From Apilactobacillus apinorum (GTDB lineage: Bacteria > Bacillota > Bacilli > Lactobacillales > Lactobacillaceae): a DNA stretch of 64,000 nucleotides. Shown piece by piece: positions 1 to 64,000 of this stretch (position 1 is the stretch's first letter; every line of letters starts with the position of its first letter). The translations under genes and the position numbers were made by a program. The stretch lies in contig NZ_KQ440395.1 in the NCBI RefSeq assembly GCF_001281175.1, forward strand, positions 563,312-627,311, given 5' to 3'. A model generated the notes under the pieces. That model saw nothing but the letters and a program-made list of their open reading frames with translations, had not been told where the DNA came from and made no database searches.

Positions 1-1008
1 AAGTACAAGCTGGACAAGAGTATATTAACCGCCGTAAAGGATGTTAACTTAGAAGTTAACGATGGGGAAATTTACGGAATTATCGGATACTCAGGTGCTG
101 GTAAGAGTACATTAGTTAGAATGCTAGATGGTTTGGAAGCTCCAACATCTGGTTCAATTGAAATTAATGGTAAGGATATTGCTAAGTTAAGCAATAGAGA
201 ATTACGTGAACAACGTAAAAAGGTTGGAATGATTTTCCAACACTTCAACCTATTATGGTCTAGAACCATTCTAGAAAACGTTGAATTACCTTTAGAAATC
301 GCTGGAGTAAGTAAAAGTGATCGTCGTGAAAAAGCAACTAAGTTAATTGAACTTGTTGGTTTACATGGACGTGAAAATGATTACCCATCAGAATTATCAG
401 GTGGTCAAAAACAAAGAGTTGGAATTGCTAGAGCACTTGCTAACGACCCAGAAATTTTAATTTCTGATGAAGCAACTAGTGCTTTGGATCCACAAACAAC
501 TGATGAAATTCTTGATTTATTATTAGAAATAAACCAAAAACTAAACTTAACTATTATGCTAATTACTCATGAAATGCATGCAATTAGAAAAGTAGCTCAA
601 AAAGTTGCTGTTATGCAAGAAGGTCAAGTTGTTGAAACTGGAAACGTATATGACATTTTCCAAAACCCACAACAAGCTATCACTAAACGTTTCGTTAATG
701 AAGACGGTGCTCCTAATGCTAAGGATCTAAGTATGACTGTTGATGAAATTATTAAGAACTATCCAAATGGAATGGTAATTAAGCTATTGTTTAAGGGAAC
801 TCAATCTCAAAAACCAGTGGTTTCTCAACTAATTAGAGAATTCGATTCATTAGAATTAAACATCGTTGAAGGAAGTATTCATCAAACTCAAGGTGGTTCA
901 ATTGGATCACTAGTTCTTCAACTTCTAGGTACTGCTGAAGATCAAAATAAAGCAGTTGAATACTTGAAATCATTAAACGTGGAAGCAGAGGTGATTAACC
1001 GTGGCTAA
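1..1008 (+). CDS. metN: Methionine ABC transporter ATP-binding protein MetN (5' end missing)
   Basis: ATPase of the MetNIQ D/L-methionine importer, acting at the inner face of the membrane. The reading frame is open from base 1, so the true start is left of the window. In the visible frame the Walker A GYSGAGKST is at codons 29-37, the LSGGQ signature near codon 132 and Walker B with SDEATSALDP near codon 155. The last 75 or so residues form the NIL domain that in MetN proteins senses methionine and inhibits transport. The stop overlaps the metI start by 8 bases. Order metN-metI-metQ is the usual one and supports methionine as substrate over other ligands. Confidence 0.93.
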   Translation, partial: KYKLDKSILTAVKDVNLEVNDGEIYGIIGYSGAGKSTLVRMLDGLEAPTSGSIEINGKDIAKLSNRELREQRKKVGMIFQHFNLLWSRTILENVELPLEIAGVSKSDRREKATKLIELVGLHGRENDYPSELSGGQKQRVGIARALANDPEILISDEATSALDPQTTDEILDLLLEINQKLNLTIMLITHEMHAIRKVAQKVAVMQEGQVVETGNVYDIFQNPQQAITKRFVNEDGAPNAKDLSMTVDEIIKNYPNGMVIKLLFKGTQSQKPVVSQLIREFDSLELNIVEGSIHQTQGGSIGSLVLQLLGTAEDQNKAVEYLKSLNVEAEVINRG

Positions 1009-1693
1009 TCAAGGAATTCAATCGTACTTCCAATTTAACAACGTTAATTGGGATGCAATGAGACAAGCAACATGGGAAACAGTTTGGATGACAGCATTAT
1101 CAATGATTATTGTTTCCGTATTAGGAATTATTTTGGGACTATTATTATTCGAAAGTAGAAATAAATCTGGTTTCGGTTGGAAATTAGTTAACTGGATTGT
1201 GTCACTATTAGTTAACATTTTTAGATCAATTCCATTTATTATTTTAATCGTATTATTATTACCATTTACTAAGGACATCGTTGGTACCATTATTGGTCCA
1301 AAAGCTGCGATTCCTTCACTAGTTATTTCTGCTGCACCATTCTATGCAAGAATGGTTGAAGCTGACTTTAGAGAAGTTGATAGTGGAGTAATTGAAGCCG
1401 TTAAATCAATGGGTGGAACTAACTGGGATGTTATCTTTAAAGTACTATTACCTGAAAGTACACCTGCATTAATTGCTGGTGCAACAGTTACAGCTATTTC
1501 ATTGATTTCATACACTGCTATGGCTGGTGCTATTGGTTCAGGTGGTCTAGGTTACTTAGCATACCTAGATGGTTTCCAATCAAATAACAACACTGTTACT
1601 TTAGTAGCGACTGTAATTATTTTAATTATCGTGTTAATTGTTCAAACAGTTGGAGACTTATTAGTTAAAAGAATTGATAAACGAACACTATAA
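1001..1693 (+). CDS. metI: Methionine ABC transporter permease MetI
   Basis: Membrane component of the MetNIQ importer, 230 residues, about the family length. It has five hydrophobic segments and the cytoplasmic coupling loop with the EAA-type sequence EAVKSMGGTNWDV near residues 130-142. The start is a GTG at 1001 with GAGGTG about seven bases upstream, inside the end of metN, so translation is probably coupled. metQ follows after 12 bases. I have no reason to doubt the family; methionine specificity is inferred from MetN's NIL domain and from MetQ. Confidence 0.93.
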   Translation: MANQGIQSYFQFNNVNWDAMRQATWETVWMTALSMIIVSVLGIILGLLLFESRNKSGFGWKLVNWIVSLLVNIFRSIPFIILIVLLLPFTKDIVGTIIGPKAAIPSLVISAAPFYARMVEADFREVDSGVIEAVKSMGGTNWDVIFKVLLPESTPALIAGATVTAISLISYTAMAGAIGSGGLGYLAYLDGFQSNNNTVTLVATVIILIIVLIVQTVGDLLVKRIDKRTL

Positions 1694-1705
1694 GGAGGAT
1701 TTAAA

Positions 1706-2530
1706 ATGAAAAAAGTATTATCCTTTGGTGGTATCGTAGTATTATTCATCGTTCTATTATTATTAGGACCTGGTAATTATAAGGCTAAGAATACTATTAG
1801 AATTGGTGCTTCAAATATTCCACATGCGGAAATTTTGAGACATATCGAACCAGAATTAAGAAAAAAAGGAATTAAGTTAGATATCGTAACTTTCCAAGAT
1901 TATGTGTTACCTAACCGTGCACTAGCTGGTAAGCAATTGGATGCCAATTACTTCCAAACTCCTGCATTTTTAGATCAATGGAATAAGGAATATGATGGTC
2001 ATCTAGTAAACGTTGGTGCCGTTCATTTGGAACCAATTGGTATTTACTCAAAGAAGTACAAAAAGCTATCTGATTTGAAAGATGGGGCTCATATCCTAGT
2101 AAGTAGTAATACACCTGACTACGGTCGTATTCTTCAATTATTCCAACAAAATGGATTAATTAAGATTAAGAAGGGTGTTAATATTACTCAAGCTAACTTT
2201 AGTGATATCGCTTCTAATCCTAAACACTTGGTCTTCCAAACTGGTTATGAACCAAAGATTATGCCTTTGATTTATAACAACGGCGAAGGGGATGCAGTTG
2301 CAATTAACTCTAACTACGCTGTTCAAGGTGGATTGCAACCTGATAAGCAAGCAATTGCGCTACAAAAGCCAGAAAAGAATTCACCATACTTTAATATCGT
2401 TGCCGTTAGAAACGGTGATCAAAACCGTAAGGATATTAAAGAGCTAGTAAAAGTATTACAATCAAAATCCACACAAGAATGGATTAAAAAACATTATAAA
2501 GGATCAGTATTACCAGCAATGGATTACTAA
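1706..2530 (+). CDS. metQ: Methionine-binding protein MetQ (NlpA family), no lipobox
   Basis: Extracytoplasmic binding protein that delivers methionine to MetNI. The 274 residues match the NlpA family: IRIGASNIPHAEIL after the N-terminal hydrophobic segment, then the LDANYFQTPAF and DPxxY-like ligand regions. The start ATG has a strong AAGGAGG upstream. Oddity: the hydrophobic N-terminus (residues 5-21) ends in LLLLGPGNY, and there is no cysteine anywhere in the protein, so it cannot be lipidated like typical Gram-positive MetQ. It is probably held by an uncleaved signal anchor or released. It is the last gene of the operon, followed by a strong terminator. Confidence 0.9.
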   Translation: MKKVLSFGGIVVLFIVLLLLGPGNYKAKNTIRIGASNIPHAEILRHIEPELRKKGIKLDIVTFQDYVLPNRALAGKQLDANYFQTPAFLDQWNKEYDGHLVNVGAVHLEPIGIYSKKYKKLSDLKDGAHILVSSNTPDYGRILQLFQQNGLIKIKKGVNITQANFSDIASNPKHLVFQTGYEPKIMPLIYNNGEGDAVAINSNYAVQGGLQPDKQAIALQKPEKNSPYFNIVAVRNGDQNRKDIKELVKVLQSKSTQEWIKKHYKGSVLPAMDY

Positions 2531-2533
2531 TAA

Positions 2534-2559
2534 AAAGGCGTTTTTAAACGCCTTTTTTT
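2534..2559 (+). terminator. Intrinsic terminator of metNIQ
   Basis: Near-perfect inverted repeat AAAGGCGTTT / AAACGCCTTT directly followed by a run of T, four bases after the metQ stop. The next promoter starts two bases later. Confidence 0.9.
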
Positions 2560-2560
2560 G

Positions 2561-2589
2561 TTGACATTTTTTATAATTACAAGTATAGT
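2561..2589 (+). promoter_or_regulatory. Promoter of the ytrABC-like operon
   Basis: Consensus -35 TTGACA (2561-2566), 17-base spacer, -10 TATAGT (2584-2589). It sits immediately after the metQ terminator and 42 bases before the GntR-type regulator gene. Confidence 0.8.
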
Positions 2590-2609
2590 TAGTTGCATAA
2601 GTAATTAAC
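2588..2609 (+). promoter_or_regulatory. Candidate operator for the GntR (YtrA-like) regulator
   Basis: Imperfect inverted repeat GTTAGTT-8-AATTAAC overlapping the end of the -10 box and the start region. The position fits repression by the product of the first gene. This is inferred from symmetry only; I know of no exact match to a characterised YtrA site. Confidence 0.35.
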
Positions 2610-2630
2610 CTAAAACAAGGTGGTGAAAAA

Positions 2631-3014
2631 ATGCAATTTGATTTCAACAGTCCGGAACCAATTTTTATTCAAGTTGCAACTCAATTAGAAGATGCGATTT
2701 TCACGGGAGCTTTCCAAGAAGGAACACAAATTCCTTCAACAACCGAAATATCAAAACAATTTAAGATTAATCCTGCAACAGTATTAAAAGGGATGAACAT
2801 GTTAGTTGATAATGATCTATTGGAAAAGCGTCGAGGAAGAGGCACCTTTGTTTCTAATGGAGCTCAAGAAGCCATCATTAAGAAACGTCAAGAGCATTTC
2901 TATAATGATTACATTTTAAACTTAATTAACGAATCTAAAAAATTACAATTATCAGAAGACGATATACTAACACTTGTAAAGAGAGGGTACGATAATGAGC
3001 AAAATAGAAATTAA
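2631..3014 (+). CDS. GntR-family transcriptional regulator, YtrA subfamily
   Basis: Short GntR regulator of 127 residues: N-terminal winged HTH (about residues 10-75, with GTQIPSTTEISKQF and NPATVLKGMNMLVDNDLLEKRRGRGTFV) and a short C-terminal dimerisation arm, without a ligand domain. That is the YtrA architecture. It is the first gene of an operon with an ABC ATPase (overlap 20 bases) and a membrane protein, as in ytrABC of Bacillus, where the regulator represses its own operon and cell-wall antibiotics relieve repression. The role here is inferred from that parallel. Confidence 0.85.
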   Translation: MQFDFNSPEPIFIQVATQLEDAIFTGAFQEGTQIPSTTEISKQFKINPATVLKGMNMLVDNDLLEKRRGRGTFVSNGAQEAIIKKRQEHFYNDYILNLINESKKLQLSEDDILTLVKRGYDNEQNRN

Positions 3015-3861
3015 ACATTTAAAAAAGCGATTTAAGTTTTCAAAAGAACCTCTATTTACTGATATCAACATTACGTTTGAAGAAAATCAAATTTATGGAT
3101 TATTTGGTGAAAATGGAGCTGGAAAATCAACATTAATGAGTTTGATTGCAGATTATAATTTTGTTACTGCTGGTGAAGTATTATACGATGGCGAACCTGT
3201 TCACGATAATTCTAAGGCATTACAAAATATCTATTACATGAGTCAAAATAATATGTATAACAAGAATGATAAAGTGAAGAAAATATTCGACTTTGTTAGT
3301 AAGTTATATGTAGACTATGATGTTGAACTACAAAATCGATTAGTTAAGAAGTTCAGATTAGATGAAAGTCAAAAGTTTAATAAACTATCCACAGGATACA
3401 AATCAATTGTCCGAATTATTATTTCATTGTGTGTACCTTGTAAGTTTATTTTTATGGATGAACCAACACTTGGTTTAGATGCTCGTAATAGGGAAGTTTT
3501 TTACACTAGCTTAATTGAAACTTACAGTGAAAATCCAAGAACTTTTGTACTATCAACTCATATCATTGAAGAAATTGATCAAATCATTAATCATTTCATA
3601 TTATTACAAGATGGTGAAATTAAGATGGATAGTTCTATTGATGATATTTCAGAAAAATCATACAGTATTTCTGGGCCTAGTGAAGATGTGGATAAATACA
3701 TTCAAGGAATCAATGTTTTAGATTCTGATCAATTAGGAAGATATAAGACAGTTCATTTTATGGATGAACTTCCAAATAGAGAAAAACCAGAATCAGTGGA
3801 TATTGAAAAAATGAAATTACAAAAATTACTAATCTACGTTATGGAAAAGGAGGGTAAATAA
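2995..3861 (+). CDS. ABC transporter ATP-binding protein, YtrB-like
   Basis: ABC ATPase of 288 residues. Walker A GENGAGKST lies near residues 38-46, the signature is the divergent LSTGYKS (instead of LSGGQ), and Walker B is FIFMDEPTLGLD near residue 155. The C-terminal 80 residues are a linker of unknown role, as in exporter-type YtrB and BcrA relatives. It overlaps the GntR gene by 20 bases and the membrane gene by one base (TAATG), so all three should be co-translated. The likely role is envelope-stress or peptide export; the substrate cannot be told from sequence. Confidence 0.85.
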   Translation: MSKIEIKHLKKRFKFSKEPLFTDINITFEENQIYGLFGENGAGKSTLMSLIADYNFVTAGEVLYDGEPVHDNSKALQNIYYMSQNNMYNKNDKVKKIFDFVSKLYVDYDVELQNRLVKKFRLDESQKFNKLSTGYKSIVRIIISLCVPCKFIFMDEPTLGLDARNREVFYTSLIETYSENPRTFVLSTHIIEEIDQIINHFILLQDGEIKMDSSIDDISEKSYSISGPSEDVDKYIQGINVLDSDQLGRYKTVHFMDELPNREKPESVDIEKMKLQKLLIYVMEKEGK

Positions 3862-4631
3862 TGAGAACTAAAGAACTAGTTAAAATGTATGTAAAAGAAT
3901 TTTTACCATTCCTGGAATACGCGTTAATTGTTTCAGTGGTCTTATTATTATTCTCTGTCCTTGAAAGTGAACAGAAGTTTAGATTGAATGATTTCCAAAA
4001 CCAATTTATTTCTATTCCATATATTTTTGATTTCTTTGCTTTGTTATGCGTAAGCATGAACCACAATCGTTTTAAATTAGCAATTCAACATGGAATTGAT
4101 CGAAAAGATTTCTGGAAGGCTAAGCTAATGCTTATGGCTAAAGCCAGTTTAGTGGTAAACGTAATTAACTTGGTATTTGTATTAATTATCATGAAAATGC
4201 ACGGGATGAATTCTCTAGCGTATACTAGTACGTATTTTGGATTTTTCCATAGTTACTTTATTGACGTTATTTTTATGTTTATTACTGATTATATAGCGTT
4301 GTTATTATTGATGGTATGCGTCAATTGTTTTGGAACATTTGCTTCCTTATTTAATCGTTACGGTAAAATTTGTTTTTACTTAATTTTAGCAGCAATGTAC
4401 TTTTTCGTCGGCTCAATTTTGGCTAAATACAGTGTTGTTGCTTCATTTACACATTTCTTGGGTAGAATTCATACTGAAGTGTTTTTAAACCTTGTTTTTG
4501 GTTTATATGAAAATCAAAAGCTTCACCCATATAGCAATCCGATTCATATAATCATTTCGATGCTAATTATGTTAGCAATAGCAGCAGCTTTCAATCTATT
4601 GTTTACTAAATTAGTTCAAGTAAAAAGATAA
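3861..4631 (+). CDS. ABC transporter membrane protein of the YtrABC-like operon
   Basis: Polytopic membrane protein of 256 residues with about six hydrophobic segments (near residues 15-35, 48-65, 92-110, 130-160, 172-195 and 230-250) and a short lysine-rich tail. It has no recognisable catalytic motif and is assigned as permease because it is joined to the ABC ATPase by a one-base TAATG overlap. It is ABC-2-like in topology. It completes the regulator-ATPase-permease set; ddl follows from its own promoter. Confidence 0.75.
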   Translation: MRTKELVKMYVKEFLPFLEYALIVSVVLLLFSVLESEQKFRLNDFQNQFISIPYIFDFFALLCVSMNHNRFKLAIQHGIDRKDFWKAKLMLMAKASLVVNVINLVFVLIIMKMHGMNSLAYTSTYFGFFHSYFIDVIFMFITDYIALLLLMVCVNCFGTFASLFNRYGKICFYLILAAMYFFVGSILAKYSVVASFTHFLGRIHTEVFLNLVFGLYENQKLHPYSNPIHIIISMLIMLAIAAAFNLLFTKLVQVKR

Positions 4632-4658
4632 AAAAGCATCATGTAAATAATAAAAACA

Positions 4659-4667
4659 TGTTATAAT
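4659..4667 (+). promoter_or_regulatory. Extended -10 promoter of ddl
   Basis: TG at 4659-4660, one base, then TATAAT at 4662-4667: a full extended -10 element. The -35 region is poor. The ddl start lies 38 bases downstream. Confidence 0.65.
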
Positions 4668-4705
4668 GTAGTTTCTAAGTTTTATTGATAGGACGGTATA
4701 AAAAG

Positions 4706-5803
4706 ATGAAAAAGACTCATTTAGCTTTACTTTTTGGTGGAGATTCATCAGAACATGATGTTTCAAAACGTTCAGCTCATAACATTTATGACGCAATGGA
4801 CAAAGATAAGTATGATATTAGTTTGTTTTTAATCACAAAGACAGGAATTATCTTAGATGACGAAGCATCTCATCGTGTCTTTGATGGTGAACCTGAAGAC
4901 CAAGTCGTTGAAGAAGTTGTTAAGGATTTAGATTTCTCAGATCCATTAGCACCTATTAAGAACCTTTCAAAGACTAAGAATATTGACGTATTCTTCCCAA
5001 TCGTTCACGGTAATTTGGGTGAAGATGGAACTATTCAAGGTTTACTACGTTTAATGCACAAGCCTTATGTAGGTAGTGGTATCCTAGAATCTGCTATGGG
5101 ATTTGATAAGGATATTACTAAGAAGATGTTGAATTTAGCTGGTGTTAGAAACACTAACTATTACTTAATTACTCCTGATAACAAGGATGAATTTAGTTAC
5201 GCTAAGTTACAAGCTGAATTTGGTGATGTTATCTTCTTGAAGCCTGCTAACCAAGGTTCTTCAGTTGGTATTCACAAGGTTACTAACGAACAAGAATTTG
5301 AAGAAGGTCTAAAAGACGCATTCAGATATGATTACAAGATTTTAGCTGAACAAGCAATCAACGGTCCAGAAGAACTAGAAATTTCTATTTTAGGCAATGA
5401 AAAACCAATTGCATCACAAGTTGGTGCCATTAGAGTTCCTAAAGAAGATAAATTCTATACTTACGATAATAAATTCGTTGATGCTAGTCAAGTTCAATTT
5501 GATATTCCTGTGGATATTCCACAATCATTATCAGATGAAATTACTGACCTAGCTCTCCGTGGATACAAAGCATTGGGTCTAAAAGGACTTGCTCGTATCG
5601 ACTTCTTGGTATCTAAGGAAGGTGTTCCTTACCTAGGGGAAGTTAATACTTTACCAGGTTTTACTAACATTAGTCTATACCCACAATTATGGGAAGCTTC
5701 AGGTATTAGTTACACTGAACTAATTGATAGATTAATTGACCTAGCATACAAAGAATTTGATCGTAGAAACAACATCATTCACGATTTCAAACCATTATCA
5801 TAA
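4706..5803 (+). CDS. ddl: D-alanine--D-alanine (D-lactate) ligase Ddl
   Basis: ATP-grasp ligase making the terminal dipeptide or depsipeptide of the peptidoglycan precursor. The ATG at 4706 is preferred to a TTG at 4685 because AGGACGG lies nine bases upstream of it; the product is 365 residues. Family motifs are visible: GGDSSEHDVS at the N-terminus, HGNLGEDG, GSSVG, and the C-terminal RIDFL and GEVNTLPGFT. In the omega-loop region FYTYDNKF, residue 257 is Phe where E. coli DdlB has Tyr216. This change marks D-Ala-D-Lac ligases of vancomycin-resistant lactobacilli and Leuconostoc (F261), so intrinsic glycopeptide resistance is predicted. It is monocistronic between its own promoter and terminator. 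Confidence 0.95.
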   Translation: MKKTHLALLFGGDSSEHDVSKRSAHNIYDAMDKDKYDISLFLITKTGIILDDEASHRVFDGEPEDQVVEEVVKDLDFSDPLAPIKNLSKTKNIDVFFPIVHGNLGEDGTIQGLLRLMHKPYVGSGILESAMGFDKDITKKMLNLAGVRNTNYYLITPDNKDEFSYAKLQAEFGDVIFLKPANQGSSVGIHKVTNEQEFEEGLKDAFRYDYKILAEQAINGPEELEISILGNEKPIASQVGAIRVPKEDKFYTYDNKFVDASQVQFDIPVDIPQSLSDEITDLALRGYKALGLKGLARIDFLVSKEGVPYLGEVNTLPGFTNISLYPQLWEASGISYTELIDRLIDLAYKEFDRRNNIIHDFKPLS

Positions 5804-5809
5804 TTTTTA

Positions 5810-5847
5810 AAAGACGATAGCCTTTAATTAGGTTATCGTCTTTTTTT
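5810..5847 (+). terminator. Terminator after ddl
   Basis: Stem AAGACGATAGCC pairs with GGTTATCGTCTT (one G-T pair), with an eight-base loop and seven Ts following. The 132 bases from here to tag hold no gene I can support. Confidence 0.88.
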
Positions 5848-5979
5848 GATGAAAAGGTTAAGAAATTATTAAGAAAGGCTTCTCAATTTGGTTTTTTTAA
5901 AGTTTGTAATATTCTAGTAAGTAACAAACACCATTTTGCGTATGTAATATTGTATGAGAAATGAAAGGAATTTATAAAG

Positions 5980-6525
5980 ATGAATAGATGTAGCTGGGCT
6001 AATGAAGATACTAATATGTTAATTTATCACGATAATGAATGGGGAGTTAAGAAATTCGATGTAAATGATTTATTCGAAAGTTTAACATTAGAAATATTTC
6101 AAGCTGGATTATCTTGGCAGACGGTTTTAAATAAGAGAGATGCTTTTAGGAAATCATTTTGTAATTTTGATATTGAATCAATTAGTAAGTTTAATGATGA
6201 AGATATTGAAAGGTTATTGCAAAATCCAAAAATAATAAGAAATCGTGCAAAAATAATTGCTACGATTGAAAACGCTAAATGCTGTCTTGAAAATGATTTG
6301 TGTCAGTTAACATGGCAACCGTTTGAATTTCAATCCCTAGATGGTTTAAATAATGGAGATAAAATTGGAACTCCTGATTTTGTAAACGATTATGTTAAAT
6401 CATTTAAAAAGATTGGATTTAAAAGAGTAGGACCTACTACTATGTATTCATATTTACAGTCTGTAGGGGTTGTAAATGACCATGATATGAATTGCTTTAG
6501 ACATGATCAATTAATAGAAGAATAG
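5980..6525 (+). CDS. tag: DNA-3-methyladenine glycosylase I
   Basis: Base-excision repair enzyme that removes 3-methyladenine from alkylated DNA. The 181 residues match TagI: the N-terminal zinc-binding region begins CSWANED, followed by YHDNEWG, the helix-hairpin area with FQAGLSWQTVLNKR, and a C-terminal GVVNDHDMNCFRH that supplies the other zinc ligands. RBS AAAGGAA lies upstream. It is followed after 29 bases by an XRE regulator. Base composition looks more AT-rich than the ddl gene next to it, which may mean weaker codon selection or later acquisition. Confidence 0.92.
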   Translation: MNRCSWANEDTNMLIYHDNEWGVKKFDVNDLFESLTLEIFQAGLSWQTVLNKRDAFRKSFCNFDIESISKFNDEDIERLLQNPKIIRNRAKIIATIENAKCCLENDLCQLTWQPFEFQSLDGLNNGDKIGTPDFVNDYVKSFKKIGFKRVGPTTMYSYLQSVGVVNDHDMNCFRHDQLIEE

Positions 6526-6557
6526 ATTTGGGATAATCTTAAAAAGGGGGGATAATG

Positions 6558-7370
6558 ATGAAGTTTAATAGTAATTTGATTAAGAAAAGACGAAAAGAAC
6601 TAAAATTAACACAAGCAGATTTAGCCAGAATGGTTAATTGTAGTCAACCAATTATCTGTCAAATGGAAAAAAACAATTATAAGCATGATATTGATGAATC
6701 AATCATTAAATCAATTTGTGATGTTTTACAATTAAAAATTGATGATGTGATTGAACAATATAATGATCCCGATATCATGGATGTTGATATTTTCGAAACG
6801 ATTGTTGAAGCTTCAACATCAATTGACTCCCTTGATAGATATAAACCATTCTTAGATAGTGCAGATTCTTATATCCGCTTTTATATTTTAAACTCAATAA
6901 AAAAATGGAAATTGTCATATCACGAAGAAGCAATTCATGATCTTGAAATAGCCAACAAACTATCAATTAATAATGACAACAAGATTACTTTAGATAGAAT
7001 GTTTCTTTTAACGTTATTATCACTTGAATATTGTGAGGTCAATGAGTATCAATTTGGATTCGATGCAATGATGGAATTAATAAGGTTATACTATGAGTTT
7101 AACTTTAAAGATAAAAATTTTAAGTATTGTACATTGTTATGGGATGAATTGTTGGATATTTGCATACAGGAGAGCAATACTTGCCTTTATAAACATTTAT
7201 TCAGAATTAGATATGTTACAATATATTACGCATCTTATAAGAATTATAACGGGATGCCAAGTTATGAAAAGCTCATGGAAATGATCGAGGATGACAATAT
7301 TTTCGCAGCACAAGATAACTATGAAAGAAAAATGGTTGATGAGTATATAAAAAAGAGACATTGGAAATAA
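6558..7370 (+). CDS. XRE-family regulator with helical C-terminal domain (Rgg/MutR-like)
   Basis: About 270 residues: an XRE helix-turn-helix at about residues 5-62 (KRRKELKLTQADLARMVNCSQPIICQME), then an all-helical region that looks TPR-like. This is the architecture and length of Rgg/MutR/PlcR-type peptide-responsive regulators. The second of two adjacent ATGs (6558) is better spaced from the AAGGGGG ribosome site than the one at 6555. The last codons form one arm of a hairpin that acts as a terminator for the opposite strand. No short pheromone gene is evident nearby. Target genes are unknown. Confidence 0.75.
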   Translation: MKFNSNLIKKRRKELKLTQADLARMVNCSQPIICQMEKNNYKHDIDESIIKSICDVLQLKIDDVIEQYNDPDIMDVDIFETIVEASTSIDSLDRYKPFLDSADSYIRFYILNSIKKWKLSYHEEAIHDLEIANKLSINNDNKITLDRMFLLTLLSLEYCEVNEYQFGFDAMMELIRLYYEFNFKDKNFKYCTLLWDELLDICIQESNTCLYKHLFRIRYVTIYYASYKNYNGMPSYEKLMEMIEDDNIFAAQDNYERKMVDEYIKKRHWK

Positions 7371-7380
7371 CCAATGTCTC
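7349..7380 (-). terminator. Minus-strand terminator embedded in the end of the XRE gene
   Basis: Perfect 10-bp stem GAGACATTGG / CCAATGTCTC (7355-7364 with 7371-7380). On the minus strand it is followed by TTTTTT (complement of 7349-7354). It terminates the minus operon ending with the universal stress protein, and its arms encode the last residues and stop of the regulator. Confidence 0.82.
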
Positions 7381-7381
7381 C

Positions 7382-7415
7382 AAAGGATTCTTTAATTAGA
7401 ATCCTTTTTATTTTT
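7382..7415 (+). terminator. Plus-strand terminator of tag/XRE
   Basis: Stem AAAGGATTCT (7382-7391) with AGAATCCTTT (7398-7407), followed by a T-rich tract. It lies directly against the stop codon of the convergent stress-protein gene, giving each direction its own hairpin. Confidence 0.85.
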
Positions 7416-7869
7416 GTACTTTATTTTCTAGGTCTGATTTTACGATTAACACGTCACATTCAGCAACTCTAGTTACGTATGAAGCAACTGAACCGATTAG
7501 AAGTCTTTCAGCTGCACTTTGACCGTTAGCACCGATAATAATTAAATCAGTATCAAAACGATCAACAAGATCTCTTGAGATGATTGATTTAGGTGCACCG
7601 TATTCAATAGTGTAATCAACATTTGTTAATCCGCTGTCCTTAGCTTTTTGTAGATACTTTTCTAAGGAATTTTTGACTCTAGCTGTTACATCATCAAGCA
7701 TAGATGAGTCAAAGTTAGCAAGGTTAGTGAATGATCTAGTATCGATTACGTGAACGATGTGTAAGTCAGCTTCGTTATGTTTAGCGACTTCCAAAGCTTT
7801 TTCAAAAGCTAATTTAGAATTTTTTGAACCATCGATTGGAATCATAATTTGATTGTAATCTTTTAACAT
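7408..7869 (-). CDS. Universal stress protein (UspA family)
   Basis: Cytoplasmic UspA-fold protein of 153 residues. It begins NQIMIPIDGSKNS (nucleotide-binding loop start) and ends with the ATP-binding signature GANGQSAAERLLIGSVASYVTR near residues 120-140, so an ATP-binding Usp is likely. The ATG at 7869 is chosen because GAGGTGG lies six bases upstream; a TTG 15 bases further out would sit in that site. It is the last gene of a minus-strand run after a small membrane protein. Stress role is known for the family; no specific function can be assigned. Confidence 0.9.
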   Translation of the reverse strand: MLKDYNQIMIPIDGSKNSKLAFEKALEVAKHNEADLHIVHVIDTRSFTNLANFDSSMLDDVTARVKNSLEKYLQKAKDSGLTNVDYTIEYGAPKSIISRDLVDRFDTDLIIIGANGQSAAERLLIGSVASYVTRVAECDVLIVKSDLENKVQK

Positions 7870-7885
7870 ATTCTGCCACCTCAAA

Positions 7886-8173
7886 CTATTTTTTTGTAAT
7901 GAAAGTAACTAATAATAGTTCCATTACCAATATCATTATACAACTTATTACCATGATGATTGTAACAAAAATTAACGTGGTTAAGAAAACTGCTACCGCA
8001 GCTAGTAAAGCGAGAACTAAATATACAATACCAAAAAACTTAACAATCTTGGATAAAGCGGTATTGTTTTCTGGGTGTAAAAGCATGAATGGCTTATCAG
8101 TATGCTTTAGTAAATAGGTACCAATAACGAATAAGATAATGGTAGCTAAAATTAAAAGAACTTTTATTAACAT
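7886..8173 (-). CDS. Small membrane protein of unknown function
   Basis: 95 residues with three hydrophobic segments (about residues 2-21, 46-65 and 66-90) separated by a polar stretch HTDKPFMLLHPENNTALSK. I do not recognise a named domain. The start ATG has AGGAGC upstream, placed at the rarA stop, so it should be translated from the rarA transcript. The universal stress gene begins 16 bases after its stop, suggesting joint expression. Not a shadow ORF: spacing, RBS and membrane periodicity all support it. Confidence 0.7.
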   Translation of the reverse strand: MLIKVLLILATIILFVIGTYLLKHTDKPFMLLHPENNTALSKIVKFFGIVYLVLALLAAVAVFLTTLIFVTIIMVISCIMILVMELLLVTFITKK

Positions 8174-8182
8174 TGTGTGCTC

Positions 8183-9457
8183 CTATTTATCACGTTGAGC
8201 GTGAATTAGTTTTTCATATTGTTGTTTAAAACTGGCTTCGATTTTTCCGTTAGTTTTAGGTTCATAGTAGCTATCAGATTTAATTTTATCAGGTAGATAC
8301 TGTTGTTTAACCCAATCGTTAGGATAATTATGAGCGTACTTATAATCAACACCATGGCCCAATTTTTTAGCGCCCGAATAGTGGCTATCTTTAAGATGAT
8401 TAGGTATTTCCCCATAGTTACCAGTTCTAATTCGACTAATTGCTGCGTCAATGGCTTTCATTGCAGAGTTAGATTTAGGGGATAAGCATAGCTCAATAAT
8501 CGCATTTGCAAGAGGGATGCGTGCTTCTGGGAAGCCAACCTTATTTGCAGCTTCAATTGCAGATACAGTTCTTGAACAAGCTGCAGGATTTGCTAATCCA
8601 ATGTCTTCATATGCGATAACCATTAATCTACGACTGAGGGAATTTAAATCACCGGATTCAATTAGTCTTCCAGCATAATGAAGTGCAGCATTTACATCTG
8701 ATCCTCGAATTGATTTTTGGAATGCCGAGACAACATCATAATGAGCATCACCGTTTTTATCTTGAGTTAGTGCTTTTCGTTGTAAACAAGATTCGACGTC
8801 TTCTAATTTCAAATGAATTAAACCATCTTTATCTGGTTCGGTGGAATTAGCTGCTAGTTCAAGTGCATTTAATGCGCTTCGTAAATCACCGTTAGTGCTT
8901 GTAGATAAGAAATCAATAGCATTGTCATTGATTTTAATATCCATGTTTCCTAAGCCATTTTCTTTATCATCTAATGCTCTTTGAACAGCAGTTTGAATGT
9001 CATCTTGACTAAGTGGATGAACCTCAAAAATTTGAGTACGACTTCTGATGGCCGGATTAATATTGATATATGGGTTCTCAGTTGTAGCACCAATTAGAAT
9101 AATGTTTCCACTTTCTAAAAGGGGAAGTAAGAAGTCTTGTTTAGTTTTATCTAATCGATGAATTTCATCCAGTAATAGGACAACCGTTCCAGACATCTTT
9201 GCTTCTTCAGCGACGATTTGTAAATCTTTCTTGGTATCGGTAGCAGCATTTAGTTGTCTAAATGCATATTTAGTGGATCCAGCAATAGCACTTGCGATAC
9301 TAGTTTTACCAGTACCGGGTGGTCCGTATAAAATCATTGAAGATAGTATTTTTGCTTTAACCATTCGATTAATGATCTTACCAGAACCGACTAAGTCTTG
9401 TTGTCCTACAATATCTTCGATTTTTTTGGGCCTCATACGATATGCGAGAGGTTGCAA
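8183..9457 (-). CDS. rarA: Replication-associated recombination protein RarA (MgsA)
   Basis: AAA+ ATPase of the clamp-loader-like RarA/MgsA family acting at stalled replication forks. 424 residues: Walker A GPPGTGKTS near residues 45-53, Walker B LLLDEIHRL near 94-102, sensor 1 IGATTENPY, then the arginine-finger region RSRTQIFEV, followed by the C-terminal tetramerisation part with YEDIGLANP and HGVDYKYAHNYPNDW. The start is TTG with AGGGAG seven bases upstream, overlapping the yueI stop, so coupling with yueI is likely. Length and motifs are typical. Confidence 0.95.
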   Translation of the reverse strand: MQPLAYRMRPKKIEDIVGQQDLVGSGKIINRMVKAKILSSMILYGPPGTGKTSIASAIAGSTKYAFRQLNAATDTKKDLQIVAEEAKMSGTVVLLLDEIHRLDKTKQDFLLPLLESGNIILIGATTENPYININPAIRSRTQIFEVHPLSQDDIQTAVQRALDDKENGLGNMDIKINDNAIDFLSTSTNGDLRSALNALELAANSTEPDKDGLIHLKLEDVESCLQRKALTQDKNGDAHYDVVSAFQKSIRGSDVNAALHYAGRLIESGDLNSLSRRLMVIAYEDIGLANPAACSRTVSAIEAANKVGFPEARIPLANAIIELCLSPKSNSAMKAIDAAISRIRTGNYGEIPNHLKDSHYSGAKKLGHGVDYKYAHNYPNDWVKQQYLPDKIKSDSYYEPKTNGKIEASFKQQYEKLIHAQRDK

Positions 9458-9469
9458 ATTATCACTCCC

Positions 9470-9940
9470 TTATTTGAATAAATTTTTTAGCTTAGATAGT
9501 ACGGATGAACTTTGTGTATTATCTTCTGTTGTGCTTTCTGTGTTTGAAACTTGACTGTATTTATCTTCAAAATCAATTTGTTCTACATTGATAGATTGAT
9601 TGTTAGCATAAACGATTCCGTAATCATCATCGGATGTGCGATAGAAAGAATCGGTTCTAATAATGAATTTGACGTTATTAGAAGATGCGGTCTTTAAGTA
9701 GGGGGCAATCAAGTCATGATCCAGATTTCCATTAATAATAACTTGATAGTCATGATTTTTATCTATTTCAGTTTGTAATGCTTTTATAGCTTCAGGATTT
9801 TTTAAATCTTTAATCTTAATACATAGTGCAACGCGTTCTTTAAATGTTCCTAGATATTCACGTTGTTCGTCCGGATTCACTTTAGGGGTTCCGCCCATAG
9901 TAGACTGTTCTAAACGGCTACTAACATCATCTTGACTCAT
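9470..9940 (-). CDS. YueI family protein (DUF1694)
   Basis: 156 residues beginning MSQDDVSSRLEQ, with the family block TFKERVALCIKIKDL and a mixed alpha/beta centre (residues 30-120), then a low-complexity acidic and serine-rich tail. The ATG at 9940 is preferred because AAGGAG lies eight bases upstream; a GTG at 9949 falls inside that site. It is first gene of a minus-strand operon with rarA. DUF1694 proteins resemble ribosomal L7Ae folds in reports, but no function is established, and I assign none. Confidence 0.85.
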   Translation of the reverse strand: MSQDDVSSRLEQSTMGGTPKVNPDEQREYLGTFKERVALCIKIKDLKNPEAIKALQTEIDKNHDYQVIINGNLDHDLIAPYLKTASSNNVKFIIRTDSFYRTSDDDYGIVYANNQSINVEQIDFEDKYSQVSNTESTTEDNTQSSSVLSKLKNLFK

Positions 9941-9971
9941 AATTAACACTCCTTAAAATGATTTTAATTCT

Positions 9972-9980
9972 ATTTTATCA
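9972..9980 (-). promoter_or_regulatory. Candidate extended -10 promoter of yueI-rarA
   Basis: On the minus strand TGATAAAAT (TG, one base, TAAAAT) lies about 32 bases before the yueI start and just after the rpsD terminator. The -35 region is weak. Confidence 0.5.
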
Positions 9981-9999
9981 TTAATTACAGTAGGGTAGA

Positions 10000-10032
10000 A
10001 AAAAAGCGTTTTGCAAATGCAAAACGCTTTTG
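10000..10032 (-). terminator. Terminator of rpsD
   Basis: Inverted repeat AAAAGCGTTTTGCA / TGCAAAACGCTTTT. Read on the minus strand it is followed by a T-rich run, 26 bases after the rpsD stop. Confidence 0.88.
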
Positions 10033-10057
10033 GATTCCAACAGGCAATAATCAGAAA

Positions 10058-10666
10058 TTATAGCTTGTTGTAGTATTCAACGATTAGTGAAGCATCAATA
10101 TCAGCATTCATTTCGTCACGTTGAGGTAATCTAGTTAAAGAACCTTCTAGCTTGTCAGCATCGAATGATACGTATTGTGGACGACCAACAACAGCATCAA
10201 CTGATTCTTTAATAATTTGTAGGTCTTTTGATTTTTCGCGAACTGAAATCACTTGACCGATTTTAACTTCGTATGAAGGAATGTCAACACGTTTACCATC
10301 AACAGTAATGTGACCGTGGTTAACTAATTGACGAGCTTGACGACGAGTAGTTGCTAAACCTAAACGGTAAACAACGTTGTCTAGTCTACGTTCTAGTAAT
10401 ACCATGAAGTTATCACCGTGACGACCTTCTCTAATTTTACCCGCACGAGTAAATAGCTTTGAGAATTGACGTTCAGTTAAACCGTACATGAAACGTAGCT
10501 TTTGCTTTTCCTTCAATTGGATACCGTATTCTGAAAGCTTACCGCGACGACCTTGACCGTGGTCACCAGGTGCGTATGGGCGACGAGCTAATTCTTTACC
10601 AGTACCTGAAAGTGAAATACCAAGACGACGAGAAATTCTCCAACTTGGACCTGTATATCTAGACAT
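10058..10666 (-). CDS. rpsD: 30S ribosomal protein S4
   Basis: Primary 16S-binding ribosomal protein of 203 residues, starting [16 protein letters not shown]. It has the S4 RNA-binding domain at about residues 92-155 ([34 protein letters not shown]). The ATG at 10666 is used since TGGAGG lies eight bases before it; a TTG further upstream overlaps that site. No zinc cysteines are present (C-minus type). It has its own promoter and a structured leader, as expected for a protein that in Firmicutes represses its own mRNA. Confidence 0.97.
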
Positions 10667-10699
10667 AAAAATATCCTCCAATAAAAATAATTATTTGGA

Positions 10700-10839
10700 G
10701 TAAAATAATCACTGTATACTTAGTATTCGTGCATATTGCTTTGCAATTTTCACCTCAGCAGCCGTGAGGGTACTAGTTGAACCTAATAGGCATCAATATG
10801 TTGACGAGCTTACCGTATACTGCTGCATTATTTTACACA
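10700..10839 (-). ncRNA. Structured rpsD leader, probable S4 autoregulatory element
   Basis: About 140 bases between promoter and RBS. Its two ends pair: GTAAAATAAT (plus-strand complement at 10827-10836) with ATTATTTTAC (complement of 10700-10709), and inside these GTATAC (10815-10820) with GTATAC (10714-10719). An inner hairpin CCTCACGGCTGCTGAGG (complement of 10753-10769) is also visible. The position matches S4 leader RNAs of Bacillus, where S4 binding represses rpsD. Binding itself is inferred. Confidence 0.7.
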
Positions 10840-10845
10840 AAGACT

Positions 10846-10874
10846 ATTTTATGATTAATAGTCTTAATTGTCAA
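10846..10874 (-). promoter_or_regulatory. rpsD promoter
   Basis: On the minus strand TTGACA (complement of 10869-10874), 17-base spacer, TAAAAT (complement of 10846-10851). Transcription would start near 10839, exactly where the paired leader begins. The promoter overlaps the last codons of msrC. Confidence 0.85.
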
Positions 10875-11328
10875 TTGTTATATGGTTTTCAAAGACTTTT
10901 ATGAACTCTTCTAATAGTTTTTGATCATCTTCTGAAAAACGATTCAAAATAGGAGCATCGATGTCTAATACACCAAAGGAAATTCCATCTTTAGAGATTG
11001 GAATAACGATTTCAGACTTGCTGTTTGAATCACATGCGATGTGACCAGGGAATTGATTAACGTCTTCCACTCTAATTGTTTTGTTTTCTTTGAATGATGT
11101 ACCACAGACACCATTTCCAACAGGGATGTGAACACAAGCGACTTTACCTTGAAAAGGGCCAAGAATTAATTCGTTCTTATCATCTACGTATGTATAAAAG
11201 CCTGCCCAACTAACATTTTCAAGTTCTTGCATAAGTAATGCTGAAGCATTTGCCATGTTGGCGACATTATTATGTTCATCGGTTAATAATGCGTCTAATT
11301 GTTGTGCTAACATTGAATTGATTTCCAT
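10864..11328 (-). CDS. msrC: Free methionine-(R)-sulfoxide reductase (GAF domain)
   Basis: Cytoplasmic GAF-fold enzyme that reduces free methionine-R-sulfoxide, using a thioredoxin-recycled disulfide. 154 residues, essentially one GAF domain. Three cysteines at residues 65, 75 and 99 have spacing 10 and 24, the same as Cys84, Cys94 and Cys118 of the E. coli enzyme; GNGVCGTSF holds the middle one. The start ATG has AAGGAG upstream. It lies between rpsD and the divergent ezrA, the conserved order of ytsP in Bacillus. The rpsD promoter is inside its 3' end. Confidence 0.9.
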   Translation of the reverse strand: MEINSMLAQQLDALLTDEHNNVANMANASALLMQELENVSWAGFYTYVDDKNELILGPFQGKVACVHIPVGNGVCGTSFKENKTIRVEDVNQFPGHIACDSNSKSEIVIPISKDGISFGVLDIDAPILNRFSEDDQKLLEEFIKVFENHITIDN

Positions 11329-11382
11329 CTCTGAAAAACTCCTTTATATATTGGTAATAGGTATTTTAATAATTATCACGTA

Positions 11383-11391
11383 TGATATAAT
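11383..11391 (+). promoter_or_regulatory. Extended -10 promoter of ezrA
   Basis: TGATATAAT (TG, one base, TATAAT), about 95 bases before the ezrA start in the divergent intergenic region. The -35 is not convincing. Confidence 0.55.
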
Positions 11392-11486
11392 TAAGTAATG
11401 TAAATTAGTTTATTATTAAAACATTAAAAATTCAAACAATTAATATAAAAAATACGATAATAAAAAATAAGGGGATAGATATAAAG

Positions 11487-13196
11487 ATGATTGATTTAGT
11501 AATTCTGGGGATAGTAGTTGTCTTAATTATAGTAGTAGCTTCATTTATATACAAAAATAGTCTAATTAAAAAAATAGATGATGTTGAATCACGTAAAAAT
11601 CTTATTGCTGAATCAACAGTAGGTGATTCACTTGAAGCTACCTCTAAAATCAAGCTTAATGGTGAATCATACAATCATTTTAATCAGTATAAAGATGAAT
11701 ACAATAAAATTTTTAATACTGAATTATTATCTATTCAACGTGATTTAGATGAAGCAAGAAGAAGTGCAAGCAGTTTTAAGTTACTATCCGCAAACGTATT
11801 ATTAAGCGACATTGATGAAGATCTTAAACGAACAGAACAAGTTCTTGAAAATGTTGAAAAAGGATTAGTACAACTACAAACTCTTGATTCTGAACACAGA
11901 GAAGCTGTTGATAACATTGAATCAACTTTAAGAGAAGTTAATCAACAATTATTAGCACAAAATTATTCATTTGGTCCAAGTAGTGAAAAGCTTGAAGATA
12001 AGTTAAACTCAATCAAACAAGTATATGATGAATTTGTTGAATCCACTGAAAATGGTGATCAAGATAAGTCTGAAAAATTACTAGATCAAATTAATGCTTC
12101 AATTAAAGAATTAGCCGAGTTAATGAAGTTAATCCCTGATACATACGCTGCTTTATCAAAGGAATTCCCTAGACAGTTGGATGAAATTGATCGTGGACAT
12201 AGTACTATGATTCAAACAGATTACAACTTTATTGATGATGAATTTGATGAAACACTAACAGCACTTAAGGAAGCTTGCCAAGATGGATTAAATTCTCTAA
12301 GTACGTTAGATATTCCTGAAACTAAGAAAACTAGTAGATATATTGAAGATACAATTGATTCATTATATGAAATCATGGAAAAGGAAATTGTTTCAAAGCG
12401 TAAAGTTAAAAAGAATCTTAGTTTAATTCATGACTATATTTTCCATGCTAAGAATCAAAATAGAATCTTGCTAGAAGAATTAGATGGATTAAGTAAGAAC
12501 TACAATCTAGAACATAACGAACTAGAAGATGCTAATGAGCTATCTGATAAGATTGAAAAGATTGAAAGTATCTACAATGAAGATGCTGAAACAATTACTA
12601 ACAAGAAAGCAGTTTATTCAGTCATTCAAAGACATCAACAAGATGCTAAGCAAGAATTAAGTGCAATTGAAAAACGTCAAAAAGACATTAACGATTCTGT
12701 TGCTGACTTGAGCGAGGAAGAAAGAGTGGCTAGAGATAGCTTACAAAAATTTGATTTACAGTTATTAACAATCAGAAGAAGAATTGATAATTTAAATCTT
12801 CCAGGTTTAACAGAAGATTTTCTAGAACGTTATGACTATGTATATAATGATGTTCAAAAGTTATCTTCATCAATTAACCAAGTTAAAATTAGCATGGATG
12901 AAATTAACCAAAAGCTTGCTAACATTTCTGACTCAATGAATGATTTAATTCGTGATACAGATAATATTGTAGACAGTGCTATGCTGGCCGAAAGACTTAT
13001 GCAATATGCTAATAGATATCGTAATGATAATGCAGAAATTGATGAAGCTTGTGCTAAAGCGAAAGAATATTTTGATATTCGTTATCAATATGAAAAGAGT
13101 TTAGCAACAATTGCTGCTGCAATTGAAAAAGTTAATCCAGGTGCATATAAGCAAATTGAAACAGAATATTACGATGAAAAGAGTAATACTAAATAA
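11487..13196 (+). CDS. ezrA: Septation ring formation regulator EzrA
   Basis: Bitopic membrane protein that binds FtsZ and helps position and recycle the Z-ring. 569 residues, the usual size. An N-terminal transmembrane segment (residues 2-21) is followed by a long run of spectrin-like coiled-coil repeats with very high Glu, Asp, Lys and Leu content. RBS AAGGGG lies upstream. Located as in other Firmicutes next to rpsD/msrC and before a NifS-ThiI pair. No insertion or break is seen. Confidence 0.95.
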   Translation: MIDLVILGIVVVLIIVVASFIYKNSLIKKIDDVESRKNLIAESTVGDSLEATSKIKLNGESYNHFNQYKDEYNKIFNTELLSIQRDLDEARRSASSFKLLSANVLLSDIDEDLKRTEQVLENVEKGLVQLQTLDSEHREAVDNIESTLREVNQQLLAQNYSFGPSSEKLEDKLNSIKQVYDEFVESTENGDQDKSEKLLDQINASIKELAELMKLIPDTYAALSKEFPRQLDEIDRGHSTMIQTDYNFIDDEFDETLTALKEACQDGLNSLSTLDIPETKKTSRYIEDTIDSLYEIMEKEIVSKRKVKKNLSLIHDYIFHAKNQNRILLEELDGLSKNYNLEHNELEDANELSDKIEKIESIYNEDAETITNKKAVYSVIQRHQQDAKQELSAIEKRQKDINDSVADLSEEERVARDSLQKFDLQLLTIRRRIDNLNLPGLTEDFLERYDYVYNDVQKLSSSINQVKISMDEINQKLANISDSMNDLIRDTDNIVDSAMLAERLMQYANRYRNDNAEIDEACAKAKEYFDIRYQYEKSLATIAAAIEKVNPGAYKQIETEYYDEKSNTK

Positions 13197-13238
13197 GAAG
13201 AAGTAACGCGTTTAGATTTAAACGTTACTTCTTTTTTT
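13197..13238 (+). terminator. Terminator of ezrA
   Basis: AGAAGTAACG...CGTTACTTCT stem with A+T-rich inner pairs and seven Ts; the ezrA stop is immediately upstream. Confidence 0.88.
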
Positions 13239-13239
13239 C

Positions 13240-13248
13240 TGTTATAAT
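13240..13248 (+). promoter_or_regulatory. Extended -10 promoter of the nifS-thiI operon
   Basis: TGTTATAAT, an extended -10 with consensus TATAAT, two bases after the ezrA terminator and 47 bases before the desulfurase start. Confidence 0.65.
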
Positions 13249-13295
13249 GTCTAATATAGCTAAGTCGGACAAATAGAAAATGAGGAAGGGTAATA

Positions 13296-14444
13296 ATGAT
13301 ATACTTTGACAATAGTGCAACTACTAAACCAGATGATTCTGTAGTAGCTACTTATGATAAAGTAAGTAAGGATTTTTGGGGAAATCCATCTAGTTTACAT
13401 CAATTTGGTGAACAATCATTTAACTTATTGGAACAATCTAGATCACAAATTGCTAAGTTACTAGGGGTATTACCAAGTGAAATATTATTCACGAGTGGTG
13501 GTACTGAAGGTGATAACTGGGCCATTAAGGGAACCGCAATGGAAAAAAGAGCATACGGTAATCACATTATCACTAGTTCAGTTGAACATCCTGCCGTCAA
13601 AAATTCCATTGAGCAATTAACACAATTAGGGTTTGAAGCAACTTACTTACCCGTTGACGATGAAGGTAGAATATCAGTAGAGGATTTACGAAATGCAATT
13701 AGACCTTCAACCATTTTAGTAAGTATTATGGCTGTTAATAATGAAATTGGAACAATTCAACCAATCAAAGAGGTTGCTGAACTCTTAAAAGATTACCCTA
13801 ATATCAGTTATCATATTGATGCTGTGCAGGGAATTGGTAAGGGTATTCATGACTTAATCTTTAATGATCGTGTAGATTTTGCTACCTTTTCTGGCCATAA
13901 GTTCCATGCTCCTAGAGGAGTCGGCTTTATGTACAAGAGAAGCGGCAAGAAGATTGCGCCACTTATTACTGGTGGTGGTCAAGAAAGAAACTTAAGAAGT
14001 AGTACTGAAAACTTGCCTGCAATTGCTGCAATGGCAAGAGCGGTTCGTTTACTACTAGATGATCAAGATAAAAAGGTTGCAAAACAACTTGAAATCAAGC
14101 AAAATATTCTAAGTCATATTTCTCAATTTGATAAAGTAAAAATATTCTCAAAAGATAACGATGGATTCGCTCCGCACATTCTCTGCTTTGCAATCTTAGG
14201 TGTTCGTGGTGAAACCGTAGTTCACGCATTTGAAAGTTTTGGAATTTATATTTCAACTACGAGTGCTTGTTCTTCTAAAAGACATGTTGCTTCAGGTACC
14301 TTATCAGCTATGAAAGTTGATGAGGATGAATCAACAAGCGCTGTTAGAATATCTTTGGATGAACATAATTCGTTAGAAGAAGCTAATAAATTTAACGAAG
14401 TATTTGATGAATTATATGAAAGATTTAAAAAGATTAACTCTTAG
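13296..14444 (+). CDS. Cysteine desulfurase of the NifS/IscS family, ThiI partner
   Basis: PLP enzyme that takes sulfur from cysteine as persulfide, here probably for ThiI. 382 residues. Visible features: YFDNSATTKP at the start, TSGGTEGDNWAI, PLP lysine in FSGHKFHAPRG near residue 206, and the catalytic cysteine in SACSSKRHVASG near residue 328. It is 15 bases from thiI, the arrangement of nifZ-thiI in Bacillus, which makes tRNA 4-thiouridine the likely target rather than Fe-S assembly. RBS AGGAAGGG is strong. Confidence 0.93.
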   Translation: MIYFDNSATTKPDDSVVATYDKVSKDFWGNPSSLHQFGEQSFNLLEQSRSQIAKLLGVLPSEILFTSGGTEGDNWAIKGTAMEKRAYGNHIITSSVEHPAVKNSIEQLTQLGFEATYLPVDDEGRISVEDLRNAIRPSTILVSIMAVNNEIGTIQPIKEVAELLKDYPNISYHIDAVQGIGKGIHDLIFNDRVDFATFSGHKFHAPRGVGFMYKRSGKKIAPLITGGGQERNLRSSTENLPAIAAMARAVRLLLDDQDKKVAKQLEIKQNILSHISQFDKVKIFSKDNDGFAPHILCFAILGVRGETVVHAFESFGIYISTTSACSSKRHVASGTLSAMKVDEDESTSAVRISLDEHNSLEEANKFNEVFDELYERFKKINS

Positions 14445-14459
14445 AAAGGAAATCCGTTA

Positions 14460-15677
14460 ATGCAATACACTGAAATAATGGTTAGATACGGTGAATTATC
14501 CACAAAGGGTAAAAACCGTAAAGACTTTATTAAGCAATTAGGTAAAAACGTTGACAGAGTATTACATGATTTTGAAAACTTGAAGGTTTCAGCTAAACGA
14601 GATCGTTTACATGTTACTTTAAACGGGGATGACTCTGATAAAGTAATTGAAAGATTAAAAGACGTGTTTGGAATTGAAAACTTCTCACCATCAATTAAAG
14701 TTGATAAAGACATTGAAGCTGTTAAGGAAATGGCTGTAAAGATGATTAGTAATCAATTTAAGGATGGGATGACATTCAAGATTGATACTCGTCGTCAAGA
14801 CAAGCATTTTCCTATGGATACTCATGACATCAATGATGCCTTGGGTGGATATATTTTAGAAAATGTTAAGGGAATTAAAGTACAAATGAAAGATCCTGAC
14901 ATTAAGCTTCGAGTTGAAGTTAGAATGAATGGAATCTTCTTATCAAGTGAAACAATTCCCGGAGCAGGAGGTCTTCCAGTAGGTACTGGTGGACGTGCGA
15001 CAATGATGCTTTCTGGGGGGATTGATTCTCCAGTTGCAGCTTACATGGGGATGAAACGTGGAGTTAAATTAGACATGATTCATTTCTACAGTCCTCCATA
15101 TACTAGTGAACAAGCACTAGCAAAGGCAAAAGAATTAGCTGGTAAGTTAACTCGCTTTGGCGGAAATATTCAATTTATTCAAGTTCCTTTTACTGAAATT
15201 CAAGAAGAAATTAAAGAAAAGGTTCCTGAAGGTTACTTGATGACCATTCAAAGAAGAATGATGCTAAGATTAGCTGCTAAGCTAACTTTAGATAGACATT
15301 GTAAAGGTGTCTTCACTGGTGAATCACTTGGTCAAGTGGCTTCACAAACATTGGAAAGCATGATGGCTATTAATGACGTTACAACTGTACCAGTATTAAA
15401 ACCATTAATTTCAATGGATAAGACTGAAATCATCAAGATTGCTGAAAAAATTGATACTTATGATTTATCAATTATGCCTTTTGAAGATTGTTGTACTGTC
15501 TTTACACCACCTGCACCAAAAACTAAACCTGATTTGGAAAAAACCAGAGCTTGTGAAAAGTTAATTGATGTTGAAGCATTAATGCAAAGATCATTAGAAA
15601 AAGTACAAATCATTGATATTAAACCAGGCGAAGAATTCTTGAATGCTCAAGAAGATGTGTTCGCTGAACTACTATAA
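14460..15677 (+). CDS. thiI: tRNA 4-thiouridine synthase ThiI
   Basis: Makes s4U8 in tRNA from a persulfide donated by the upstream desulfurase. 405 residues: N-terminal ferredoxin-like and THUMP domains (about residues 1-165), then the PP-loop ATPase with [14 protein letters not shown] near residues 182-195. It ends without a C-terminal rhodanese domain, as in Bacillus and other Firmicutes. RBS AGAAAGGA overlaps the preceding stop, so translation is coupled with the desulfurase. A strong terminator follows. Confidence 0.96.
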
Positions 15678-15683
15678 TTAATA

Positions 15684-15715
15684 AAAAGCTATCTAAATCT
15701 TTAGATAGCTTTTTT
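15684..15715 (+). terminator. Terminator of nifS-thiI
   Basis: AAAAGCTATCTAA / TTAGATAGCTTTTTT hairpin with T tail, six bases after the thiI stop. Confidence 0.9.
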
Positions 15716-15717
15716 GC

Positions 15718-15746
15718 TTGCAATTTAATCGTGTAAGTTGTATTTT
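15718..15746 (+). promoter_or_regulatory. Promoter of tpx
   Basis: TTGCAA (15718-15723), 17-base spacer ending in TTG, and TATTTT (15741-15746), 36 bases before the tpx start. Confidence 0.6.
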
Positions 15747-15782
15747 ATTTAACTAGTAAGTCATAACTAAGGAGAATTTAAA

Positions 15783-16280
15783 ATGGAATTAAAATTTTTA
15801 GAAAAACCAGTTCAAACAATTAAAGAACCAATGGCAAAAGGGGAAGCGTTACCAGAATTTACTGTATTAGATGCAAAGGGTAACTCATTTACTAATGTTG
15901 ATTTTAAGGGTAAACCAGCATTGATTTTAACTGTTCCTGATGTGAACTCACGTGCATGTAGTTTAGAAGCAAAGAAATTTAACAGAAAATCAGATAAGTA
16001 CGAAAACGTTGATTTTTATACTATTTCAAAAAACACTGTTGAAGAACAAAGCGAATGGTGTGCCGCTAAAGGTGTAGAAAGCATGCATTTACTTTCAGAT
16101 GCTGACAACAACTTTGGAATGGTTTCAGGAACATACGTTAAGGATATCGACGCACTTGCAAGAATGATTTTTGCAATCGATGAAAATGGTGAAATCGTAT
16201 ACCGTCAAGTTGTAGAAGAAATTGGTTCACAACCTGATTTTAACGAAGCACTTGATGTAGTTGAAAATTTAAATAAATAG
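15783..16280 (+). CDS. tpx: Thiol peroxidase Tpx
   Basis: Atypical two-cysteine peroxiredoxin reducing hydroperoxides with thioredoxin. 165 residues with peroxidatic Cys59 (NSRACSLEAKKFN) and resolving Cys93 (EWCAAKG), 34 apart as Cys61/Cys95 in E. coli Tpx. The catalytic TxxC is SxxC here (Ser56), a conservative change that keeps a hydroxyl. RBS AAGGAG is eight bases upstream of the ATG. Stands alone between a terminator and the valS leader; no obvious PerR box was found. Confidence 0.93.
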   Translation: MELKFLEKPVQTIKEPMAKGEALPEFTVLDAKGNSFTNVDFKGKPALILTVPDVNSRACSLEAKKFNRKSDKYENVDFYTISKNTVEEQSEWCAAKGVESMHLLSDADNNFGMVSGTYVKDIDALARMIFAIDENGEIVYRQVVEEIGSQPDFNEALDVVENLNK

Positions 16281-16282
16281 AG

Positions 16283-16314
16283 TTGACGGTTGGCTAAAAA
16301 TTGTCTAATATAAT
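16283..16314 (+). promoter_or_regulatory. Promoter of the valS leader
   Basis: TTGACG at 16283-16288 followed by TAATATAAT at 16306-16314. TAATAT would give a 17-base spacer and TATAAT a 20-base spacer; I cannot tell which is used. Confidence 0.65.
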
Positions 16315-16317
16315 CAG

Positions 16318-16557
16318 TATAGAGTTTAAATGCGAAGATCAAGAGAGTAATCTAAGTTCTGTGATTTAGAGAAAAGATGATTAGGTGAAACATCTTTCCA
16401 GTAATTTAGATGAAGGTAACTTGTGAGCATTCATATTGATTTTGATAATTTAGATATGAACGGGCCATCGTTAACTGGTTAAGAGAAAGTATGTAAATAC
16501 TTTAAATTAGGTGGTACCGCGAGCACTTCGTCCTATTGGGATGAGGTGCTCTTTTTA
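16318..16557 (+). ncRNA. T-box leader of valS (Val specifier GUA)
   Basis: tRNA-sensing antitermination leader. Stem I shows the AGTA loop-E motif near 16335, the distal GATTAGGTGAAACATC loop and, on the 3' side, GAAG-GTA-A with GTA (valine) at 16416-16418; CAAG and CTTG flank it as the lower stem. The T-box AGGTGGTACCGCG is at 16509-16521. The terminator is GAGCAC...GTGCTC plus Ts at 16521-16557. Uncharged tRNA-Val should allow valS expression. Confidence 0.93.
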
Positions 16558-16576
16558 TTTACTGGAGGGAAAGAAA

Positions 16577-19237
16577 ATGGCAAAAGAAACAGAAATGTCA
16601 ACTAAATATGACCATAATGACGTTGAAACTGGACGTTATGAAAAGTGGTTAGAACAAGATGTCTTTAAACCAAGTGGTGATAAAAAGGCTAAACCATATT
16701 CAATTGTTTTACCACCACCAAACGTTACTGGTAAGCTACATTTAGGACATGCTTGGGATACTACATTACAAGATATGTTAATTAGACAAAAGAGAATGTT
16801 AGGATATGACACTCTTTGGGTTCCTGGTATGGATCATGCTGGTATCGCTACACAAGCTAAGGTTGAAGCTAAGCTAAGAGAACAAGGAGTTTCACGTTAC
16901 GACTTAGGCCGTGAAAAGTTTGTTGATAAAGTATGGGAATGGAAAGATGAATATGCTGCAACTATCAAGAAACAATGGGCTAAAATGGGATTATCACTAG
17001 ACTATTCTCGTGAAAGATTTACTTTAGACGACGGTTTATCAGACGCCGTTCGTAAAGTCTTTGTTGATTTATATAACCAAGGTTTAATTTACCGTGGTGA
17101 ATATATCATCAACTGGGATCCACAAGCTCAAACAGCTTTATCAGATATCGAAGTTATTCATAAGGATGACCAAGGTGCCTTTTACCATGTTAAATACCCA
17201 TTTGTTGATGGAACTACTTTTGACGGTAAAGACTACATTGAAATTGCTACTACACGTCCTGAAACTATGTTTGGTGACGTTGCAGTTGCAGTTAACCCTA
17301 GTGATGAAAGATATAAAGATATTGTTGGTAAGAAGATTATGGTTCCTCTAGTTAAGAGAGAAATTCCAATTATTGCTGACCAATACGTTGATCCTGAATT
17401 TGGAACAGGGATGGTTAAGATTACACCAGCTCATGATCCTAATGACTTCAAGGTTGGAAATCGTCATGACTTGAAACGCATTAACACCATGAACGGTGAC
17501 GCGACAATGAACGAAAATGCCGGTAAGTATGTAGGTATGGACCGTTTTGATGCCAGAAAAGCAATGGTAGCTGACCTAGAAGATGAAGGATTTATGCTAA
17601 AGATTGACCCAATTGTTCACTCTGTTGGTCACTCAGAAAGAACCGGAGTTCAAGTTGAATCAAGACTATCAACTCAATGGTTTGTTAAAATGCAACCACT
17701 TGCTGATAAAGCAGTTAAAAATCAATCAACAGATGACAAGGTTAGCTTTGTTCCTGAAAGATTTGAAAATACATTTACCCAATGGATGGACAATATTCAT
17801 GATTGGGTAATTTCTAGACAATTATGGTGGGGTCACCGTATTCCAGCTTGGTATCACAAAGAAACTGGTGAAATGTACGTTGGAATGGAAGCTCCTAAAG
17901 ACGCTGAAAATTGGGAACAAGATCCTGATGTATTAGATACTTGGTTCTCATCAGCGCTATGGCCATTCTCAACTTTAGGTTGGCCAGATGAAAATTCAGA
18001 AGATTTCAAACGTTACTTCCCAACTAATACTTTAGTTACTGGATATGACATTATCTTCTTCTGGGTATCAAGAATGATTTTCCAAAGTCTTACATTTACT
18101 GACCGTAGACCATTTAAGGATGTTTTACTTCACGGATTAATGCGTGATGCTCAAGGTCGTAAGATGAGTAAGTCTCTAGGTAATGGTATTGACCCTATGG
18201 ACGTTATCGACAAGTATGGTGTTGATGCTTTACGTTGGTTCCTAGCAACTGGTAACACAGCAGGTCAAGACGTAAGATTTAGTTACGAAAAGATTGAATC
18301 TGCTTGGAACTTCATTAACAAGTTATGGAACGCTAGTCGTTATGTAATTATGAATTTAGGAGATATGGAAAAACCAGAACTTCCAGATTCATCAGAATGG
18401 AACTTAGCAGACAAATGGATTTTAAGTAAGTTAAATAGTGTTGTAAACCAAGTTACTGACCAATTTGAAAAGTACAACTTTGGTGAAGCAGGACGTGCAC
18501 TATATGACTTCATTTGGAATGACTTCTGTGATTGGTACATTGAAATGAGTAAGGAAACACTTACTGGTGATGATGCCAAAGCTAAGGACAACACTAGAAA
18601 CATTCTTGCATACACATTAGACAAGATTCTTAAGTTAATGCACCCAATGATGCCATTTGTTACTGAAAAGATTTGGTTAACAATGCCTCATGAAGGTGAA
18701 TCAATCGTGGTTTCACAATACCCCGTAACCCATGATGAATTTAATGATGCAAAAGCTGAAAAGGATATGTCTGCTTTGATTGAATTAATTAAGGTGGTAA
18801 GAAATATCAGATCACAAGCTAATGCACCAATGTCATCATCAATTGACTTATTAATCAAGACTGATAACGAAGACTTGAAGAATATTTTCAATGAAAACAA
18901 GCATTACATTGATAGATTTTGTCATCCAAAGGAATTATCAATTGGATCAGATATCGTTGCTCCTAAGTTAGCGATGACTGGTATTATTACAGATGCTGAA
19001 ATCAGTATTCCTTTAGCAGAACTAGTTGATCTTGATGAAGAAATCGCTAGAATTGAAAAGGAAATCGAAACTTATACTTTTGAAGTACAACGTGCTGAAA
19101 AGAAATTATCAAACAAAAAATTTGTTGATAACGCACCAGAAGATGTTGTTAATGCTGAAAAAGAAAAGCAATCTGATAACCAATCTAAGCTTGAAGCTGC
19201 AAAACAAAGACTAGAAGAAATTAAAAGTCAAAAATAG
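16577..19237 (+). CDS. valS: Valyl-tRNA synthetase
   Basis: Class I aminoacyl-tRNA synthetase charging tRNA-Val, 886 residues. HIGH box is HLGHAW near residue 52 ([16 protein letters not shown]); KMSKS appears as [10 protein letters not shown] near residue 530. The C-terminal 60 residues form the coiled coil typical of ValS. The ATG at 16577 is preferred because GGAGGG precedes it; the open frame upstream runs back into the T-box terminator and is not coding. Controlled by the T-box. A terminator follows, but folC lies only 63 bases on and may receive read-through. Confidence 0.97.
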
Positions 19238-19246
19238 AAAAATAGA

Positions 19247-19280
19247 AAAGAGCCGGGAAGATTAATGCCCGGCTTTTTTT
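19247..19280 (+). terminator. Terminator after valS
   Basis: GC-rich stem AGCCGGG / CCCGGCT with a run of seven Ts, strong for such an AT-rich genome. Confidence 0.9.
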
Positions 19281-19300
19281 GAAAGAATGGTGAGTTAAAA

Positions 19301-20611
19301 ATGGATTATGAATCTGCATTGGATTTTATTCATGGAAGATATAAGTTTAAAAAACATGCTAATTTGGATACTATTAAACGACTTTTAAAGGAACTTGGTA
19401 ATCCAGAGAAAAGCTTAAAAATTATTCATGTTGGCGGAACTAATGGTAAAGGTTCAACTGTGTCTTATTTAAAAAACATTTTTATGGCAGAAGGTAAGAC
19501 AGTTGGAACATTTACATCACCATTTATAACTAGGTTTAATGAACGAATTAGTGTTAACGGTCAACCAATTTCAGATGATGATTTGGTTGAGTTAGTGACA
19601 ACGATTAAGCCAATTGTTGATAAACTTGACCTGGAACTAGCAGAAGATGGGCCAACAGAGTTTGAAATAATTACTGCAATGATGTTTTTATTCTTTTCAC
19701 AACAACCAATCGATGTAGCGATTGTGGAAGTTGGAATAGGTGGGATTCTTGATTCAACAAATGTTTTAACTCCGGTTGTTTCAGTTATAACGACCATTGG
19801 AATGGATCATATGAAACTTTTAGGTAATACAACCCAAGAGATTGCTACACAAAAAGCTGGAATCATTAAAGACAAGCGTGATGTTGTTATTGGTAATGTT
19901 AACGATGAAGCAATGGAAGTTTTTATTGCAGAAACTAAGGCCAAAAAATCAGCATTGTATGCTTTTGACAATCAATTCACCATTAGTAATTTAAAAAATA
20001 CCAATAGATGGACACAGACATTTGATTATGAAGATGATCAGGTTGTGATTAGAAAACTTGAATCACAATTATTGGGCGAGTATCAATCTCATAATGCTGC
20101 TTGCGCGATTAAAGCATATCTCTTGTATAAAAAATTTGAGAATGAAGATGCAAGTAGGGATGCAATCGTTGATGGTATTAAGAAGACTACTTGGCCAGGA
20201 CGATTTGAAAAGGTAAATGAATTACCATTAGTTGTTTTAGACGGTGCACATAATGTTGATGCAATGAATCAACTTAAAAAACTAATCAAAAATTACTTCA
20301 GTGGAACAGAGATATACATTATCATTGGGATTTTATCTGATAAGAACTACATGGAAATGCTAAATATTATCGGATCAATAAACAATGTACATTTGGTTTT
20401 AACCAAGTTTGAAGCGTATGGAAGTAGACAAAGTGCAGATGTTGATCAAATTGCTTCTTCAATTAAGTCCAAAAACGATGTTCAAGTGATTGATGATTGG
20501 CGTGAAGCGATTGCAAATGTTGCATCCGAAATATCTGATGACGACATGATATTAGTAACAGGATCTCTTTATTTCATATCTGATGTTAGAAAGTTGTTTA
20601 CAAATGGATAA
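19301..20611 (+). CDS. folC: Folylpolyglutamate synthase / dihydrofolate synthase
   Basis: Mur-ligase-like enzyme adding glutamate to folates in the cytoplasm. 436 residues with the FolC P-loop VGGTNGKGSTV near residues 44-54, TSPFITRFNERI, the Mg-binding region VEVGIGGILDSTN, the conserved TTWPGRFEK, and the C-terminal DGAHN. Adjacent to valS as in many Firmicutes. No other folate genes are in the window, so whether it acts in synthesis or only in polyglutamylation of imported folate is open. RBS GGTGAG is modest. Confidence 0.95.
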   Translation: MDYESALDFIHGRYKFKKHANLDTIKRLLKELGNPEKSLKIIHVGGTNGKGSTVSYLKNIFMAEGKTVGTFTSPFITRFNERISVNGQPISDDDLVELVTTIKPIVDKLDLELAEDGPTEFEIITAMMFLFFSQQPIDVAIVEVGIGGILDSTNVLTPVVSVITTIGMDHMKLLGNTTQEIATQKAGIIKDKRDVVIGNVNDEAMEVFIAETKAKKSALYAFDNQFTISNLKNTNRWTQTFDYEDDQVVIRKLESQLLGEYQSHNAACAIKAYLLYKKFENEDASRDAIVDGIKKTTWPGRFEKVNELPLVVLDGAHNVDAMNQLKKLIKNYFSGTEIYIIIGILSDKNYMEMLNIIGSINNVHLVLTKFEAYGSRQSADVDQIASSIKSKNDVQVIDDWREAIANVASEISDDDMILVTGSLYFISDVRKLFTNG

Positions 20612-20698
20612 AAAAATCATTAAAATTGCAAAAGTTTAATGATAAATCTTGCAAAATCGTATACACTAGAGGATGTTATTAAAATAAAGAAATAACTA

Positions 20699-20707
20699 TG
20701 GTATACT
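20699..20707 (+). promoter_or_regulatory. Extended -10 promoter of mreBCD
   Basis: TGGTATACT (extended -10) 84 bases before the mreB GTG. The 179-base gap after folC contains this and AT-rich sequence; I see no radC remnant or other gene in it. Confidence 0.5.
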
Positions 20708-20790
20708 AATAAAGTGAATTTAAATATGTATATTTAAAAAGGTGAAATTAAAAATAGCCAGCCAAATGTATTATGAAGGGATGAAAAACT

Positions 20791-21792
20791 GTGTTTGGAT
20801 TTGGAACTAAAAACATTGGTATCGATTTAGGTACTGCTAACACAATCGTCTACGTAGATGGTAAAGAAATCGTGTTAAGAGAACCTTCAGTTGTTGCTAA
20901 AAACACTAAAACTGGAGAAATTGTTGCAGTTGGACAAGAAGCTAGAGATATGATTGGTCGTACTCCAGCAAGTATTTCAGCTATTAGACCTATGAAAGAT
21001 GGTGTAATTGCTGATTACGAAACAACTGTTACAATGCTAAAATATTACATTAATAAAGCTGTTGGTAACTCAGGTAAGCCATATGTAATGGTTTGTGTGC
21101 CTAGTGGAATTACAGCTGTTGAAAAGAGAGCCGTTATTGATGCTACTCGTGTAGCCGGTGCAAAGGATGCTTACGTAATTGAAGAACCATTTGCTGCTGC
21201 TATCGGTGCTGGTCTTCCTATTATGGATCCAAAAGGTAGCATGGTAGTTGATATAGGTGGTGGAACTACTGATGTTGCAACAATTTCATTAGGTGGAATT
21301 GTTTCAAGTAGATCATTACGTGTTGCCGGTGACCGTTTGAATGATGCAATTGCTGCATACATTCGTAAGAACTACAATCTTTTGATTGGTGAAAGAACTG
21401 CTGAAAGATTGAAATGGGAAATCGGTTCAGCTTCAGTTGAAGAAGCTAAGAACATCGAAAATGTTACTATTAGAGGTAGATACCTATTAACTGGATTACC
21501 AAAGAGTATCGAAATTACTGCAGAAGATGTTGCTCGAGCAATTGCTGAACCAATTCAAGAAATTATTGGTACAGTAAAGGAAACCCTTGAAGAAACATCA
21601 CCAGAAATTTCTGCTGATGTTATTGATCATGGAATTGTTTTAACTGGTGGTGGAGCTTTACTAAAGAACTTACCACAAGTTATCTCAGAAGCTACTAAGG
21701 TTCCTGTTTCAATTGCTAATAACCCGCTTGATTGTGTTGCAATCGGAACTGGTGAATCATTAAAGAGCATCGATATTATGAAGAGAAAATAG
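20791..21792 (+). CDS. mreB: Rod-shape-determining actin homologue MreB
   Basis: Bacterial actin that organises lateral wall synthesis. 333 residues with the actin-family phosphate loops GIDLGTANT (near residues 9-17) and [12 protein letters not shown] (near 152-163), and adenosine motif LTGGGALL near 284. It starts with GTG at 20791; an ATG ten bases upstream is out of frame. GAAGGG serves as RBS. First gene of mreBCD, joined to minCD, consistent with a rod-shaped cell. Could be an Mbl paralogue; sequence alone does not separate these. Confidence 0.95.
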
Positions 21793-21797
21793 TTTAG

Positions 21798-21826
21798 ATA
21801 AGCGGGGAGAATATCTTCCCGCTTAT
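21798..21826 (+). other. Hairpin between mreB and mreC
   Basis: Inverted repeat ATAAGCGGGGA / TCCCGCTTAT, without a T run. It is probably an mRNA-stability or partial attenuation element that lets mreB exceed mreCD, not a full terminator. Confidence 0.6.
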
Positions 21827-21849
21827 TTGCTAGTTCGGAGGACTTTATT

Positions 21850-22695
21850 ATGCGAAAATTTTTCTCCAATCGAAAATGGATGACCTTTGCTGTGATTTTT
21901 ATTATCTGTTTAGCATTTATTTCATTTTCTGTATCAACTAGAAATAAGAAATCAATGCCACCATTTATTCAAAGATTCGGCAATGATGTGGTTGGAATTG
22001 TGGGATGGACTGTCTCAGGACCATCTAACGCTTTAAGACATGCTGGTGAAACCGTTAATAATTTAATTAACACATACAAGGAAAATCAAAGACTAAAAGC
22101 ACAAGTGGAAACTGTCACTGCTACTAAAGTTAGAGATCAAGCGTTACAAAAGGAAAATACTCAGTTAAAACGTGAATTAGATATCAAGGACGGTTTAACT
22201 GACTATAATCCAATTGTTGCTGAAGTATTGGTAAGAACACCATCTGCATGGCAAAATCAATTTGTAATCAACAAAGGTAAATCTGCAGGAATTCAAAAAA
22301 ACATGTCTGTATTAGGTGCTAAAGGATTAATCGGAAGAGTAATCGAGGTTAATAACACTAACAGTAAAGTGGAATTGGTTTCTGACACAGTTGATTCTGA
22401 TGACAAATTTTCCGTTGAAATAACTAACTCAAATGGTCAGGTAGTAAACGGAATTATCAACGGATATGATAGAAAAACAGGTCAACTAATAATTGGTCAT
22501 TTAAATACTAAAGTTAAACTTAAGGCGAACGATAAAGTTTCTACTAACGGTTTAGGTGGTTTAACTCCAAAGGGAATTTACATTGGTAAAGTCTCAAAGG
22601 TAGCAAGTGATGATTTTGGATCTGCTACTAAGGTGTATGTAAAAACACCAGCTGATATGAATGATTTAGAAGTAGTTACCGTTGTTAATAAATAA
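21850..22695 (+). CDS. mreC: Rod-shape-determining protein MreC
   Basis: Bitopic protein of the elongasome. 281 residues: an N-terminal transmembrane helix (about residues 10-28), a coiled coil (about 75-115, ENQRLKAQVE...ENTQLKRELD), then the extracellular beta-barrel domain with GAKGLIGRVIEV and NGLGGLTPKGIYIGKV. RBS CGGAGGA is nine bases before the ATG. Middle gene of mreBCD; normal length. Confidence 0.94.
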   Translation: MRKFFSNRKWMTFAVIFIICLAFISFSVSTRNKKSMPPFIQRFGNDVVGIVGWTVSGPSNALRHAGETVNNLINTYKENQRLKAQVETVTATKVRDQALQKENTQLKRELDIKDGLTDYNPIVAEVLVRTPSAWQNQFVINKGKSAGIQKNMSVLGAKGLIGRVIEVNNTNSKVELVSDTVDSDDKFSVEITNSNGQVVNGIINGYDRKTGQLIIGHLNTKVKLKANDKVSTNGLGGLTPKGIYIGKVSKVASDDFGSATKVYVKTPADMNDLEVVTVVNK

Positions 22696-22712
22696 ATTTG
22701 AGGTGATTAAGT

Positions 22713-23231
22713 ATGAAAAAGCATTATCCAATTAGGTATGTATTTATAATTGGTTTATTCATCGCTTTTTTTCTTGATGGATCAATTTCTTTAATTTTTA
22801 GTCATCATTTATTCGGTAATTTTGTGTTTATACCAAACATAACTTTTATCTGGTTATTTTTGGGAATGTATTTTATAAATAGAACCAATGAGCATATTGA
22901 GATGTGGGCAGCCATAATCGGATTAGTTTTTGATCTTTACTACACCGGTATTATTGGAGTTAATGTTATAATTTTCCCACTTGCTATATATGTTGGGAAA
23001 AAGCTATATCAATATCTTCCAACAAACGTATTGATGGGGATTGTATCATTTGGTATTAATATAGTTTTGATTAATATGCTTTCATTTTGGTTAAATAGAT
23101 TAATGCATGTAACTAATTATTCAGGTAGTTATTTCATAGTTCATGCGATGATTCCTACTTTAATATTCAATCTGATTATTTTTATGATTTTATTTATTCC
23201 AGTGGGAGTATTATTCGATAGAATTGAATAA
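22713..23231 (+). CDS. mreD: Rod-shape-determining protein MreD
   Basis: Polytopic membrane protein of 172 residues with five or six transmembrane helices, completing the MreBCD elongation complex. Little sequence conservation is visible beyond the GLVFDLYYTGIIGVN block that is typical of MreD, so the assignment rests on that block, topology and position 17 bases after mreC. RBS GAGGTG precedes the ATG. Confidence 0.9.
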   Translation: MKKHYPIRYVFIIGLFIAFFLDGSISLIFSHHLFGNFVFIPNITFIWLFLGMYFINRTNEHIEMWAAIIGLVFDLYYTGIIGVNVIIFPLAIYVGKKLYQYLPTNVLMGIVSFGINIVLINMLSFWLNRLMHVTNYSGSYFIVHAMIPTLIFNLIIFMILFIPVGVLFDRIE

Positions 23232-23264
23232 TTAAACATGATATAAGAGGGAGTATCTAATTAA

Positions 23265-23936
23265 ATGCAATCAGTAGTACTTAAGGGAACAAAAGATGGA
23301 TATGAGTTAATTTTAAAAGAAACAGCCAGTATTAGAGATATACTTGTTGATTTAAAACAACTTCTAGAGGATCTTAGTGAAGAGAGTAAGAAAAGCAGTA
23401 ATAAACTTAGTTTAAATGTTCAATTAGGTAATAGATTAATGTCAGACATTGCAAAAAATGATATTATTAAGTTAGTTGATGAATTTGACAATTTAGAAAT
23501 TGGCAGTTTTTTAACTAATGTTATTACTAAAGAAGAATCTCAAAAGATTATGGCGAAAAATAATGTTGATGTGATGAGTAGAACCATAAGAAATGGTCAA
23601 GAAGTCAACGTTGAGGGAGACGTGCTATTTTTTGGTAAGATACATGAAGGTGGTAAGTTATTTGCTACTGGAAACATCTATAACATGGGAATCGTTGAAG
23701 GAATTGTTCAAGCTGGATTCCCTGATGATGAAAGTAAACTGATTATTGGTAATTTACATACTGCTCAGCAAGTACGTGTGGGTGAACAATATGACATCGT
23801 TTCAGATAAACCAATTGAAGATTCTGAAAAGACAGTCGTATATGTAAATGACCTACATGTTTTAAGCTATGGTAAAATAAAGAATCTAAAAGAGATTAAT
23901 CCTAAGTTCTTTAATCGAATTGGAGGTATTGAGTAA
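23265..23936 (+). CDS. minC: Septum site-determining protein MinC
   Basis: FtsZ polymerisation inhibitor, 223 residues: an N-terminal FtsZ-interacting domain (residues 1-105) and a C-terminal beta-helix (about 110-190, with NGQEVNVEGDVLFFGKIHEGGKL and GNIYNMGIVEGIV) that dimerises and binds MinD. Its stop overlaps the minD start by one base (TAATG). No minE follows, as usual for Firmicutes that use DivIVA to place MinCD. Confidence 0.93.
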   Translation: MQSVVLKGTKDGYELILKETASIRDILVDLKQLLEDLSEESKKSSNKLSLNVQLGNRLMSDIAKNDIIKLVDEFDNLEIGSFLTNVITKEESQKIMAKNNVDVMSRTIRNGQEVNVEGDVLFFGKIHEGGKLFATGNIYNMGIVEGIVQAGFPDDESKLIIGNLHTAQQVRVGEQYDIVSDKPIEDSEKTVVYVNDLHVLSYGKIKNLKEINPKFFNRIGGIE

Positions 23937-24739
23937 TGGGAAAAGCCATTGTAATTACATCAGGTAAAGGTGGAGTTGGAAAAACAACTTCAAGTGCAAA
24001 TGTCGGAATTGCTTTAGCAATGATGGGTAAAAGAGTTTGTTTAATCGATTTAGATATCGGTTTAAGAAATCTAGATGTTGTAATGGGATTAGATAATCGT
24101 GTTATGTACGATATCGTTGATGTAGCAACTGGAAGAGTTAAACTAGTTCAAGCAATGGTAAAAGACAAACGTTTCGATGATCTTTTATACCTATTACCAG
24201 CAGCACAAAATACTGATAAGACTGCGTTAAATGAAGAACAAGTTAAAAGTATCGTTGATGAATTAAAACCTGATTTTGATTATGTTTTCATTGATTGTCC
24301 TGCCGGTATCGAACAAGGATTTATCAATGCCGTCTCAGGTGCTGATGGTGCGATTGTTGTTACCACACCAGAAATCTCAGCTGTACGAGATGCTGATAGA
24401 GTTATTGGACTATTGGAACAACATCCATTAAAAGAAACACCTAAGTTAATTATCAACCGTATTAGAAAGTCACTAATGAACGATGATAATTATATGGATG
24501 TTGATGAAATTACTACTCATTTAGGAATTGATTTATTAGGAATCATTTTAGATGATGATAAAGTAATTAGTACTTCTAACCATGGTGAATCAATCGTTAT
24601 GAATCCTGATAACCCAACTGCTCAAGGTTACAGAAACGTAGCTAGAAGACTTGAAGGAGAAACGGTTCCTTTAATGAAAATTGATGCATCAAAAGAAAGT
24701 ACATGGGATAAATTTAAGCACTTATTTAAACGTAGCTAA
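23936..24739 (+). CDS. minD: Septum site-determining ATPase MinD
   Basis: ParA-type ATPase recruiting MinC to the membrane. 267 residues. Deviant Walker A GKGGVGKTT at residues 10-18, switch I region and switch II in FDYVFIDCPAGIEQG. The C-terminal amphipathic membrane-targeting helix is STWDKFKHLFKRS. Translation is coupled to minC. It is last gene of the mreB-minD cluster; the following transporter has its own promoter and T-box. Confidence 0.96.
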   Translation: MGKAIVITSGKGGVGKTTSSANVGIALAMMGKRVCLIDLDIGLRNLDVVMGLDNRVMYDIVDVATGRVKLVQAMVKDKRFDDLLYLLPAAQNTDKTALNEEQVKSIVDELKPDFDYVFIDCPAGIEQGFINAVSGADGAIVVTTPEISAVRDADRVIGLLEQHPLKETPKLIINRIRKSLMNDDNYMDVDEITTHLGIDLLGIILDDDKVISTSNHGESIVMNPDNPTAQGYRNVARRLEGETVPLMKIDASKESTWDKFKHLFKRS

Positions 24740-24747
24740 GATAATTA

Positions 24748-24776
24748 TTGATTAAATAGTAATTATAAGTTATTCT
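24748..24776 (+). promoter_or_regulatory. Promoter of the amino-acid importer leader
   Basis: TTGATT (24748-24753), 17-base spacer, TATTCT (24771-24776). Start expected near 24783, just before stem I of the T-box. Confidence 0.65.
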
Positions 24777-24782
24777 ATTAAC

Positions 24783-25032
24783 AATAAAACATTGATCAGG
24801 AATTCGTTTATGGATGAATTTTAGAGAGCCTATGTAGCTGTGATATAGGCATTCAAATTAAACGTTCACGCCTGTGAGTTGTTATTCTGAACGTAATTAG
24901 GAATAAACCGGTGCAACCGTTATCTGCGAGTCTTATGACTCATTGAGCTATTTTGTGTGAACAAAGTAGGAAATTAGGTGGAACCACGTTTTCAAACGTC
25001 CTTTTGGCAATTGCCAAGAGGGCGTTTTTTTT
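24783..25032 (+). ncRNA. T-box leader of an amino-acid ABC importer (likely His specifier CAC)
   Basis: It fills the 310-base gap between minD and the importer. Visible: AGAGAG bulge (24823-24828), apical stem GCCTAT / ATAGGC, lower stem CAGG (24797-24800) with CCTG (24871-24874), and T-box AGGTGGAACCACG (24976-24988). A terminator with arms AAACGTCCTTTT and AAGAGGGCGTTT plus Ts ends near 25032. The triplet just before the lower-stem strand is CAC (24867-24869) followed by a purine, pointing to tRNA-His. A competing hairpin CGTTCA / TGAACG makes this reading tentative. Confidence 0.8.
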
Positions 25033-25049
25033 ATTAGGGAGGATTAAAC

Positions 25050-25688
25050 ATGCAATATATATTAGAAATATTACCTTCATTATTTTCTGGGGTAGTAACT
25101 ACTTTAGAAATTTTTTCTTTAACAATTGTACTATCAATTCCGTTGGGAATTATCGTTTCATTAGCATTGACTGGAAAGAATATTATTAAGCTAATCTTTG
25201 AATTTTACGTTTGGATTATGCGTGGGACACCACTATTATTACAACTTATTTTTATTTTCTACGGTTTACCTATTATCGGAATTGTTTTCCCAAGATTTGA
25301 AGCAGCCTTATTCGCATTTACATTAAACTATGCCGCATACTTTGCTGAAATATTTAGGGGGGGGTTTCAATCTATTCCTAACAATCAATTTGAAAGTGCA
25401 AAGATGCTTAGATTAAGTCGTTGGCAAACTTTACGAAAAGTGATTATTCCACAAGTTGTAAAAATTGTGCTACCTTCCATCGGAAATGAAGTAATTAACT
25501 TAGTTAAAGATTCTTCATTGGTATATGTAATTGGAATTGGTGACTTATTACAAGCAGGGAATATTGCAACAGCAAGAGATGTTACTTTAGTACCTTTAAT
25601 TTTAGTTGCTATTTTCTATTTAGCACTAACTGCTGTGTTAACTATTATTTTACGTAAATTAGAACAACACTTTGACTATTGGAGATAG
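25050..25688 (+). CDS. Amino-acid ABC transporter permease (HisM/GlnP family; likely histidine)
   Basis: 212 residues with about five transmembrane helices and the coupling loop ESAKMLRLSRWQTLRKVIIPQ near residues 116-136, which places it in the polar amino-acid permease family. RBS AGGGAGG is strong. It follows the T-box leader and precedes the ATPase and binding protein, the layout of T-box-controlled hisXYZ-type importers. The preceding FRGGFQSIP block is encoded through an eight-G run (25357-25364), a possible slippage site. The substrate is inferred from the specifier only. Confidence 0.88.
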   Translation: MQYILEILPSLFSGVVTTLEIFSLTIVLSIPLGIIVSLALTGKNIIKLIFEFYVWIMRGTPLLLQLIFIFYGLPIIGIVFPRFEAALFAFTLNYAAYFAEIFRGGFQSIPNNQFESAKMLRLSRWQTLRKVIIPQVVKIVLPSIGNEVINLVKDSSLVYVIGIGDLLQAGNIATARDVTLVPLILVAIFYLALTAVLTIILRKLEQHFDYWR

Positions 25689-25703
25689 AAAGGGGGAATA
25701 ATC

Positions 25704-26342
25704 ATGTTTCAAGTAAGTAAATTAAACAAAAGTTTTCAAGGTAAGACTATTATCAAGGATATGGACTTATCAGTTGATGATGATGAAATATTGAGTATTG
25801 TTGGTCCTTCTGGGGCAGGAAAAACAACTTTGCTTAGATGTATCACAGGATTAGAACAACCGGATTCTGGTAAATTTATATTAGATGGCAAAGAAATTGA
25901 TCCAACAGATCCGACTCAATCTGTTATTGGTGTGGTATTCCAAGATTTTGGATTATTCCCTAATCTAACTGTGATGGAAAACATCATCTTAGCTCCACAA
26001 TTAGTTTTGAAAAAGAGTAAAGATGAATCTAAGAAAGAAGCGCAAGAATTAATTGATAAATTAGATTTAACCGGAAAAGAATCATTATATCCATACCAAT
26101 TATCAGGTGGACAAAAACAAAGAGTTGCGATTGTTAGAACTTTAGCAATGCATCCTAAAATTATTTGTTACGATGAACCTACTTCAGCACTGGATCCAAA
26201 GCTTAGTGAAGAAGTTGGAAAAATCATCTTAGATTTAAAACAACAAAAAATAACACAGCTTGTGGTGACACATGATATGTCATTTGCTCAACAAGTTGCT
26301 GATAAAGTGAAAGAAGTAAAACCGTTTAAAGAGGAGGAATAG
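25704..26342 (+). CDS. Amino-acid ABC transporter ATP-binding protein (GlnQ/HisP-like, short)
   Basis: 212 residues: Walker A GPSGAGKTT near 34-42, Q-loop VFQDFGLFPN, signature LSGGQKQRVAIVRTLA near 132-146, Walker B IICYDEPTSALDP, and the switch His in VVTHDMSF. It stops about 30 residues earlier than usual for GlnQ-type ATPases, ending DKVKEVKPFKEEE and lacking the customary C-terminal stretch. All catalytic motifs are present and the binding-protein gene begins five bases later, so it is probably functional. Confidence 0.88.
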   Translation: MFQVSKLNKSFQGKTIIKDMDLSVDDDEILSIVGPSGAGKTTLLRCITGLEQPDSGKFILDGKEIDPTDPTQSVIGVVFQDFGLFPNLTVMENIILAPQLVLKKSKDESKKEAQELIDKLDLTGKESLYPYQLSGGQKQRVAIVRTLAMHPKIICYDEPTSALDPKLSEEVGKIILDLKQQKITQLVVTHDMSFAQQVADKVKEVKPFKEEE

Positions 26343-26346
26343 TAAA

Positions 26347-27207
26347 ATGTCAAAAAAGATAAAGTATAGTGGCATATTCACAATTCTTCTCTTAACTCTT
26401 TTCATATTAACTGGCTGTTCATCTGTTACTAATAGAGCTGATCATTATGATAATTGGAATAGAATCAAGCAAAGTAAAAAGGTTACAATTGGTTTAGATG
26501 TTACTTTTGTACCAATGGGATTCGAAAACAAAAGTGGTCAAATTACTGGATTTGATATTGATTTAGCGAAAGCCGTTTTTAAACAATACGGAATAAAACC
26601 AGTATTTCAACCAATAGATTGGTCAATGAACGTAACAGAACTTAGAAATACAACTATTGATCTTATTTGGAATGGTTTTTCAATTACTCCGGAGAGAGAA
26701 AAAGTGGTAAACTTTAGTACACCATATTTGTCTAATGATCAGGAATTAGTATCTCTAAAATCTTCAAAAATTAATAAATTTATTGATATGAAGGGCAAGT
26801 ATTTGGGAGTACAAAGTGGTTCATCTGGATTAAATGATATAAATGATCAACCTAACGTGCTAAAAAAATATATTAAGAACCAATCACCAATTTTATACAA
26901 TTCTTTTACCAATGCATTTATCGATTTAAATCACGGTAGAATTAGTGGTCTATTAATTGACAGTACTTATGCTAATTACTATATTGCTCACCAACCTAAC
27001 CCAGATTCCTACAAGGTAGTGACTGGAAGTTTTCCAAGGGAAGAATTCGGTGTAGGAATTAGAAAGGGCGATAAAACATTAAAGAATAAAATTAATGTCG
27101 CTTTAAATAAATTGGCTAAAACTGGAGAACTTAAAAAGATTTGCGAAAAATGGTTTGGTAAGAACTATAGAACACCACTTTTAAAATTAATCAATCAAAC
27201 TAAGTAG
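26347..27207 (+). CDS. Amino-acid ABC transporter substrate-binding lipoprotein
   Basis: 286 residues, SBP_bac_3 family (polar amino acids). A lipoprotein signal ends in the lipobox LTGC with Cys24. It then shows VTIGLDVTFVPMGFENKSGQITGFDIDLAKAV, DLIWNGFSITPEREKVVNFSTPY and a C-terminal LAKTGELKKICEKWFG, all typical of the family. Third gene of the T-box-controlled importer. Specificity cannot be read from the protein; histidine is suggested by the leader. Confidence 0.92.
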   Translation: MSKKIKYSGIFTILLLTLFILTGCSSVTNRADHYDNWNRIKQSKKVTIGLDVTFVPMGFENKSGQITGFDIDLAKAVFKQYGIKPVFQPIDWSMNVTELRNTTIDLIWNGFSITPEREKVVNFSTPYLSNDQELVSLKSSKINKFIDMKGKYLGVQSGSSGLNDINDQPNVLKKYIKNQSPILYNSFTNAFIDLNHGRISGLLIDSTYANYYIAHQPNPDSYKVVTGSFPREEFGVGIRKGDKTLKNKINVALNKLAKTGELKKICEKWFGKNYRTPLLKLINQTK

Positions 27208-27218
27208 GGGTGAATTTG

Positions 27219-28493
27219 ATGAATAAAACAATAACCGATGGAGTAGAATTAAATGTTATTCCGGAGCAAAAATTTAAAACAATCTCTTTTACCGTAGATC
27301 TAATTACTGAGAATAAAAAAGAAAACCTAGCGAAACGTGCTGTTTTAGCTGAATTAATGGAAATCAGTAATCAAGATTATCCAACGCAATCTAAATTAGC
27401 TAAAAAACTATCATCAATGTATGGAGCTACATTTGGCACTAACGTTTTGAGATATGGTAATTTATCAGTTTTAAGAATTTCATTGAGCATTCCTAATCCA
27501 AAATTTGTTGATTCATCAGAAAATATTCTAAAAGAAGCGATTGAATTTTTAAAAGGGGTATTATTTCGCCCTCTAGCTAGTGAAAAGAAATATGATGAAA
27601 ATACATTTAATCTTCAACGAAAAAATATGAAAAAGTACGTCTCATCTATTTCAGATAATAAGCGCTTTTTCGCTTCAACTAATTTAAAAGAACTATTTTA
27701 TAAAAATCATATAAATCGTGGAATATTTTTGTATGGTCGTGAAAATGATTATGAGAGTATCTCAGCTAAAGAAGAATATGATTATTATAAAGACGTTATG
27801 AAAAATGATAATGTTAAAATATCCGTTATTGGCGATGTTAATGAATCAGATATGTATAATTTATTTAACTCATTTGAATTCGGCAAGAAGACCAAATTAA
27901 GAAAAGTTAGAGCATTATCTGATTTTACTGTAAATGAAGAAGTTGAAGTTGTTAAACAACAGATCAATTCATCACAAAGCTATTTAAATATGGGATATAG
28001 ACTCCCGTTTTTTTACAATGACAATGACTTTATGTCTGCAATCTTATTTAATGCTGTTTTTGGTGGGACGCCACAATCAAAATTATTTAAGAACGTGAGA
28101 GAAAAAAACAGTTTAGCTTATAGTGCAAGTAGTAGTTATAGCTCTATTAATGGCTTTTTAATGGTTTCTACAGGAATAAATGCTAAAAATTATCAACAGG
28201 TTATTGATATAGTTGAAGAACAACTGAATGAAATAATTGATGAAAATATTGATTTAAATACATTAAACAATATTAAGGCCGAAATGATTAATGCTAAGAA
28301 ATCCGTCTTAGACAGTCCTAGACAAAATATAGAACAAGAATTTACTAATAGCCTATTAAACAGAAGTATATCTTTTGAAGAATGGGAAAAATTAGTTTTA
28401 TCAGTTAGTATTTCGGATATAGCTAAAGTAGCTAGAAAGTTAAAATTAAATTCAATTTTCTTTTTAGAAGGGCGGATTACAAGTGGAGATTAA
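27219..28493 (+). CDS. M16-family peptidase-like protein YmfF (non-catalytic partner)
   Basis: 424 residues, M16 peptidase-like fold. The inverted zinc motif HxxEH is absent (the helix reads RAVLAELMEISNQDYP), while the partner-type block NAVFGGTPQSKLFKNVREKNSLAYSASSSY near 270-300 is well conserved. The next gene has HFLEH, so the two likely form a heterodimeric zinc peptidase. The ATG at 27219 is favoured over a GTG three codons earlier by the position of AGGGGTGA. It overlaps the next gene by 11 bases and starts 12 bases after the importer operon. Confidence 0.88.
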   Translation: MNKTITDGVELNVIPEQKFKTISFTVDLITENKKENLAKRAVLAELMEISNQDYPTQSKLAKKLSSMYGATFGTNVLRYGNLSVLRISLSIPNPKFVDSSENILKEAIEFLKGVLFRPLASEKKYDENTFNLQRKNMKKYVSSISDNKRFFASTNLKELFYKNHINRGIFLYGRENDYESISAKEEYDYYKDVMKNDNVKISVIGDVNESDMYNLFNSFEFGKKTKLRKVRALSDFTVNEEVEVVKQQINSSQSYLNMGYRLPFFYNDNDFMSAILFNAVFGGTPQSKLFKNVREKNSLAYSASSSYSSINGFLMVSTGINAKNYQQVIDIVEEQLNEIIDENIDLNTLNNIKAEMINAKKSVLDSPRQNIEQEFTNSLLNRSISFEEWEKLVLSVSISDIAKVARKLKLNSIFFLEGRITSGD

Positions 28494-29739
28494 AAATTAT
28501 CAACAATATGGCGATAAAGTATACATTGATGAACTAGATAACGGTTTATCCGTAGTGATGATTCCTAAGTCTGGATATCATAAAACGTATGCTACTTTTT
28601 CAGTGAATTATGGTTCGATTGATACCACTATTAACGGGAAAAAATATCCTGCGGGTATCGCACATTTTTTAGAACATAAAATGTTTGATAAAAAGGATCA
28701 TGATGCAATGGATGTTTTTTCTAAGTATGGTGCATCATCAAACGCATTCACGAATTTTAATAAAACTAGTTATTTATTTGCGACAACGGATAATGTGCAT
28801 GACAACTTAATAGAACTTTTGGATTTTGTTCAAGAACCTTATTTCGATGAACAAAAAGTGGAAAAAGAAAAAGGGATTATTGGTCAAGAAATCAGTATGT
28901 ATGATGATAATCCTGGATCTGTATTGTTTTTCAAGACAATTCAAAATATGTACCCAGATACACCACTTAATGTGGATATTGCAGGAAGCCAAGATTCTAT
29001 TAATAAAATTACTAAAGATGACTTGTATGATTCATATAATTATTTCTATCAACCTAGTAATATGCAACTTACAATTGTTGGTGATATTAATCCAGAAGAA
29101 ACATTAAAATGGGTTATTGATAATCAAAATAGTAAGAAATTACCAACTGCGAAGACTATTGATAAAACAATTATTGAGTCCAATGATTTAGTTAGAGAAA
29201 CAACACAAAGAATGGACGTCAAAATACCTAAAGTAGCAATTGGAATTAAAGGTAACAATCAATTCAATAATGACATCAAGTATGAATTGTCAATTTCATT
29301 ATTGTTGCAAATGTTACTTTCTGAAGGTTCAGAAGTATACGAGAAACTTTATAATGATGGAATTATTGATGACTCATTTGGATTTGATTTTGATTGTGAA
29401 GATCAATTTAACTATGCAATATTTGCTGGTGAAACTGATGATGTAGATAGTTTTTATCAAGCAATTACAAAAGTTCTATTTGGATTTGAAGACATTGTTA
29501 AAGGATTGAACGAAGAATTTGAACTTATTAAAAGAGAAGAGATTGGTCAACATATTTCAATGATGAATTCAATTGAAGCGGTCTCTAATAGTGTTAATGA
29601 TAAAGATCATAATTATCGCAATTTGTATGATGAAATAGATATTATTAAATCTTTGCAACTAAATGATGTAATTTACTATGGAAAAATGTTATTAAAAGAA
29701 GAATTTATGGTGAAAAATATCATTTTACCGCAAAAATAA
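28483..29739 (+). CDS. M16-family zinc peptidase YmfH
   Basis: 418 residues with the inverted zinc motif HFLEH in GIAHFLEHKMFDK (near residues 62-74) and a downstream Glu in EKEKGIIGQEISMY, the third zinc ligand. Start is GTG within the end of ymfF. With YmfF it forms a predicted processing peptidase. In Firmicutes such pairs sit before rodZ/pgsA/recA, as here. The native substrate is not known for the chromosomal pair; related pairs process peptides or signal remnants. Confidence 0.92.
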   Translation: MEIKNYQQYGDKVYIDELDNGLSVVMIPKSGYHKTYATFSVNYGSIDTTINGKKYPAGIAHFLEHKMFDKKDHDAMDVFSKYGASSNAFTNFNKTSYLFATTDNVHDNLIELLDFVQEPYFDEQKVEKEKGIIGQEISMYDDNPGSVLFFKTIQNMYPDTPLNVDIAGSQDSINKITKDDLYDSYNYFYQPSNMQLTIVGDINPEETLKWVIDNQNSKKLPTAKTIDKTIIESNDLVRETTQRMDVKIPKVAIGIKGNNQFNNDIKYELSISLLLQMLLSEGSEVYEKLYNDGIIDDSFGFDFDCEDQFNYAIFAGETDDVDSFYQAITKVLFGFEDIVKGLNEEFELIKREEIGQHISMMNSIEAVSNSVNDKDHNYRNLYDEIDIIKSLQLNDVIYYGKMLLKEEFMVKNIILPQK

Positions 29740-29772
29740 ATAACAACGCGGTTTAGATTATTGGGTATGGTA

Positions 29773-29781
29773 TGATATACT
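29773..29781 (+). promoter_or_regulatory. Extended -10 promoter of rodZ
   Basis: TGATATACT (TG, one base, TATACT), 36 bases before the rodZ start. No convincing -35. Confidence 0.55.
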
Positions 29782-29817
29782 ATAAATATAAAATAATAAA
29801 TAAGTGGAGTAATACCT

Positions 29818-30663
29818 ATGCAAAATAATAATGGAAAACAAGTAGAAATTGGTAAATCACTACAAGAAGCTCGTATTGCAAAAGATATGTCTATTGATGA
29901 CATTCAAAAGATTACCAAAATCCAAAAACATTATCTAGAAGCTATTGAGCAAGGTAACTTTGAAGAACTACCTGGTGAATTTTACGTTAGAGCTTTTATC
30001 AAACAATTCGCTGATACTGTTGGAATTGATGGTATCGAATTATTGAATGAACATGATGAAAGCTTACCTGATACTCAAAGCGAAGAATATGCTGAAAAAG
30101 TTTCAAAAGACGATGTAAACAAGAAAGTTGCTCGTCGTAGCAAAGTTGAAAGAAAATCATCTTTCCGTAAACTATTGCCAACTTTTGGTATCATTGTTGC
30201 TATTTTGGTAGTTGTTTTTGGAGTATGGGCCGTGGTTGTTCATACTAACAATTCTTCACAAACAAGTATTAGTAGTAGCTCTGTTTCAGTAACAGGTTCT
30301 TCAGAATCTTCTAGTTCATCAAGCAAAAAGGCTAACAAGTCAAAAGATGATCAAGCAAATGAAACTAAAGTTAAAGAAGTAAGCACTACAAAATATGAAG
30401 TCACTGGACAAAAGACCAACAAAATTACTCTTGAAGCTTCTGCTAGAGCATGGTCATCAATCACAGCTGATAACAAGTCATTATTCCAAGGGATTCAAAA
30501 CTCTGGCGAAAAGAAGACCGTTGAAGTTCCAGAAAATACTTCTAGCGTTGTAATTTCACTTGGTAACGTAAAAGGATCAATGATTAAGATTAATGGAACA
30601 ACTGTTAAGCTTGATGAAAAGATACCATTAACAACTCAAATTACATTTACTTTTAAGAAATAA
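29818..30663 (+). CDS. rodZ: Cytoskeleton-associated protein RodZ
   Basis: Links MreB to the membrane. 281 residues: N-terminal helix-turn-helix (HTH_25) at about 9-75 (GKSLQEARIAKDMSIDDIQKITKI), a basic segment, one transmembrane helix at about 121-141, a long serine/threonine linker (about 143-180), and a C-terminal DUF4115 beta domain (about 200-278). RBS GTGGAG lies upstream. It complements mreBCD earlier in the window. A terminator follows, separating it in part from pgsA. Confidence 0.93.
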   Translation: MQNNNGKQVEIGKSLQEARIAKDMSIDDIQKITKIQKHYLEAIEQGNFEELPGEFYVRAFIKQFADTVGIDGIELLNEHDESLPDTQSEEYAEKVSKDDVNKKVARRSKVERKSSFRKLLPTFGIIVAILVVVFGVWAVVVHTNNSSQTSISSSSVSVTGSSESSSSSSKKANKSKDDQANETKVKEVSTTKYEVTGQKTNKITLEASARAWSSITADNKSLFQGIQNSGEKKTVEVPENTSSVVISLGNVKGSMIKINGTTVKLDEKIPLTTQITFTFKK

Positions 30664-30690
30664 AAAAGGGGCTTATTAAAGCCTTTTTTT
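30664..30690 (+). terminator. Terminator of rodZ
   Basis: AAAGGGGCTT / AAGCCTTTTTTT hairpin starting at the rodZ stop. pgsA follows 23 bases later without a clear promoter, so some read-through is expected. Confidence 0.75.
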
Positions 30691-30712
30691 ATTTAAAAAA
30701 TGGGGGATAAAA

Positions 30713-31300
30713 ATGAATTTACCTAATAAATTAACTATTGTAAGAATATTATTAATTCCGATTTTTATAATTTTATTATCATGCTCAATTAACATGGGTA
30801 CTGTAATCTGGTTAGGAACAACTATCCAGGTAACAAGAATTATTGCTGCTTTAGTATTCGCAGGTGCATGTATTACTGATTTTCTAGATGGTCAAATTGC
30901 AAGAAGACAACATTTAGTAACCAACTTTGGTAAATTTGCTGATCCACTTGCAGATAAGATGATTGTTATGTCAGCTTTCATTATTTTAGTTTCATTTGGA
31001 TTTGTTCCAGCGTGGGTTGCTGCGATTATTGTTTGTCGAGAATTATCGGTAACTGGATTAAGATTAATTGTAGTTGAAAATAATGGTGAAGTAATTGCTG
31101 CTGCTTGGCCAGGTAAGATAAAGACATTCAGTCAAATGATCTCAATTATCTTGTTATTATTAAATGACTTCCTATACGTTCCATTTACAACAGTTGGATT
31201 TGGAACTGTTATTCTATACATTTGTTTGATTTTCACTGTTTATTCTGGTGTTGAATACTTTATAAAGAGTAAATTTATTTTTGAAGATTCATTCAAATAA
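30713..31300 (+). CDS. pgsA: CDP-diacylglycerol--glycerol-3-phosphate 3-phosphatidyltransferase
   Basis: Makes phosphatidylglycerol phosphate, the committed step to PG, in the membrane. 195 residues with about five helices and the CDP-alcohol phosphotransferase motif DxxDGxxARx8Gx3Dx3D complete (DFLDGQIARR...GKFADPLADK, residues 62-88). RBS GGGGGA precedes the ATG. Conserved position between rodZ and cinA/recA. Confidence 0.95.
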   Translation: MNLPNKLTIVRILLIPIFIILLSCSINMGTVIWLGTTIQVTRIIAALVFAGACITDFLDGQIARRQHLVTNFGKFADPLADKMIVMSAFIILVSFGFVPAWVAAIIVCRELSVTGLRLIVVENNGEVIAAAWPGKIKTFSQMISIILLLLNDFLYVPFTTVGFGTVILYICLIFTVYSGVEYFIKSKFIFEDSFK

Positions 31301-31344
31301 ACCTGATATTTTAACGTATCTTTATAAAGAAAGGTCGTATTGTT

Positions 31345-31809
31345 ATGCAATTTGACACATCTGTAATTAATAGTTTGATTGAACAGAACAAGTCTATTAC
31401 TGCTGCAGAAAGTCTAACAGCTGGATTATTTCAAGCAACCCTTGGGGAAGTATCAGGAGTATCTAAAATATTTCCTGGTGGATTTGTTACTTATTCCAAT
31501 GAGGCTAAAGCAAAGCTATTGCAAATTCCTGAACCTATAATTCAAGCTTGTGGTGTTGTTTCAAGTGAAGTGGCTATTTGGATGGCACAACAATCTAGAC
31601 AAATAATGAATACTAATATTGGTGTTTCTTTTACGGGTGTAGCTGGTCCGGATGGAATTGAAGGACATTCAGCAGGAACGGTTTTTATTGGGTTAGACTA
31701 TGATGGAATGCAATCTGTAAAGCAATGTCACTTCGAAGGAACAAGACAAGAGGTTAGAGAGCAGTCCGTTGCAGAAGCACTTGAATTGTTAAAATTACAC
31801 TTAAAATAA
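31345..31809 (+). CDS. pncC: CinA C-terminal-domain protein (nicotinamide-nucleotide amidase, PncC-like), stand-alone
   Basis: 154 residues equal to the CinA C-terminal domain: AAESLTAGLFQATLGEVSGVS near residues 20-40, FPGGFVTYSNEAK, and GVSFTGVAGPDG, the PncC/YgaD active-site region that deamidates NMN to NaMN. The N-terminal COG1058 domain of full CinA (over 400 residues in most relatives, at this locus before recA) is missing, and the 44 bases upstream hold no remnant. RBS AAAGG with an ATG is normal, so this looks like a real short gene. The competence link of cinA is historical and may not apply. Confidence 0.85.
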   Translation: MQFDTSVINSLIEQNKSITAAESLTAGLFQATLGEVSGVSKIFPGGFVTYSNEAKAKLLQIPEPIIQACGVVSSEVAIWMAQQSRQIMNTNIGVSFTGVAGPDGIEGHSAGTVFIGLDYDGMQSVKQCHFEGTRQEVREQSVAEALELLKLHLK

Positions 31810-31814
31810 AAATG

Positions 31815-31828
31815 CGAACTTTTGTTCT
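31815..31828 (+). promoter_or_regulatory. LexA (DinR)-type SOS box of recA
   Basis: CGAACTTTTGTTCT matches the Gram-positive SOS box CGAAC-N4-GTTCG except for the last base. It ends seven bases before the recA -35. The same inverted repeat followed by Ts might also serve as a weak terminator of pncC. Confidence 0.75.
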
Positions 31829-31835
31829 TTTTTAC

Positions 31836-31864
31836 TTGCTTTTTTAAAGATAGATTAGTATAGT
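31836..31864 (+). promoter_or_regulatory. recA promoter
   Basis: TTGCTT (31836-31841), 17-base spacer, TATAGT (31859-31864), next to the SOS box. Confidence 0.7.
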
Positions 31865-31870
31865 ATAAAT

Positions 31871-31878
31871 ATCGAATA
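31871..31878 (+). promoter_or_regulatory. Possible cin-box-like site in the recA leader
   Basis: ATCGAATA shares the CGAATA core of the competence-sigma -10 sequence TACGAATA and lies 23 bases before the recA ATG. Two bases differ, and the core occurs often by chance in AT-rich DNA, so this is only a candidate. Confidence 0.25.
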
Positions 31879-31901
31879 GTTATTAAAGGGAGGTCAAATT
31901 A

Positions 31902-32954
31902 ATGGCTGATGAACGAAAAGCAGCTCTAGATGGTGCCTTAAAACGAATTGAAAAAGAATTCGGTAAAGGTTCTATTATGAGAATGGGTGATAGAGGGGAT
32001 ACAAGAATCTCAACTATTCCTACCGGATCTTTAGCATTAGACAATGCTTTAGGTGTAGGTGGATTCCCACGAGGAAGAATTGTTGAAATCTATGGACCAG
32101 AAAGTTCTGGTAAAACTACTATTGCGCTTCAAGCAGTTGCTGAAGTACAAAAACAAGGTGGTACAGCAGCTTATATCGATGCTGAAAATGCTTTGGATCC
32201 AGTATATGCAACTAACCTGGGTGTTAATATTGATGACTTACTATTATCACAACCAGATACTGGTGAACAAGGTTTACAAATTTGTGACGCCTTAGTATCA
32301 AGTGGAGCAATCGACATCGTAGTTGTCGATTCAGTTGCTGCTTTAGTTCCTAGAGCTGAAATTGAAGGTGAAATGGGTGACGCGCATGTTGGTCTACAAG
32401 CTAGATTAATGTCACAAGCACTTCGTAAACTTTCAGGTTCTATTAATAAAACTAAAACCATTGCACTCTTTATTAACCAAATTAGAGAAAAAGTTGGGGT
32501 TATGTTTGGTAACCCAGAAACCACTCCTGGTGGACGTGCTCTTAAGTTCTACTCAACTATAAGACTAGAAATCAGAAGAGCTGAACAAATTAAAGATGGT
32601 ACTGATATTATTGGTAACAGAACCAAGATTAAAGTTGCTAAGAATAAGGTAGCTCCTCCATTCAAACGTGCTGAAGTTGATATCATGTATGGTGAAGGTG
32701 TTTCTCAAACTGGTGAACTTGTTGACATGGCCGTTGAACAAGATATTATTAATAAGTCTGGTTCATGGTACTCATATGGTGATGAAAGAATTGGACAAGG
32801 ACGTGAAAACGCTAAGCAATTCTTGAAAGAAAACCCAGATAAAATGGAAGAAATTAACCTAAAGGTTCGTGCTGCATATGGAATGGGTGAAGATATTCCA
32901 GAAACTAGCGATGAATCTGCTGAACAAACTAGTTTAGATACTGGTGAAGAATAA
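31902..32954 (+). CDS. recA: Recombinase RecA
   Basis: Homologous recombination and SOS co-protease, 350 residues. Walker [10 protein letters not shown] near residues 65-73, Walker [11 protein letters not shown], loop L1 [10 protein letters not shown], loop L2 region [22 protein letters not shown], and an acidic C-terminal tail. RBS AGGGAGG is nine bases upstream. It has its own promoter with a LexA-type box; a short hairpin terminator follows. Confidence 0.98.
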
Positions 32955-32974
32955 AAAGCTGCGAGGCTTTTTTA
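32954..32974 (+). terminator. Short terminator of recA
   Basis: AAAAGC-6-GCTTTTTT, a weak six-pair stem with T tail immediately after the stop. Confidence 0.65.
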
Positions 32975-33000
32975 TTTTTGCCAAAAACAAATATGATGTG

Positions 33001-33029
33001 TTGACACTTCACTAAGTAAAATTTAAAAT
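33001..33029 (+). promoter_or_regulatory. Promoter of rny
   Basis: Consensus TTGACA (33001-33006), 17-base spacer, TAAAAT (33024-33029). Confidence 0.82.
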
Positions 33030-33103
33030 ATAGTAGTGCACACGTATATGCACTTATAAAAAAATTTAATTAACATTAGATGATGTGGAGGTGTAATAAG
33101 CCT

Positions 33104-34669
33104 ATGACTTATTTGTTACCTATAATCCTCGCAATCATCGCTGCTTTTGTGGTGGGAACTACTGTTGGTATCTTTTTTAACAAGAAGATTGTTGATAAGA
33201 AATTAACTAAGGCTCACATGAGTGCACAAGATATTTTGGAAGATGCTAAACGACAAGCTCAAACATCTGCTAAGGAAGCAATTCTGGAAGCAAGAGAAAA
33301 GAGTAATCATTATCGTTCTAACATTGAAAAAGAAATTAAGCAAAGACGCATTGAAGTTCAACGACAAGAAAATCGTCTAATTCAACGTGAAGATTCTTTA
33401 GATCGAAAAGATGACGCTTTTGACAAGCGTGAAGATTCATTGAACAAACGTGAAGAAAAGCTTAACTTAAACCAAAAGAAGCTTGAACAAAAGCAACAGC
33501 AAGCTGATATGCTAGTTAAACAACGTCAGGCTGAGTTAGAACATATTTCTACGCTATCTCAAGAAGAAGCACAAGAGCTAATTATTAATGAAACTAAGCA
33601 AGAATTAGCAGATGAACGTGCCAAGATGGTTAAGGATAGTTATAATTTAGCTCGTAAGGAATCATCTGAAAACGCTAAAAATTTAGTTATTGAAGCAATT
33701 CAACAAAGTGCTGCTGATATTGTTTCTGAAACTACTGTTTCTGTTGTTAATCTACCTAACGATGATATGAAGGGTAGAATTATCGGTAGAGAAGGAAGAA
33801 ATATTAGAACCTTTGAAACTTTAACAGGAATTGATTTAGTTATTGATGATACCCCTGAAGCTGTAGTATTAAGTGGATTCGATCCAATTAGACGTGAAGT
33901 AGCCAAAATGGCACTAGAAAGTCTAATTAAAGATGGAAGAATTCATCCCGCTAGAATCGAAGAAATGGTTGAAAAGAGTCGCCGAGAACTTGATGAAAAG
34001 ATTCAAGAAATTGGTGAAGAAACAGTATTCGATTTAGGCATTCATTCAATGAGTCCTGAAATGATTATGATGATTGGTAAGTTGAAATTTAAGATTTATC
34101 ATGGTCGTAACGTTTTAAGTCATTCTATCGAAGTTGCCAAGCTAGCTGGTGTATTAGCCGCAGAACTAGGTGAAGATGTCGTTTTAGCTAAGCGCGCAGG
34201 ATTATTGCACGAAATTGGTCGCTCTGCTGATAATGATAATGAAGGTTCTCATATTGACCTTGGTGTTGATTTAGCCAAGAAGTTTAAGGAAAGTCCAGTA
34301 GTAATTGATTCTATTGCATCCGATAACGAAGATAACGAACCTAAGTTTATTATTTCTGAATTAGTAAATATCGCAAATAAAATTGCGATTGCTAGACCAG
34401 GTGCCAAGAGTAAATCTCTTGAAAGTTTTGTTCATCGTCTTGAAAGTTTGGAAACAATTAGTGATAGCTTTGATGAAGTTAAGAAGAGTTATGCTATTCA
34501 AGCCGGACGTGAGATCAGAGTGATTGTTAAACCAGAGAAAGTTTCTGATACTCAAGCTGTAGTATTAGCAAGAGATATTAAAAATAAAATTGAAGAGGAT
34601 ATGGAATATCCTGGACATATCAAGGTTACAATTATAGGAGAAGTAAGATCAATTGAATATGCAAAATAA
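33104..34669 (+). CDS. rny: Ribonuclease Y
   Basis: Membrane-anchored endoribonuclease that starts mRNA decay. 521 residues: N-terminal transmembrane helix (about 2-22), long charged coiled coil (about 30-200), KH domain ([15 protein letters not shown] near 216) and HD domain ([10 protein letters not shown] near 340; LLHEIGRS). The ATG at 33104 is chosen because GGAGGTG lies ten bases before it and the product then begins with the membrane helix; the longer frame adds a polar extension. Length equals that of Bacillus RNase Y. Confidence 0.97.
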
Positions 34670-34692
34670 AAAAGGCGATAAGCCTTTTTTAT
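34670..34692 (+). terminator. Terminator of rny
   Basis: AAAAAGGC-GATA-AGCCTTTTTT hairpin right after the stop. Confidence 0.82.
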
Positions 34693-34722
34693 TTTGGTTA
34701 AAACGGTGTAAAATTGTACATA

Positions 34723-34728
34723 TATAAT
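34723..34728 (+). promoter_or_regulatory. Candidate -10 of the ymdB-mutSL operon
   Basis: Consensus TATAAT 19 bases before the ymdB start; no -35 with good spacing was found. Confidence 0.4.
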
Positions 34729-34747
34729 AACGGAATTGAGGATAGAG

Positions 34748-35548
34748 ATGAGAATACTATTTTTAGGTGATGTAGTCGGTAGTTTAGGAGTAGATATGGT
34801 TGATCAATATTTACCTAAATTGAAACACGACTTTAAACCACAAGTAACAATTGTCAATGGAGAAAATTCAACACCGGTGGGTAGAGGAATTAGCTACAAG
34901 ATTTATAAACAGTTAATGAATGATGGAGCTGATGTCATTACTTTAGGAAACCATGCTTGGAACAATGAAGAAATTTATGATTTCATTGATGATAGTAAAA
35001 ATTTAGTACGACCATTGAATTACCCAGGAAAAGATGTTCCGGGCTCTGGATACACAGTAATCAATGTGAACGGAAAGAAGCTAGCGGTTGTTAACTTACA
35101 AGGAAGAATCTTCATAGACCCGATTGATGATCCTTTTCAAAAAATTGATGAATTATTAAATAAGATTGAAAAAGAAGTCGATTACGTTTTTGTAGATTTT
35201 CACGCTGAAACAACAAGCGAAAAAAAGGCAATGGGATTATTCTTAACAGGAAGAGCTTCTGCGGTTGTGGGAACTCATACTCATGTTCAAACAAATGACA
35301 ATCAAATTTTAAATAATCAAACAGCGTACATAACTGATGTAGGAATGTGTGGTCCTTTTAATAGTGTTTTAGGGATGAAATATGATAGTATTATTCATCG
35401 TTTCTTAACGCAAAGACCAACTAGATTTGAAGTACAAAATGAAGGTGACCAAATCTTATCAGGATGTTTAATTGATTTGAGGGATGACGGAACTGCTAGA
35501 TCAATCAAAACAATCTTAATTGATCCAAGTCATCCATATAACAGATAG
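34748..35548 (+). CDS. ymdB: Metallophosphoesterase YmdB (2',3'-cAMP phosphodiesterase)
   Basis: Calcineurin-like phosphoesterase of 266 residues, member of the YmdB family that hydrolyses 2',3'-cyclic nucleotides and affects biofilm and RNA turnover in Bacillus. Metal motifs: LFLGDVVGS (residues 4-12), [30 protein letters not shown] and [11 protein letters not shown]. The ATG at 34748 gives the family start [11 protein letters not shown]; a TTG four codons earlier is less likely. The rny-ymdB pairing is conserved. mutS follows after 11 bases. Confidence 0.95.
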
Positions 35549-35559
35549 GGGGATTACAA

Positions 35560-38172
35560 ATGGCTAGTAAAGCTAAACAAACACCAATGATGGAACAATA
35601 TCAAAAAGTGAAAGATCAATACCCAGATGCTTTTGTTTTTTACCGTCTTGGTGACTTTTATGAAATGTTTAACGAAGATGCCGTTAAAGGTGCCCAAATT
35701 CTAGAATTAACACTTACATCTAGAAGTAAAAATGCAGACAACCCAATTCCAATGTGTGGAGTTCCTCATAAGGCGGTTGAGGCTTATATTGATACATTAA
35801 TCGATAAGGGTTATAAAGTTGCTATTTGTGAACAAATGGAAGACCCTAAAACTGCTAAGGGAATGGTCAAAAGAGCGGTAACACAATTAATTACGCCTGG
35901 GACCAGAACTGCAATGGGTGCGGAAAATGCGAAAGAAAACAACTACTTAACTTCAATTGAATATGTTGATGGTAAGTATGGCTTTGCTTATGCTGAACTA
36001 TCCACAGGTGAATTAAAAACAACCGTCTTAAGTAGTATGGATAGTGTGGTTAATGAGTTAATGACATTACAAACAAAAGAAGTAATCGTTAATGCAGATT
36101 TACCACAAGATGATATTGATATTATAAATAAGCTAGGTATTTTAGTGTCTTATCAAAATAACATGCAATTATCAGAAGACATGGAATATCTAGTAGTTAG
36201 TCTCTTAAATGAAATTGAAAAACAAGTTGTTAGTAGATTAATTACTTACATTACAGATACTCAAAAACGTAGTTTGTCCCATATGAAACCAGCGATTGCT
36301 TATCAACCTGCTGAGTTTTTGAAAATGGATCATAATTCGCAATACAATCTAGAATTAACCAAAAACTTAAGAACGAACAAAAAGTCCGGTAGTTTATTAT
36401 GGCTATTAGATGAAACTAAAACTGCAATGGGTGGAAGAAAATTAAAGGAATGGATTGATCATCCTTTAATTAATCAACAATCAATTGAAAATAGACAAAA
36501 CCAAGTTAATGATTTATTAGATCATTACTATGAACGCAGTGAAATTAAAGATTTATTGGTAAAAGTATATGATCTTGAACGATTGGCAGGGAAAGTCTCT
36601 TTTGGCTCAGTTAACGGGAGAGATTTAGTTCAACTAAAAACATCATTACAACAGATTCCAAAAATTAAATATATTTTGGATGAAATGGAAACAACATCAT
36701 TCGATAAAATCGATAAAGACTTAGATCCAGTCGAAGAAGTTGCCGAATTAATCGAAAAGGCCATCATTAACGAACCACCTATTTCAGTAACAGAGGGTGG
36801 CATTATCAATGAAGGATACAACGATGTGTTGGATCAATACCGTGATGCAATGAATAATGGAAAACAATGGATTGCGGAACTTGAAAATAAAGAACGTGAA
36901 CTAACTGGTATTAACAACTTAAAAATCGGTTATAACCATGTATTCGGCTATTACATTGAAGTGTCTAAAGCTAATTTAGCCAAGTTACCAGAGGATAGAT
37001 ACGAACGTAAGCAAACCTTAACGAATGCTGAAAGATTTTCTACACCTGAATTAAAGGAAAAAGAAAAATTAATCATTGAAGCACAAGAAAAATCTAAAAC
37101 ATTGGAATACGATTTATTTAGTGAAGTTAGAGCAGTAGTTAAAACAGCAATTCAAAGGTTACAAAAACTAGCTAATGCAGTTTCCAGTTTAGATGTTTTA
37201 CAAAGTTTCGCTTCAATTTCAGATGAATACCGTTTAGTTCGTCCAACTCTAAATGACAATCATACATTAGAAATTATTGATGGAAGACATCCAGTTGTTG
37301 AAAAAGTAATGGGCCATCAATCATATGTTCCAAACGATGTGATTATGAAACCTGATACAAACGTCTTATTGATAACAGGTCCTAACATGTCTGGTAAAAG
37401 TACCTACATGAGACAATTAGCATTGACTGTTATAATGACGCAAATAGGATGTTTTGTTCCTGCTAAATCTGCAAATATGCCAATTTTTGATCAGATTTTT
37501 ACTAGAATTGGTGCTGCTGATGATTTAATTTCAGGACAAAGTACATTTATGGTGGAAATGAAAGAATCCAATCAAGCAATTCAAAATGCTACTGATAATA
37601 GTTTGATTTTATTCGATGAAATTGGAAGAGGAACAGCCACATATGATGGAATGGCTTTGGCTCAATCAATTATCGAATATGTTCACAACAATATTCATGC
37701 TAAGACATTATTCTCAACTCATTATCATGAATTAACGGAACTATCCGATTCATTAAAACAACTAAAAAATGTGCATGTTGGAGCTGTAGAGAAAGACGGA
37801 GAACTAGTTTTCTTACACAAAGTGCAAGCAGGTGCTGCTGATAAATCATATGGGATTCATGTTGCTAAATTAGCTGGCTTACCAGAATCATTATTAACTA
37901 GAGCAGATGTTATCTTAACTGACTTAGAACAAGGCGATACTACTAAACCTGTCGTTATGGCAGAAGACGCTTCTCCTATGAAAGATACAGTTGAAGTAAG
38001 TACTGATGATGACTTACAACTATCACTATTTGGTGATGATAGTAAATCAACACCAAAAGAGACTGAAAATGATAAAATTATTAAGGCAATTAAGAACCTT
38101 GATTTAATGTCTAAAACACCTATGGACATTATGAATGAAGTATATAAATGGAAACGAGAAATTGATAAGTAA
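35560..38172 (+). CDS. mutS: DNA mismatch repair protein MutS
   Basis: Mismatch recognition ATPase, 870 residues. The N-terminal mismatch-binding domain carries the Phe-x-Glu motif in [10 protein letters not shown] (near residues 28-37); Walker A is [13 protein letters not shown] near 607-619, Walker [11 protein letters not shown], and the switch His is in [20 protein letters not shown] lies upstream. First gene of mutS-mutL-ruvA-ruvB, all spaced 12-15 bases apart. Confidence 0.97.
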
Positions 38173-38187
38173 TAGAGGTGAATAATC

Positions 38188-40110
38188 TTGCATAAAATTC
38201 ATGAATTGTCTGCTATTTTAGCCGATCAAATTGCAGCTGGGGAAGTTGTCGAACGTCCTGCCTCAGTTGTAAAGGAATTAGTAGAAAACGCGATCGACGC
38301 ACAAAGTACACAAATTGATATCAATATTGAAGATGCAGGATTAAAGAAAATCGAAATCATTGATGATGGAATTGGGATTGAACATGATGATGTGCAAATT
38401 GCATTTAAACGTCATGCTACTAGCAAAATTAATGATCAAAAAGATTTATTTATGGTGCGTTCACTCGGTTTTAGAGGGGAAGCGCTACCTTCTATCGCTT
38501 CGGTTTCAGATGTTTATTTAAAGACGTCTACAGGAGATGAAGGAACCCAGATTCACATTAAGGGTGGAAAGATTGAAGATATCAAACCTTCTGATTCAAG
38601 ACGTGGAACCAGTATTTGTGTTGAAAACTTATTTTTTAATACCCCAGCTAGACTAAAATATATGAAATCACTTCGGACTGAATTATCGCAAATTTCAGAC
38701 ATCGTTGATCGTCTAGCAATTGGTCATCCTGATATTGCATTCTCCCTGGTTCATAATCATAAAGAAATATTACGAACCTCTGGACGAGGACAATTAAAGC
38801 AGGTGATTGGTGATATTTATGGAGCCAAAAATTTAAAAAAGATTATTAAGATAAGTAATTCTGATAATGATTTTACGATTAATGGATACGTCAGTTTGCC
38901 TGAGTTAACCAGATCTGCCCGTAGTCATATTACGATTAATTTGAACGGTAGATATATTAAGAACTATTCTTTATTTAAGGCAATTACTGATGGCTATGGT
39001 TCAAAGTTAATGGTTGGACGATATCCAATTGCTGTTTTAAATATTGAATTAAATCCAATTTTAACTGATGTTAATGTTCATCCAACTAAGCAAACAGTTA
39101 GGATAAGCAAAGAAGAACAATTATGTAATTTGGTTGCTAAGACCATTTATGATACGATTTATAAAGAAAATCTAATTCCAGATGTGATGACAAGAGACAG
39201 AGCTGTTAAGCCCAAATATACTAATCAACAATTACAAATGGAAATTAATCAATATAGTGTTGCCAATCACGCTGAACCTAGTAAAGAGGACATAGATCCG
39301 CAAAATATTACTAGGGATGTTAAAGATGATCAAAAAAATGAAGTTGATTTAAAAGTTTCGAATATTGATTCCATTTTTATCACAAATAGAAATCAGTTAA
39401 ATGATGATAATGTGATTGAATTTGCTAAAAAATATTCAGAACCGGCCTCACCATTTGATGAGGATGAAAATATTTTAGTGGAAAGCAAACCTGCTGAAGT
39501 AAGATTTCCTAAGTTGTTATATATCGGTCAATTGCATGGAACTTATTTAATTTGTGAATCTGATGATGGCATGTATATTGTTGACCAACATGCAGCCCAA
39601 GAAAGAATTAACTACGAAAGATTAAGAGAAGAGATTGGTGAGGTTTCAGATGACCAACAAAACTTATTAGTCCCACTAGTTTTAAATTATCCAAATAGGG
39701 ATGCATTGATTATTTCTGAAAAATTGGAGACCCTAAAAAAAGTTGGCTTAGACATTGAATCATTTGGTAATAATAGTTTCATCATTAAACAACATCCAAC
39801 ATGGATTTCTGAGGGAACTGAAGAAGAGACAATTAGAGAAATGATTGATTGGGTCTTATCACATAAGGATATATCAGTGGCAGATTTCAGAGCTGATACA
39901 GCCATTATGATGAGTTGTAAACAAGCGATTAAAGCTAATCACCACTTAGATAGAAAACAAGCGGTTCATTTGCTTGAGGAGTTAGCGACTGTTAATAATC
40001 CATTCAATTGTCCTCACGGTAGACCCGTTCTGGTTTCTTTCTCAAATACTGATATGGAAAAAATGTTTAAACGAATTCAAGATCCACATGGACAAGATAA
40101 ATTTATGTAA
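38188..40110 (+). CDS. mutL: DNA mismatch repair protein MutL
   Basis: GHKL ATPase linking MutS to strand removal. 640 residues: N-terminal ATPase with ELVENAIDAQ, DDGIGI and RGEALPSIASV; the C-terminal part has the endonuclease motif DQHAAQERINYER (near 470) and CPHGRPVLV, so it is an endonuclease-type MutL as expected where MutH is absent. The start is TTG at 38188 with AGAGGTG seven bases upstream, and the family N-terminus HKIHELSAILADQIAAGEVVERP supports it. Confidence 0.96.
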   Translation: MHKIHELSAILADQIAAGEVVERPASVVKELVENAIDAQSTQIDINIEDAGLKKIEIIDDGIGIEHDDVQIAFKRHATSKINDQKDLFMVRSLGFRGEALPSIASVSDVYLKTSTGDEGTQIHIKGGKIEDIKPSDSRRGTSICVENLFFNTPARLKYMKSLRTELSQISDIVDRLAIGHPDIAFSLVHNHKEILRTSGRGQLKQVIGDIYGAKNLKKIIKISNSDNDFTINGYVSLPELTRSARSHITINLNGRYIKNYSLFKAITDGYGSKLMVGRYPIAVLNIELNPILTDVNVHPTKQTVRISKEEQLCNLVAKTIYDTIYKENLIPDVMTRDRAVKPKYTNQQLQMEINQYSVANHAEPSKEDIDPQNITRDVKDDQKNEVDLKVSNIDSIFITNRNQLNDDNVIEFAKKYSEPASPFDEDENILVESKPAEVRFPKLLYIGQLHGTYLICESDDGMYIVDQHAAQERINYERLREEIGEVSDDQQNLLVPLVLNYPNRDALIISEKLETLKKVGLDIESFGNNSFIIKQHPTWISEGTEEETIREMIDWVLSHKDISVADFRADTAIMMSCKQAIKANHHLDRKQAVHLLEELATVNNPFNCPHGRPVLVSFSNTDMEKMFKRIQDPHGQDKFM

Positions 40111-40122
40111 GCGAGGAAAACA

Positions 40123-40737
40123 ATGTTCGAATATTTAAATGGAACTATTCAAGATGTACAACCGGGTTTCATAGTAATAGATGTTAATGGAGTTGGGTAC
40201 TTAGTTTATACTTCTAATCCTTATGTCTATACAGTAGACAATACCGAAAAAGTAAAAGTATTTATTCACCAATCTGTTACTGATACTTCTCAAACTCTTT
40301 ATGGCTTTTCAAGTAGAGAGTTAAAATCTATCTTTGAGAAATTATTAAATGTTTCTGGAATCGGTCCTAAGAGTGCACTTGCAATCATTGCCGGAAACGA
40401 TCCCCAATCATTACTAAATGCGATTAATACTGAAAACGTTACTTACTTAACTAAGTTTCCTGGTGTTGGTCAAAAGACGGCTAAGCAAATCATTCTTGAT
40501 TTAAAAGGCAAGCTTGATGATATCGCTCCAACCTTGTTTGATGATGTTGATGATAGTGTACCAACTGGTAATCAAACATCTGATAATCAAGAATTAGAAG
40601 ATGCACTTGAAGCACTTAAAGAATTAGGATATACAGCAAAGGATATTAAGAAGGCTCGTAAAGCATTAGAAGAAATTCCTGCTACAAGCACCGAAGAATA
40701 TCTAAGACAAGGACTAACAGCAGTTACCAAATTATAA
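40123..40737 (+). CDS. ruvA: Holliday junction DNA helicase subunit RuvA
   Basis: Junction-binding subunit of RuvAB, 204 residues: OB-fold (1-62), two helix-hairpin-helix motifs (VSGIGPKSALAI and FPGVGQKTAKQIILDL near 72-120), an acidic linker, and the C-terminal RuvB-contacting helices (about 155-204). RBS GCGAGGAA lies upstream. Tightly placed between mutL and ruvB. Confidence 0.96.
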   Translation: MFEYLNGTIQDVQPGFIVIDVNGVGYLVYTSNPYVYTVDNTEKVKVFIHQSVTDTSQTLYGFSSRELKSIFEKLLNVSGIGPKSALAIIAGNDPQSLLNAINTENVTYLTKFPGVGQKTAKQIILDLKGKLDDIAPTLFDDVDDSVPTGNQTSDNQELEDALEALKELGYTAKDIKKARKALEEIPATSTEEYLRQGLTAVTKL

Positions 40738-40752
40738 AGGGAGGATTCATAA

Positions 40753-41763
40753 ATGAATGATGACCGCATCGTCTCTGGTGATATTGAGGGACAAATGGAA
40801 GATTCTTTTGAAAAATCATTACGACCACAGTTCCTATCTGAATATATTGGTCAAGATGATTTAAAGAAAGAATTGTCTGTATATATCAAAGCAGCTAAAC
40901 AGAGAGAAGAAACGTTGGATCATGTATTACTATATGGACCTCCGGGACTTGGTAAAACCACATTAGCAATGGTTATTGCTAATGAAATGAATACTAATAT
41001 TAAAACTACCAGTGGGCCAGCAATTGAAAAGACTGGTGATTTGGCAGCGCTATTAAACGAACTTCAACCAGGTGATATTTTATTTATTGATGAAATTCAC
41101 CGACTACCTAAAACGGTTGAAGAAATGTTATATTCTGCAATGGAAGATTTCAGTGTCGATATTGTTGTTGGGCAAGGTCCAACCGCACATCCGGTTCATT
41201 TACCATTGCCACCATTCACATTGATTGGTGCGACCACAAGAGCAGGGTTATTATCAGCACCTTTTAGAGATCGTTTTGGAATTGTCGAACATATGAAATA
41301 CTACAATGTAGAAGACTTACAAGACATTGTAATTAGATCAGCCGATATATTTGAAACAGAAATTGTAGATCAAGGTGCACATGAAATTGCGCGTAGATCT
41401 AGAGGAACACCTCGAATTGCCAATCGTTTGTTAAAAAGAGTTCGTGATTTCGCTCAAGTTGATGAGAAAGAAAACGTGGATGTTGAGATTGTTGATAAGG
41501 CTTTAACCATGTTGGGCGTCGATAATAAAGGTCTTGATGCGACTGATATTAAGCTATTAAAAACCATGATTGAGTTTTATAATGGTGGTCCGGTTGGAGT
41601 TTCTACTCTAGCAGCAAACATTGGAGAAGAAGTTAACACGATAGAAGAAATGTATGAACCATATCTACTACAAATTGGATTTATTAAGAGAACTGCAAGG
41701 GGAAGAGTTGTTACCCAAGAGGGATATACGCACTTGAATTACCCATATAATCTTGATAAGTAA
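40753..41763 (+). CDS. ruvB: Holliday junction DNA helicase motor RuvB
   Basis: AAA+ branch-migration motor, 336 residues. Walker [11 protein letters not shown] near residue 57, Walker [11 protein letters not shown], sensor 1 LIGATTRAG, arginine finger APFRDRFG, and a C-terminal winged helix with [19 protein letters not shown] is strong. In Lactobacillus plantarum and relatives queA and tgt usually follow; here yajC comes next after 65 bases. Confidence 0.97.
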
Positions 41764-41828
41764 AACTGGACTAAGTAGATAATCTTTGGTAACATATATA
41801 CTAAATTATAGAAGGTACGGTGAGTTAA

Positions 41829-42146
41829 ATGATTCAAAACTACAGTGGATTTATTATTTTAATCGTTTTATTTGCGATTATGTATTTCTTGGTTATCAGA
41901 CCACAAAAGAAACAACAACAAAAACATGCTGAAACTCTAAAGCAACTTCAAAAGGGTGACCACGTTGTTACAATTGGTCGTTTACACGGAATCGTTGATG
42001 ATATCAATGAAGAAGAAAAAACAGTTACTTTAGATTGTGATGGTATTTACCTAGTATTTGATTTAACTGCTGTTGCTAAAGTTACAGAACGTGTAGCAGA
42101 AGCTAAGTCTGAAGAAACTTCAGAAGTTAAAGAAGACAAAGAATAA
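41829..42146 (+). CDS. yajC: Preprotein translocase accessory subunit YajC
   Basis: Small SecDF-YajC subunit of 105 residues: one N-terminal transmembrane helix (about 6-22), then the family signature MYFLVIRPQKKQQQKHAE and the soluble domain LQKGDHVVTIGRLHGIVDDI. An acidic C-terminal tail (about 90-105) is typical of lactobacilli. TATACT at 41797-41802 may be its -10. Followed by a terminator. Confidence 0.94.
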   Translation: MIQNYSGFIILIVLFAIMYFLVIRPQKKQQQKHAETLKQLQKGDHVVTIGRLHGIVDDINEEEKTVTLDCDGIYLVFDLTAVAKVTERVAEAKSEETSEVKEDKE

Positions 42147-42161
42147 TTTAATAGTATTTTT

Positions 42162-42201
42162 AAAGACAGTTATCAGCATTGCTGGTGATTGTCTTTTTGT
42201 T
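42162..42201 (+). terminator. Terminator of yajC
   Basis: AAAGACAGTTATCAGC / GCTGGTGATTGTCTTT stem with G-T pairs and T-rich tail. Confidence 0.85.
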
Positions 42202-42232
42202 TTCAAAGACTTTAACAACCAGTCAACGCGTA

Positions 42233-42241
42233 TGATATAAT
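42233..42241 (+). promoter_or_regulatory. Extended -10 promoter of nrnA
   Basis: TGATATAAT, identical in form to the ezrA and yebC elements, 38 bases before the nrnA start. Confidence 0.6.
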
Positions 42242-42279
42242 TATGGTATTGATAAATAATGAGGTTAGTAGGGACAAAA

Positions 42280-43257
42280 ATGAACAAAATTTTAAATCTT
42301 TTGAATATTTCACCACAAAGAAAAATAATTAAAGCGATTTGTGACTTCGATACAATTATTATTCATAGACATCAACGTCCAGATCCAGATGCATATGGTT
42401 CACAAATGGGATTAGCTGAAATCATAAAGACATCTTTTCCAAATAAAAAGGTTTATTGTGTTGGTAAGCAATATAACAGCTTTGATTGGTTAGGAAAAAC
42501 TGATGAAATTGATGATGAAGTATATAAAAACGCTTTGGTTATTGTTGTAGATACAGCAAACCAACCAAGAGTAGACGATGATAGATATACTCAGGGTAAG
42601 ATGATGATTAAGATTGATCATCATCCCAATGACGATCAATTTGGTGACATTATGTGGGTCGTTCCGGAAGCATCAAGTACTTCCGAATTGATTTATGATT
42701 TATTTGAATCATCACATCGATTAAAAATAAGTAGCAATGCTGGTCGACTATTATATGCTGGTATCGTTGGAGATACTGGTCGTTTTAAATACCCATCAAC
42801 ATCAGCAAACACATTTAGAGTAGCATCAAAATTAGCTCAATTAGACTTTTCAACAACAGAAGTAAATACAATTGAATCATCAATTGATTTACCAATGGCT
42901 AGATTATCCGCATATGTTTATGAAAACCTAGACATTACAGATAATGGTGCTGCTTCAATTGTTTTAACTGATGAAATTTTGAAGAAATATGAACTTATTA
43001 ATGAAAGTACATCTGCAGTTGTACCGTTACCAGGTAATATCAATCAAGTAATGTCTTGGGCTGTATTTATTCAAAAAGAAGATGGTACTTTTAAAATCAG
43101 TTTACGTTCTAAGGGCCCTGCAATTAATGAGCTAGCCAAACAATTTGGCGGTGGCGGACATGATTTAGCTAGTGGTGCTGCTGCACAAAATGAAGATGAA
43201 ATTAAGTCTGTGATTAGTAAATTAGATGAAATCGTAGCTAGTTACAAAGGAGAATAG
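42280..43257 (+). CDS. nrnA: DHH-family oligoribonuclease / pAp phosphatase NrnA
   Basis: Degrades short RNA oligomers and dephosphorylates pAp. 325 residues from the ATG at 42280 (an ATG seven codons earlier is in frame but has no clear RBS; AGGGA precedes the chosen one). DHH motifs: HRHQRPDPDAYGS, VIVVDTANQPR, KIDHHPNDD, and the DHHA1 signature FGGGGHDLASGAA at the C-terminus. Length fits Bacillus NrnA. The helicase gene starts one base after its stop. Confidence 0.92.
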   Translation: MNKILNLLNISPQRKIIKAICDFDTIIIHRHQRPDPDAYGSQMGLAEIIKTSFPNKKVYCVGKQYNSFDWLGKTDEIDDEVYKNALVIVVDTANQPRVDDDRYTQGKMMIKIDHHPNDDQFGDIMWVVPEASSTSELIYDLFESSHRLKISSNAGRLLYAGIVGDTGRFKYPSTSANTFRVASKLAQLDFSTTEVNTIESSIDLPMARLSAYVYENLDITDNGAASIVLTDEILKKYELINESTSAVVPLPGNINQVMSWAVFIQKEDGTFKISLRSKGPAINELAKQFGGGGHDLASGAAAQNEDEIKSVISKLDEIVASYKGE

Positions 43258-43258
43258 A

Positions 43259-44620
43259 ATGCCAAGTACATTTAAGCAATACAACTTAAAGCCATTTTTA
43301 TATGATGCTTTAGACGAATTAAACTTTAGAGAACCAACGGCAATTCAGGAAAAGATTATTCCTGAAATTAGAAAGAATAGAAGCGTTGTCGGACAATCTG
43401 CAACAGGAAGTGGTAAAACTCATGCTTTCTTGTTACCAATTTTCGATCAACTTAATGTTGATAAACTTGAAGTGCAAGCAGTTATAACAACACCTAGTCG
43501 TGAACTTGCATATCAAATCTATAATAATGCTAAGCAATTAGCTAAACATTCTGACAAAACTATTCACATCGTTAACTATGTGGGTGGAACTGATAAGTCT
43601 AGACAAATCGAAAAATTAAAGAATGAACAACCACAAATCGTTATTGGAACTCCAGGTCGTATTAACGATTTAATCAAGGGACAATATTTACAAGTTCATA
43701 CCGCAACACAACTAGTAATTGATGAAGCTGATATGACCTTAGATTTAGGATTTTTAGCTGATATTGATAATATTGCGGCTAGTTTTGGAAAAGATGTTCA
43801 AATGATGGTCTTTTCTGCTACTATTCCACAAAAGTTAAAACCATTTTTAAAGAAATATTTGGAAAATCCTTATGTTGAAAATATCCCTAATCAAGCAGTT
43901 ATTAGTCCAACAATTGATAATTGGCTAATCTCTACCAAGGGACAAAACAAGAATGAATTAATTCATAAGTTAATCACATTAGGTGAACCATATCTTGTTT
44001 TAATTTTCGCCAACACAAGAAAACGTGTGGAAGAAATTTATGATTATCTAAGAAACCAAGGCCTAAAAGTCGGAATTGTTTCAGGTGATTTAAATCCACG
44101 TGAAAGAAAACGTACTATGAAGCAAATTCAAAATCTTGAATTCCAATATGTTGTAGCAACTGATTTAGCTGCCCGTGGAATTGATATTGAAGGGGTTTCA
44201 GACGTTATTAATGACGATATTCCAGATGATTTAGAATACTTTATTCATCGTGTCGGAAGAACTGGTAGAAATAATATGCCAGGAACAGCCGTAACCTTAT
44301 ATTCACCTGATGAAGAAGACGAAATTGATGCATTAGAAAAAATGGGAATTACATTTAAGCCTAAGGCAATCAAGAATGATCGCGTTGAAGATACTTATGA
44401 TCGTAATCGTCGTAAGACACATCGTCGAGGTCATGATAAGCTAGAACCAACTATGATTGGTATGATTAAGAAGAAAAAGAAAAATGTAAAACCTGGTTAC
44501 AAGAACAAGATTAAACAAGAACTAAAGAGAAACGATGAAATGAATCGTCGTATCCAACAAAGAGAAGAAGGACGTCGTAAGAGAAAGTCCAAGAAGAGTA
44601 GTTCACAACGTTACAGATAA
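43259..44620 (+). CDS. DEAD-box RNA helicase (CshB-like)
   Basis: ATP-dependent RNA helicase, 453 residues. Motif Q region FREPTAIQ, motif I SATGSGKTH (near 44-52), TPSRELA, TPGRI, DEAD in VIDEADM, SAT, and the C-terminal YVVATDLAARGIDIEG with HRVGRTGR. The last 75 residues are very basic (KKKKKNVKPGYKNKIKQE), probably for RNA binding. Size and tail resemble CshB, linked to cold adaptation and ribosome assembly in Bacillus. Co-transcribed with nrnA. Confidence 0.92.
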   Translation: MPSTFKQYNLKPFLYDALDELNFREPTAIQEKIIPEIRKNRSVVGQSATGSGKTHAFLLPIFDQLNVDKLEVQAVITTPSRELAYQIYNNAKQLAKHSDKTIHIVNYVGGTDKSRQIEKLKNEQPQIVIGTPGRINDLIKGQYLQVHTATQLVIDEADMTLDLGFLADIDNIAASFGKDVQMMVFSATIPQKLKPFLKKYLENPYVENIPNQAVISPTIDNWLISTKGQNKNELIHKLITLGEPYLVLIFANTRKRVEEIYDYLRNQGLKVGIVSGDLNPRERKRTMKQIQNLEFQYVVATDLAARGIDIEGVSDVINDDIPDDLEYFIHRVGRTGRNNMPGTAVTLYSPDEEDEIDALEKMGITFKPKAIKNDRVEDTYDRNRRKTHRRGHDKLEPTMIGMIKKKKKNVKPGYKNKIKQELKRNDEMNRRIQQREEGRRKRKSKKSSSQRYR

Positions 44621-44623
44621 CGT

Positions 44624-44652
44624 TTGACAGGGGTTTTAATAAACCATATAAT
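44624..44652 (+). promoter_or_regulatory. Perfect-consensus promoter of alaS
   Basis: TTGACA (44624-44629), 17-base spacer, TATAAT (44647-44652): exact sigma-A consensus, four bases after the helicase stop. Confidence 0.9.
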
Positions 44653-44654
44653 TT

Positions 44655-44870
44655 AATTATATAAAAGAGAACATACTAGACTATTGGTGAATTTATAGAG
44701 ACATCTTGGTTGGTGAAAAAGGTGATGACCTTTAGTGTGGTGCTATCTCGAATTTGTTATATTAATCGCTTCTCAGCGTTATTGAGACTAAAGAGGTATA
44801 CGAAAGAACATCGTTGCAAGTAAAGTGGTACCGCGCGTGAGCGTCTTTACTAGCAACGGTGTTTTTGTGC
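44655..44870 (+). ncRNA. T-box leader of alaS (Ala specifier GCU)
   Basis: GAGA near 44658 pairs with TCTC after the specifier; the 3' loop reads GCT-A with GCT (alanine) at 44742-44744. The distal loop contains GGTTGGTGAAA. The T-box AAGTGGTACCGCG is at 44823-44835. The terminator has arms CGTTGCAAGTAAAG and CTTTACTAGCAACG, ending in a T run near 44868. Uncharged tRNA-Ala should raise alaS expression. Confidence 0.92.
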
Positions 44871-44888
44871 TTATAGGAGGGTATTTCT

Positions 44889-47531
44889 ATGAAAAAATTA
44901 GATAGTAGTCAAATTCGTGCTATGTATTTGGAATTTTTCAAACAACATGGTCACACAATTGAACCAAGTGCATCACTAGTTCCAAAGGATGATCCATCAT
45001 TACTATGGATTAACTCTGGTGTTGCAACTATGAAAAAATATTTTGATGGTAGTGTAGTACCAAAGAACCATCGTTTAACAAGTTCACAAAAAAGTATTAG
45101 AACTAACGATATTGAAAATGTTGGTAAGACAGCTCGTCACCATACATTATTTGAAATGCTAGGAAACTTTTCTGTAGGTGATTACTTTAAAGAAGAAGCC
45201 ATTAAATGGGCTTTTGAGTTACTAACATCACCTGATTGGTTTGGATGGGACAAAGAAAAACTATACATGACTGTTTATCCAGAAGATACAGATGCTAAAA
45301 AGTTCTGGCAAGAAGCTGGTGTAGCTCCAGATCATTTAATCGATATGGATGATAACTTCTGGGATATTGGTCAAGGACCTTCAGGACCAGATACCGAAAT
45401 TTTCTATGATCGTGGAGAAAAATATGATGATTTAGCTCCAGATGATCCTGAAAACTATCCTGGTGGAGAAAACGAACGTTATCTAGAAGTATGGAACATT
45501 GTTTTCTCACAATTTAACCACAAACCTGACGACACATACGAACCACTTCCTAGAAAAAACATTGATACGGGGATGGGACTAGAACGTGTTGTATCAATTT
45601 TCGAAGATGCACCAACAAACTTCGAAACTGATTTGTTCATGCCAATTATTGAAAAAACTCAATCATTTAGTGGCGACAAGAAGTACGGCGTTGATGCTAA
45701 AGACGATATCGACTTTAAGATTATTGCTGACCATGCGAGAGCTATTACTTTTGCAATCGGTGATGGAGCACTACCTTCAAATGTGGGTAGAGGATACGTT
45801 ATTCGTCGTTTAATTAGAAGAGCGATTGTTTCAGGACATCGTTTAGGAATTAAGGATGACTTCTTATACAAATTAGTACCTGTTGTGGGTGAAATTATGA
45901 AGTCATACTACCCAGAAGTATTAGAACAAAAAGATTACCTAGAAAAGGTTATTCATTCAGAAGAAAAACGTTTCAATGAAACACTTTCAGATGGATTACA
46001 ACTACTAGGTGACTTAATGGATGATTTAAAATCAAACAATCAAAGTGTTGTTGAAGGAAAAGATGCCTTCAAACTATACGATACTTATGGTTTCCCTCTT
46101 GAAATGACAAAGGAATACCTAGAAGATGCTGGTTACTCAGTTGATGAAGTTGGTTTTAAAGCAGAAATGCAAAAACAAAAAGACCGTGCCAGAAATGCTC
46201 GTGGTAACGACAAATCAATGGGAGTTCAAAGAGACCTATTAATCGATATTAAAACTCCTAGTGAATATGTTGGATACACACAACTTGAAGTAAAAAATGC
46301 TAAGTTGATTGACTTAATCGTTGATGAAAAATTAGTGGATCAAGCTGGTGAAGGTGAAGCTGAAGTAATTTTTGATAAAACACCATTCTACGCTGAAATG
46401 GGTGGACAAGTTGCTGATCAAGGAACCATTATTGATGAAAATGGTAATGTTTGTGCTAATGTTGTTGATGTTCAACATGCTCCAAACGGTCAAAACTTAC
46501 ACACTGTAGAAATTATTACAAGCTTATCAAAAGACCATTCATATGAATTACAAGTTGATCGTAAGTTCCATGCGCTAGTTGAACACAACCATACTGCTAC
46601 TCATTTACTTGATCAATCACTTAGAAATGTTCTAGGAGATCATACTCAACAAGCTGGATCATTAGTTGAACCAAATTACTTAAGATTTGACTTTACTCAC
46701 TTTGGTTCAGTTACTAAGGAAGACCTACAAAAAGTTGAAGACTTAGTTAATGCTGAAATCTTTAAAGCTGATCCAGTTAATACTGTTGAAACTGATCAAG
46801 AAACAGGTAAAAAGATGGGAGCCATCGCCTTATTTGATAGCAAATATGGAGACAAGGTTCGTGTTGTTTCTGCTGGAGATTATTCAATTGAATTCTGTGG
46901 TGGTAACCACGTTTCAAACACTAGTGAAATTGGTTTATTCAAGATTGTCTCTGAATCAGGTGTTGGTGCCGGTGTCAGAAGAATTGAAGCCGTTACTTCA
47001 AAGGCAGCTTTTGATTATCTAAATAATGAAGAATCATTATTAAAACAAGTTGCTGAACAAGTTAAGACTAGTCAAATTAAAGAAGTGCCTAACAAAGTTG
47101 CTCAACTTCAAGAACAAGTTAAGCAATTACAACAAAAACAAGAAAAACTAGAATCAAAATTAGCCAGTCAACAAGCTGATTCAGTATTTGATGACATCAA
47201 AGAAGTTAATGGTAAATCTATTATTACTGGTGTCTTAAACGTTTCAGGTATGGATCAACTTAGACAATTAGCTGATACTTGGAGATCAAAGAACTTATCT
47301 GATGTTTTAGTATTAGGAACCCAAAGTGGCGATAAAGCCAACTTAATCGTTGCTGTTAGTGACGAACAAGTTAAAAATGGTCTAAAAGCTGGCGACATTA
47401 TCAAAGCTATTTCTAGCGAAATTAACGGAGGCGGAGGCGGACGTCCAAACATGGCTCAAGCTGGTGGTTCTAAGCCAGAAGGTCTTCCTGCAGCAATGAG
47501 CGCAGCTGTTGATTGGTTAGAAAAATTATAA
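44889..47531 (+). CDS. alaS: Alanyl-tRNA synthetase
   Basis: Class II synthetase with editing domain, 880 residues. The catalytic core starts SSQIRAMYLEFFKQHGH and contains RTNDIENVGKTARHHT; the editing domain carries the zinc ligands HNHTATH (near 566) and CGGNHV (near 668); the C-terminal region has a coiled coil (QLQEQVKQLQQKQEKLESKL) and the GGGGGRPNMAQAGG oligomerisation segment. RBS AGGAGGG is strong. First gene of a conserved run with reoM, ruvX and yrzB. Confidence 0.97.
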   Translation: MKKLDSSQIRAMYLEFFKQHGHTIEPSASLVPKDDPSLLWINSGVATMKKYFDGSVVPKNHRLTSSQKSIRTNDIENVGKTARHHTLFEMLGNFSVGDYFKEEAIKWAFELLTSPDWFGWDKEKLYMTVYPEDTDAKKFWQEAGVAPDHLIDMDDNFWDIGQGPSGPDTEIFYDRGEKYDDLAPDDPENYPGGENERYLEVWNIVFSQFNHKPDDTYEPLPRKNIDTGMGLERVVSIFEDAPTNFETDLFMPIIEKTQSFSGDKKYGVDAKDDIDFKIIADHARAITFAIGDGALPSNVGRGYVIRRLIRRAIVSGHRLGIKDDFLYKLVPVVGEIMKSYYPEVLEQKDYLEKVIHSEEKRFNETLSDGLQLLGDLMDDLKSNNQSVVEGKDAFKLYDTYGFPLEMTKEYLEDAGYSVDEVGFKAEMQKQKDRARNARGNDKSMGVQRDLLIDIKTPSEYVGYTQLEVKNAKLIDLIVDEKLVDQAGEGEAEVIFDKTPFYAEMGGQVADQGTIIDENGNVCANVVDVQHAPNGQNLHTVEIITSLSKDHSYELQVDRKFHALVEHNHTATHLLDQSLRNVLGDHTQQAGSLVEPNYLRFDFTHFGSVTKEDLQKVEDLVNAEIFKADPVNTVETDQETGKKMGAIALFDSKYGDKVRVVSAGDYSIEFCGGNHVSNTSEIGLFKIVSESGVGAGVRRIEAVTSKAAFDYLNNEESLLKQVAEQVKTSQIKEVPNKVAQLQEQVKQLQQKQEKLESKLASQQADSVFDDIKEVNGKSIITGVLNVSGMDQLRQLADTWRSKNLSDVLVLGTQSGDKANLIVAVSDEQVKNGLKAGDIIKAISSEINGGGGGRPNMAQAGGSKPEGLPAAMSAAVDWLEKL

Positions 47532-47571
47532 AATTAGTTATGTTTAAGTTTTAATTTTGACTAAGTAGAAT

Positions 47572-47577
47572 TATAAT
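47572..47577 (+). promoter_or_regulatory. Candidate -10 of the reoM operon
   Basis: Consensus TATAAT 32 bases before reoM. The nearby TTGACT at 47557-47562 is too close (9 bases) to be its -35. Confidence 0.4.
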
Positions 47578-47609
47578 GAACCTACGTCATATATTTAGAG
47601 GTGTTATAA

Positions 47610-47882
47610 ATGAGTGCTTCAGATAAAACAATGTATTTTGATTTGAATAACAATTCTCCTAAAAATGTTCATGACACACTTTTAGTTGTGTTTAATGCTT
47701 TAGAGGAAAAGGGATACGATCCATATAATCAAATCGTCGGTTACTTAATATCCGGAGATCCAGCATATATTCCTCGATTTAATGATGCTCGTAATTTAAT
47801 TCGTCGATATGAAAGAGATGAAATTATCGAAGAACTAGTAAGATTTTACTTGGATAAGAATAACGATCGTGAGGGTAAATAA
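47610..47882 (+). CDS. reoM: IreB/ReoM family regulatory phosphoprotein (UPF0297)
   Basis: 90-residue cytoplasmic protein. In Listeria, ReoM is phosphorylated by the PASTA kinase PrkA at Thr7 and controls ClpCP degradation of MurA; in Enterococcus, IreB affects cephalosporin resistance. The conserved threonine is present in [10 protein letters not shown] (Thr7), followed by [22 protein letters not shown]. Its place before ruvX and yrzB is conserved. The kinase is not in this window. Confidence 0.93.
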
Positions 47883-47885
47883 TAT

Positions 47886-48317
47886 ATGAGATTAATGGGG
47901 ATGGATGTTGGTTCTAGAACAGTTGGAATTTCAGTCAGTGATTTATTAGGATGGACTGCACAAGGTGTTGAAATCATAACAATCAATGAGGATGAAGAAC
48001 AATTTGGACTAGAACGAGTAGCCGAATTAGTCGAAAAATATCAAGTTACTGGTTTTGTTCTGGGATTGCCAAAGAACATGAACAATACTTCAGGTCCAAG
48101 AGTTGAAGCTGCTAAACGATATGGTGATATGCTAATTGAAAAGTTTAATCTCCCTGTGGATTTTGTCGATGAACGACTAACTACAGTTGAAGCTGAAAGA
48201 ATGCTGATCGAAAAAGCTGATACTTCACGAAAGAAACGCAAAAAAGTAATTGATAAGATTGCTTCCGAGTTAATTTTACAAACATATCTTGATAAAAAGG
48301 GTAAACTAACTCAATAA
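47886..48317 (+). CDS. ruvX: RuvX/YqgF family endonuclease (pre-16S rRNA nuclease)
   Basis: RNase H-fold protein of 143 residues. Catalytic acidic residues lie in [15 protein letters not shown] (Asp6), VLGLPKNMN with the following region, and [11 protein letters not shown]. The family was first proposed as a Holliday resolvase and is now mainly tied to 16S rRNA maturation. Three bases separate it from reoM; RBS GAGGG lies in the end of reoM. Confidence 0.93.
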
Positions 48318-48336
48318 ACTAGAAGAGGTGTATACA

Positions 48337-48645
48337 ATGAACAACGAACAAGAAAAACAACAAATTTCATTAGTTGATGAAAAAGGTAACGAAGAATTAT
48401 ATGATGTCTTATTCACATTTGAATCAGATGATTACGGTAAATCATACATCTTAGTTTACCCAGCAGGTAAAGCAGATGATGAAGAAGTAAATATTGAAGC
48501 ATATGCATTACCAGCAGGTGATGATCCTATGGATCCTCAAGGTGGAGATTTACAATTAATCGAAACTGATGAAGAATGGGAAATGGTTGAATCTGTTTTA
48601 AATACACTATTAAACACAGATGAAGACAGTGATTCAGAAGAATAA
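48337..48645 (+). CDS. YrzB family protein (DUF1292)
   Basis: 102 residues, strongly acidic, starting MNNEQEKQQISLVDEKGNEELYDVLFTFESDDYGKSY... in the family pattern. The ATG at 48337 is preferred over a GTG three codons earlier because AGAGGTG precedes it at suitable distance. DUF1292 has no settled function; it is consistently the third gene after reoM and ruvX. Terminator follows. Confidence 0.9.
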   Translation: MNNEQEKQQISLVDEKGNEELYDVLFTFESDDYGKSYILVYPAGKADDEEVNIEAYALPAGDDPMDPQGGDLQLIETDEEWEMVESVLNTLLNTDEDSDSEE

Positions 48646-48656
48646 TTAGTTTTTTC

Positions 48657-48687
48657 TAAAAAAGATGCCTAAGGGCATCTTTTTTTA
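48657..48687 (+). terminator. Terminator of the alaS/reoM-yrzB region
   Basis: AAAAAAGATGCC-TAAG-GGCATCTTTTTTT hairpin. Confidence 0.9.
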
Positions 48688-48756
48688 TATCCATTACTGG
48701 AGTTAAAAGTCGTTTTCATGCTAAAATGGACTAGTATTAATGGAGGTTTTCGAACT

Positions 48757-49026
48757 ATGAACGAATCAAATCAACGCTTTAAGGCAGTCATCGGCAAGAA
48801 GGATTACACTTTTGTCGGTAAAAGCTCTGCTGAACATATGAAAACAGTTACTGAACTAATGAATAGACAACTTGTGCAATTAAAAGAAATGGCACCAGAC
48901 ATTAATGATGAAGATGCTGCAATCTTATTAGCATTTAATGCTTTTTCTGAACAATTAAAATTGCAAGATAAAATTAATGAATTAACACATAATGATGATT
49001 ACAATCAAGAAGGAAACTGGAAATAA
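48757..49026 (+). CDS. zapA: Cell division protein ZapA
   Basis: Small FtsZ-bundling protein, 89 residues: beta-rich N-terminal part RFKAVIGKKDYTFVGKSSAEHMKTVTELMN and C-terminal coiled coil. The ATG at 48757 has GGAGG ten bases upstream; the frame runs 13 codons further up but without an RBS. It overlaps cvpA by one base (TAATG) and belongs with ezrA and minCD in Z-ring control. Confidence 0.9.
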   Translation: MNESNQRFKAVIGKKDYTFVGKSSAEHMKTVTELMNRQLVQLKEMAPDINDEDAAILLAFNAFSEQLKLQDKINELTHNDDYNQEGNWK

Positions 49027-49511
49027 TGCTATTCAATATTATTATTATTTTATTATTCGTGTATGGTATTTACGATGGATATCGTCGCGGATTAGTGAAT
49101 GAGATTTTACGAATTGTTGGATTTATGTTTAGCTTACTATTTTCTCTTTACTATGCACGAGACTTAAGTCAGGCTATTTTTGGTCATTCAAGTATGATTA
49201 ACGATCAGATATTAAGCAATAGTATTAGTTTTTTTATTCTTTTTATGCTATCTGGTATTATTGTCAGAATCGTTATATCCATTGTTGATAAATTAACTCA
49301 TATCCCGGTAATTCATCAAATTAATTCAATTGGTGGAACTGTTATAGGACTTGTAATTGCATACTTAACAATTTTATTTATTTTGAATGTGATTTCTGTT
49401 TTACCTGACAATCAAATTACACAACAGTATGAAAAATCAAGTATAGCCAATTTTATGGTTAATAAGACACCAGTTTTATCTCATGATTTATATGAAAAAT
49501 GGTTAAGATAA
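49026..49511 (+). CDS. cvpA: CvpA family membrane protein
   Basis: 161 residues with four transmembrane helices (about 2-20, 28-44, 66-88 and 105-128) and the family opening YGIYDGYRRGLVNEI. Named from colicin V production in E. coli; the role in Firmicutes is unclear. The zapA-cvpA-mutS2-trxA order is common in Bacillus and lactobacilli. Confidence 0.9.
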   Translation: MLFNIIIILLFVYGIYDGYRRGLVNEILRIVGFMFSLLFSLYYARDLSQAIFGHSSMINDQILSNSISFFILFMLSGIIVRIVISIVDKLTHIPVIHQINSIGGTVIGLVIAYLTILFILNVISVLPDNQITQQYEKSSIANFMVNKTPVLSHDLYEKWLR

Positions 49512-49523
49512 GGTGATTAAATA

Positions 49524-51881
49524 ATGAATGATAAAGTATTAAATACTTTAGAATATAAGAAAATAAAACAGTCAATTGAACAATATTTAACCACTAAAAA
49601 CGGACAAAAAGAATTATCCGAATTATATCCGGTGGATAATCCTAATACTATTCAAACGTGGTTAGATGAAACCGATGATGGTGCTCATATTCTTAGATTA
49701 GATAAGGAAATATCAATTCCAAAGCTAGAGGATGTATCTCCATATATTAAACGTCTAAAGATTGATGCATCATTAAACGGAAGTGAACTTGCTAAGATTA
49801 ATAAGGTGTTAAAGACCTCAAATTATTTAGTGAGATTTTTCGATAATTTGAAAGCCGATGATGTTTCTTTAAATCGACTATATAAATTAATTAACGAAGT
49901 TCAATCAGTTCCAACAATTTCAAAACAATTATCTGATTCAATCGATGACGATGGTCGAGTTTTAAGCACGGCCTCTTCTGAATTAAATTCAATTAGAAGA
50001 AGAATGGATGTAATCAAGAGCCAAGTTCGTTCTATTATGAATCAATATACTCAAAAAAACAGTAAAGATTTAACGGAACCGATTGTAACAATTAGAGAAG
50101 ATCGAATGGTTTTACCTGTTAAGGCTGAAAATAAGAATAAATTTGGTGGAATTGTTCATGATAGAAGTTCATCTGGACAAACTTTATATATTGAACCAGC
50201 TTCAACTGTCGGCTTAAATACGGAACTACGTCAAAAAGAAGTCGAAGAAAGAGTTGAAGAGAGAAGAATTTTAGCAGAGTTGTCAGACTTAATTCGACCT
50301 TATCAATATGAAATTATTAACAACGCAAAGTTGTTAGGTCATTTTGATTTAATTAATGCGAAGGCTAAGTATGCTAGAAGTTTAAAGGCAACTAGACCCA
50401 CAATTTCAAAGGAAAATATTGTTAACTTAAAGCAAGCAAGGCATCCGATGATTAGTTTGGATAAGGTAGTTGCTAACGATTTATATATCGGTGGTGAAAA
50501 CAAATCAATTATCATCACTGGTCCTAATACAGGTGGTAAGACAATTACTATTAAAACAATTGGATTACTTCAATTAATGGCACAGTCAGGATTATTTGTT
50601 ACTGCTAATGAAGGCTCAAGTGTAGCTGTATTTGATAATGTATTTGCAGATATTGGTGATGAACAATCAATCGAGCAAAATTTGAGTACATTTTCATCAC
50701 ATATGGATAATATCGTTGATATTTTAAATAGTACAACCAAGAAAAGCTTAGTTATTTTAGATGAATTGGGAGCTGGTACTGATCCAAAAGAAGGAGCAGC
50801 GCTTGCAATGTCTATTTTAGATAAATTGTCTGAACAAGGTTGTGATGTAGTTGCTACTACTCATTATCCTGAACTGAAAGTATTTGCATATAATCGACCT
50901 GAAACGATTAATGCTTCCATGGAATTTGATAGCGAAACACTACAACCCACATATCATTTGTTGATGGGAATTCCTGGACAAAGTAATGGTTTAAATATTG
51001 CTTCTCGCCTTGGATTAGACGAAAGTATCATTGTTGAAGCTAGATCATTAGTTGATCAAGAAAGCCAAGACCTTAATAACATGATTGTTGAATTGACTGA
51101 ACAAACTAAGCGAGCACGTGAAAATGCTGACGAATTATCTGTTCAGTTGAATGATGCAACTCAATTGCATTCTGATTTATCAGAAGAGTTTACTAAGTAT
51201 AAGAATCAAAAAGATAAATTAGTATTAGCAGCTAAGCAAAAAGCTAATGAGATCGCTGACGCAGCTAAGCAAAAAGCTGACGCAATCATTAAAGATTTGC
51301 GTGAAAAGCAAAAGCAAATTGGAGAAGTTAGTGTTAAGGAAAATGAGTTAATTGACGCACAAGGTCAATTAAATTCACTACGTCACGATGTTGATTTAGT
51401 GCATAATCGTGTTTTAAAGAAGGCTAAAGCTAAGCATGACTTCCATAAAGGTGACGATGTTATGGTTAAGTCTTATGGTCAAAGAGGGGTTCTTATGCAA
51501 AAACTTGCACCAACTGAATGGGAAGTTCAATTGGGAATTTTGAAAATGAGAATCGATGAGTCCGATATGGAAAAAATTAATGTTAAAAACGATGAAACTA
51601 GATTTAACTCTAAGGTAAAACGGACCTCCTCAAAAGGACTATCAGCTAAGCTTGATTTAAGAGGGCATCGATATGAAGAAGCAATGCATGAAGTTGATCA
51701 ATACTTAGATTCCGCAGTATTAGCCGGATATCCTTCAGTTACAATTATTCATGGAAAAGGAACAGGTGCTTTGCGTCAAGGGGTCACAGAACTATTACAA
51801 AGTGATCGAAGAGTGGCTTCGTTTAATTATTCACCAGCGAATGCTGGAGGAGACGGTTCAACCGTGGTAGAATTAAAGTAG
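49524..51881 (+). CDS. mutS2: MutS2 ATPase/endonuclease
   Basis: 785 residues: MutS-type core without the mismatch-binding domain, Walker A GPNTGGKTITIK near 330, Walker B LVILDELGAGTDP, a long coiled coil (about 510-640), a KOW-like segment, and a C-terminal Smr domain (LDLRGHRYEEAMHEVDQYL, IHGKGTGALR) with the nuclease HGKG motif. MutS2 acts in suppressing recombination and, in Bacillus, in rescue of collided ribosomes. RBS AAGGTG; 12 bases after cvpA. Confidence 0.96.
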   Translation: MNDKVLNTLEYKKIKQSIEQYLTTKNGQKELSELYPVDNPNTIQTWLDETDDGAHILRLDKEISIPKLEDVSPYIKRLKIDASLNGSELAKINKVLKTSNYLVRFFDNLKADDVSLNRLYKLINEVQSVPTISKQLSDSIDDDGRVLSTASSELNSIRRRMDVIKSQVRSIMNQYTQKNSKDLTEPIVTIREDRMVLPVKAENKNKFGGIVHDRSSSGQTLYIEPASTVGLNTELRQKEVEERVEERRILAELSDLIRPYQYEIINNAKLLGHFDLINAKAKYARSLKATRPTISKENIVNLKQARHPMISLDKVVANDLYIGGENKSIIITGPNTGGKTITIKTIGLLQLMAQSGLFVTANEGSSVAVFDNVFADIGDEQSIEQNLSTFSSHMDNIVDILNSTTKKSLVILDELGAGTDPKEGAALAMSILDKLSEQGCDVVATTHYPELKVFAYNRPETINASMEFDSETLQPTYHLLMGIPGQSNGLNIASRLGLDESIIVEARSLVDQESQDLNNMIVELTEQTKRARENADELSVQLNDATQLHSDLSEEFTKYKNQKDKLVLAAKQKANEIADAAKQKADAIIKDLREKQKQIGEVSVKENELIDAQGQLNSLRHDVDLVHNRVLKKAKAKHDFHKGDDVMVKSYGQRGVLMQKLAPTEWEVQLGILKMRIDESDMEKINVKNDETRFNSKVKRTSSKGLSAKLDLRGHRYEEAMHEVDQYLDSAVLAGYPSVTIIHGKGTGALRQGVTELLQSDRRVASFNYSPANAGGDGSTVVELK

Positions 51882-51971
51882 AATATTAAATCGTATAAGA
51901 CATATTCGTTGCAATTAAAATTAAAAATGATAAACTTACTTTCAGTAAGAGAAATAAGGAGGCATATTATT

Positions 51972-52283
51972 ATGGTTTCAGAAACAACTGATAAGACATT
52001 TGAAAAAGATACTTCTGAAGGTGTTACATTAACTGACTTTTGGGCAACTTGGTGTGGTCCTTGTCGTATGCAATCACCTGTTGTTGATCAACTAGCAGAA
52101 GAAATGGGTGATCAAGTTACATTCAACAAGATGGATGTTGATCAAAACCCAGAAACTCCACAAAAGTTTGGAATTATGAGTATCCCAACTTTACTTGTTA
52201 AGAAAGATGGAGAAGTTGTAGATAGCATTGTTGGTTATCACAGCAAAGAACAATTAGCTAAAATTTTAGGTCAATACCTATAA
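51972..52283 (+). CDS. trxA: Thioredoxin
   Basis: 103-residue thioredoxin with active site WCGPC at residues 27-31 and cis-Pro in MSIPTLLV. The ATG at 51972 with AAGGAGG about nine bases upstream is the true start; the frame continues 21 codons further up without support. It likely serves tpx and msrC in this window and ribonucleotide reductase elsewhere. Confidence 0.95.
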   Translation: MVSETTDKTFEKDTSEGVTLTDFWATWCGPCRMQSPVVDQLAEEMGDQVTFNKMDVDQNPETPQKFGIMSIPTLLVKKDGEVVDSIVGYHSKEQLAKILGQYL

Positions 52284-52285
52284 TA

Positions 52286-52326
52286 AAAAAAGAACCTGAT
52301 GAATTAATCATCAGGTTCTTTTTTTA
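52286..52326 (+). terminator. Bidirectional terminator between trxA and yslB
   Basis: AAAAAAAGAACCTGATGA / TCATCAGGTTCTTTTTTT: A run before and T run after a 12-bp stem, so it works for both convergent genes. Confidence 0.92.
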
Positions 52327-52812
52327 TTGTTTTAAGTCAAAGTTTTTAATTTCTTCTTCAATAACTGGAGCAGGGTTCTTAGGATCCATGTGAACACGAA
52401 TTAAAACGGTACCGTTCTTTTCTTCTTTAGGATTCATTTCTGCTTCAGAGATTACTTTAAATTGTTGTTGAGCAATTTGAGCTAGAAAACCAGCTTCAAA
52501 CATGAAATCAGCATCTGGATTAGCTTCGATTCTCTTAGCAACAATATCTCCGCTAAGAGTCCATTTTATTTCATATTTGTTTTCAGATTCAATAGTTAAA
52601 TCTCCAAGACCAGCTTGTTTAAAGAATAAAACGATGTCTAAAGCATCCTTTAGTGGGTATTTTCTAGCAATTTTTTTACCAGCCCAGTACATAATGCTAT
52701 GAGTGTCATTACCTAGTAAATCATTAAGTAAGACATCTCTTAATAATTCTTGTCCCCAAAAAGGACGAGTAGAATTATCTTCCATTATTTTATTGTAAAG
52801 ATTGTTATCCAT
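52324..52812 (-). CDS. YslB family protein (DUF2507)
   Basis: 162 residues on the minus strand. Family features: RPFWGQELLRDVLLNDLLG and IMYWAGKKIARKYPL near the N-terminus, then FEAGFLAQIAQ. DUF2507/YslB is found next to racE in Bacillus, and here it is divergent from racE. The fold resembles V4R/NO-sensing relatives, but I would not assign a function. A purine-rich RBS (GAGGTAAAC) precedes the ATG. Confidence 0.85.
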   Translation of the reverse strand: MDNNLYNKIMEDNSTRPFWGQELLRDVLLNDLLGNDTHSIMYWAGKKIARKYPLKDALDIVLFFKQAGLGDLTIESENKYEIKWTLSGDIVAKRIEANPDADFMFEAGFLAQIAQQQFKVISEAEMNPKEEKNGTVLIRVHMDPKNPAPVIEEEIKNFDLKQ

Positions 52813-52975
52813 ACTGTTTACCTCAATTCCTTATATACAAGTTTATTATATTATAAATTAAACTTAATTTACACAGGTTGAGAAAATTTAGTTCATTTAT
52901 GTATTAATATTCATGATAGTTTGCCTTAAACATGATAATATTAATTATGTGGAATTGCGAAAGAAGGTTAAACTA

Positions 52976-53788
52976 TTGAATAAAAAAGCGATTGGATTTA
53001 TGGATTCTGGAGTAGGTGGATTAACAATCGCCAAAGTCGCAATGCAAAAACTACCAAAAGAAAACATAATTTATTTTGGCGATGAAGCAAGATTGCCATA
53101 TGGTGAGAAGACTCCCGAACAAATAAAAAGCTATGCATTACAAATATCAAAATTTTTAATATCTAAGGAAATTAAGATGTTAGTGATTGCTTGCAATACT
53201 GCAACTGCACTAGCATTACCTTTTTTAAAGGAACAATTATCAATCCCAGTGATTGGAGTTATTAATCCCGGAAGTCTAGCAGCTGTAAAAGCTACTAACA
53301 ATAATCATGTTGGAGTGATTGCCACTAACGGAACCGTCAAAAGTGGCAAATATGAAAATGAAATTAAAAGCGTAGACGCAAACATTGATGTTGTAAGCCT
53401 AGGTTGTCCTAGTTTCGTAACAATGGTAGAAAGTCAAGGATATAAAGAGTCCTCAAATCAATCAAATGTTGATGAAGTACTAGAAAAAATTAAATCAGAT
53501 AACATTGATACGTTGGTTATGGGATGCACTCATTTTCCAATTATGCGTTCAATGATTCAACAATCAATGGGGGATAATGTTCAATTAATTGATCCAGGTG
53601 TAGAAACAATTAAGCAAGTGGAATCAATTTTAAAAGAGAATGATATTTACAATGATTGTGAAGATAAACCGCAATATGATTTTTATACTACTGGGGATGT
53701 TAATCAGTTTAAATCAATTGCCAAAGAGTGGTTGAATCAAGATATAAATGTAAAACATATTGACGTGAAAGAATTGGAGGATTATTAA
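52976..53788 (+). CDS. racE: Glutamate racemase
   Basis: Supplies D-glutamate for peptidoglycan. 270 residues from a TTG start at 52976, chosen because GAAGG lies eight bases upstream and the product then begins NKKAIGFMDSGVGG, as in the family. Catalytic Cys73 lies in IACNTATA and the second catalytic Cys in VMGCTHFP near 185. The frame extends 21 codons upstream without an RBS. Two bases from rdgB, the conserved racE-ysnA order. Confidence 0.94.
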   Translation: MNKKAIGFMDSGVGGLTIAKVAMQKLPKENIIYFGDEARLPYGEKTPEQIKSYALQISKFLISKEIKMLVIACNTATALALPFLKEQLSIPVIGVINPGSLAAVKATNNNHVGVIATNGTVKSGKYENEIKSVDANIDVVSLGCPSFVTMVESQGYKESSNQSNVDEVLEKIKSDNIDTLVMGCTHFPIMRSMIQQSMGDNVQLIDPGVETIKQVESILKENDIYNDCEDKPQYDFYTTGDVNQFKSIAKEWLNQDINVKHIDVKELEDY

Positions 53789-53789
53789 G

Positions 53790-54380
53790 GTGGATACAAT
53801 TGTAATTGCTACAAATAACCCAAATAAAGCTAGAGAGTTTAGAGAAATGTTTGCAGATAAAAACATTCAATTTAAAACATTAGCAGATTTTCCAGACATT
53901 AAGGAGATTAATGAAAACGGTAGTTCATTTGAAGAAAATGCGACTATTAAAGCCGAAGCAGTAAGTAATCTTACTAATTTACCAGTTTTAGCTGATGATT
54001 CAGGATTGGAAGTACATTCAATTAATGATGAACCAGGAATTAAGTCTGCTAGATATGCTGGTGATCATGATGATGCTGCAAATAATAAAAAGTTATTAGA
54101 TAAATTAAAAGGTATGCAAGATAAATCTGCTAGTTTCGTAACCTGTTTGGTGTTACTAAATCCAGAAGGTAAGAAATTAGTGGTTTATGGAACTGTTGAT
54201 GGTGAAATATTAGATGCACCAAAAGGTAACAATGGATTTGGATACGATCCATTGTTTTATGTTCCATCGAAGCATAAATCAATGGCCGAAATGACTGATG
54301 ATGAAAAGAATGAAATTAGTCATAGAGGTAATGCAATTAGAAATTTATACCAAAAGTTCGATGAATGGTGGAAGGTTTAA
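53790..54380 (+). CDS. rdgB: XTP/dITP diphosphatase (RdgB/HAM1)
   Basis: House-cleaning pyrophosphatase removing XTP, ITP and dITP from nucleotide pools. 196 residues with TNNPNKAREF at the N-terminus, FEENATIKA, LADDSGLEV, and NNGFGYDPLF. GTG start at 53790; GGAGG of the RBS is in the last codons of racE, so translation is coupled. Normal length. Confidence 0.95.
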   Translation: MDTIVIATNNPNKAREFREMFADKNIQFKTLADFPDIKEINENGSSFEENATIKAEAVSNLTNLPVLADDSGLEVHSINDEPGIKSARYAGDHDDAANNKKLLDKLKGMQDKSASFVTCLVLLNPEGKKLVVYGTVDGEILDAPKGNNGFGYDPLFYVPSKHKSMAEMTDDEKNEISHRGNAIRNLYQKFDEWWKV

Positions 54381-54460
54381 TAATTAATTAAGTAGATACT
54401 AATTGTAAATTTATAAGTTAAATGCTATTCTAAACATATCTAGTTAAGAGGAGGGGTTGC

Positions 54461-54838
54461 ATGACAATTGGAGAATTAGCAGGTTTAATTGCCGCAATTG
54501 CTTTTTTCATTATTGCAATTAGTGTTGCTGTGCTTCTTATTAAGCTATCAAAGACGGTAGATCAAGTTAATAAAAATATTAGTTCCATTTCTCAAGATAT
54601 TGATGTAATATCTAAGCAAGCGGAAGATATATTAGCTAGCTCAAACTCATTAGTTAAGGACATTAATGAAAAAATCAATATCTTAGACCCAGTTTATCAA
54701 GCTGCCGCCGATGTTGGTCAAAGTGTTAGTGATTTAAATACCGCAACAAAAAACTTAACCAAAAAATTCCAAAACAGAAATAAGAAGTCATTTATGGAAA
54801 AAGCTGCTGGAGTAGGTTTAAGAATGTTTAAAAAATAA
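54461..54838 (+). CDS. DUF948 family protein (YtxG-like)
   Basis: 125 residues: an N-terminal transmembrane helix (about 5-27) followed by a predicted coiled coil with regular heptads (VDQVNKNISSISQDIDVISK) and a basic tail. With the next gene it forms the ytxG-ytxH pair found before ccpA in Bacillus, where these are general-stress genes. No direct function is known. RBS GAGGAGGGG is strong. Confidence 0.85.
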   Translation: MTIGELAGLIAAIAFFIIAISVAVLLIKLSKTVDQVNKNISSISQDIDVISKQAEDILASSNSLVKDINEKINILDPVYQAAADVGQSVSDLNTATKNLTKKFQNRNKKSFMEKAAGVGLRMFKK

Positions 54839-54853
54839 GAAGGAGTGTTTTTT

Positions 54854-55273
54854 ATGAAAAAGACAGGACTATTTTTATTAGGATTAACCACTGGTGCAGC
54901 CGCTGCTGCATACTTCGCTTACCGTAAGATGGATGATGAAAAAACCAAAGAATTAGTAGACAAAACTGTTAAAACAGCTAACGATCTAAAGGATAGAGCA
55001 TTAGACTATGCATTCTATGCCTTAGATTCAGTTGATGATGTTAAGGAATCATTACAATACAAGACATCAGATGCTACATCAAAGATTAAAGATGCTGCTG
55101 GTAAAGTTAATGACAATGTTGTTAACAAAGCACAATACTATTATGATGAAGGTAGCACACAATTTCATAAAGCTGCCGATAGTTTAAGAAATCAAGTTCG
55201 TAAAGCTAACGATTCTGAAGATGACGTAGTTATTGAACCAGATTTCTTAAAACATTCAGATGAAGAAAAATAA
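54854..55273 (+). CDS. YtxH domain protein
   Basis: 139 residues: N-terminal membrane helix with small residues (GLFLLGLTTGAAAAAYF, about 5-21), the YtxH signature, then amphipathic helices rich in Lys, Asp and Ala. The ATG at 54854 has AGAAGGAG upstream; a GTG three codons earlier overlaps the site. Stress-linked in Bacillus; function unknown. Terminator follows. Confidence 0.85.
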   Translation: MKKTGLFLLGLTTGAAAAAYFAYRKMDDEKTKELVDKTVKTANDLKDRALDYAFYALDSVDDVKESLQYKTSDATSKIKDAAGKVNDNVVNKAQYYYDEGSTQFHKAADSLRNQVRKANDSEDDVVIEPDFLKHSDEEK

Positions 55274-55284
55274 ATAGAAATTAA

Positions 55285-55313
55285 AGAAGCCTAGATTTTA
55301 TCTAGGCTTTTTT
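55285..55313 (+). terminator. Terminator of the ytxGH pair
   Basis: AAGCCTAGAT / ATCTAGGCTT hairpin with T run. Confidence 0.9.
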
Positions 55314-55335
55314 ATTGCTTTATAAGTTAGTAGTC

Positions 55336-55364
55336 TTGTTAATTTCTCATATTTCTGATATATT
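55336..55364 (+). promoter_or_regulatory. ccpA promoter
   Basis: TTGTTA (55336-55341), 17-base spacer, and TATATT preceded by TGA (extended -10, 55356-55364). Confidence 0.65.
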
Positions 55365-55375
55365 TGTAAACATAT

Positions 55376-55389
55376 TGAAAGCGCTATGA
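55376..55389 (+). promoter_or_regulatory. cre site upstream of ccpA
   Basis: TGAAAGCGCTATGA fits the catabolite response element TGNAANCGNWNNCA with one mismatch. It lies just downstream of the predicted transcription start, where CcpA binding would block its own gene. Confidence 0.65.
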
Positions 55390-55425
55390 AAACATATTCG
55401 GCGAGCTTAAAGAGGAGTTTGAGGG

Positions 55426-56427
55426 ATGGACAAGCAAAATGTGACAATTTATGATGTTGCAAGAGAAGCTGGTGTTTCCATGGCTACGGTTTCCAGAGTT
55501 TTGAACGGTAACAGTAACGTAAGACAAACCACTAAAGAAAAGGTTTTGCAGGTTATAGATAATCTGGACTATCGCCCTAATGCTGTAGCAAGGGGACTTG
55601 CAAGCAAGAAAACTACAACAGTAGGTGTAATTATTCCAGATGTTACGGATGGTTACTTTTCTTCTTTAGCTAGGGGAATTGATGATATTGCGACAATGTA
55701 CAATTACAATATTATTTTAGCCAATTCGGATGACAATCCGGGAAAAGAAGCATCGGTTCTTAATACATTATTAGGAAAACAAGTTGATGGAATCATTTTT
55801 ATGGGTAATGAAATCGACGATCACTTAAGAGATGAATTTAAGAGATCTGACTGCCCAATTGTTTTAGCTGGTTCAGTTGATATTAATAATTCAGTTCCTA
55901 GTGTCAACATTGATTATGTTGATGCTGTAATGAATGAAACTAACAGATTGATACAACACGGTAATCAAAAAATTGCTTTTGTATCAGGACCACTAAAACA
56001 AGCAATTAATAAGGACTATCGTCTAAAAGGATATAAGAAAGCGCTAAATAGTAATAACATTTCATTTAGTGATGATTTAGTTTTTGAAACTACTAGTACT
56101 TATGAAGATGGCTATAATTTAGCTGATGAAGTAATCAAAAAGAATATTACCGCAGCGGTTGTTACTAATGATGAATTAGCAGCTGGTCTATTGAACGCTA
56201 TGACTGATAGAGGAGTAGTCGTTCCTGATGATTTTGAGATTTTTACTAGCAATAATACAAAATTAGCTAAGATGTTGAGACCACAATTGTCATCCATAAC
56301 ACAACCACTATATGATATTGGTGCCGTTGCTATGAGACTACTAACTAAGATCATGAATCAGGAAAAAATTGATGATAAGTATGTAGTCTTAGGATATGAA
56401 ATTGAAGAAAGACAATCTACTAAATAG
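55426..56427 (+). CDS. ccpA: Catabolite control protein A
   Basis: LacI/GalR-type master regulator of carbon catabolite control. 333 residues: HTH TIYDVAREAGVSMATVSRVLNGN (6-28), hinge helix NAVARGLASKKT (about 50-62), and a periplasmic-binding-like core. The conserved ccpA features, ANSDDNPGKE and the C-terminal ISSITQPLYDIGAVAMRLLTK, are visible. RBS AGAGGAG. HPr-Ser46-P is the expected co-effector. Position after ytxGH is conserved. ackA further down is a typical CcpA target, but I see no cre in front of it. Confidence 0.95.
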   Translation: MDKQNVTIYDVAREAGVSMATVSRVLNGNSNVRQTTKEKVLQVIDNLDYRPNAVARGLASKKTTTVGVIIPDVTDGYFSSLARGIDDIATMYNYNIILANSDDNPGKEASVLNTLLGKQVDGIIFMGNEIDDHLRDEFKRSDCPIVLAGSVDINNSVPSVNIDYVDAVMNETNRLIQHGNQKIAFVSGPLKQAINKDYRLKGYKKALNSNNISFSDDLVFETTSTYEDGYNLADEVIKKNITAAVVTNDELAAGLLNAMTDRGVVVPDDFEIFTSNNTKLAKMLRPQLSSITQPLYDIGAVAMRLLTKIMNQEKIDDKYVVLGYEIEERQSTK

Positions 56428-56441
56428 CCATGGTTGTAAAC

Positions 56442-56470
56442 TTGATTAATTATATCCTGATTGATATAAT
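56442..56470 (+). promoter_or_regulatory. yebC promoter
   Basis: TTGATT (56442-56447), 17-base spacer, TATAAT (56465-56470), with TGA before the -10 (extended). Confidence 0.8.
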
Positions 56471-56526
56471 TGATATGTTTGTAAACTAAAAGAAAACAAT
56501 AGATATTCGAGAGGAGTGCTGTGATT

Positions 56527-57261
56527 ATGTCAGGACATTCAAAATGGCATAACATTCAAGGACGTAAGGGTGCCCAAGATAAGAAACGTGGTAAGATTTT
56601 CCAAAAATTATCTCGTGATTTATACCAAGCTGCAAAAGCTGGTGGCCCAGAACCAGATGGTAACCCACAATTACGTCTTGTGATTGATAAAGCCCATGCT
56701 GCCAACATGCCTAAAGATAACATTCAACGTGCTATTGATAAGGCTTCTGGTCAAGGTGGAGCAAACTACGAAGAAATTACTTACGAAGGATATGGACCTG
56801 CTGGTACAGCAATCATGGTTTCTTGTTTAACTGATAACAAAAACCGTACTGCTGCTGCCGTTCGTTCAGCATTCAGTCACCATGGTGGTTCTCTAGGTTC
56901 AAACGGTTCAGTTTCATACATGTTTGATCGTAAAGGATACATCGTTATCTTACGTGACGGTTTAGACGTTGACGAAGATAGTATGCTAATGGATGTTTTA
57001 GATGCTGGTGGAGAAGATATGAGAGCTGATGAAGATCAATTTGAAATCTTTACTCAACCATCTGACTTAACTTCTGTAAGAGATGCACTTCAAGATAAAT
57101 ATGATTTAGATACTGCTGAAGTTACAATGTTCCCTCAAAACAAGACTGCTGTACCAAGTGATAAAGTATCACAATACACTGGCTTAATTGATGAACTTGA
57201 TGAAAACGATGACGTTCAAGACGTCTACGAAGCAGCTGAATTACCAGAATCTGCTGAATAA
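56527..57261 (+). CDS. YebC/PmpR family translation/transcription factor
   Basis: 244 residues starting [25 protein letters not shown], the family hallmark. Three-domain alpha/beta protein; members were described as DNA-binding regulators, and YebC-type proteins have since been linked to relief of ribosome stalling at proline runs. The ATG at 56527 is favoured over a GTG two codons earlier by the position of AGGAG. Immediately upstream of comG, from which it is separated by two hairpins. Confidence 0.93.
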
Positions 57262-57269
57262 TTATTAAA

Positions 57270-57297
57270 GATGCACATTTTATGTGCATTTTTTTTA
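57270..57297 (+). terminator. Terminator of yebC
   Basis: AATGCACAT... as GATGCACATTTTATGTGCATT hairpin with eight or more Ts; ends eleven bases before the next inverted repeat. Confidence 0.88.
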
Positions 57298-57308
57298 TAA
57301 AAAAATTT

Positions 57309-57347
57309 AAACCTCCATTCTACGAATATATGAATGGAGGTTTTTTT
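57309..57347 (+). promoter_or_regulatory. Terminator-like, RBS-masking hairpin before comGA
   Basis: Perfect 12-bp inverted repeat AAACCTCCATTC (57309-57320) / GAATGGAGGTTT (57332-57343), 11-base loop, T run to 57347, then the comGA ATG at 57348. The GGAGG in the 3' arm (57336-57340) is the comGA ribosome site, and CCTCC in the 5' arm pairs with it. It may act as a second terminator and as a translation block for read-through RNA. Confidence 0.8.
57321..57328 (+). promoter_or_regulatory. cin-box (competence sigma -10) of comG
   Basis: TACGAATA, identical to the ComX/SigX cin-box of streptococci and compatible with the SigH-type -10 of Lactobacillus sakei com genes. It is exactly the first eight loop bases of the hairpin, 19 bases before the comGA ATG. 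Expected start near 57335, leaving the RBS but not the 5' arm in the RNA. Confidence 0.65.
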
Positions 57348-58196
57348 ATGGACATACAATTATATTTTAAGAAGTTAATATCTACTTCATGTGATAAAAG
57401 AATTGAAGACATTTATATACTACCTGAGGATAATCAATATGTTTTAAAAGCCAAAAGCGGGTATGGAATTATATTCCAGGAATTTTTAAAAATAGATACG
57501 GCATTAAAGCTAATTAATTATTGTAAGTATGTTAGTGGGATGAGTATAAGTGAGAAAAGAAGACCTCAAGTTGGTTCTATTGGTGCTCACTCAGATTTCT
57601 TTTTAAGAATTTCCACAGTTGGAAACTTTAAGAATGAAGATACAATGGTAATTAGGATTATTTATGCACTTGATAATAATAAAATCATTTATAGTAATGA
57701 CGCCATTTTGAATCAAATTGTAGAAAATACTAATGATTCTGGATTGATAATTTTTGCTGGAAAAACGGGATCTGGAAAAACCACTTCTGTTTATAAGATT
57801 GCTGATAAAATAGCGAAAAACAAGATGATTATGAGTATTGAAGATCCAGTGGAGATTAGACATAAATCATTTCTGCAATTACAAGTTAATGAAGTCGCTG
57901 GGATGGGATATGATGAATTGATTAAAGTAGGGTTAAGACATCGACCGGACGTGTTTATAATTGGAGAGATTAGAGATTATAAAACTGCCAATGCAGCAAT
58001 TAGAGCTGCTTTATCAGGTCATTTAGTACTAACTACAATTCATGCCAGAAATTCTGATGGTGTTATAGATAGGTTAACTCAATTAGGATGTGAATATTCT
58101 GACGTTAAGAGCAGTTTGAACACGATTATATATCAGCGTATGTTGCTAAACGATGATGGGGATTTGATGGCTGATTTAGAAATCATTAATAATTAA
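57348..58196 (+). CDS. comGA: Competence pilus assembly ATPase ComGA
   Basis: Secretion ATPase (GspE/PilB type) powering the transformation pseudopilus, 282 residues. Walker A GKTGSGKTT at 138-146, Asp box/Walker B MSIEDPVEI near 163, FIIGEIRD, and the His motif LVLTTIHARN. The ATG at 57348 has GGAGG seven bases upstream; the frame runs back to 57282 but this part lies in the two hairpins and is not credible as coding. Shorter at the N-terminus than Bacillus ComGA (about 356), normal for lactobacilli. First gene of an intact comG operon. Confidence 0.95.
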   Translation: MDIQLYFKKLISTSCDKRIEDIYILPEDNQYVLKAKSGYGIIFQEFLKIDTALKLINYCKYVSGMSISEKRRPQVGSIGAHSDFFLRISTVGNFKNEDTMVIRIIYALDNNKIIYSNDAILNQIVENTNDSGLIIFAGKTGSGKTTSVYKIADKIAKNKMIMSIEDPVEIRHKSFLQLQVNEVAGMGYDELIKVGLRHRPDVFIIGEIRDYKTANAAIRAALSGHLVLTTIHARNSDGVIDRLTQLGCEYSDVKSSLNTIIYQRMLLNDDGDLMADLEIINN

Positions 58197-58221
58197 TATT
58201 GATAGGGATGGGCTTTTATAA

Positions 58222-59193
58222 ATGAAAAAACTAACTTTAAAAAGGCAGTATGTATTTTTCAAACTAATGAGTGATTTATTGAATTCTGGATACAACCTAA
58301 AACAATCAATTCTATTTATTAGAGAAATGGATAATGACGTAAACGCATATAACTATATTGAGGACCAATTAATAACAGGAAGAAGCTTTAGTGATAGTGT
58401 ATATGGATTAGTTAATGATGAATTCGTCAATCAAATTATGATAAGTGAACGGTATGGTAACTTGGCACAATGTTTGTCTGATCTTAGTAATTTTATTCAA
58501 CATAGAATACAAAATGAATCGAAAATTAAGGAGGTTTTATGTTATCCAATCATTTTAATAATGATGTTGGCATTTACGGTTTTTGCAATCAATGAATTGG
58601 TCTTACCACAATTAAATACAGTAAGTACTATTAATCAATATGATTTCAGTATGATCTATTGCTTTATTGCATTAGTCGTTCTGGTATTGGCAGGGATTAC
58701 ATATTTTTACAATAGATTGTCGTTATTAGAAAAAAGAAATTATATATGTAGAATTCCATTTATAGGCAATGTTTATAGAAGTTATATTGCATACTTCCTA
58801 TCGTTGCAATTAAGTATGTTATTGAGCAGTGGAATGGAATTAATTCAAATTGTACATGTATTAAAAACGTTTAAAAGAAACACTTTACTAAATGCTTTAG
58901 GAAATGAACTATCACGATTTGCGAATCTTGGAGATGAGGTTACCAAGTTGATTAATAAATATCGTTTTTTACCAATCGAATATAATAGCTTTTTTAGTAG
59001 TGGAAAAGAAGTTGATGATATTAAAGATGAATTAAATATATTTTCAAAAATCAAGTTTACTGAAATGAATAAGCAAGTTAATCGTTTAATAAATATGATT
59101 CAACCAATACTATTTTTGATTATTGGTATATGTATTATTGTGGCTTATCTACTAGTATTGGCACCAATATATTCTTCACTGAAAGGAATTTAG
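58222..59193 (+). CDS. comGB: Competence pilus platform protein ComGB
   Basis: Inner-membrane platform protein (GspF/PilC family), 323 residues with three transmembrane segments (about 107-127, 145-165 and 292-318) and two T2SSF repeats (residues 10-130 and 185-310; LSSGMELIQIVHVLK). 25 bases after comGA. RBS is weak (GGGATGGG region). Needed for pseudopilus assembly with ComGA. No frameshift is seen. Confidence 0.92.
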   Translation: MKKLTLKRQYVFFKLMSDLLNSGYNLKQSILFIREMDNDVNAYNYIEDQLITGRSFSDSVYGLVNDEFVNQIMISERYGNLAQCLSDLSNFIQHRIQNESKIKEVLCYPIILIMMLAFTVFAINELVLPQLNTVSTINQYDFSMIYCFIALVVLVLAGITYFYNRLSLLEKRNYICRIPFIGNVYRSYIAYFLSLQLSMLLSSGMELIQIVHVLKTFKRNTLLNALGNELSRFANLGDEVTKLINKYRFLPIEYNSFFSSGKEVDDIKDELNIFSKIKFTEMNKQVNRLINMIQPILFLIIGICIIVAYLLVLAPIYSSLKGI

Positions 59194-59196
59194 AAA

Positions 59197-59499
59197 TTGA
59201 AAAATAAGAAAGACGGATTCACATTAATAGAAATGACGGTGGTATTATTTATCATTTCGTTGCTAATTTTAATCATTGTTCCAAATATTTCTGGGCAGAA
59301 GAAGCATGCCAATAAGATCCATATCCATGCAATGAGCACTATGATTCAAGGTCAAGTAGATGCTTTGTCTGACGAAACAAATAATAAAAATATTGACTTC
59401 ACAGATCTTATTAGTGAGGGTTACTTAACTGATAAGCAAGTGAAACAAGCTGAATCGGATGGAATTAAAATTGAAAATAATAAAGTTATTGAAGATTAA
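59197..59499 (+). CDS. comGC: Major competence pseudopilin ComGC
   Basis: Main pilin of the DNA-uptake pilus, 100 residues. Prepilin motif KKDGFTLIEMTVVLFIISLLILIIVP: cleavage after Gly7 and Glu5 of the mature protein are both present, followed by the hydrophobic N-terminal helix. TTG start at 59197 with GAAAGGA upstream. Needs a ComC-type prepilin peptidase, not in this window. Overlaps comGD by 11 bases if the latter starts at TTG 59489. Confidence 0.93.
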   Translation: MKNKKDGFTLIEMTVVLFIISLLILIIVPNISGQKKHANKIHIHAMSTMIQGQVDALSDETNNKNIDFTDLISEGYLTDKQVKQAESDGIKIENNKVIED

Positions 59500-59914
59500 T
59501 AGGATAGGTTTTTCTACTTTCGAAATGATTGTAGTGCTGTTAATGACTACGGTATTTTTCTCAACTACTTTATTTATGTTTAACACATTAAGATATAACC
59601 ATTCCCAAAACGACAAGATATTTTGGGATCTATTTAAATCAAATTGGGAAGCAACTGTAGAATCTTCAAAAGCTAATCATATTGATAGTGTTATTTACAT
59701 CTCACATAACCATGTAATTTTTGAAAATAAAGCTAAAAAAAGTGAAGTAACAGTTCCAAACAACATAGTCACACCTGATGAATTTGTTATTCAAATAAAA
59801 AGAAATGGGTATATTTCACCTAAGACATATTATTGGTTTATCAGGAATAAAAATAAGAAATATGTTCAAAAAATACAAATGGGATGGGGAGTTTATAGAC
59901 TGTATGAAAAATAG
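59489..59914 (+). CDS. comGD: Minor competence pseudopilin ComGD
   Basis: Minor pseudopilin, 141 residues from a TTG at 59489, which gives the short leader KINRIG before FSTFEMIVVLLMTTVFF. The mature Glu5 is present. An ATG at 59459 is also in frame and would give a 17-residue leader; neither has a clear RBS, and I prefer the TTG because it repeats the 11-base overlap seen at the two other comG junctions. Downstream half has no recognisable motif. Confidence 0.83.
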   Translation: MKINRIGFSTFEMIVVLLMTTVFFSTTLFMFNTLRYNHSQNDKIFWDLFKSNWEATVESSKANHIDSVIYISHNHVIFENKAKKSEVTVPNNIVTPDEFVIQIKRNGYISPKTYYWFIRNKNKKYVQKIQMGWGVYRLYEK

Positions 59915-60089
59915 AAAACATGGATTTTTGATGATAGATGCGATGATTGCATTATTAATAATTTCAACAAGTATTATTATCTTCTCCGATTTCAATAAAA
60001 CAATGAATAAGAACTTAGAAATAAGAAAAAAAACATTGATCAAAAAAAGGATGAACTATGAACAACAAAAGGGCCTTTACGATGATTGA
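59904..60089 (+). CDS. comGE: Minor competence pseudopilin ComGE
   Basis: 61 residues from the ATG at 59904, inside the end of comGD (11-base overlap, ATGAAAAATAG). Prepilin-like N-terminus NRKHGFLMIDAMIALLIISTSIIIF with Asp where the usual Glu5 stands. Short compared with Bacillus ComGE (about 115), but similar to lactobacillus versions by my recollection. The longer frame upstream (to 59805) lies in comGD and lacks a prepilin leader at its start. Confidence 0.82.
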   Translation: MKNRKHGFLMIDAMIALLIISTSIIIFSDFNKTMNKNLEIRKKTLIKKRMNYEQQKGLYDD

Positions 60090-60483
60090 GAGTGTAGTTA
60101 GTATATTTATATTATCTTTGATTGCGATATTGGTGATATTAATTCATCCGTTTATTGATAATGTACAAACAGATAGTAACGAAAATGTTATTGATTATCA
60201 GTTATTCTTAAAGGAAATAGAGTCAGATAAGTTTGGTTTTGTGTGGAAAGATGTCAGTAATAATGAAGTATCTCTTTACAGTCAAGTAAATAAAAAAGAA
60301 TACAAGTTAAAACAAAATAAACAATCATTGATTTTATCAGGTGAAAAAAATGGTTATTTACCTATGTTGGATAAAATAAAAACCGTATTTTTTTCAAAAA
60401 GTGGTCATCACTTTAAAATTAGTATTACATTTTTGAATGGTGAACAATATACGAATGTGAGTGTGTTAAAAAATGACAAGTAA
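60058..60483 (+). CDS. comGF: Minor competence pseudopilin ComGF
   Basis: 141 residues: NNKRAFTMIESVVSIFILSLIAILVIL, a prepilin-type start (Ala in place of Gly at -1) with Glu5 present, followed by a ComGF-like soluble domain. The ATG at 60058 overlaps comGE by 32 bases. Part of the minor pilin complex thought to prime the pilus. Confidence 0.85.
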   Translation: MNNKRAFTMIESVVSIFILSLIAILVILIHPFIDNVQTDSNENVIDYQLFLKEIESDKFGFVWKDVSNNEVSLYSQVNKKEYKLKQNKQSLILSGEKNGYLPMLDKIKTVFFSKSGHHFKISITFLNGEQYTNVSVLKNDK

Positions 60484-60616
60484 GAACGGTTCAGCAACGA
60501 TGGTTGCAATATTTATTGCACTGATAATATCATCAATCGTATTAGTTAAATATGAAAAATATAATACTGAAATTCAAACGATTAATAAAATTATAAAAAG
60601 TTATCCAAATACCTAA
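60473..60616 (+). CDS. comGG: ComGG-like small pseudopilin
   Basis: 47-residue product beginning MTSKNGSATMVAIFIALIIS, overlapping comGF by 11 bases. One N-terminal hydrophobic helix (about 9-25) after NGS, resembling a pilin leader without Glu5, as in ComGG of Bacillus. It is much shorter than Bacillus ComGG (about 124), ending IKSYPNT. Position as the seventh gene is the main support. It could be a truncated but functional remnant. Confidence 0.65.
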   Translation: MTSKNGSATMVAIFIALIISSIVLVKYEKYNTEIQTINKIIKSYPNT

Positions 60617-60644
60617 TTTATATTAAAGTAATTAGTGGTTTATC

Positions 60645-60674
60645 TTGAATTTTATGATAAAAATCTGGTAATAT
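60645..60674 (+). promoter_or_regulatory. Promoter of ytxK-ackA
   Basis: TTGAAT (60645-60650), 18-base spacer, and TAATAT (60669-60674) preceded by TGG (extended -10). It makes ackA independent of comG expression. Confidence 0.6.
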
Positions 60675-60716
60675 GAAAGTTGTTATTAAGTGATAATACT
60701 TTTAGGGGAGTTGAGT

Positions 60717-61751
60717 GTGCTGACTGAGAGAGATACAGAAACTCTGTTTAAAGTTTTAAATTCTTCTACTGAACTTCTGAAAGATAAGTTAGGGATATCT
60801 TACCTAGATGCTTTCATCGAAACTGGTGATAACCTAATTAATAATGGTGAAGTACATGTTGAAGAAGGGATGCCAGATAGTGACACTGTTTCTAAATTAG
60901 AGAAAATTTATAGCGAAATAGATTATCATAAGCTTGATGCTGAAACAGTTAGAAAAGCTGTTCAGATTTGCATGATAAAAGCTACTAAAGAAGATGCTAT
61001 TCAAGCTAACCATCAAATTACCCCAGACACAATTGCTTCAATTATGGGATATTTAGTAATTAGACTTGTGAAAGATGACAAGAAATTACAAATATTAGAT
61101 GTTTCTGTTGGGATGGGAAATCTATTATCTACAGTTGTTAATCAACTAAAAGATGCTATTAAGGAAGTTGATATACATACAGTTGGAATTGATAATGATG
61201 ACTCAATGCTAGCCGTGGCAAGTATTAATTCTCAAATGCAACAAGATAGTGATAATACTGAATTAATTTATCAAGATTCCGTTGCAAACATCCTAGTAGA
61301 CGATGCAGATTTAGTTATTTCAGATTTACCGATTGGATATTATCCAATTGATGAAAATACTACTAATTACAAAACTAGATCTTCTGAAGGGCATTCATTT
61401 GCTCATCATCTATTGATTGAACAAGGGATGAATCATATTAAGCCCGGTGGATTTGGAGTATTTTTAGTGCCAAGTAATCTATTTGATACTACTGAATCAA
61501 AAGGACTTTTAAAATGGATTCAAGATAATGCCTACTTACAAGCATTATTAAATCTACCAAAAGAAATCTTTAACAATGAAAATGCTCAAAAGGCCATCCT
61601 AATTTTACAAAAGCATGGTGATAATGCTCATCAAGTTGAAAAAATTATGATTGGTGAATTTCCATCCTTCAAACAACCTTCAGCTTTCCAAAAGTTTTTA
61701 GCTGAGATTGTAGAATGGGAAGAAAAAGATTTATTAACAAAAAAAGGTTAG
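60717..61751 (+). CDS. Class I SAM-dependent methyltransferase YtxK (N6-adenine type)
   Basis: 344 residues: an N-terminal helical part, then the SAM motif ILDVSVGMGNLLSTVV near 131 and the catalytic loop SDLPIGYYP, a variant of NPPY/DPPY of N6-adenine methylases. The GTG at 60717 is chosen because AGGGGAG lies seven bases upstream. ytxK lies between comG and ackA in many Firmicutes; the target, probably DNA or RNA adenine, is unknown, and no restriction partner is nearby. Confidence 0.9.
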   Translation: MLTERDTETLFKVLNSSTELLKDKLGISYLDAFIETGDNLINNGEVHVEEGMPDSDTVSKLEKIYSEIDYHKLDAETVRKAVQICMIKATKEDAIQANHQITPDTIASIMGYLVIRLVKDDKKLQILDVSVGMGNLLSTVVNQLKDAIKEVDIHTVGIDNDDSMLAVASINSQMQQDSDNTELIYQDSVANILVDDADLVISDLPIGYYPIDENTTNYKTRSSEGHSFAHHLLIEQGMNHIKPGGFGVFLVPSNLFDTTESKGLLKWIQDNAYLQALLNLPKEIFNNENAQKAILILQKHGDNAHQVEKIMIGEFPSFKQPSAFQKFLAEIVEWEEKDLLTKKG

Positions 61752-61761
61752 GAGAACTATT

Positions 61762-62949
61762 ATGGGAAAATCAATTGCAATTAACGCAGGAAGTTCCACA
61801 TTAAAATTTAAATTATTTGAAATGCCATCGGAAAAGCTAATTTCAAGCGGTGCTATTGACAGAATCGGTCTATCAAACTCTGATGTTGAAATTAAATATG
61901 GTGATGGTGAAAAGTTCCAAAAAACTATGGACGTTAATAATCACGAAGAAGCTATCAAACTTGTATTAGACAAGCTTCTAAGCTTAAGTATTATTGAAAA
62001 CTATGATGAAATTACAGGTGTTGGTCACCGTGTAGTTGCTGGTGGAGAATACTTTACTGACTCAGTAATTATTGATGATGATGTTTTAAGTAAGTTAGAA
62101 GAACTTTCAGAACTTGCTCCATTACATGAACCAGCTAACATTCTAGGAATCAAAGCATTTAAGAAGGTATTACCTGATGTAATTAGTGTTGCTGTCTTTG
62201 ATACTTCTTTCCATACTTCAATGCCTGAAGAAAACTACATGTATGCTTTACCATATAAGTACTACACTGAACACAAAGCAAGAAAATATGGTGCCCATGG
62301 TACCAGTTATAGATATGTTTCTGGTCGTGCTGCTGCAATGATGGGCAAACCACTAGAAGATTTAAAACTTGTTATCATGCATTTAGGTGCTGGAGCATCA
62401 ATTTGTGCCGTAGATCATGGTAAGTCATTGGATACTTCAATGGGCTTCACTCCTTTAACAGGAATTATGATGGCTACTAGATCAGGGGACGTTGATCCTT
62501 CACTATTAGCTTACATCATGGAAAAAGAAGGAATTACTGATATTAATGAAATGATTAATATCTTAAACAAGCAATCAGGTTTAGTTGGTGTATCTGAAGT
62601 TTCAGCTGATATGAGAGATTTAGAAGCTGTTAAAGCTGATAACCACCAAGCTGAATTAGCACGTAATATGTACATGAACAGAATTGTTAAATATGTTGGT
62701 CAATACGTTGCTGAAATGAATGGTGTTGATGGAATCGTATTTACAGCCGGTGTTGGTGAAAATGATATTGGTATCAGAGAAGAAATCGCTGAAAAACTAA
62801 GTTACTTTGGTGTTAAGGTTGATTCAGAAAAGAACCACATTCGCGCTGTTGAACGAGACATTAGTGCTGATGACGCAAAAATCAAAACTTTATTAATTCC
62901 AACTAACGAAGAATTAATGATTGTTAAGGATATTGAACGTCTAAAATAA
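61762..62949 (+). CDS. ackA: Acetate kinase
   Basis: Converts acetyl phosphate and ADP to acetate and ATP, 395 residues. ASKHA fold motifs: AINAGSSTLKFKLF at the N-terminus, GHRVVAGGEYF, FDTSFHTSMP, RKYGAHGTSYRYV (catalytic His region) and GVGENDIGIRE. RBS AGGAGAA. In lactobacilli it yields ATP from phosphoketolase acetyl phosphate. Ten bases after ytxK; terminator follows. Confidence 0.97.
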   Translation: MGKSIAINAGSSTLKFKLFEMPSEKLISSGAIDRIGLSNSDVEIKYGDGEKFQKTMDVNNHEEAIKLVLDKLLSLSIIENYDEITGVGHRVVAGGEYFTDSVIIDDDVLSKLEELSELAPLHEPANILGIKAFKKVLPDVISVAVFDTSFHTSMPEENYMYALPYKYYTEHKARKYGAHGTSYRYVSGRAAAMMGKPLEDLKLVIMHLGAGASICAVDHGKSLDTSMGFTPLTGIMMATRSGDVDPSLLAYIMEKEGITDINEMINILNKQSGLVGVSEVSADMRDLEAVKADNHQAELARNMYMNRIVKYVGQYVAEMNGVDGIVFTAGVGENDIGIREEIAEKLSYFGVKVDSEKNHIRAVERDISADDAKIKTLLIPTNEELMIVKDIERLK

Positions 62950-62951
62950 TA

Positions 62952-62985
62952 TAAGGAGGGTGCTATTAATGGCATCCTCTTTTAT
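62952..62985 (+). terminator. Terminator of ackA
   Basis: GGAGGGTGC / GGCATCCTCT imperfect stem (one G-T) with T-rich tail. The 170 bases from here to the permease contain a short palindrome TTGATACATCAA (63039-63050) but no promoter I trust. Confidence 0.7.
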
Positions 62986-63155
62986 TTTCATGGATTGATG
63001 AAAATAATTCAACTTAAAATATATAACATGAATAAATGTTGATACATCAATGTTTTGAATTGTTATGAATGCTTTGATAGCAAGGATAGAGATACTATTT
63101 AGAAACGTTTTATGTAATAATGGTTCTCATAGAACTTTAATAGGAGGGTGATGAA

Positions 63156-64000
63156 ATGGAAGAATCACCGAAAACAGAAAACGTTGAATTATCTAGAGGA
63201 TTAAAGAACCGTCATGTTCAATTAATCGCTTTAGGAGGAACAATTGGAACAGGATTGTTCTTAGGTGCGGGGGAATCAATTCAATTCGCCGGACCATCTA
63301 TTATTTTGGCATACTTAATTGCCGGAATCGCCGGATTCTTTATTATGAGATCACTTGGTGAACTGTTATTATCTAACGTTAATTGTCATTCATATATCGA
63401 ATTTATTGAAAAATATTTGGGTGAAAAGCTTGGATTTGTCGCTGGGTGGACATATTGGGCTTGTTGGATAACAATTGCAATGGCTGAAATAACTGCCGCT
63501 AGTTTATACATTAAATATTGGTTCCCAAGTATTCCACAATGGATTACTGGTTTAGTCATTATTATTATCTTGTTCTTATTGAATACAGTTAATGTTTCTG
63601 CATTTGGAGAAACAGAATTCTGGTTCGCATTAATAAAGGTAATTGCCATTTTAGCATTGATTGCTACAGGGGTTGTATTGGTTATTATTAACTATAAAAC
63701 ACCTGTTGGCCATGCCGGACTAGGTAACTTATTTGGACACAAAATGTTTGCTCATGGATTATCAGGTTTCTTTATGAGTTTCCAAATGGTTATCTTCAGT
63801 TTCGCAGGAATTGAAATGATTGGAATGACAGCTTCTGAAACACATGATCCACAAAAAGTTATTCCTAAGGCAATTAACGAAGTTCCTTCAAGAATCTTAA
63901 TTTTCTACATTGGTTCATTAATTGCTCTAATGTGTATCTATCCATGGAACTTTATCAATGCTGATTCAAGTCCTTTCGTACAAGTATTCCAAAACATTGG
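63156..64000 (+). CDS. Amino-acid permease, APC superfamily (3' end outside window)
   Basis: The frame is open from the ATG at 63156 to the window edge (281 codons). RBS AGGAGGGTG precedes it; an ATG five bases earlier is out of frame. The start matches the AAT family: LSRGLKNRHVQLIALGGTIGTGLFLGAG (first helix), then helices near 40-58, 85-115, 125-145, 155-175 and 200-225 with FSFAGIEMIGMTASE, and a loop with DPQKVIPKAINEVP. Proton-coupled uptake of an amino acid is expected; the substrate is not evident. Confidence 0.9.
   Translation, partial: MEESPKTENVELSRGLKNRHVQLIALGGTIGTGLFLGAGESIQFAGPSIILAYLIAGIAGFFIMRSLGELLLSNVNCHSYIEFIEKYLGEKLGFVAGWTYWACWITIAMAEITAASLYIKYWFPSIPQWITGLVIIIILFLLNTVNVSAFGETEFWFALIKVIAILALIATGVVLVIINYKTPVGHAGLGNLFGHKMFAHGLSGFFMSFQMVIFSFAGIEMIGMTASETHDPQKVIPKAINEVPSRILIFYIGSLIALMCIYPWNFINADSSPFVQVFQNI

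Follow-up and report, generated by a model that had tools for sequence, protein, structure and literature searches.

A predicted hairpin lock around a competence-type promoter box ahead of the comG operon in Apilactobacillus apinorum

The comG operon of Apilactobacillus apinorum raises the question of how genes for a DNA-uptake pilus could be shielded from transcription that enters from a gene upstream. Insulation of this kind is a live question, because terminators are often read through in the competence response of Streptococcus mutans, according to the available text of that study (PMC5069739). In our window, the whole stretch of 64,000 nucleotides that was analysed, the features of the yebC-comG stretch lie on the + strand, and the possible source of read-through is yebC (TACO1/YebC family; 56527..57261; PF01709, E 2.7e-58; PF20772, E 2.8e-32; Pfam search on the translation from 56530, start ATG judged by eye), which lies upstream of the operon and is co-directional with it. 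This gene is followed by its own intrinsic terminator (57267..57297; hairpin and T run, -11.9 kcal/mol, z -5.45), the first barrier on the way to comGA. The operon begins with comGA (57348..58196; NCBIfam NF041000 ATPase_ComGA, 314 bits for a cut-off of 300), whose product is 86% identical to that of Apilactobacillus sp. MRS2-bin.2, the nearest named relative. It continues with comGB (58222..59193; NF041012, 227 bits, below the cut-off of 240; PF00482) and with comGC, a comGD-like gene, a small ORF and a comGF-like gene (59197..60483; NF040999 above its cut-off, NF040982 and NF041002 below theirs, PF15980 ComGF).

Directly ahead of comGA lies a perfect 12-bp inverted repeat, which the first-pass annotation had described and which direct reading, together with the fold, confirms. 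The 5' arm, AAACCTCCATTC (57309-57320), contains CCTCC, the complement of the comGA Shine-Dalgarno (SD) sequence; the loop is TACGAATATAT (57321-57331); and the 3' arm, GAATGGAGGTTT (57332-57343), holds the SD itself, GGAGG (57336-57340), whose pairing state was taken from the partition function. A tract of seven T (57341-57347) leads from the SD to the ATG (57348-57350). The stem has no mismatch, and 5 of its 12 pairs are G/C. The RNA of 57290-57380 folds with -19.8 kcal/mol (z -3.75), a value matched by 1 of 200 shuffles, and stems without a mismatch that have 12 bp or more, include 4 or more G/C pairs and enclose a loop of 8-14 are found at just two places in the window, namely this hairpin and 52287-52323. 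When the 59 window genes called by a simple script were ranked by how strongly the SD region pairs with sequence ahead of it, comGA came first with -18.7 kcal/mol and the runner-up had -8.7. A stem that contains G/C pairs and is followed at once by T7 also has the form of an intrinsic terminator, and this hairpin would probably act as one. A simple terminator scan, with a loop limit of 8, did not pick it up, and the yebC terminator at 57267-57297 is likewise absent from the list of that scan. Rfam gave no match over the gathering score at the hairpin; its sole matches in the window are two T-box leaders (RF00230; 16326-16538, 130.2 bits; 24783-25006, 104.8 bits). The comGA frame is open through the hairpin (57282-57347); the loop holds an ATG in that frame at 57330, and on paper a longer ComGA could be made from read-through RNA.

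The loop opens with TACGAATA (57321-57328), an octamer that we take to be the ComX box and read as a predicted SigH/ComX-type -10 box, with the T-rich 5' flank of cin-box-like elements at late com genes. By the usual spacing of such boxes, the competence transcript should start about 6 nt past it (57333..57335). The octamer occurs once in the window, vs 2.35 times expected from dinucleotide shuffles, and at 47 places on both strands of the 1.46-Mb genome. Arithmetic from the genome count puts the chance of finding it within 60 bases at about 0.1%, the same order as the 0.2 percent estimated before; as TACGAATA is not rare in the genome, the case for it rests on its place and on the relatives rather than on rarity. 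A hairpin elsewhere, between secG-like and rnr-like ORFs (G000:C1:496148; L121:1501-1528), holds TACGAATA too and ends in TTTTTTT, and is most likely an ordinary terminator with a chance match. The genome has a SigH-like gene (L434:1420-2034) between ORFs judged by eye to be YacP-like and NusG-like, and the best NCBIfam matches of this gene (NF006147, E 1.6e-18; TIGR02859, E 8e-17) are both under their cut-offs. A second small sigma-70-like protein, of 178 aa, is encoded at L433:1447-1983 (TIGR02937, E 3e-17). The proposed use of the box is in line with the streptococcal SigX/ComX late genes and the SigH regulon of L. sakei, in which, according to the available text, an alternative competence sigma factor drives comG, although no such hairpin is described in that text (PMC5069739, PMC3364868). 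A TACGAATA-like box is a further common feature. In L. sakei, the accessible part of the report gives a 280-fold increase of comGA RNA on sigH overexpression (PMC3364868).

Whether the ribosome site is open would depend on where the RNA begins. By partition function, the predicted probability that the SD is unpaired is 0.00 in RNA from 57200, 57262, 57290 or 57305 and about 0.65 in RNA from 57334, as expected from the first-pass proposal that read-through RNA hides the site and RNA from the box frees it; in short RNA the value is 0.48 by the measure of our family survey and about 0.65 with longer RNA. Polymerase that comes from yebC and passes the yebC terminator would make an RNA that folds the hairpin, and this RNA would probably end at the T tract or else yield mRNA with a hidden ribosome site. 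Competence RNA polymerase would begin at the box, within the 3' half of the hairpin, leave out the 5' arm and give an mRNA with a leader of about 14 nt and a mostly free ribosome site. With such a lock, no regulator protein would be needed to keep non-competent cells from making the DNA-uptake pilus. The 40-base element combines a predicted SigH/ComX-type -10 box in the loop, the comGA SD in the 3' arm and a T tract behind it, and we consider it reasonably probable that it serves the comG operon as a self-bypassing lock. The observed part of this predicted noise lock consists of sequence, predicted pairing, conservation and co-variation; recognition by the sigma factor, the start site, termination and the effect on translation are what we infer. 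The same element had been proposed before as promoter, insulator and translational lock in one, and the yebC terminator at 57267-57297 had then been missed. Because yebC ends in its own terminator, the insulator role is corrected here to that of a second barrier, and the comGA hairpin would serve as a second safety layer behind the first.

To compare relatives, comGA starts were collected from a scan of named genomes (66 loci), 16 genus genomes, 397 family genomes, two other genera (37 and 41 genomes) and further families of the order; 390 family genomes had a match, and 30 loci and 100 stretches, which are part of the listed places, were fetched. The 311 sequences included 53 duplicates and 31 without a located box and SD, and the 227 distinct ones kept divide into 35 with a box score below 3 and 192 with a score of at least 3, 178 of the latter from Lactobacillaceae. 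L309, whose start was wrongly indexed at a contig edge, was left out of the survey counts, and L336 was left out of the folds. Boxes were searched about 20-60 nt before starts with CG required, and comparison by a genus-held-out matrix served as control. The consensus set, 184 distinct out of 256 located comGA boxes, gave TTTT-n-CGTATTTA before comGA, the box being also given as TTTTnCGTATTTA-like. Conservation of a promoter-like box at this position is borne out, while exact conservation of TACGAATA across the family is ruled out, as the box is mostly CGTATTTA and that of Apilactobacillus comGA is CGAATATA. It lies 26-40 nt ahead of the start codon in 169 of the 178 Lactobacillaceae comGA, a range that is partly imposed because the search range was set in advance. 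With the genus-held-out matrix, a score of at least 3 was reached at 93/118 comGA, 10/96 yebC and 1/87 comGB starts and a score of at least 6 at 62/118, 0/96 and 0/87, respectively, in a comparison that favours comGA because its starts were picked partly by box score.

The hairpin is distributed less evenly than the box. We called a start locked when its SD pairs 5' of the box at a probability of at least 0.7. By this definition 67 of 178 boxed Lactobacillaceae comGA are locked, vs 25.4 expected from shuffles of the upstream sequence, which preserve base composition only and not dinucleotides, as do those of an earlier energy test (22 genera; p.005 for shuffles, p.025 for swaps). The excess over shuffles does not reach significance at the genus level (p.074, 24 genera). 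In RNA from after the box, the predicted free fraction of the SD is 0.5 or more in 55 of the 67 locked cases and below 0.5 in the other 12; partial pairing of the short RNA is still predicted in the kunkeei group (L002-L005, L007), where the SD is free at 0.08-0.38. Locked cases occur under 13 genus labels, led by g37 (20), Apilactobacillus (9), Limosilactobacillus (9) and Lentilactobacillus (8). Boxed starts without a locked case were found in Fructilactobacillus (0/10), g33 (0/7), g4 (0/4), g32 (0/2) and g23 (0/2), and none is locked in six further groups with one boxed sequence each. A family-wide lock rule is ruled out by these genera and by the genus-level value, and the hairpin is a patchy trait in Lactobacillaceae: many relatives have a weak one or none. 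The 115 rows with full protein were placed on a ComGA tree (FastTree only), where the strong hairpin form, present in 24 rows, requires at least 13 state changes. In genus g10, one genome (G118:C1) has equal-scoring comGA copies at 997859 and 1016121, about 18 kb apart.

Beyond Lactobacillaceae, comGA was searched in 89 genomes of further families in the order, and 40 starts were judged by eye. Locked cases among boxed starts numbered 3/7 in f3, 1/1 in f8, 0/1 in f4, 0/3 in f9 and 0/2 in f5, and f2, f6 and f7 had no comGA box at score 3. Of the 8 f4 starts, probably from Streptococcus as guessed from the family code, 7 have a CGAAT box, and no enclosing stem is visible by eye.

Among the alternatives, the one that survives best takes the hairpin as only a back-up terminator for yebC, in which promoter and SD share letters because the gap is short and concealment of the SD serves no separate function. 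The T tract immediately after the hairpin speaks for this reading, and TTTT in the spacer between SD and ATG is indeed commoner in locked than in unlocked comGA (24/67 vs 5/62), a link that is strong in raw counts and lost on independent pairs (median p 0.125). But 43 of the 67 locked starts have no TTTT, for example in Furfurilactobacillus and Lentilactobacillus, and the place of a terminator is already taken: in 42/42 locked loci (24/26 unlocked) a terminator-like hairpin stands after the yebC stop and ahead of the box. The gap speaks against it as well, since the median intergenic length is practically equal, 115.5 for locked (n=44) and 116 for unlocked loci (n=27). As for the source of read-through, yebC is co-directional upstream of comGA in 98 of 118 loci. 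We regard a mere back-up terminator as unlikely.

Another reading is that the hairpin governs all comG mRNA regardless of its start and is opened by a small RNA, temperature or a protein, in the manner of the S. aureus sigH repeat. In the available text on that gene, a perfect inverted repeat likely hides the ribosome site in the SigH competence pathway, but it lies at the sigma gene and not at a target operon, and that text describes no promoter in its loop (PMC3486894). At comGA the conserved box sits in the loop, so that RNA begun there cannot fold the hairpin, and the lack of an Rfam match there also argues against control of this kind, which we hold to be quite improbable.

The pairing might also be without function, if composition alone makes a T/C-rich sequence ahead of the box pair with an A/G-rich SD behind it. 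The T-rich sequence does belong to the box consensus, and the shuffles, with their 25.4 locked starts in 178 and the genus-level p of.074, show how far composition alone can go. If composition were all, however, the upstream arm should do equally well when paired with an SD arm taken from a congeneric species, and matched arms were compared with arms exchanged within the genus in the ten genera with at least 5 rows. Matched arms paired better in Apilactobacillus (p.0024), Limosilactobacillus (p.0034), g37 (p.0002) and Furfurilactobacillus (p.033), values that are uncorrected and optimistic, as species of a genus share descent and one event may count repeatedly; a Bonferroni correction for ten tests would leave Apilactobacillus, Limosilactobacillus and g37. 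The swap was not significant in Fructilactobacillus (p.073), Lentilactobacillus (p.084), Levilactobacillus (p.069), Pediococcus (p.34) and Paucilactobacillus (p.34), and in g33 matched arms were worse (p.92). When each genus was represented by one species, the median p was.005.

In Apilactobacillus the change can be followed pair by pair. Between the window and the A. kunkeei group there are two double compensatory pairs, T-A to C-G and C-G to T-A; some species have G-U at two positions, and in L001, the nearest relative, one stem pair is broken. Stem pairs were counted anchored at the stem base because MAFFT misplaced the stem columns. Co-variation of the arms, which the first-pass annotation had named as a check, is thus found in four of ten genera and in these two double changes, where the structure is kept by compensation, and is not significant in the other six genera.

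Control starts bear on the same point. In a tight, fixed geometry (geometry 2), the mean pairing energy was -10.3 at comGA, -4.4 at yebC and -7.2 at comGB, and values of -12 or lower were found at 34/111, 0/91 and 8/83 starts, respectively (p 6e-6 for comGA against comGB), which is weaker evidence than it looks because this geometry was picked after the result of geometry 1 had been seen. The looser geometry 1, which missed the tight Apilactobacillus layout, gave a clear difference from yebC and no difference between comGA and comGB (p.14). Taken with the perfect 12-bp stem and its 5 G/C pairs in the window, the within-genus co-variation with its compensatory pairs and the weaker controls in geometry 2 leave pairing by chance very little room. 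Operators often take the form of a perfect inverted repeat around a promoter, and a repressor or activator could in principle bind the palindrome as its DNA operator over the -10 box, but the arm letters vary among relatives while pairing is kept, and the arm complemented is the one that holds the SD with the T tract coming next, so that we consider this reading the least probable of all.

The preferred reading, a lock that RNA from the box bypasses, does not extend to all late com genes. In Apilactobacillus, comEA has no comparable hairpin in 16/16 loci (-5.5 to -11.5 kcal/mol), and comC has none in the 9 of 15 loci in which box and start could be placed (-3.0 to -8.0 kcal/mol); a lock as a rule for all late com genes is ruled out by these two, and coiA, with most start calls wrong or absent, does not bear on it. 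Upstream of comEA in Apilactobacillus (L171-L186), the T tract of the preceding gene's terminator ends at a CGTA box, and by this adjacency terminator and promoter share letters, differently from comGA. Box letters also differ within one genome, with CGAATATA at comGA, CGTACATA at comEA (L181) and CGTATTTA at comC (L161). Some comGB ribosome sites (L311, L308, L318, L319, L061) look strongly occluded too, which would fit translational coupling to comGA.

The closest parallels come from outside the competence genes. For phage T4 gene e and I-TevI, the available text describes a late promoter sited so that the late mRNA lacks the 5' arm of a hairpin that hides the SD, names inhibitory structures at soc, 49 and others alongside them, gives TATAAATA as the octamer of the late sigma factor gp55, and states that the long RNA of gene e yields 100-fold less lysozyme (PMC3014915, PMC2988022). 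The predicted behaviour of comGA is alike: the SD is paired in modelled RNA from upstream, and RNA from an alternative-sigma box would lack the 5' part, the conserved box lying in the loop and the start within the structure being placed from it. On the other hand, comG is a chromosomal late competence operon and not a phage gene; its hairpin has a T tract and thereby a terminator shape too, and an ordinary terminator lies ahead of it. For sigG (spoIIIG) of B. subtilis, a large hairpin is proposed in the accessible text to block translation of read-through RNA from spoIIG, and RNA started at sigG's own alternative-sigma promoter is likewise unable to fold it, but gene, sigma factor and sequence are others, and a second small hairpin at the sigG ribosome-binding site acts on the gene's own RNA (PMC5942855). 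A literature search over titles and the openings of abstracts, with few subscription papers, returned no such arrangement at com genes. The logic is therefore known from phage T4 and B. subtilis sigG, and its placement at competence genes appears to be new, with support at the level of sequence in some lineages.

Taken together, the earlier interpretation of this locus is supported in part: the conserved box, the predicted opening of the SD and the co-variation speak for it, and the conservation of TACGAATA itself did not hold, and the element is corrected to a second barrier. More broadly, and only tentatively, we suggest a protein-free noise filter for natural competence. A single hairpin, acting as terminator and translation lock at once, would carry an alternative-sigma promoter in its loop, only RNA started by the competence sigma factor would give the pilus, and the device would have been gained or lost repeatedly in Lactobacillaceae, with co-variation of the arms maintaining it. 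Other genes whose expression depends on a sigma-specific start may then be sought by looking for alternative-sigma boxes within hairpins that hide an SD. If the lock is true, comG, which needs silence outside competence, would be shielded from pervasive read-through without a repressor, by the logic of the phage T4 late genes.
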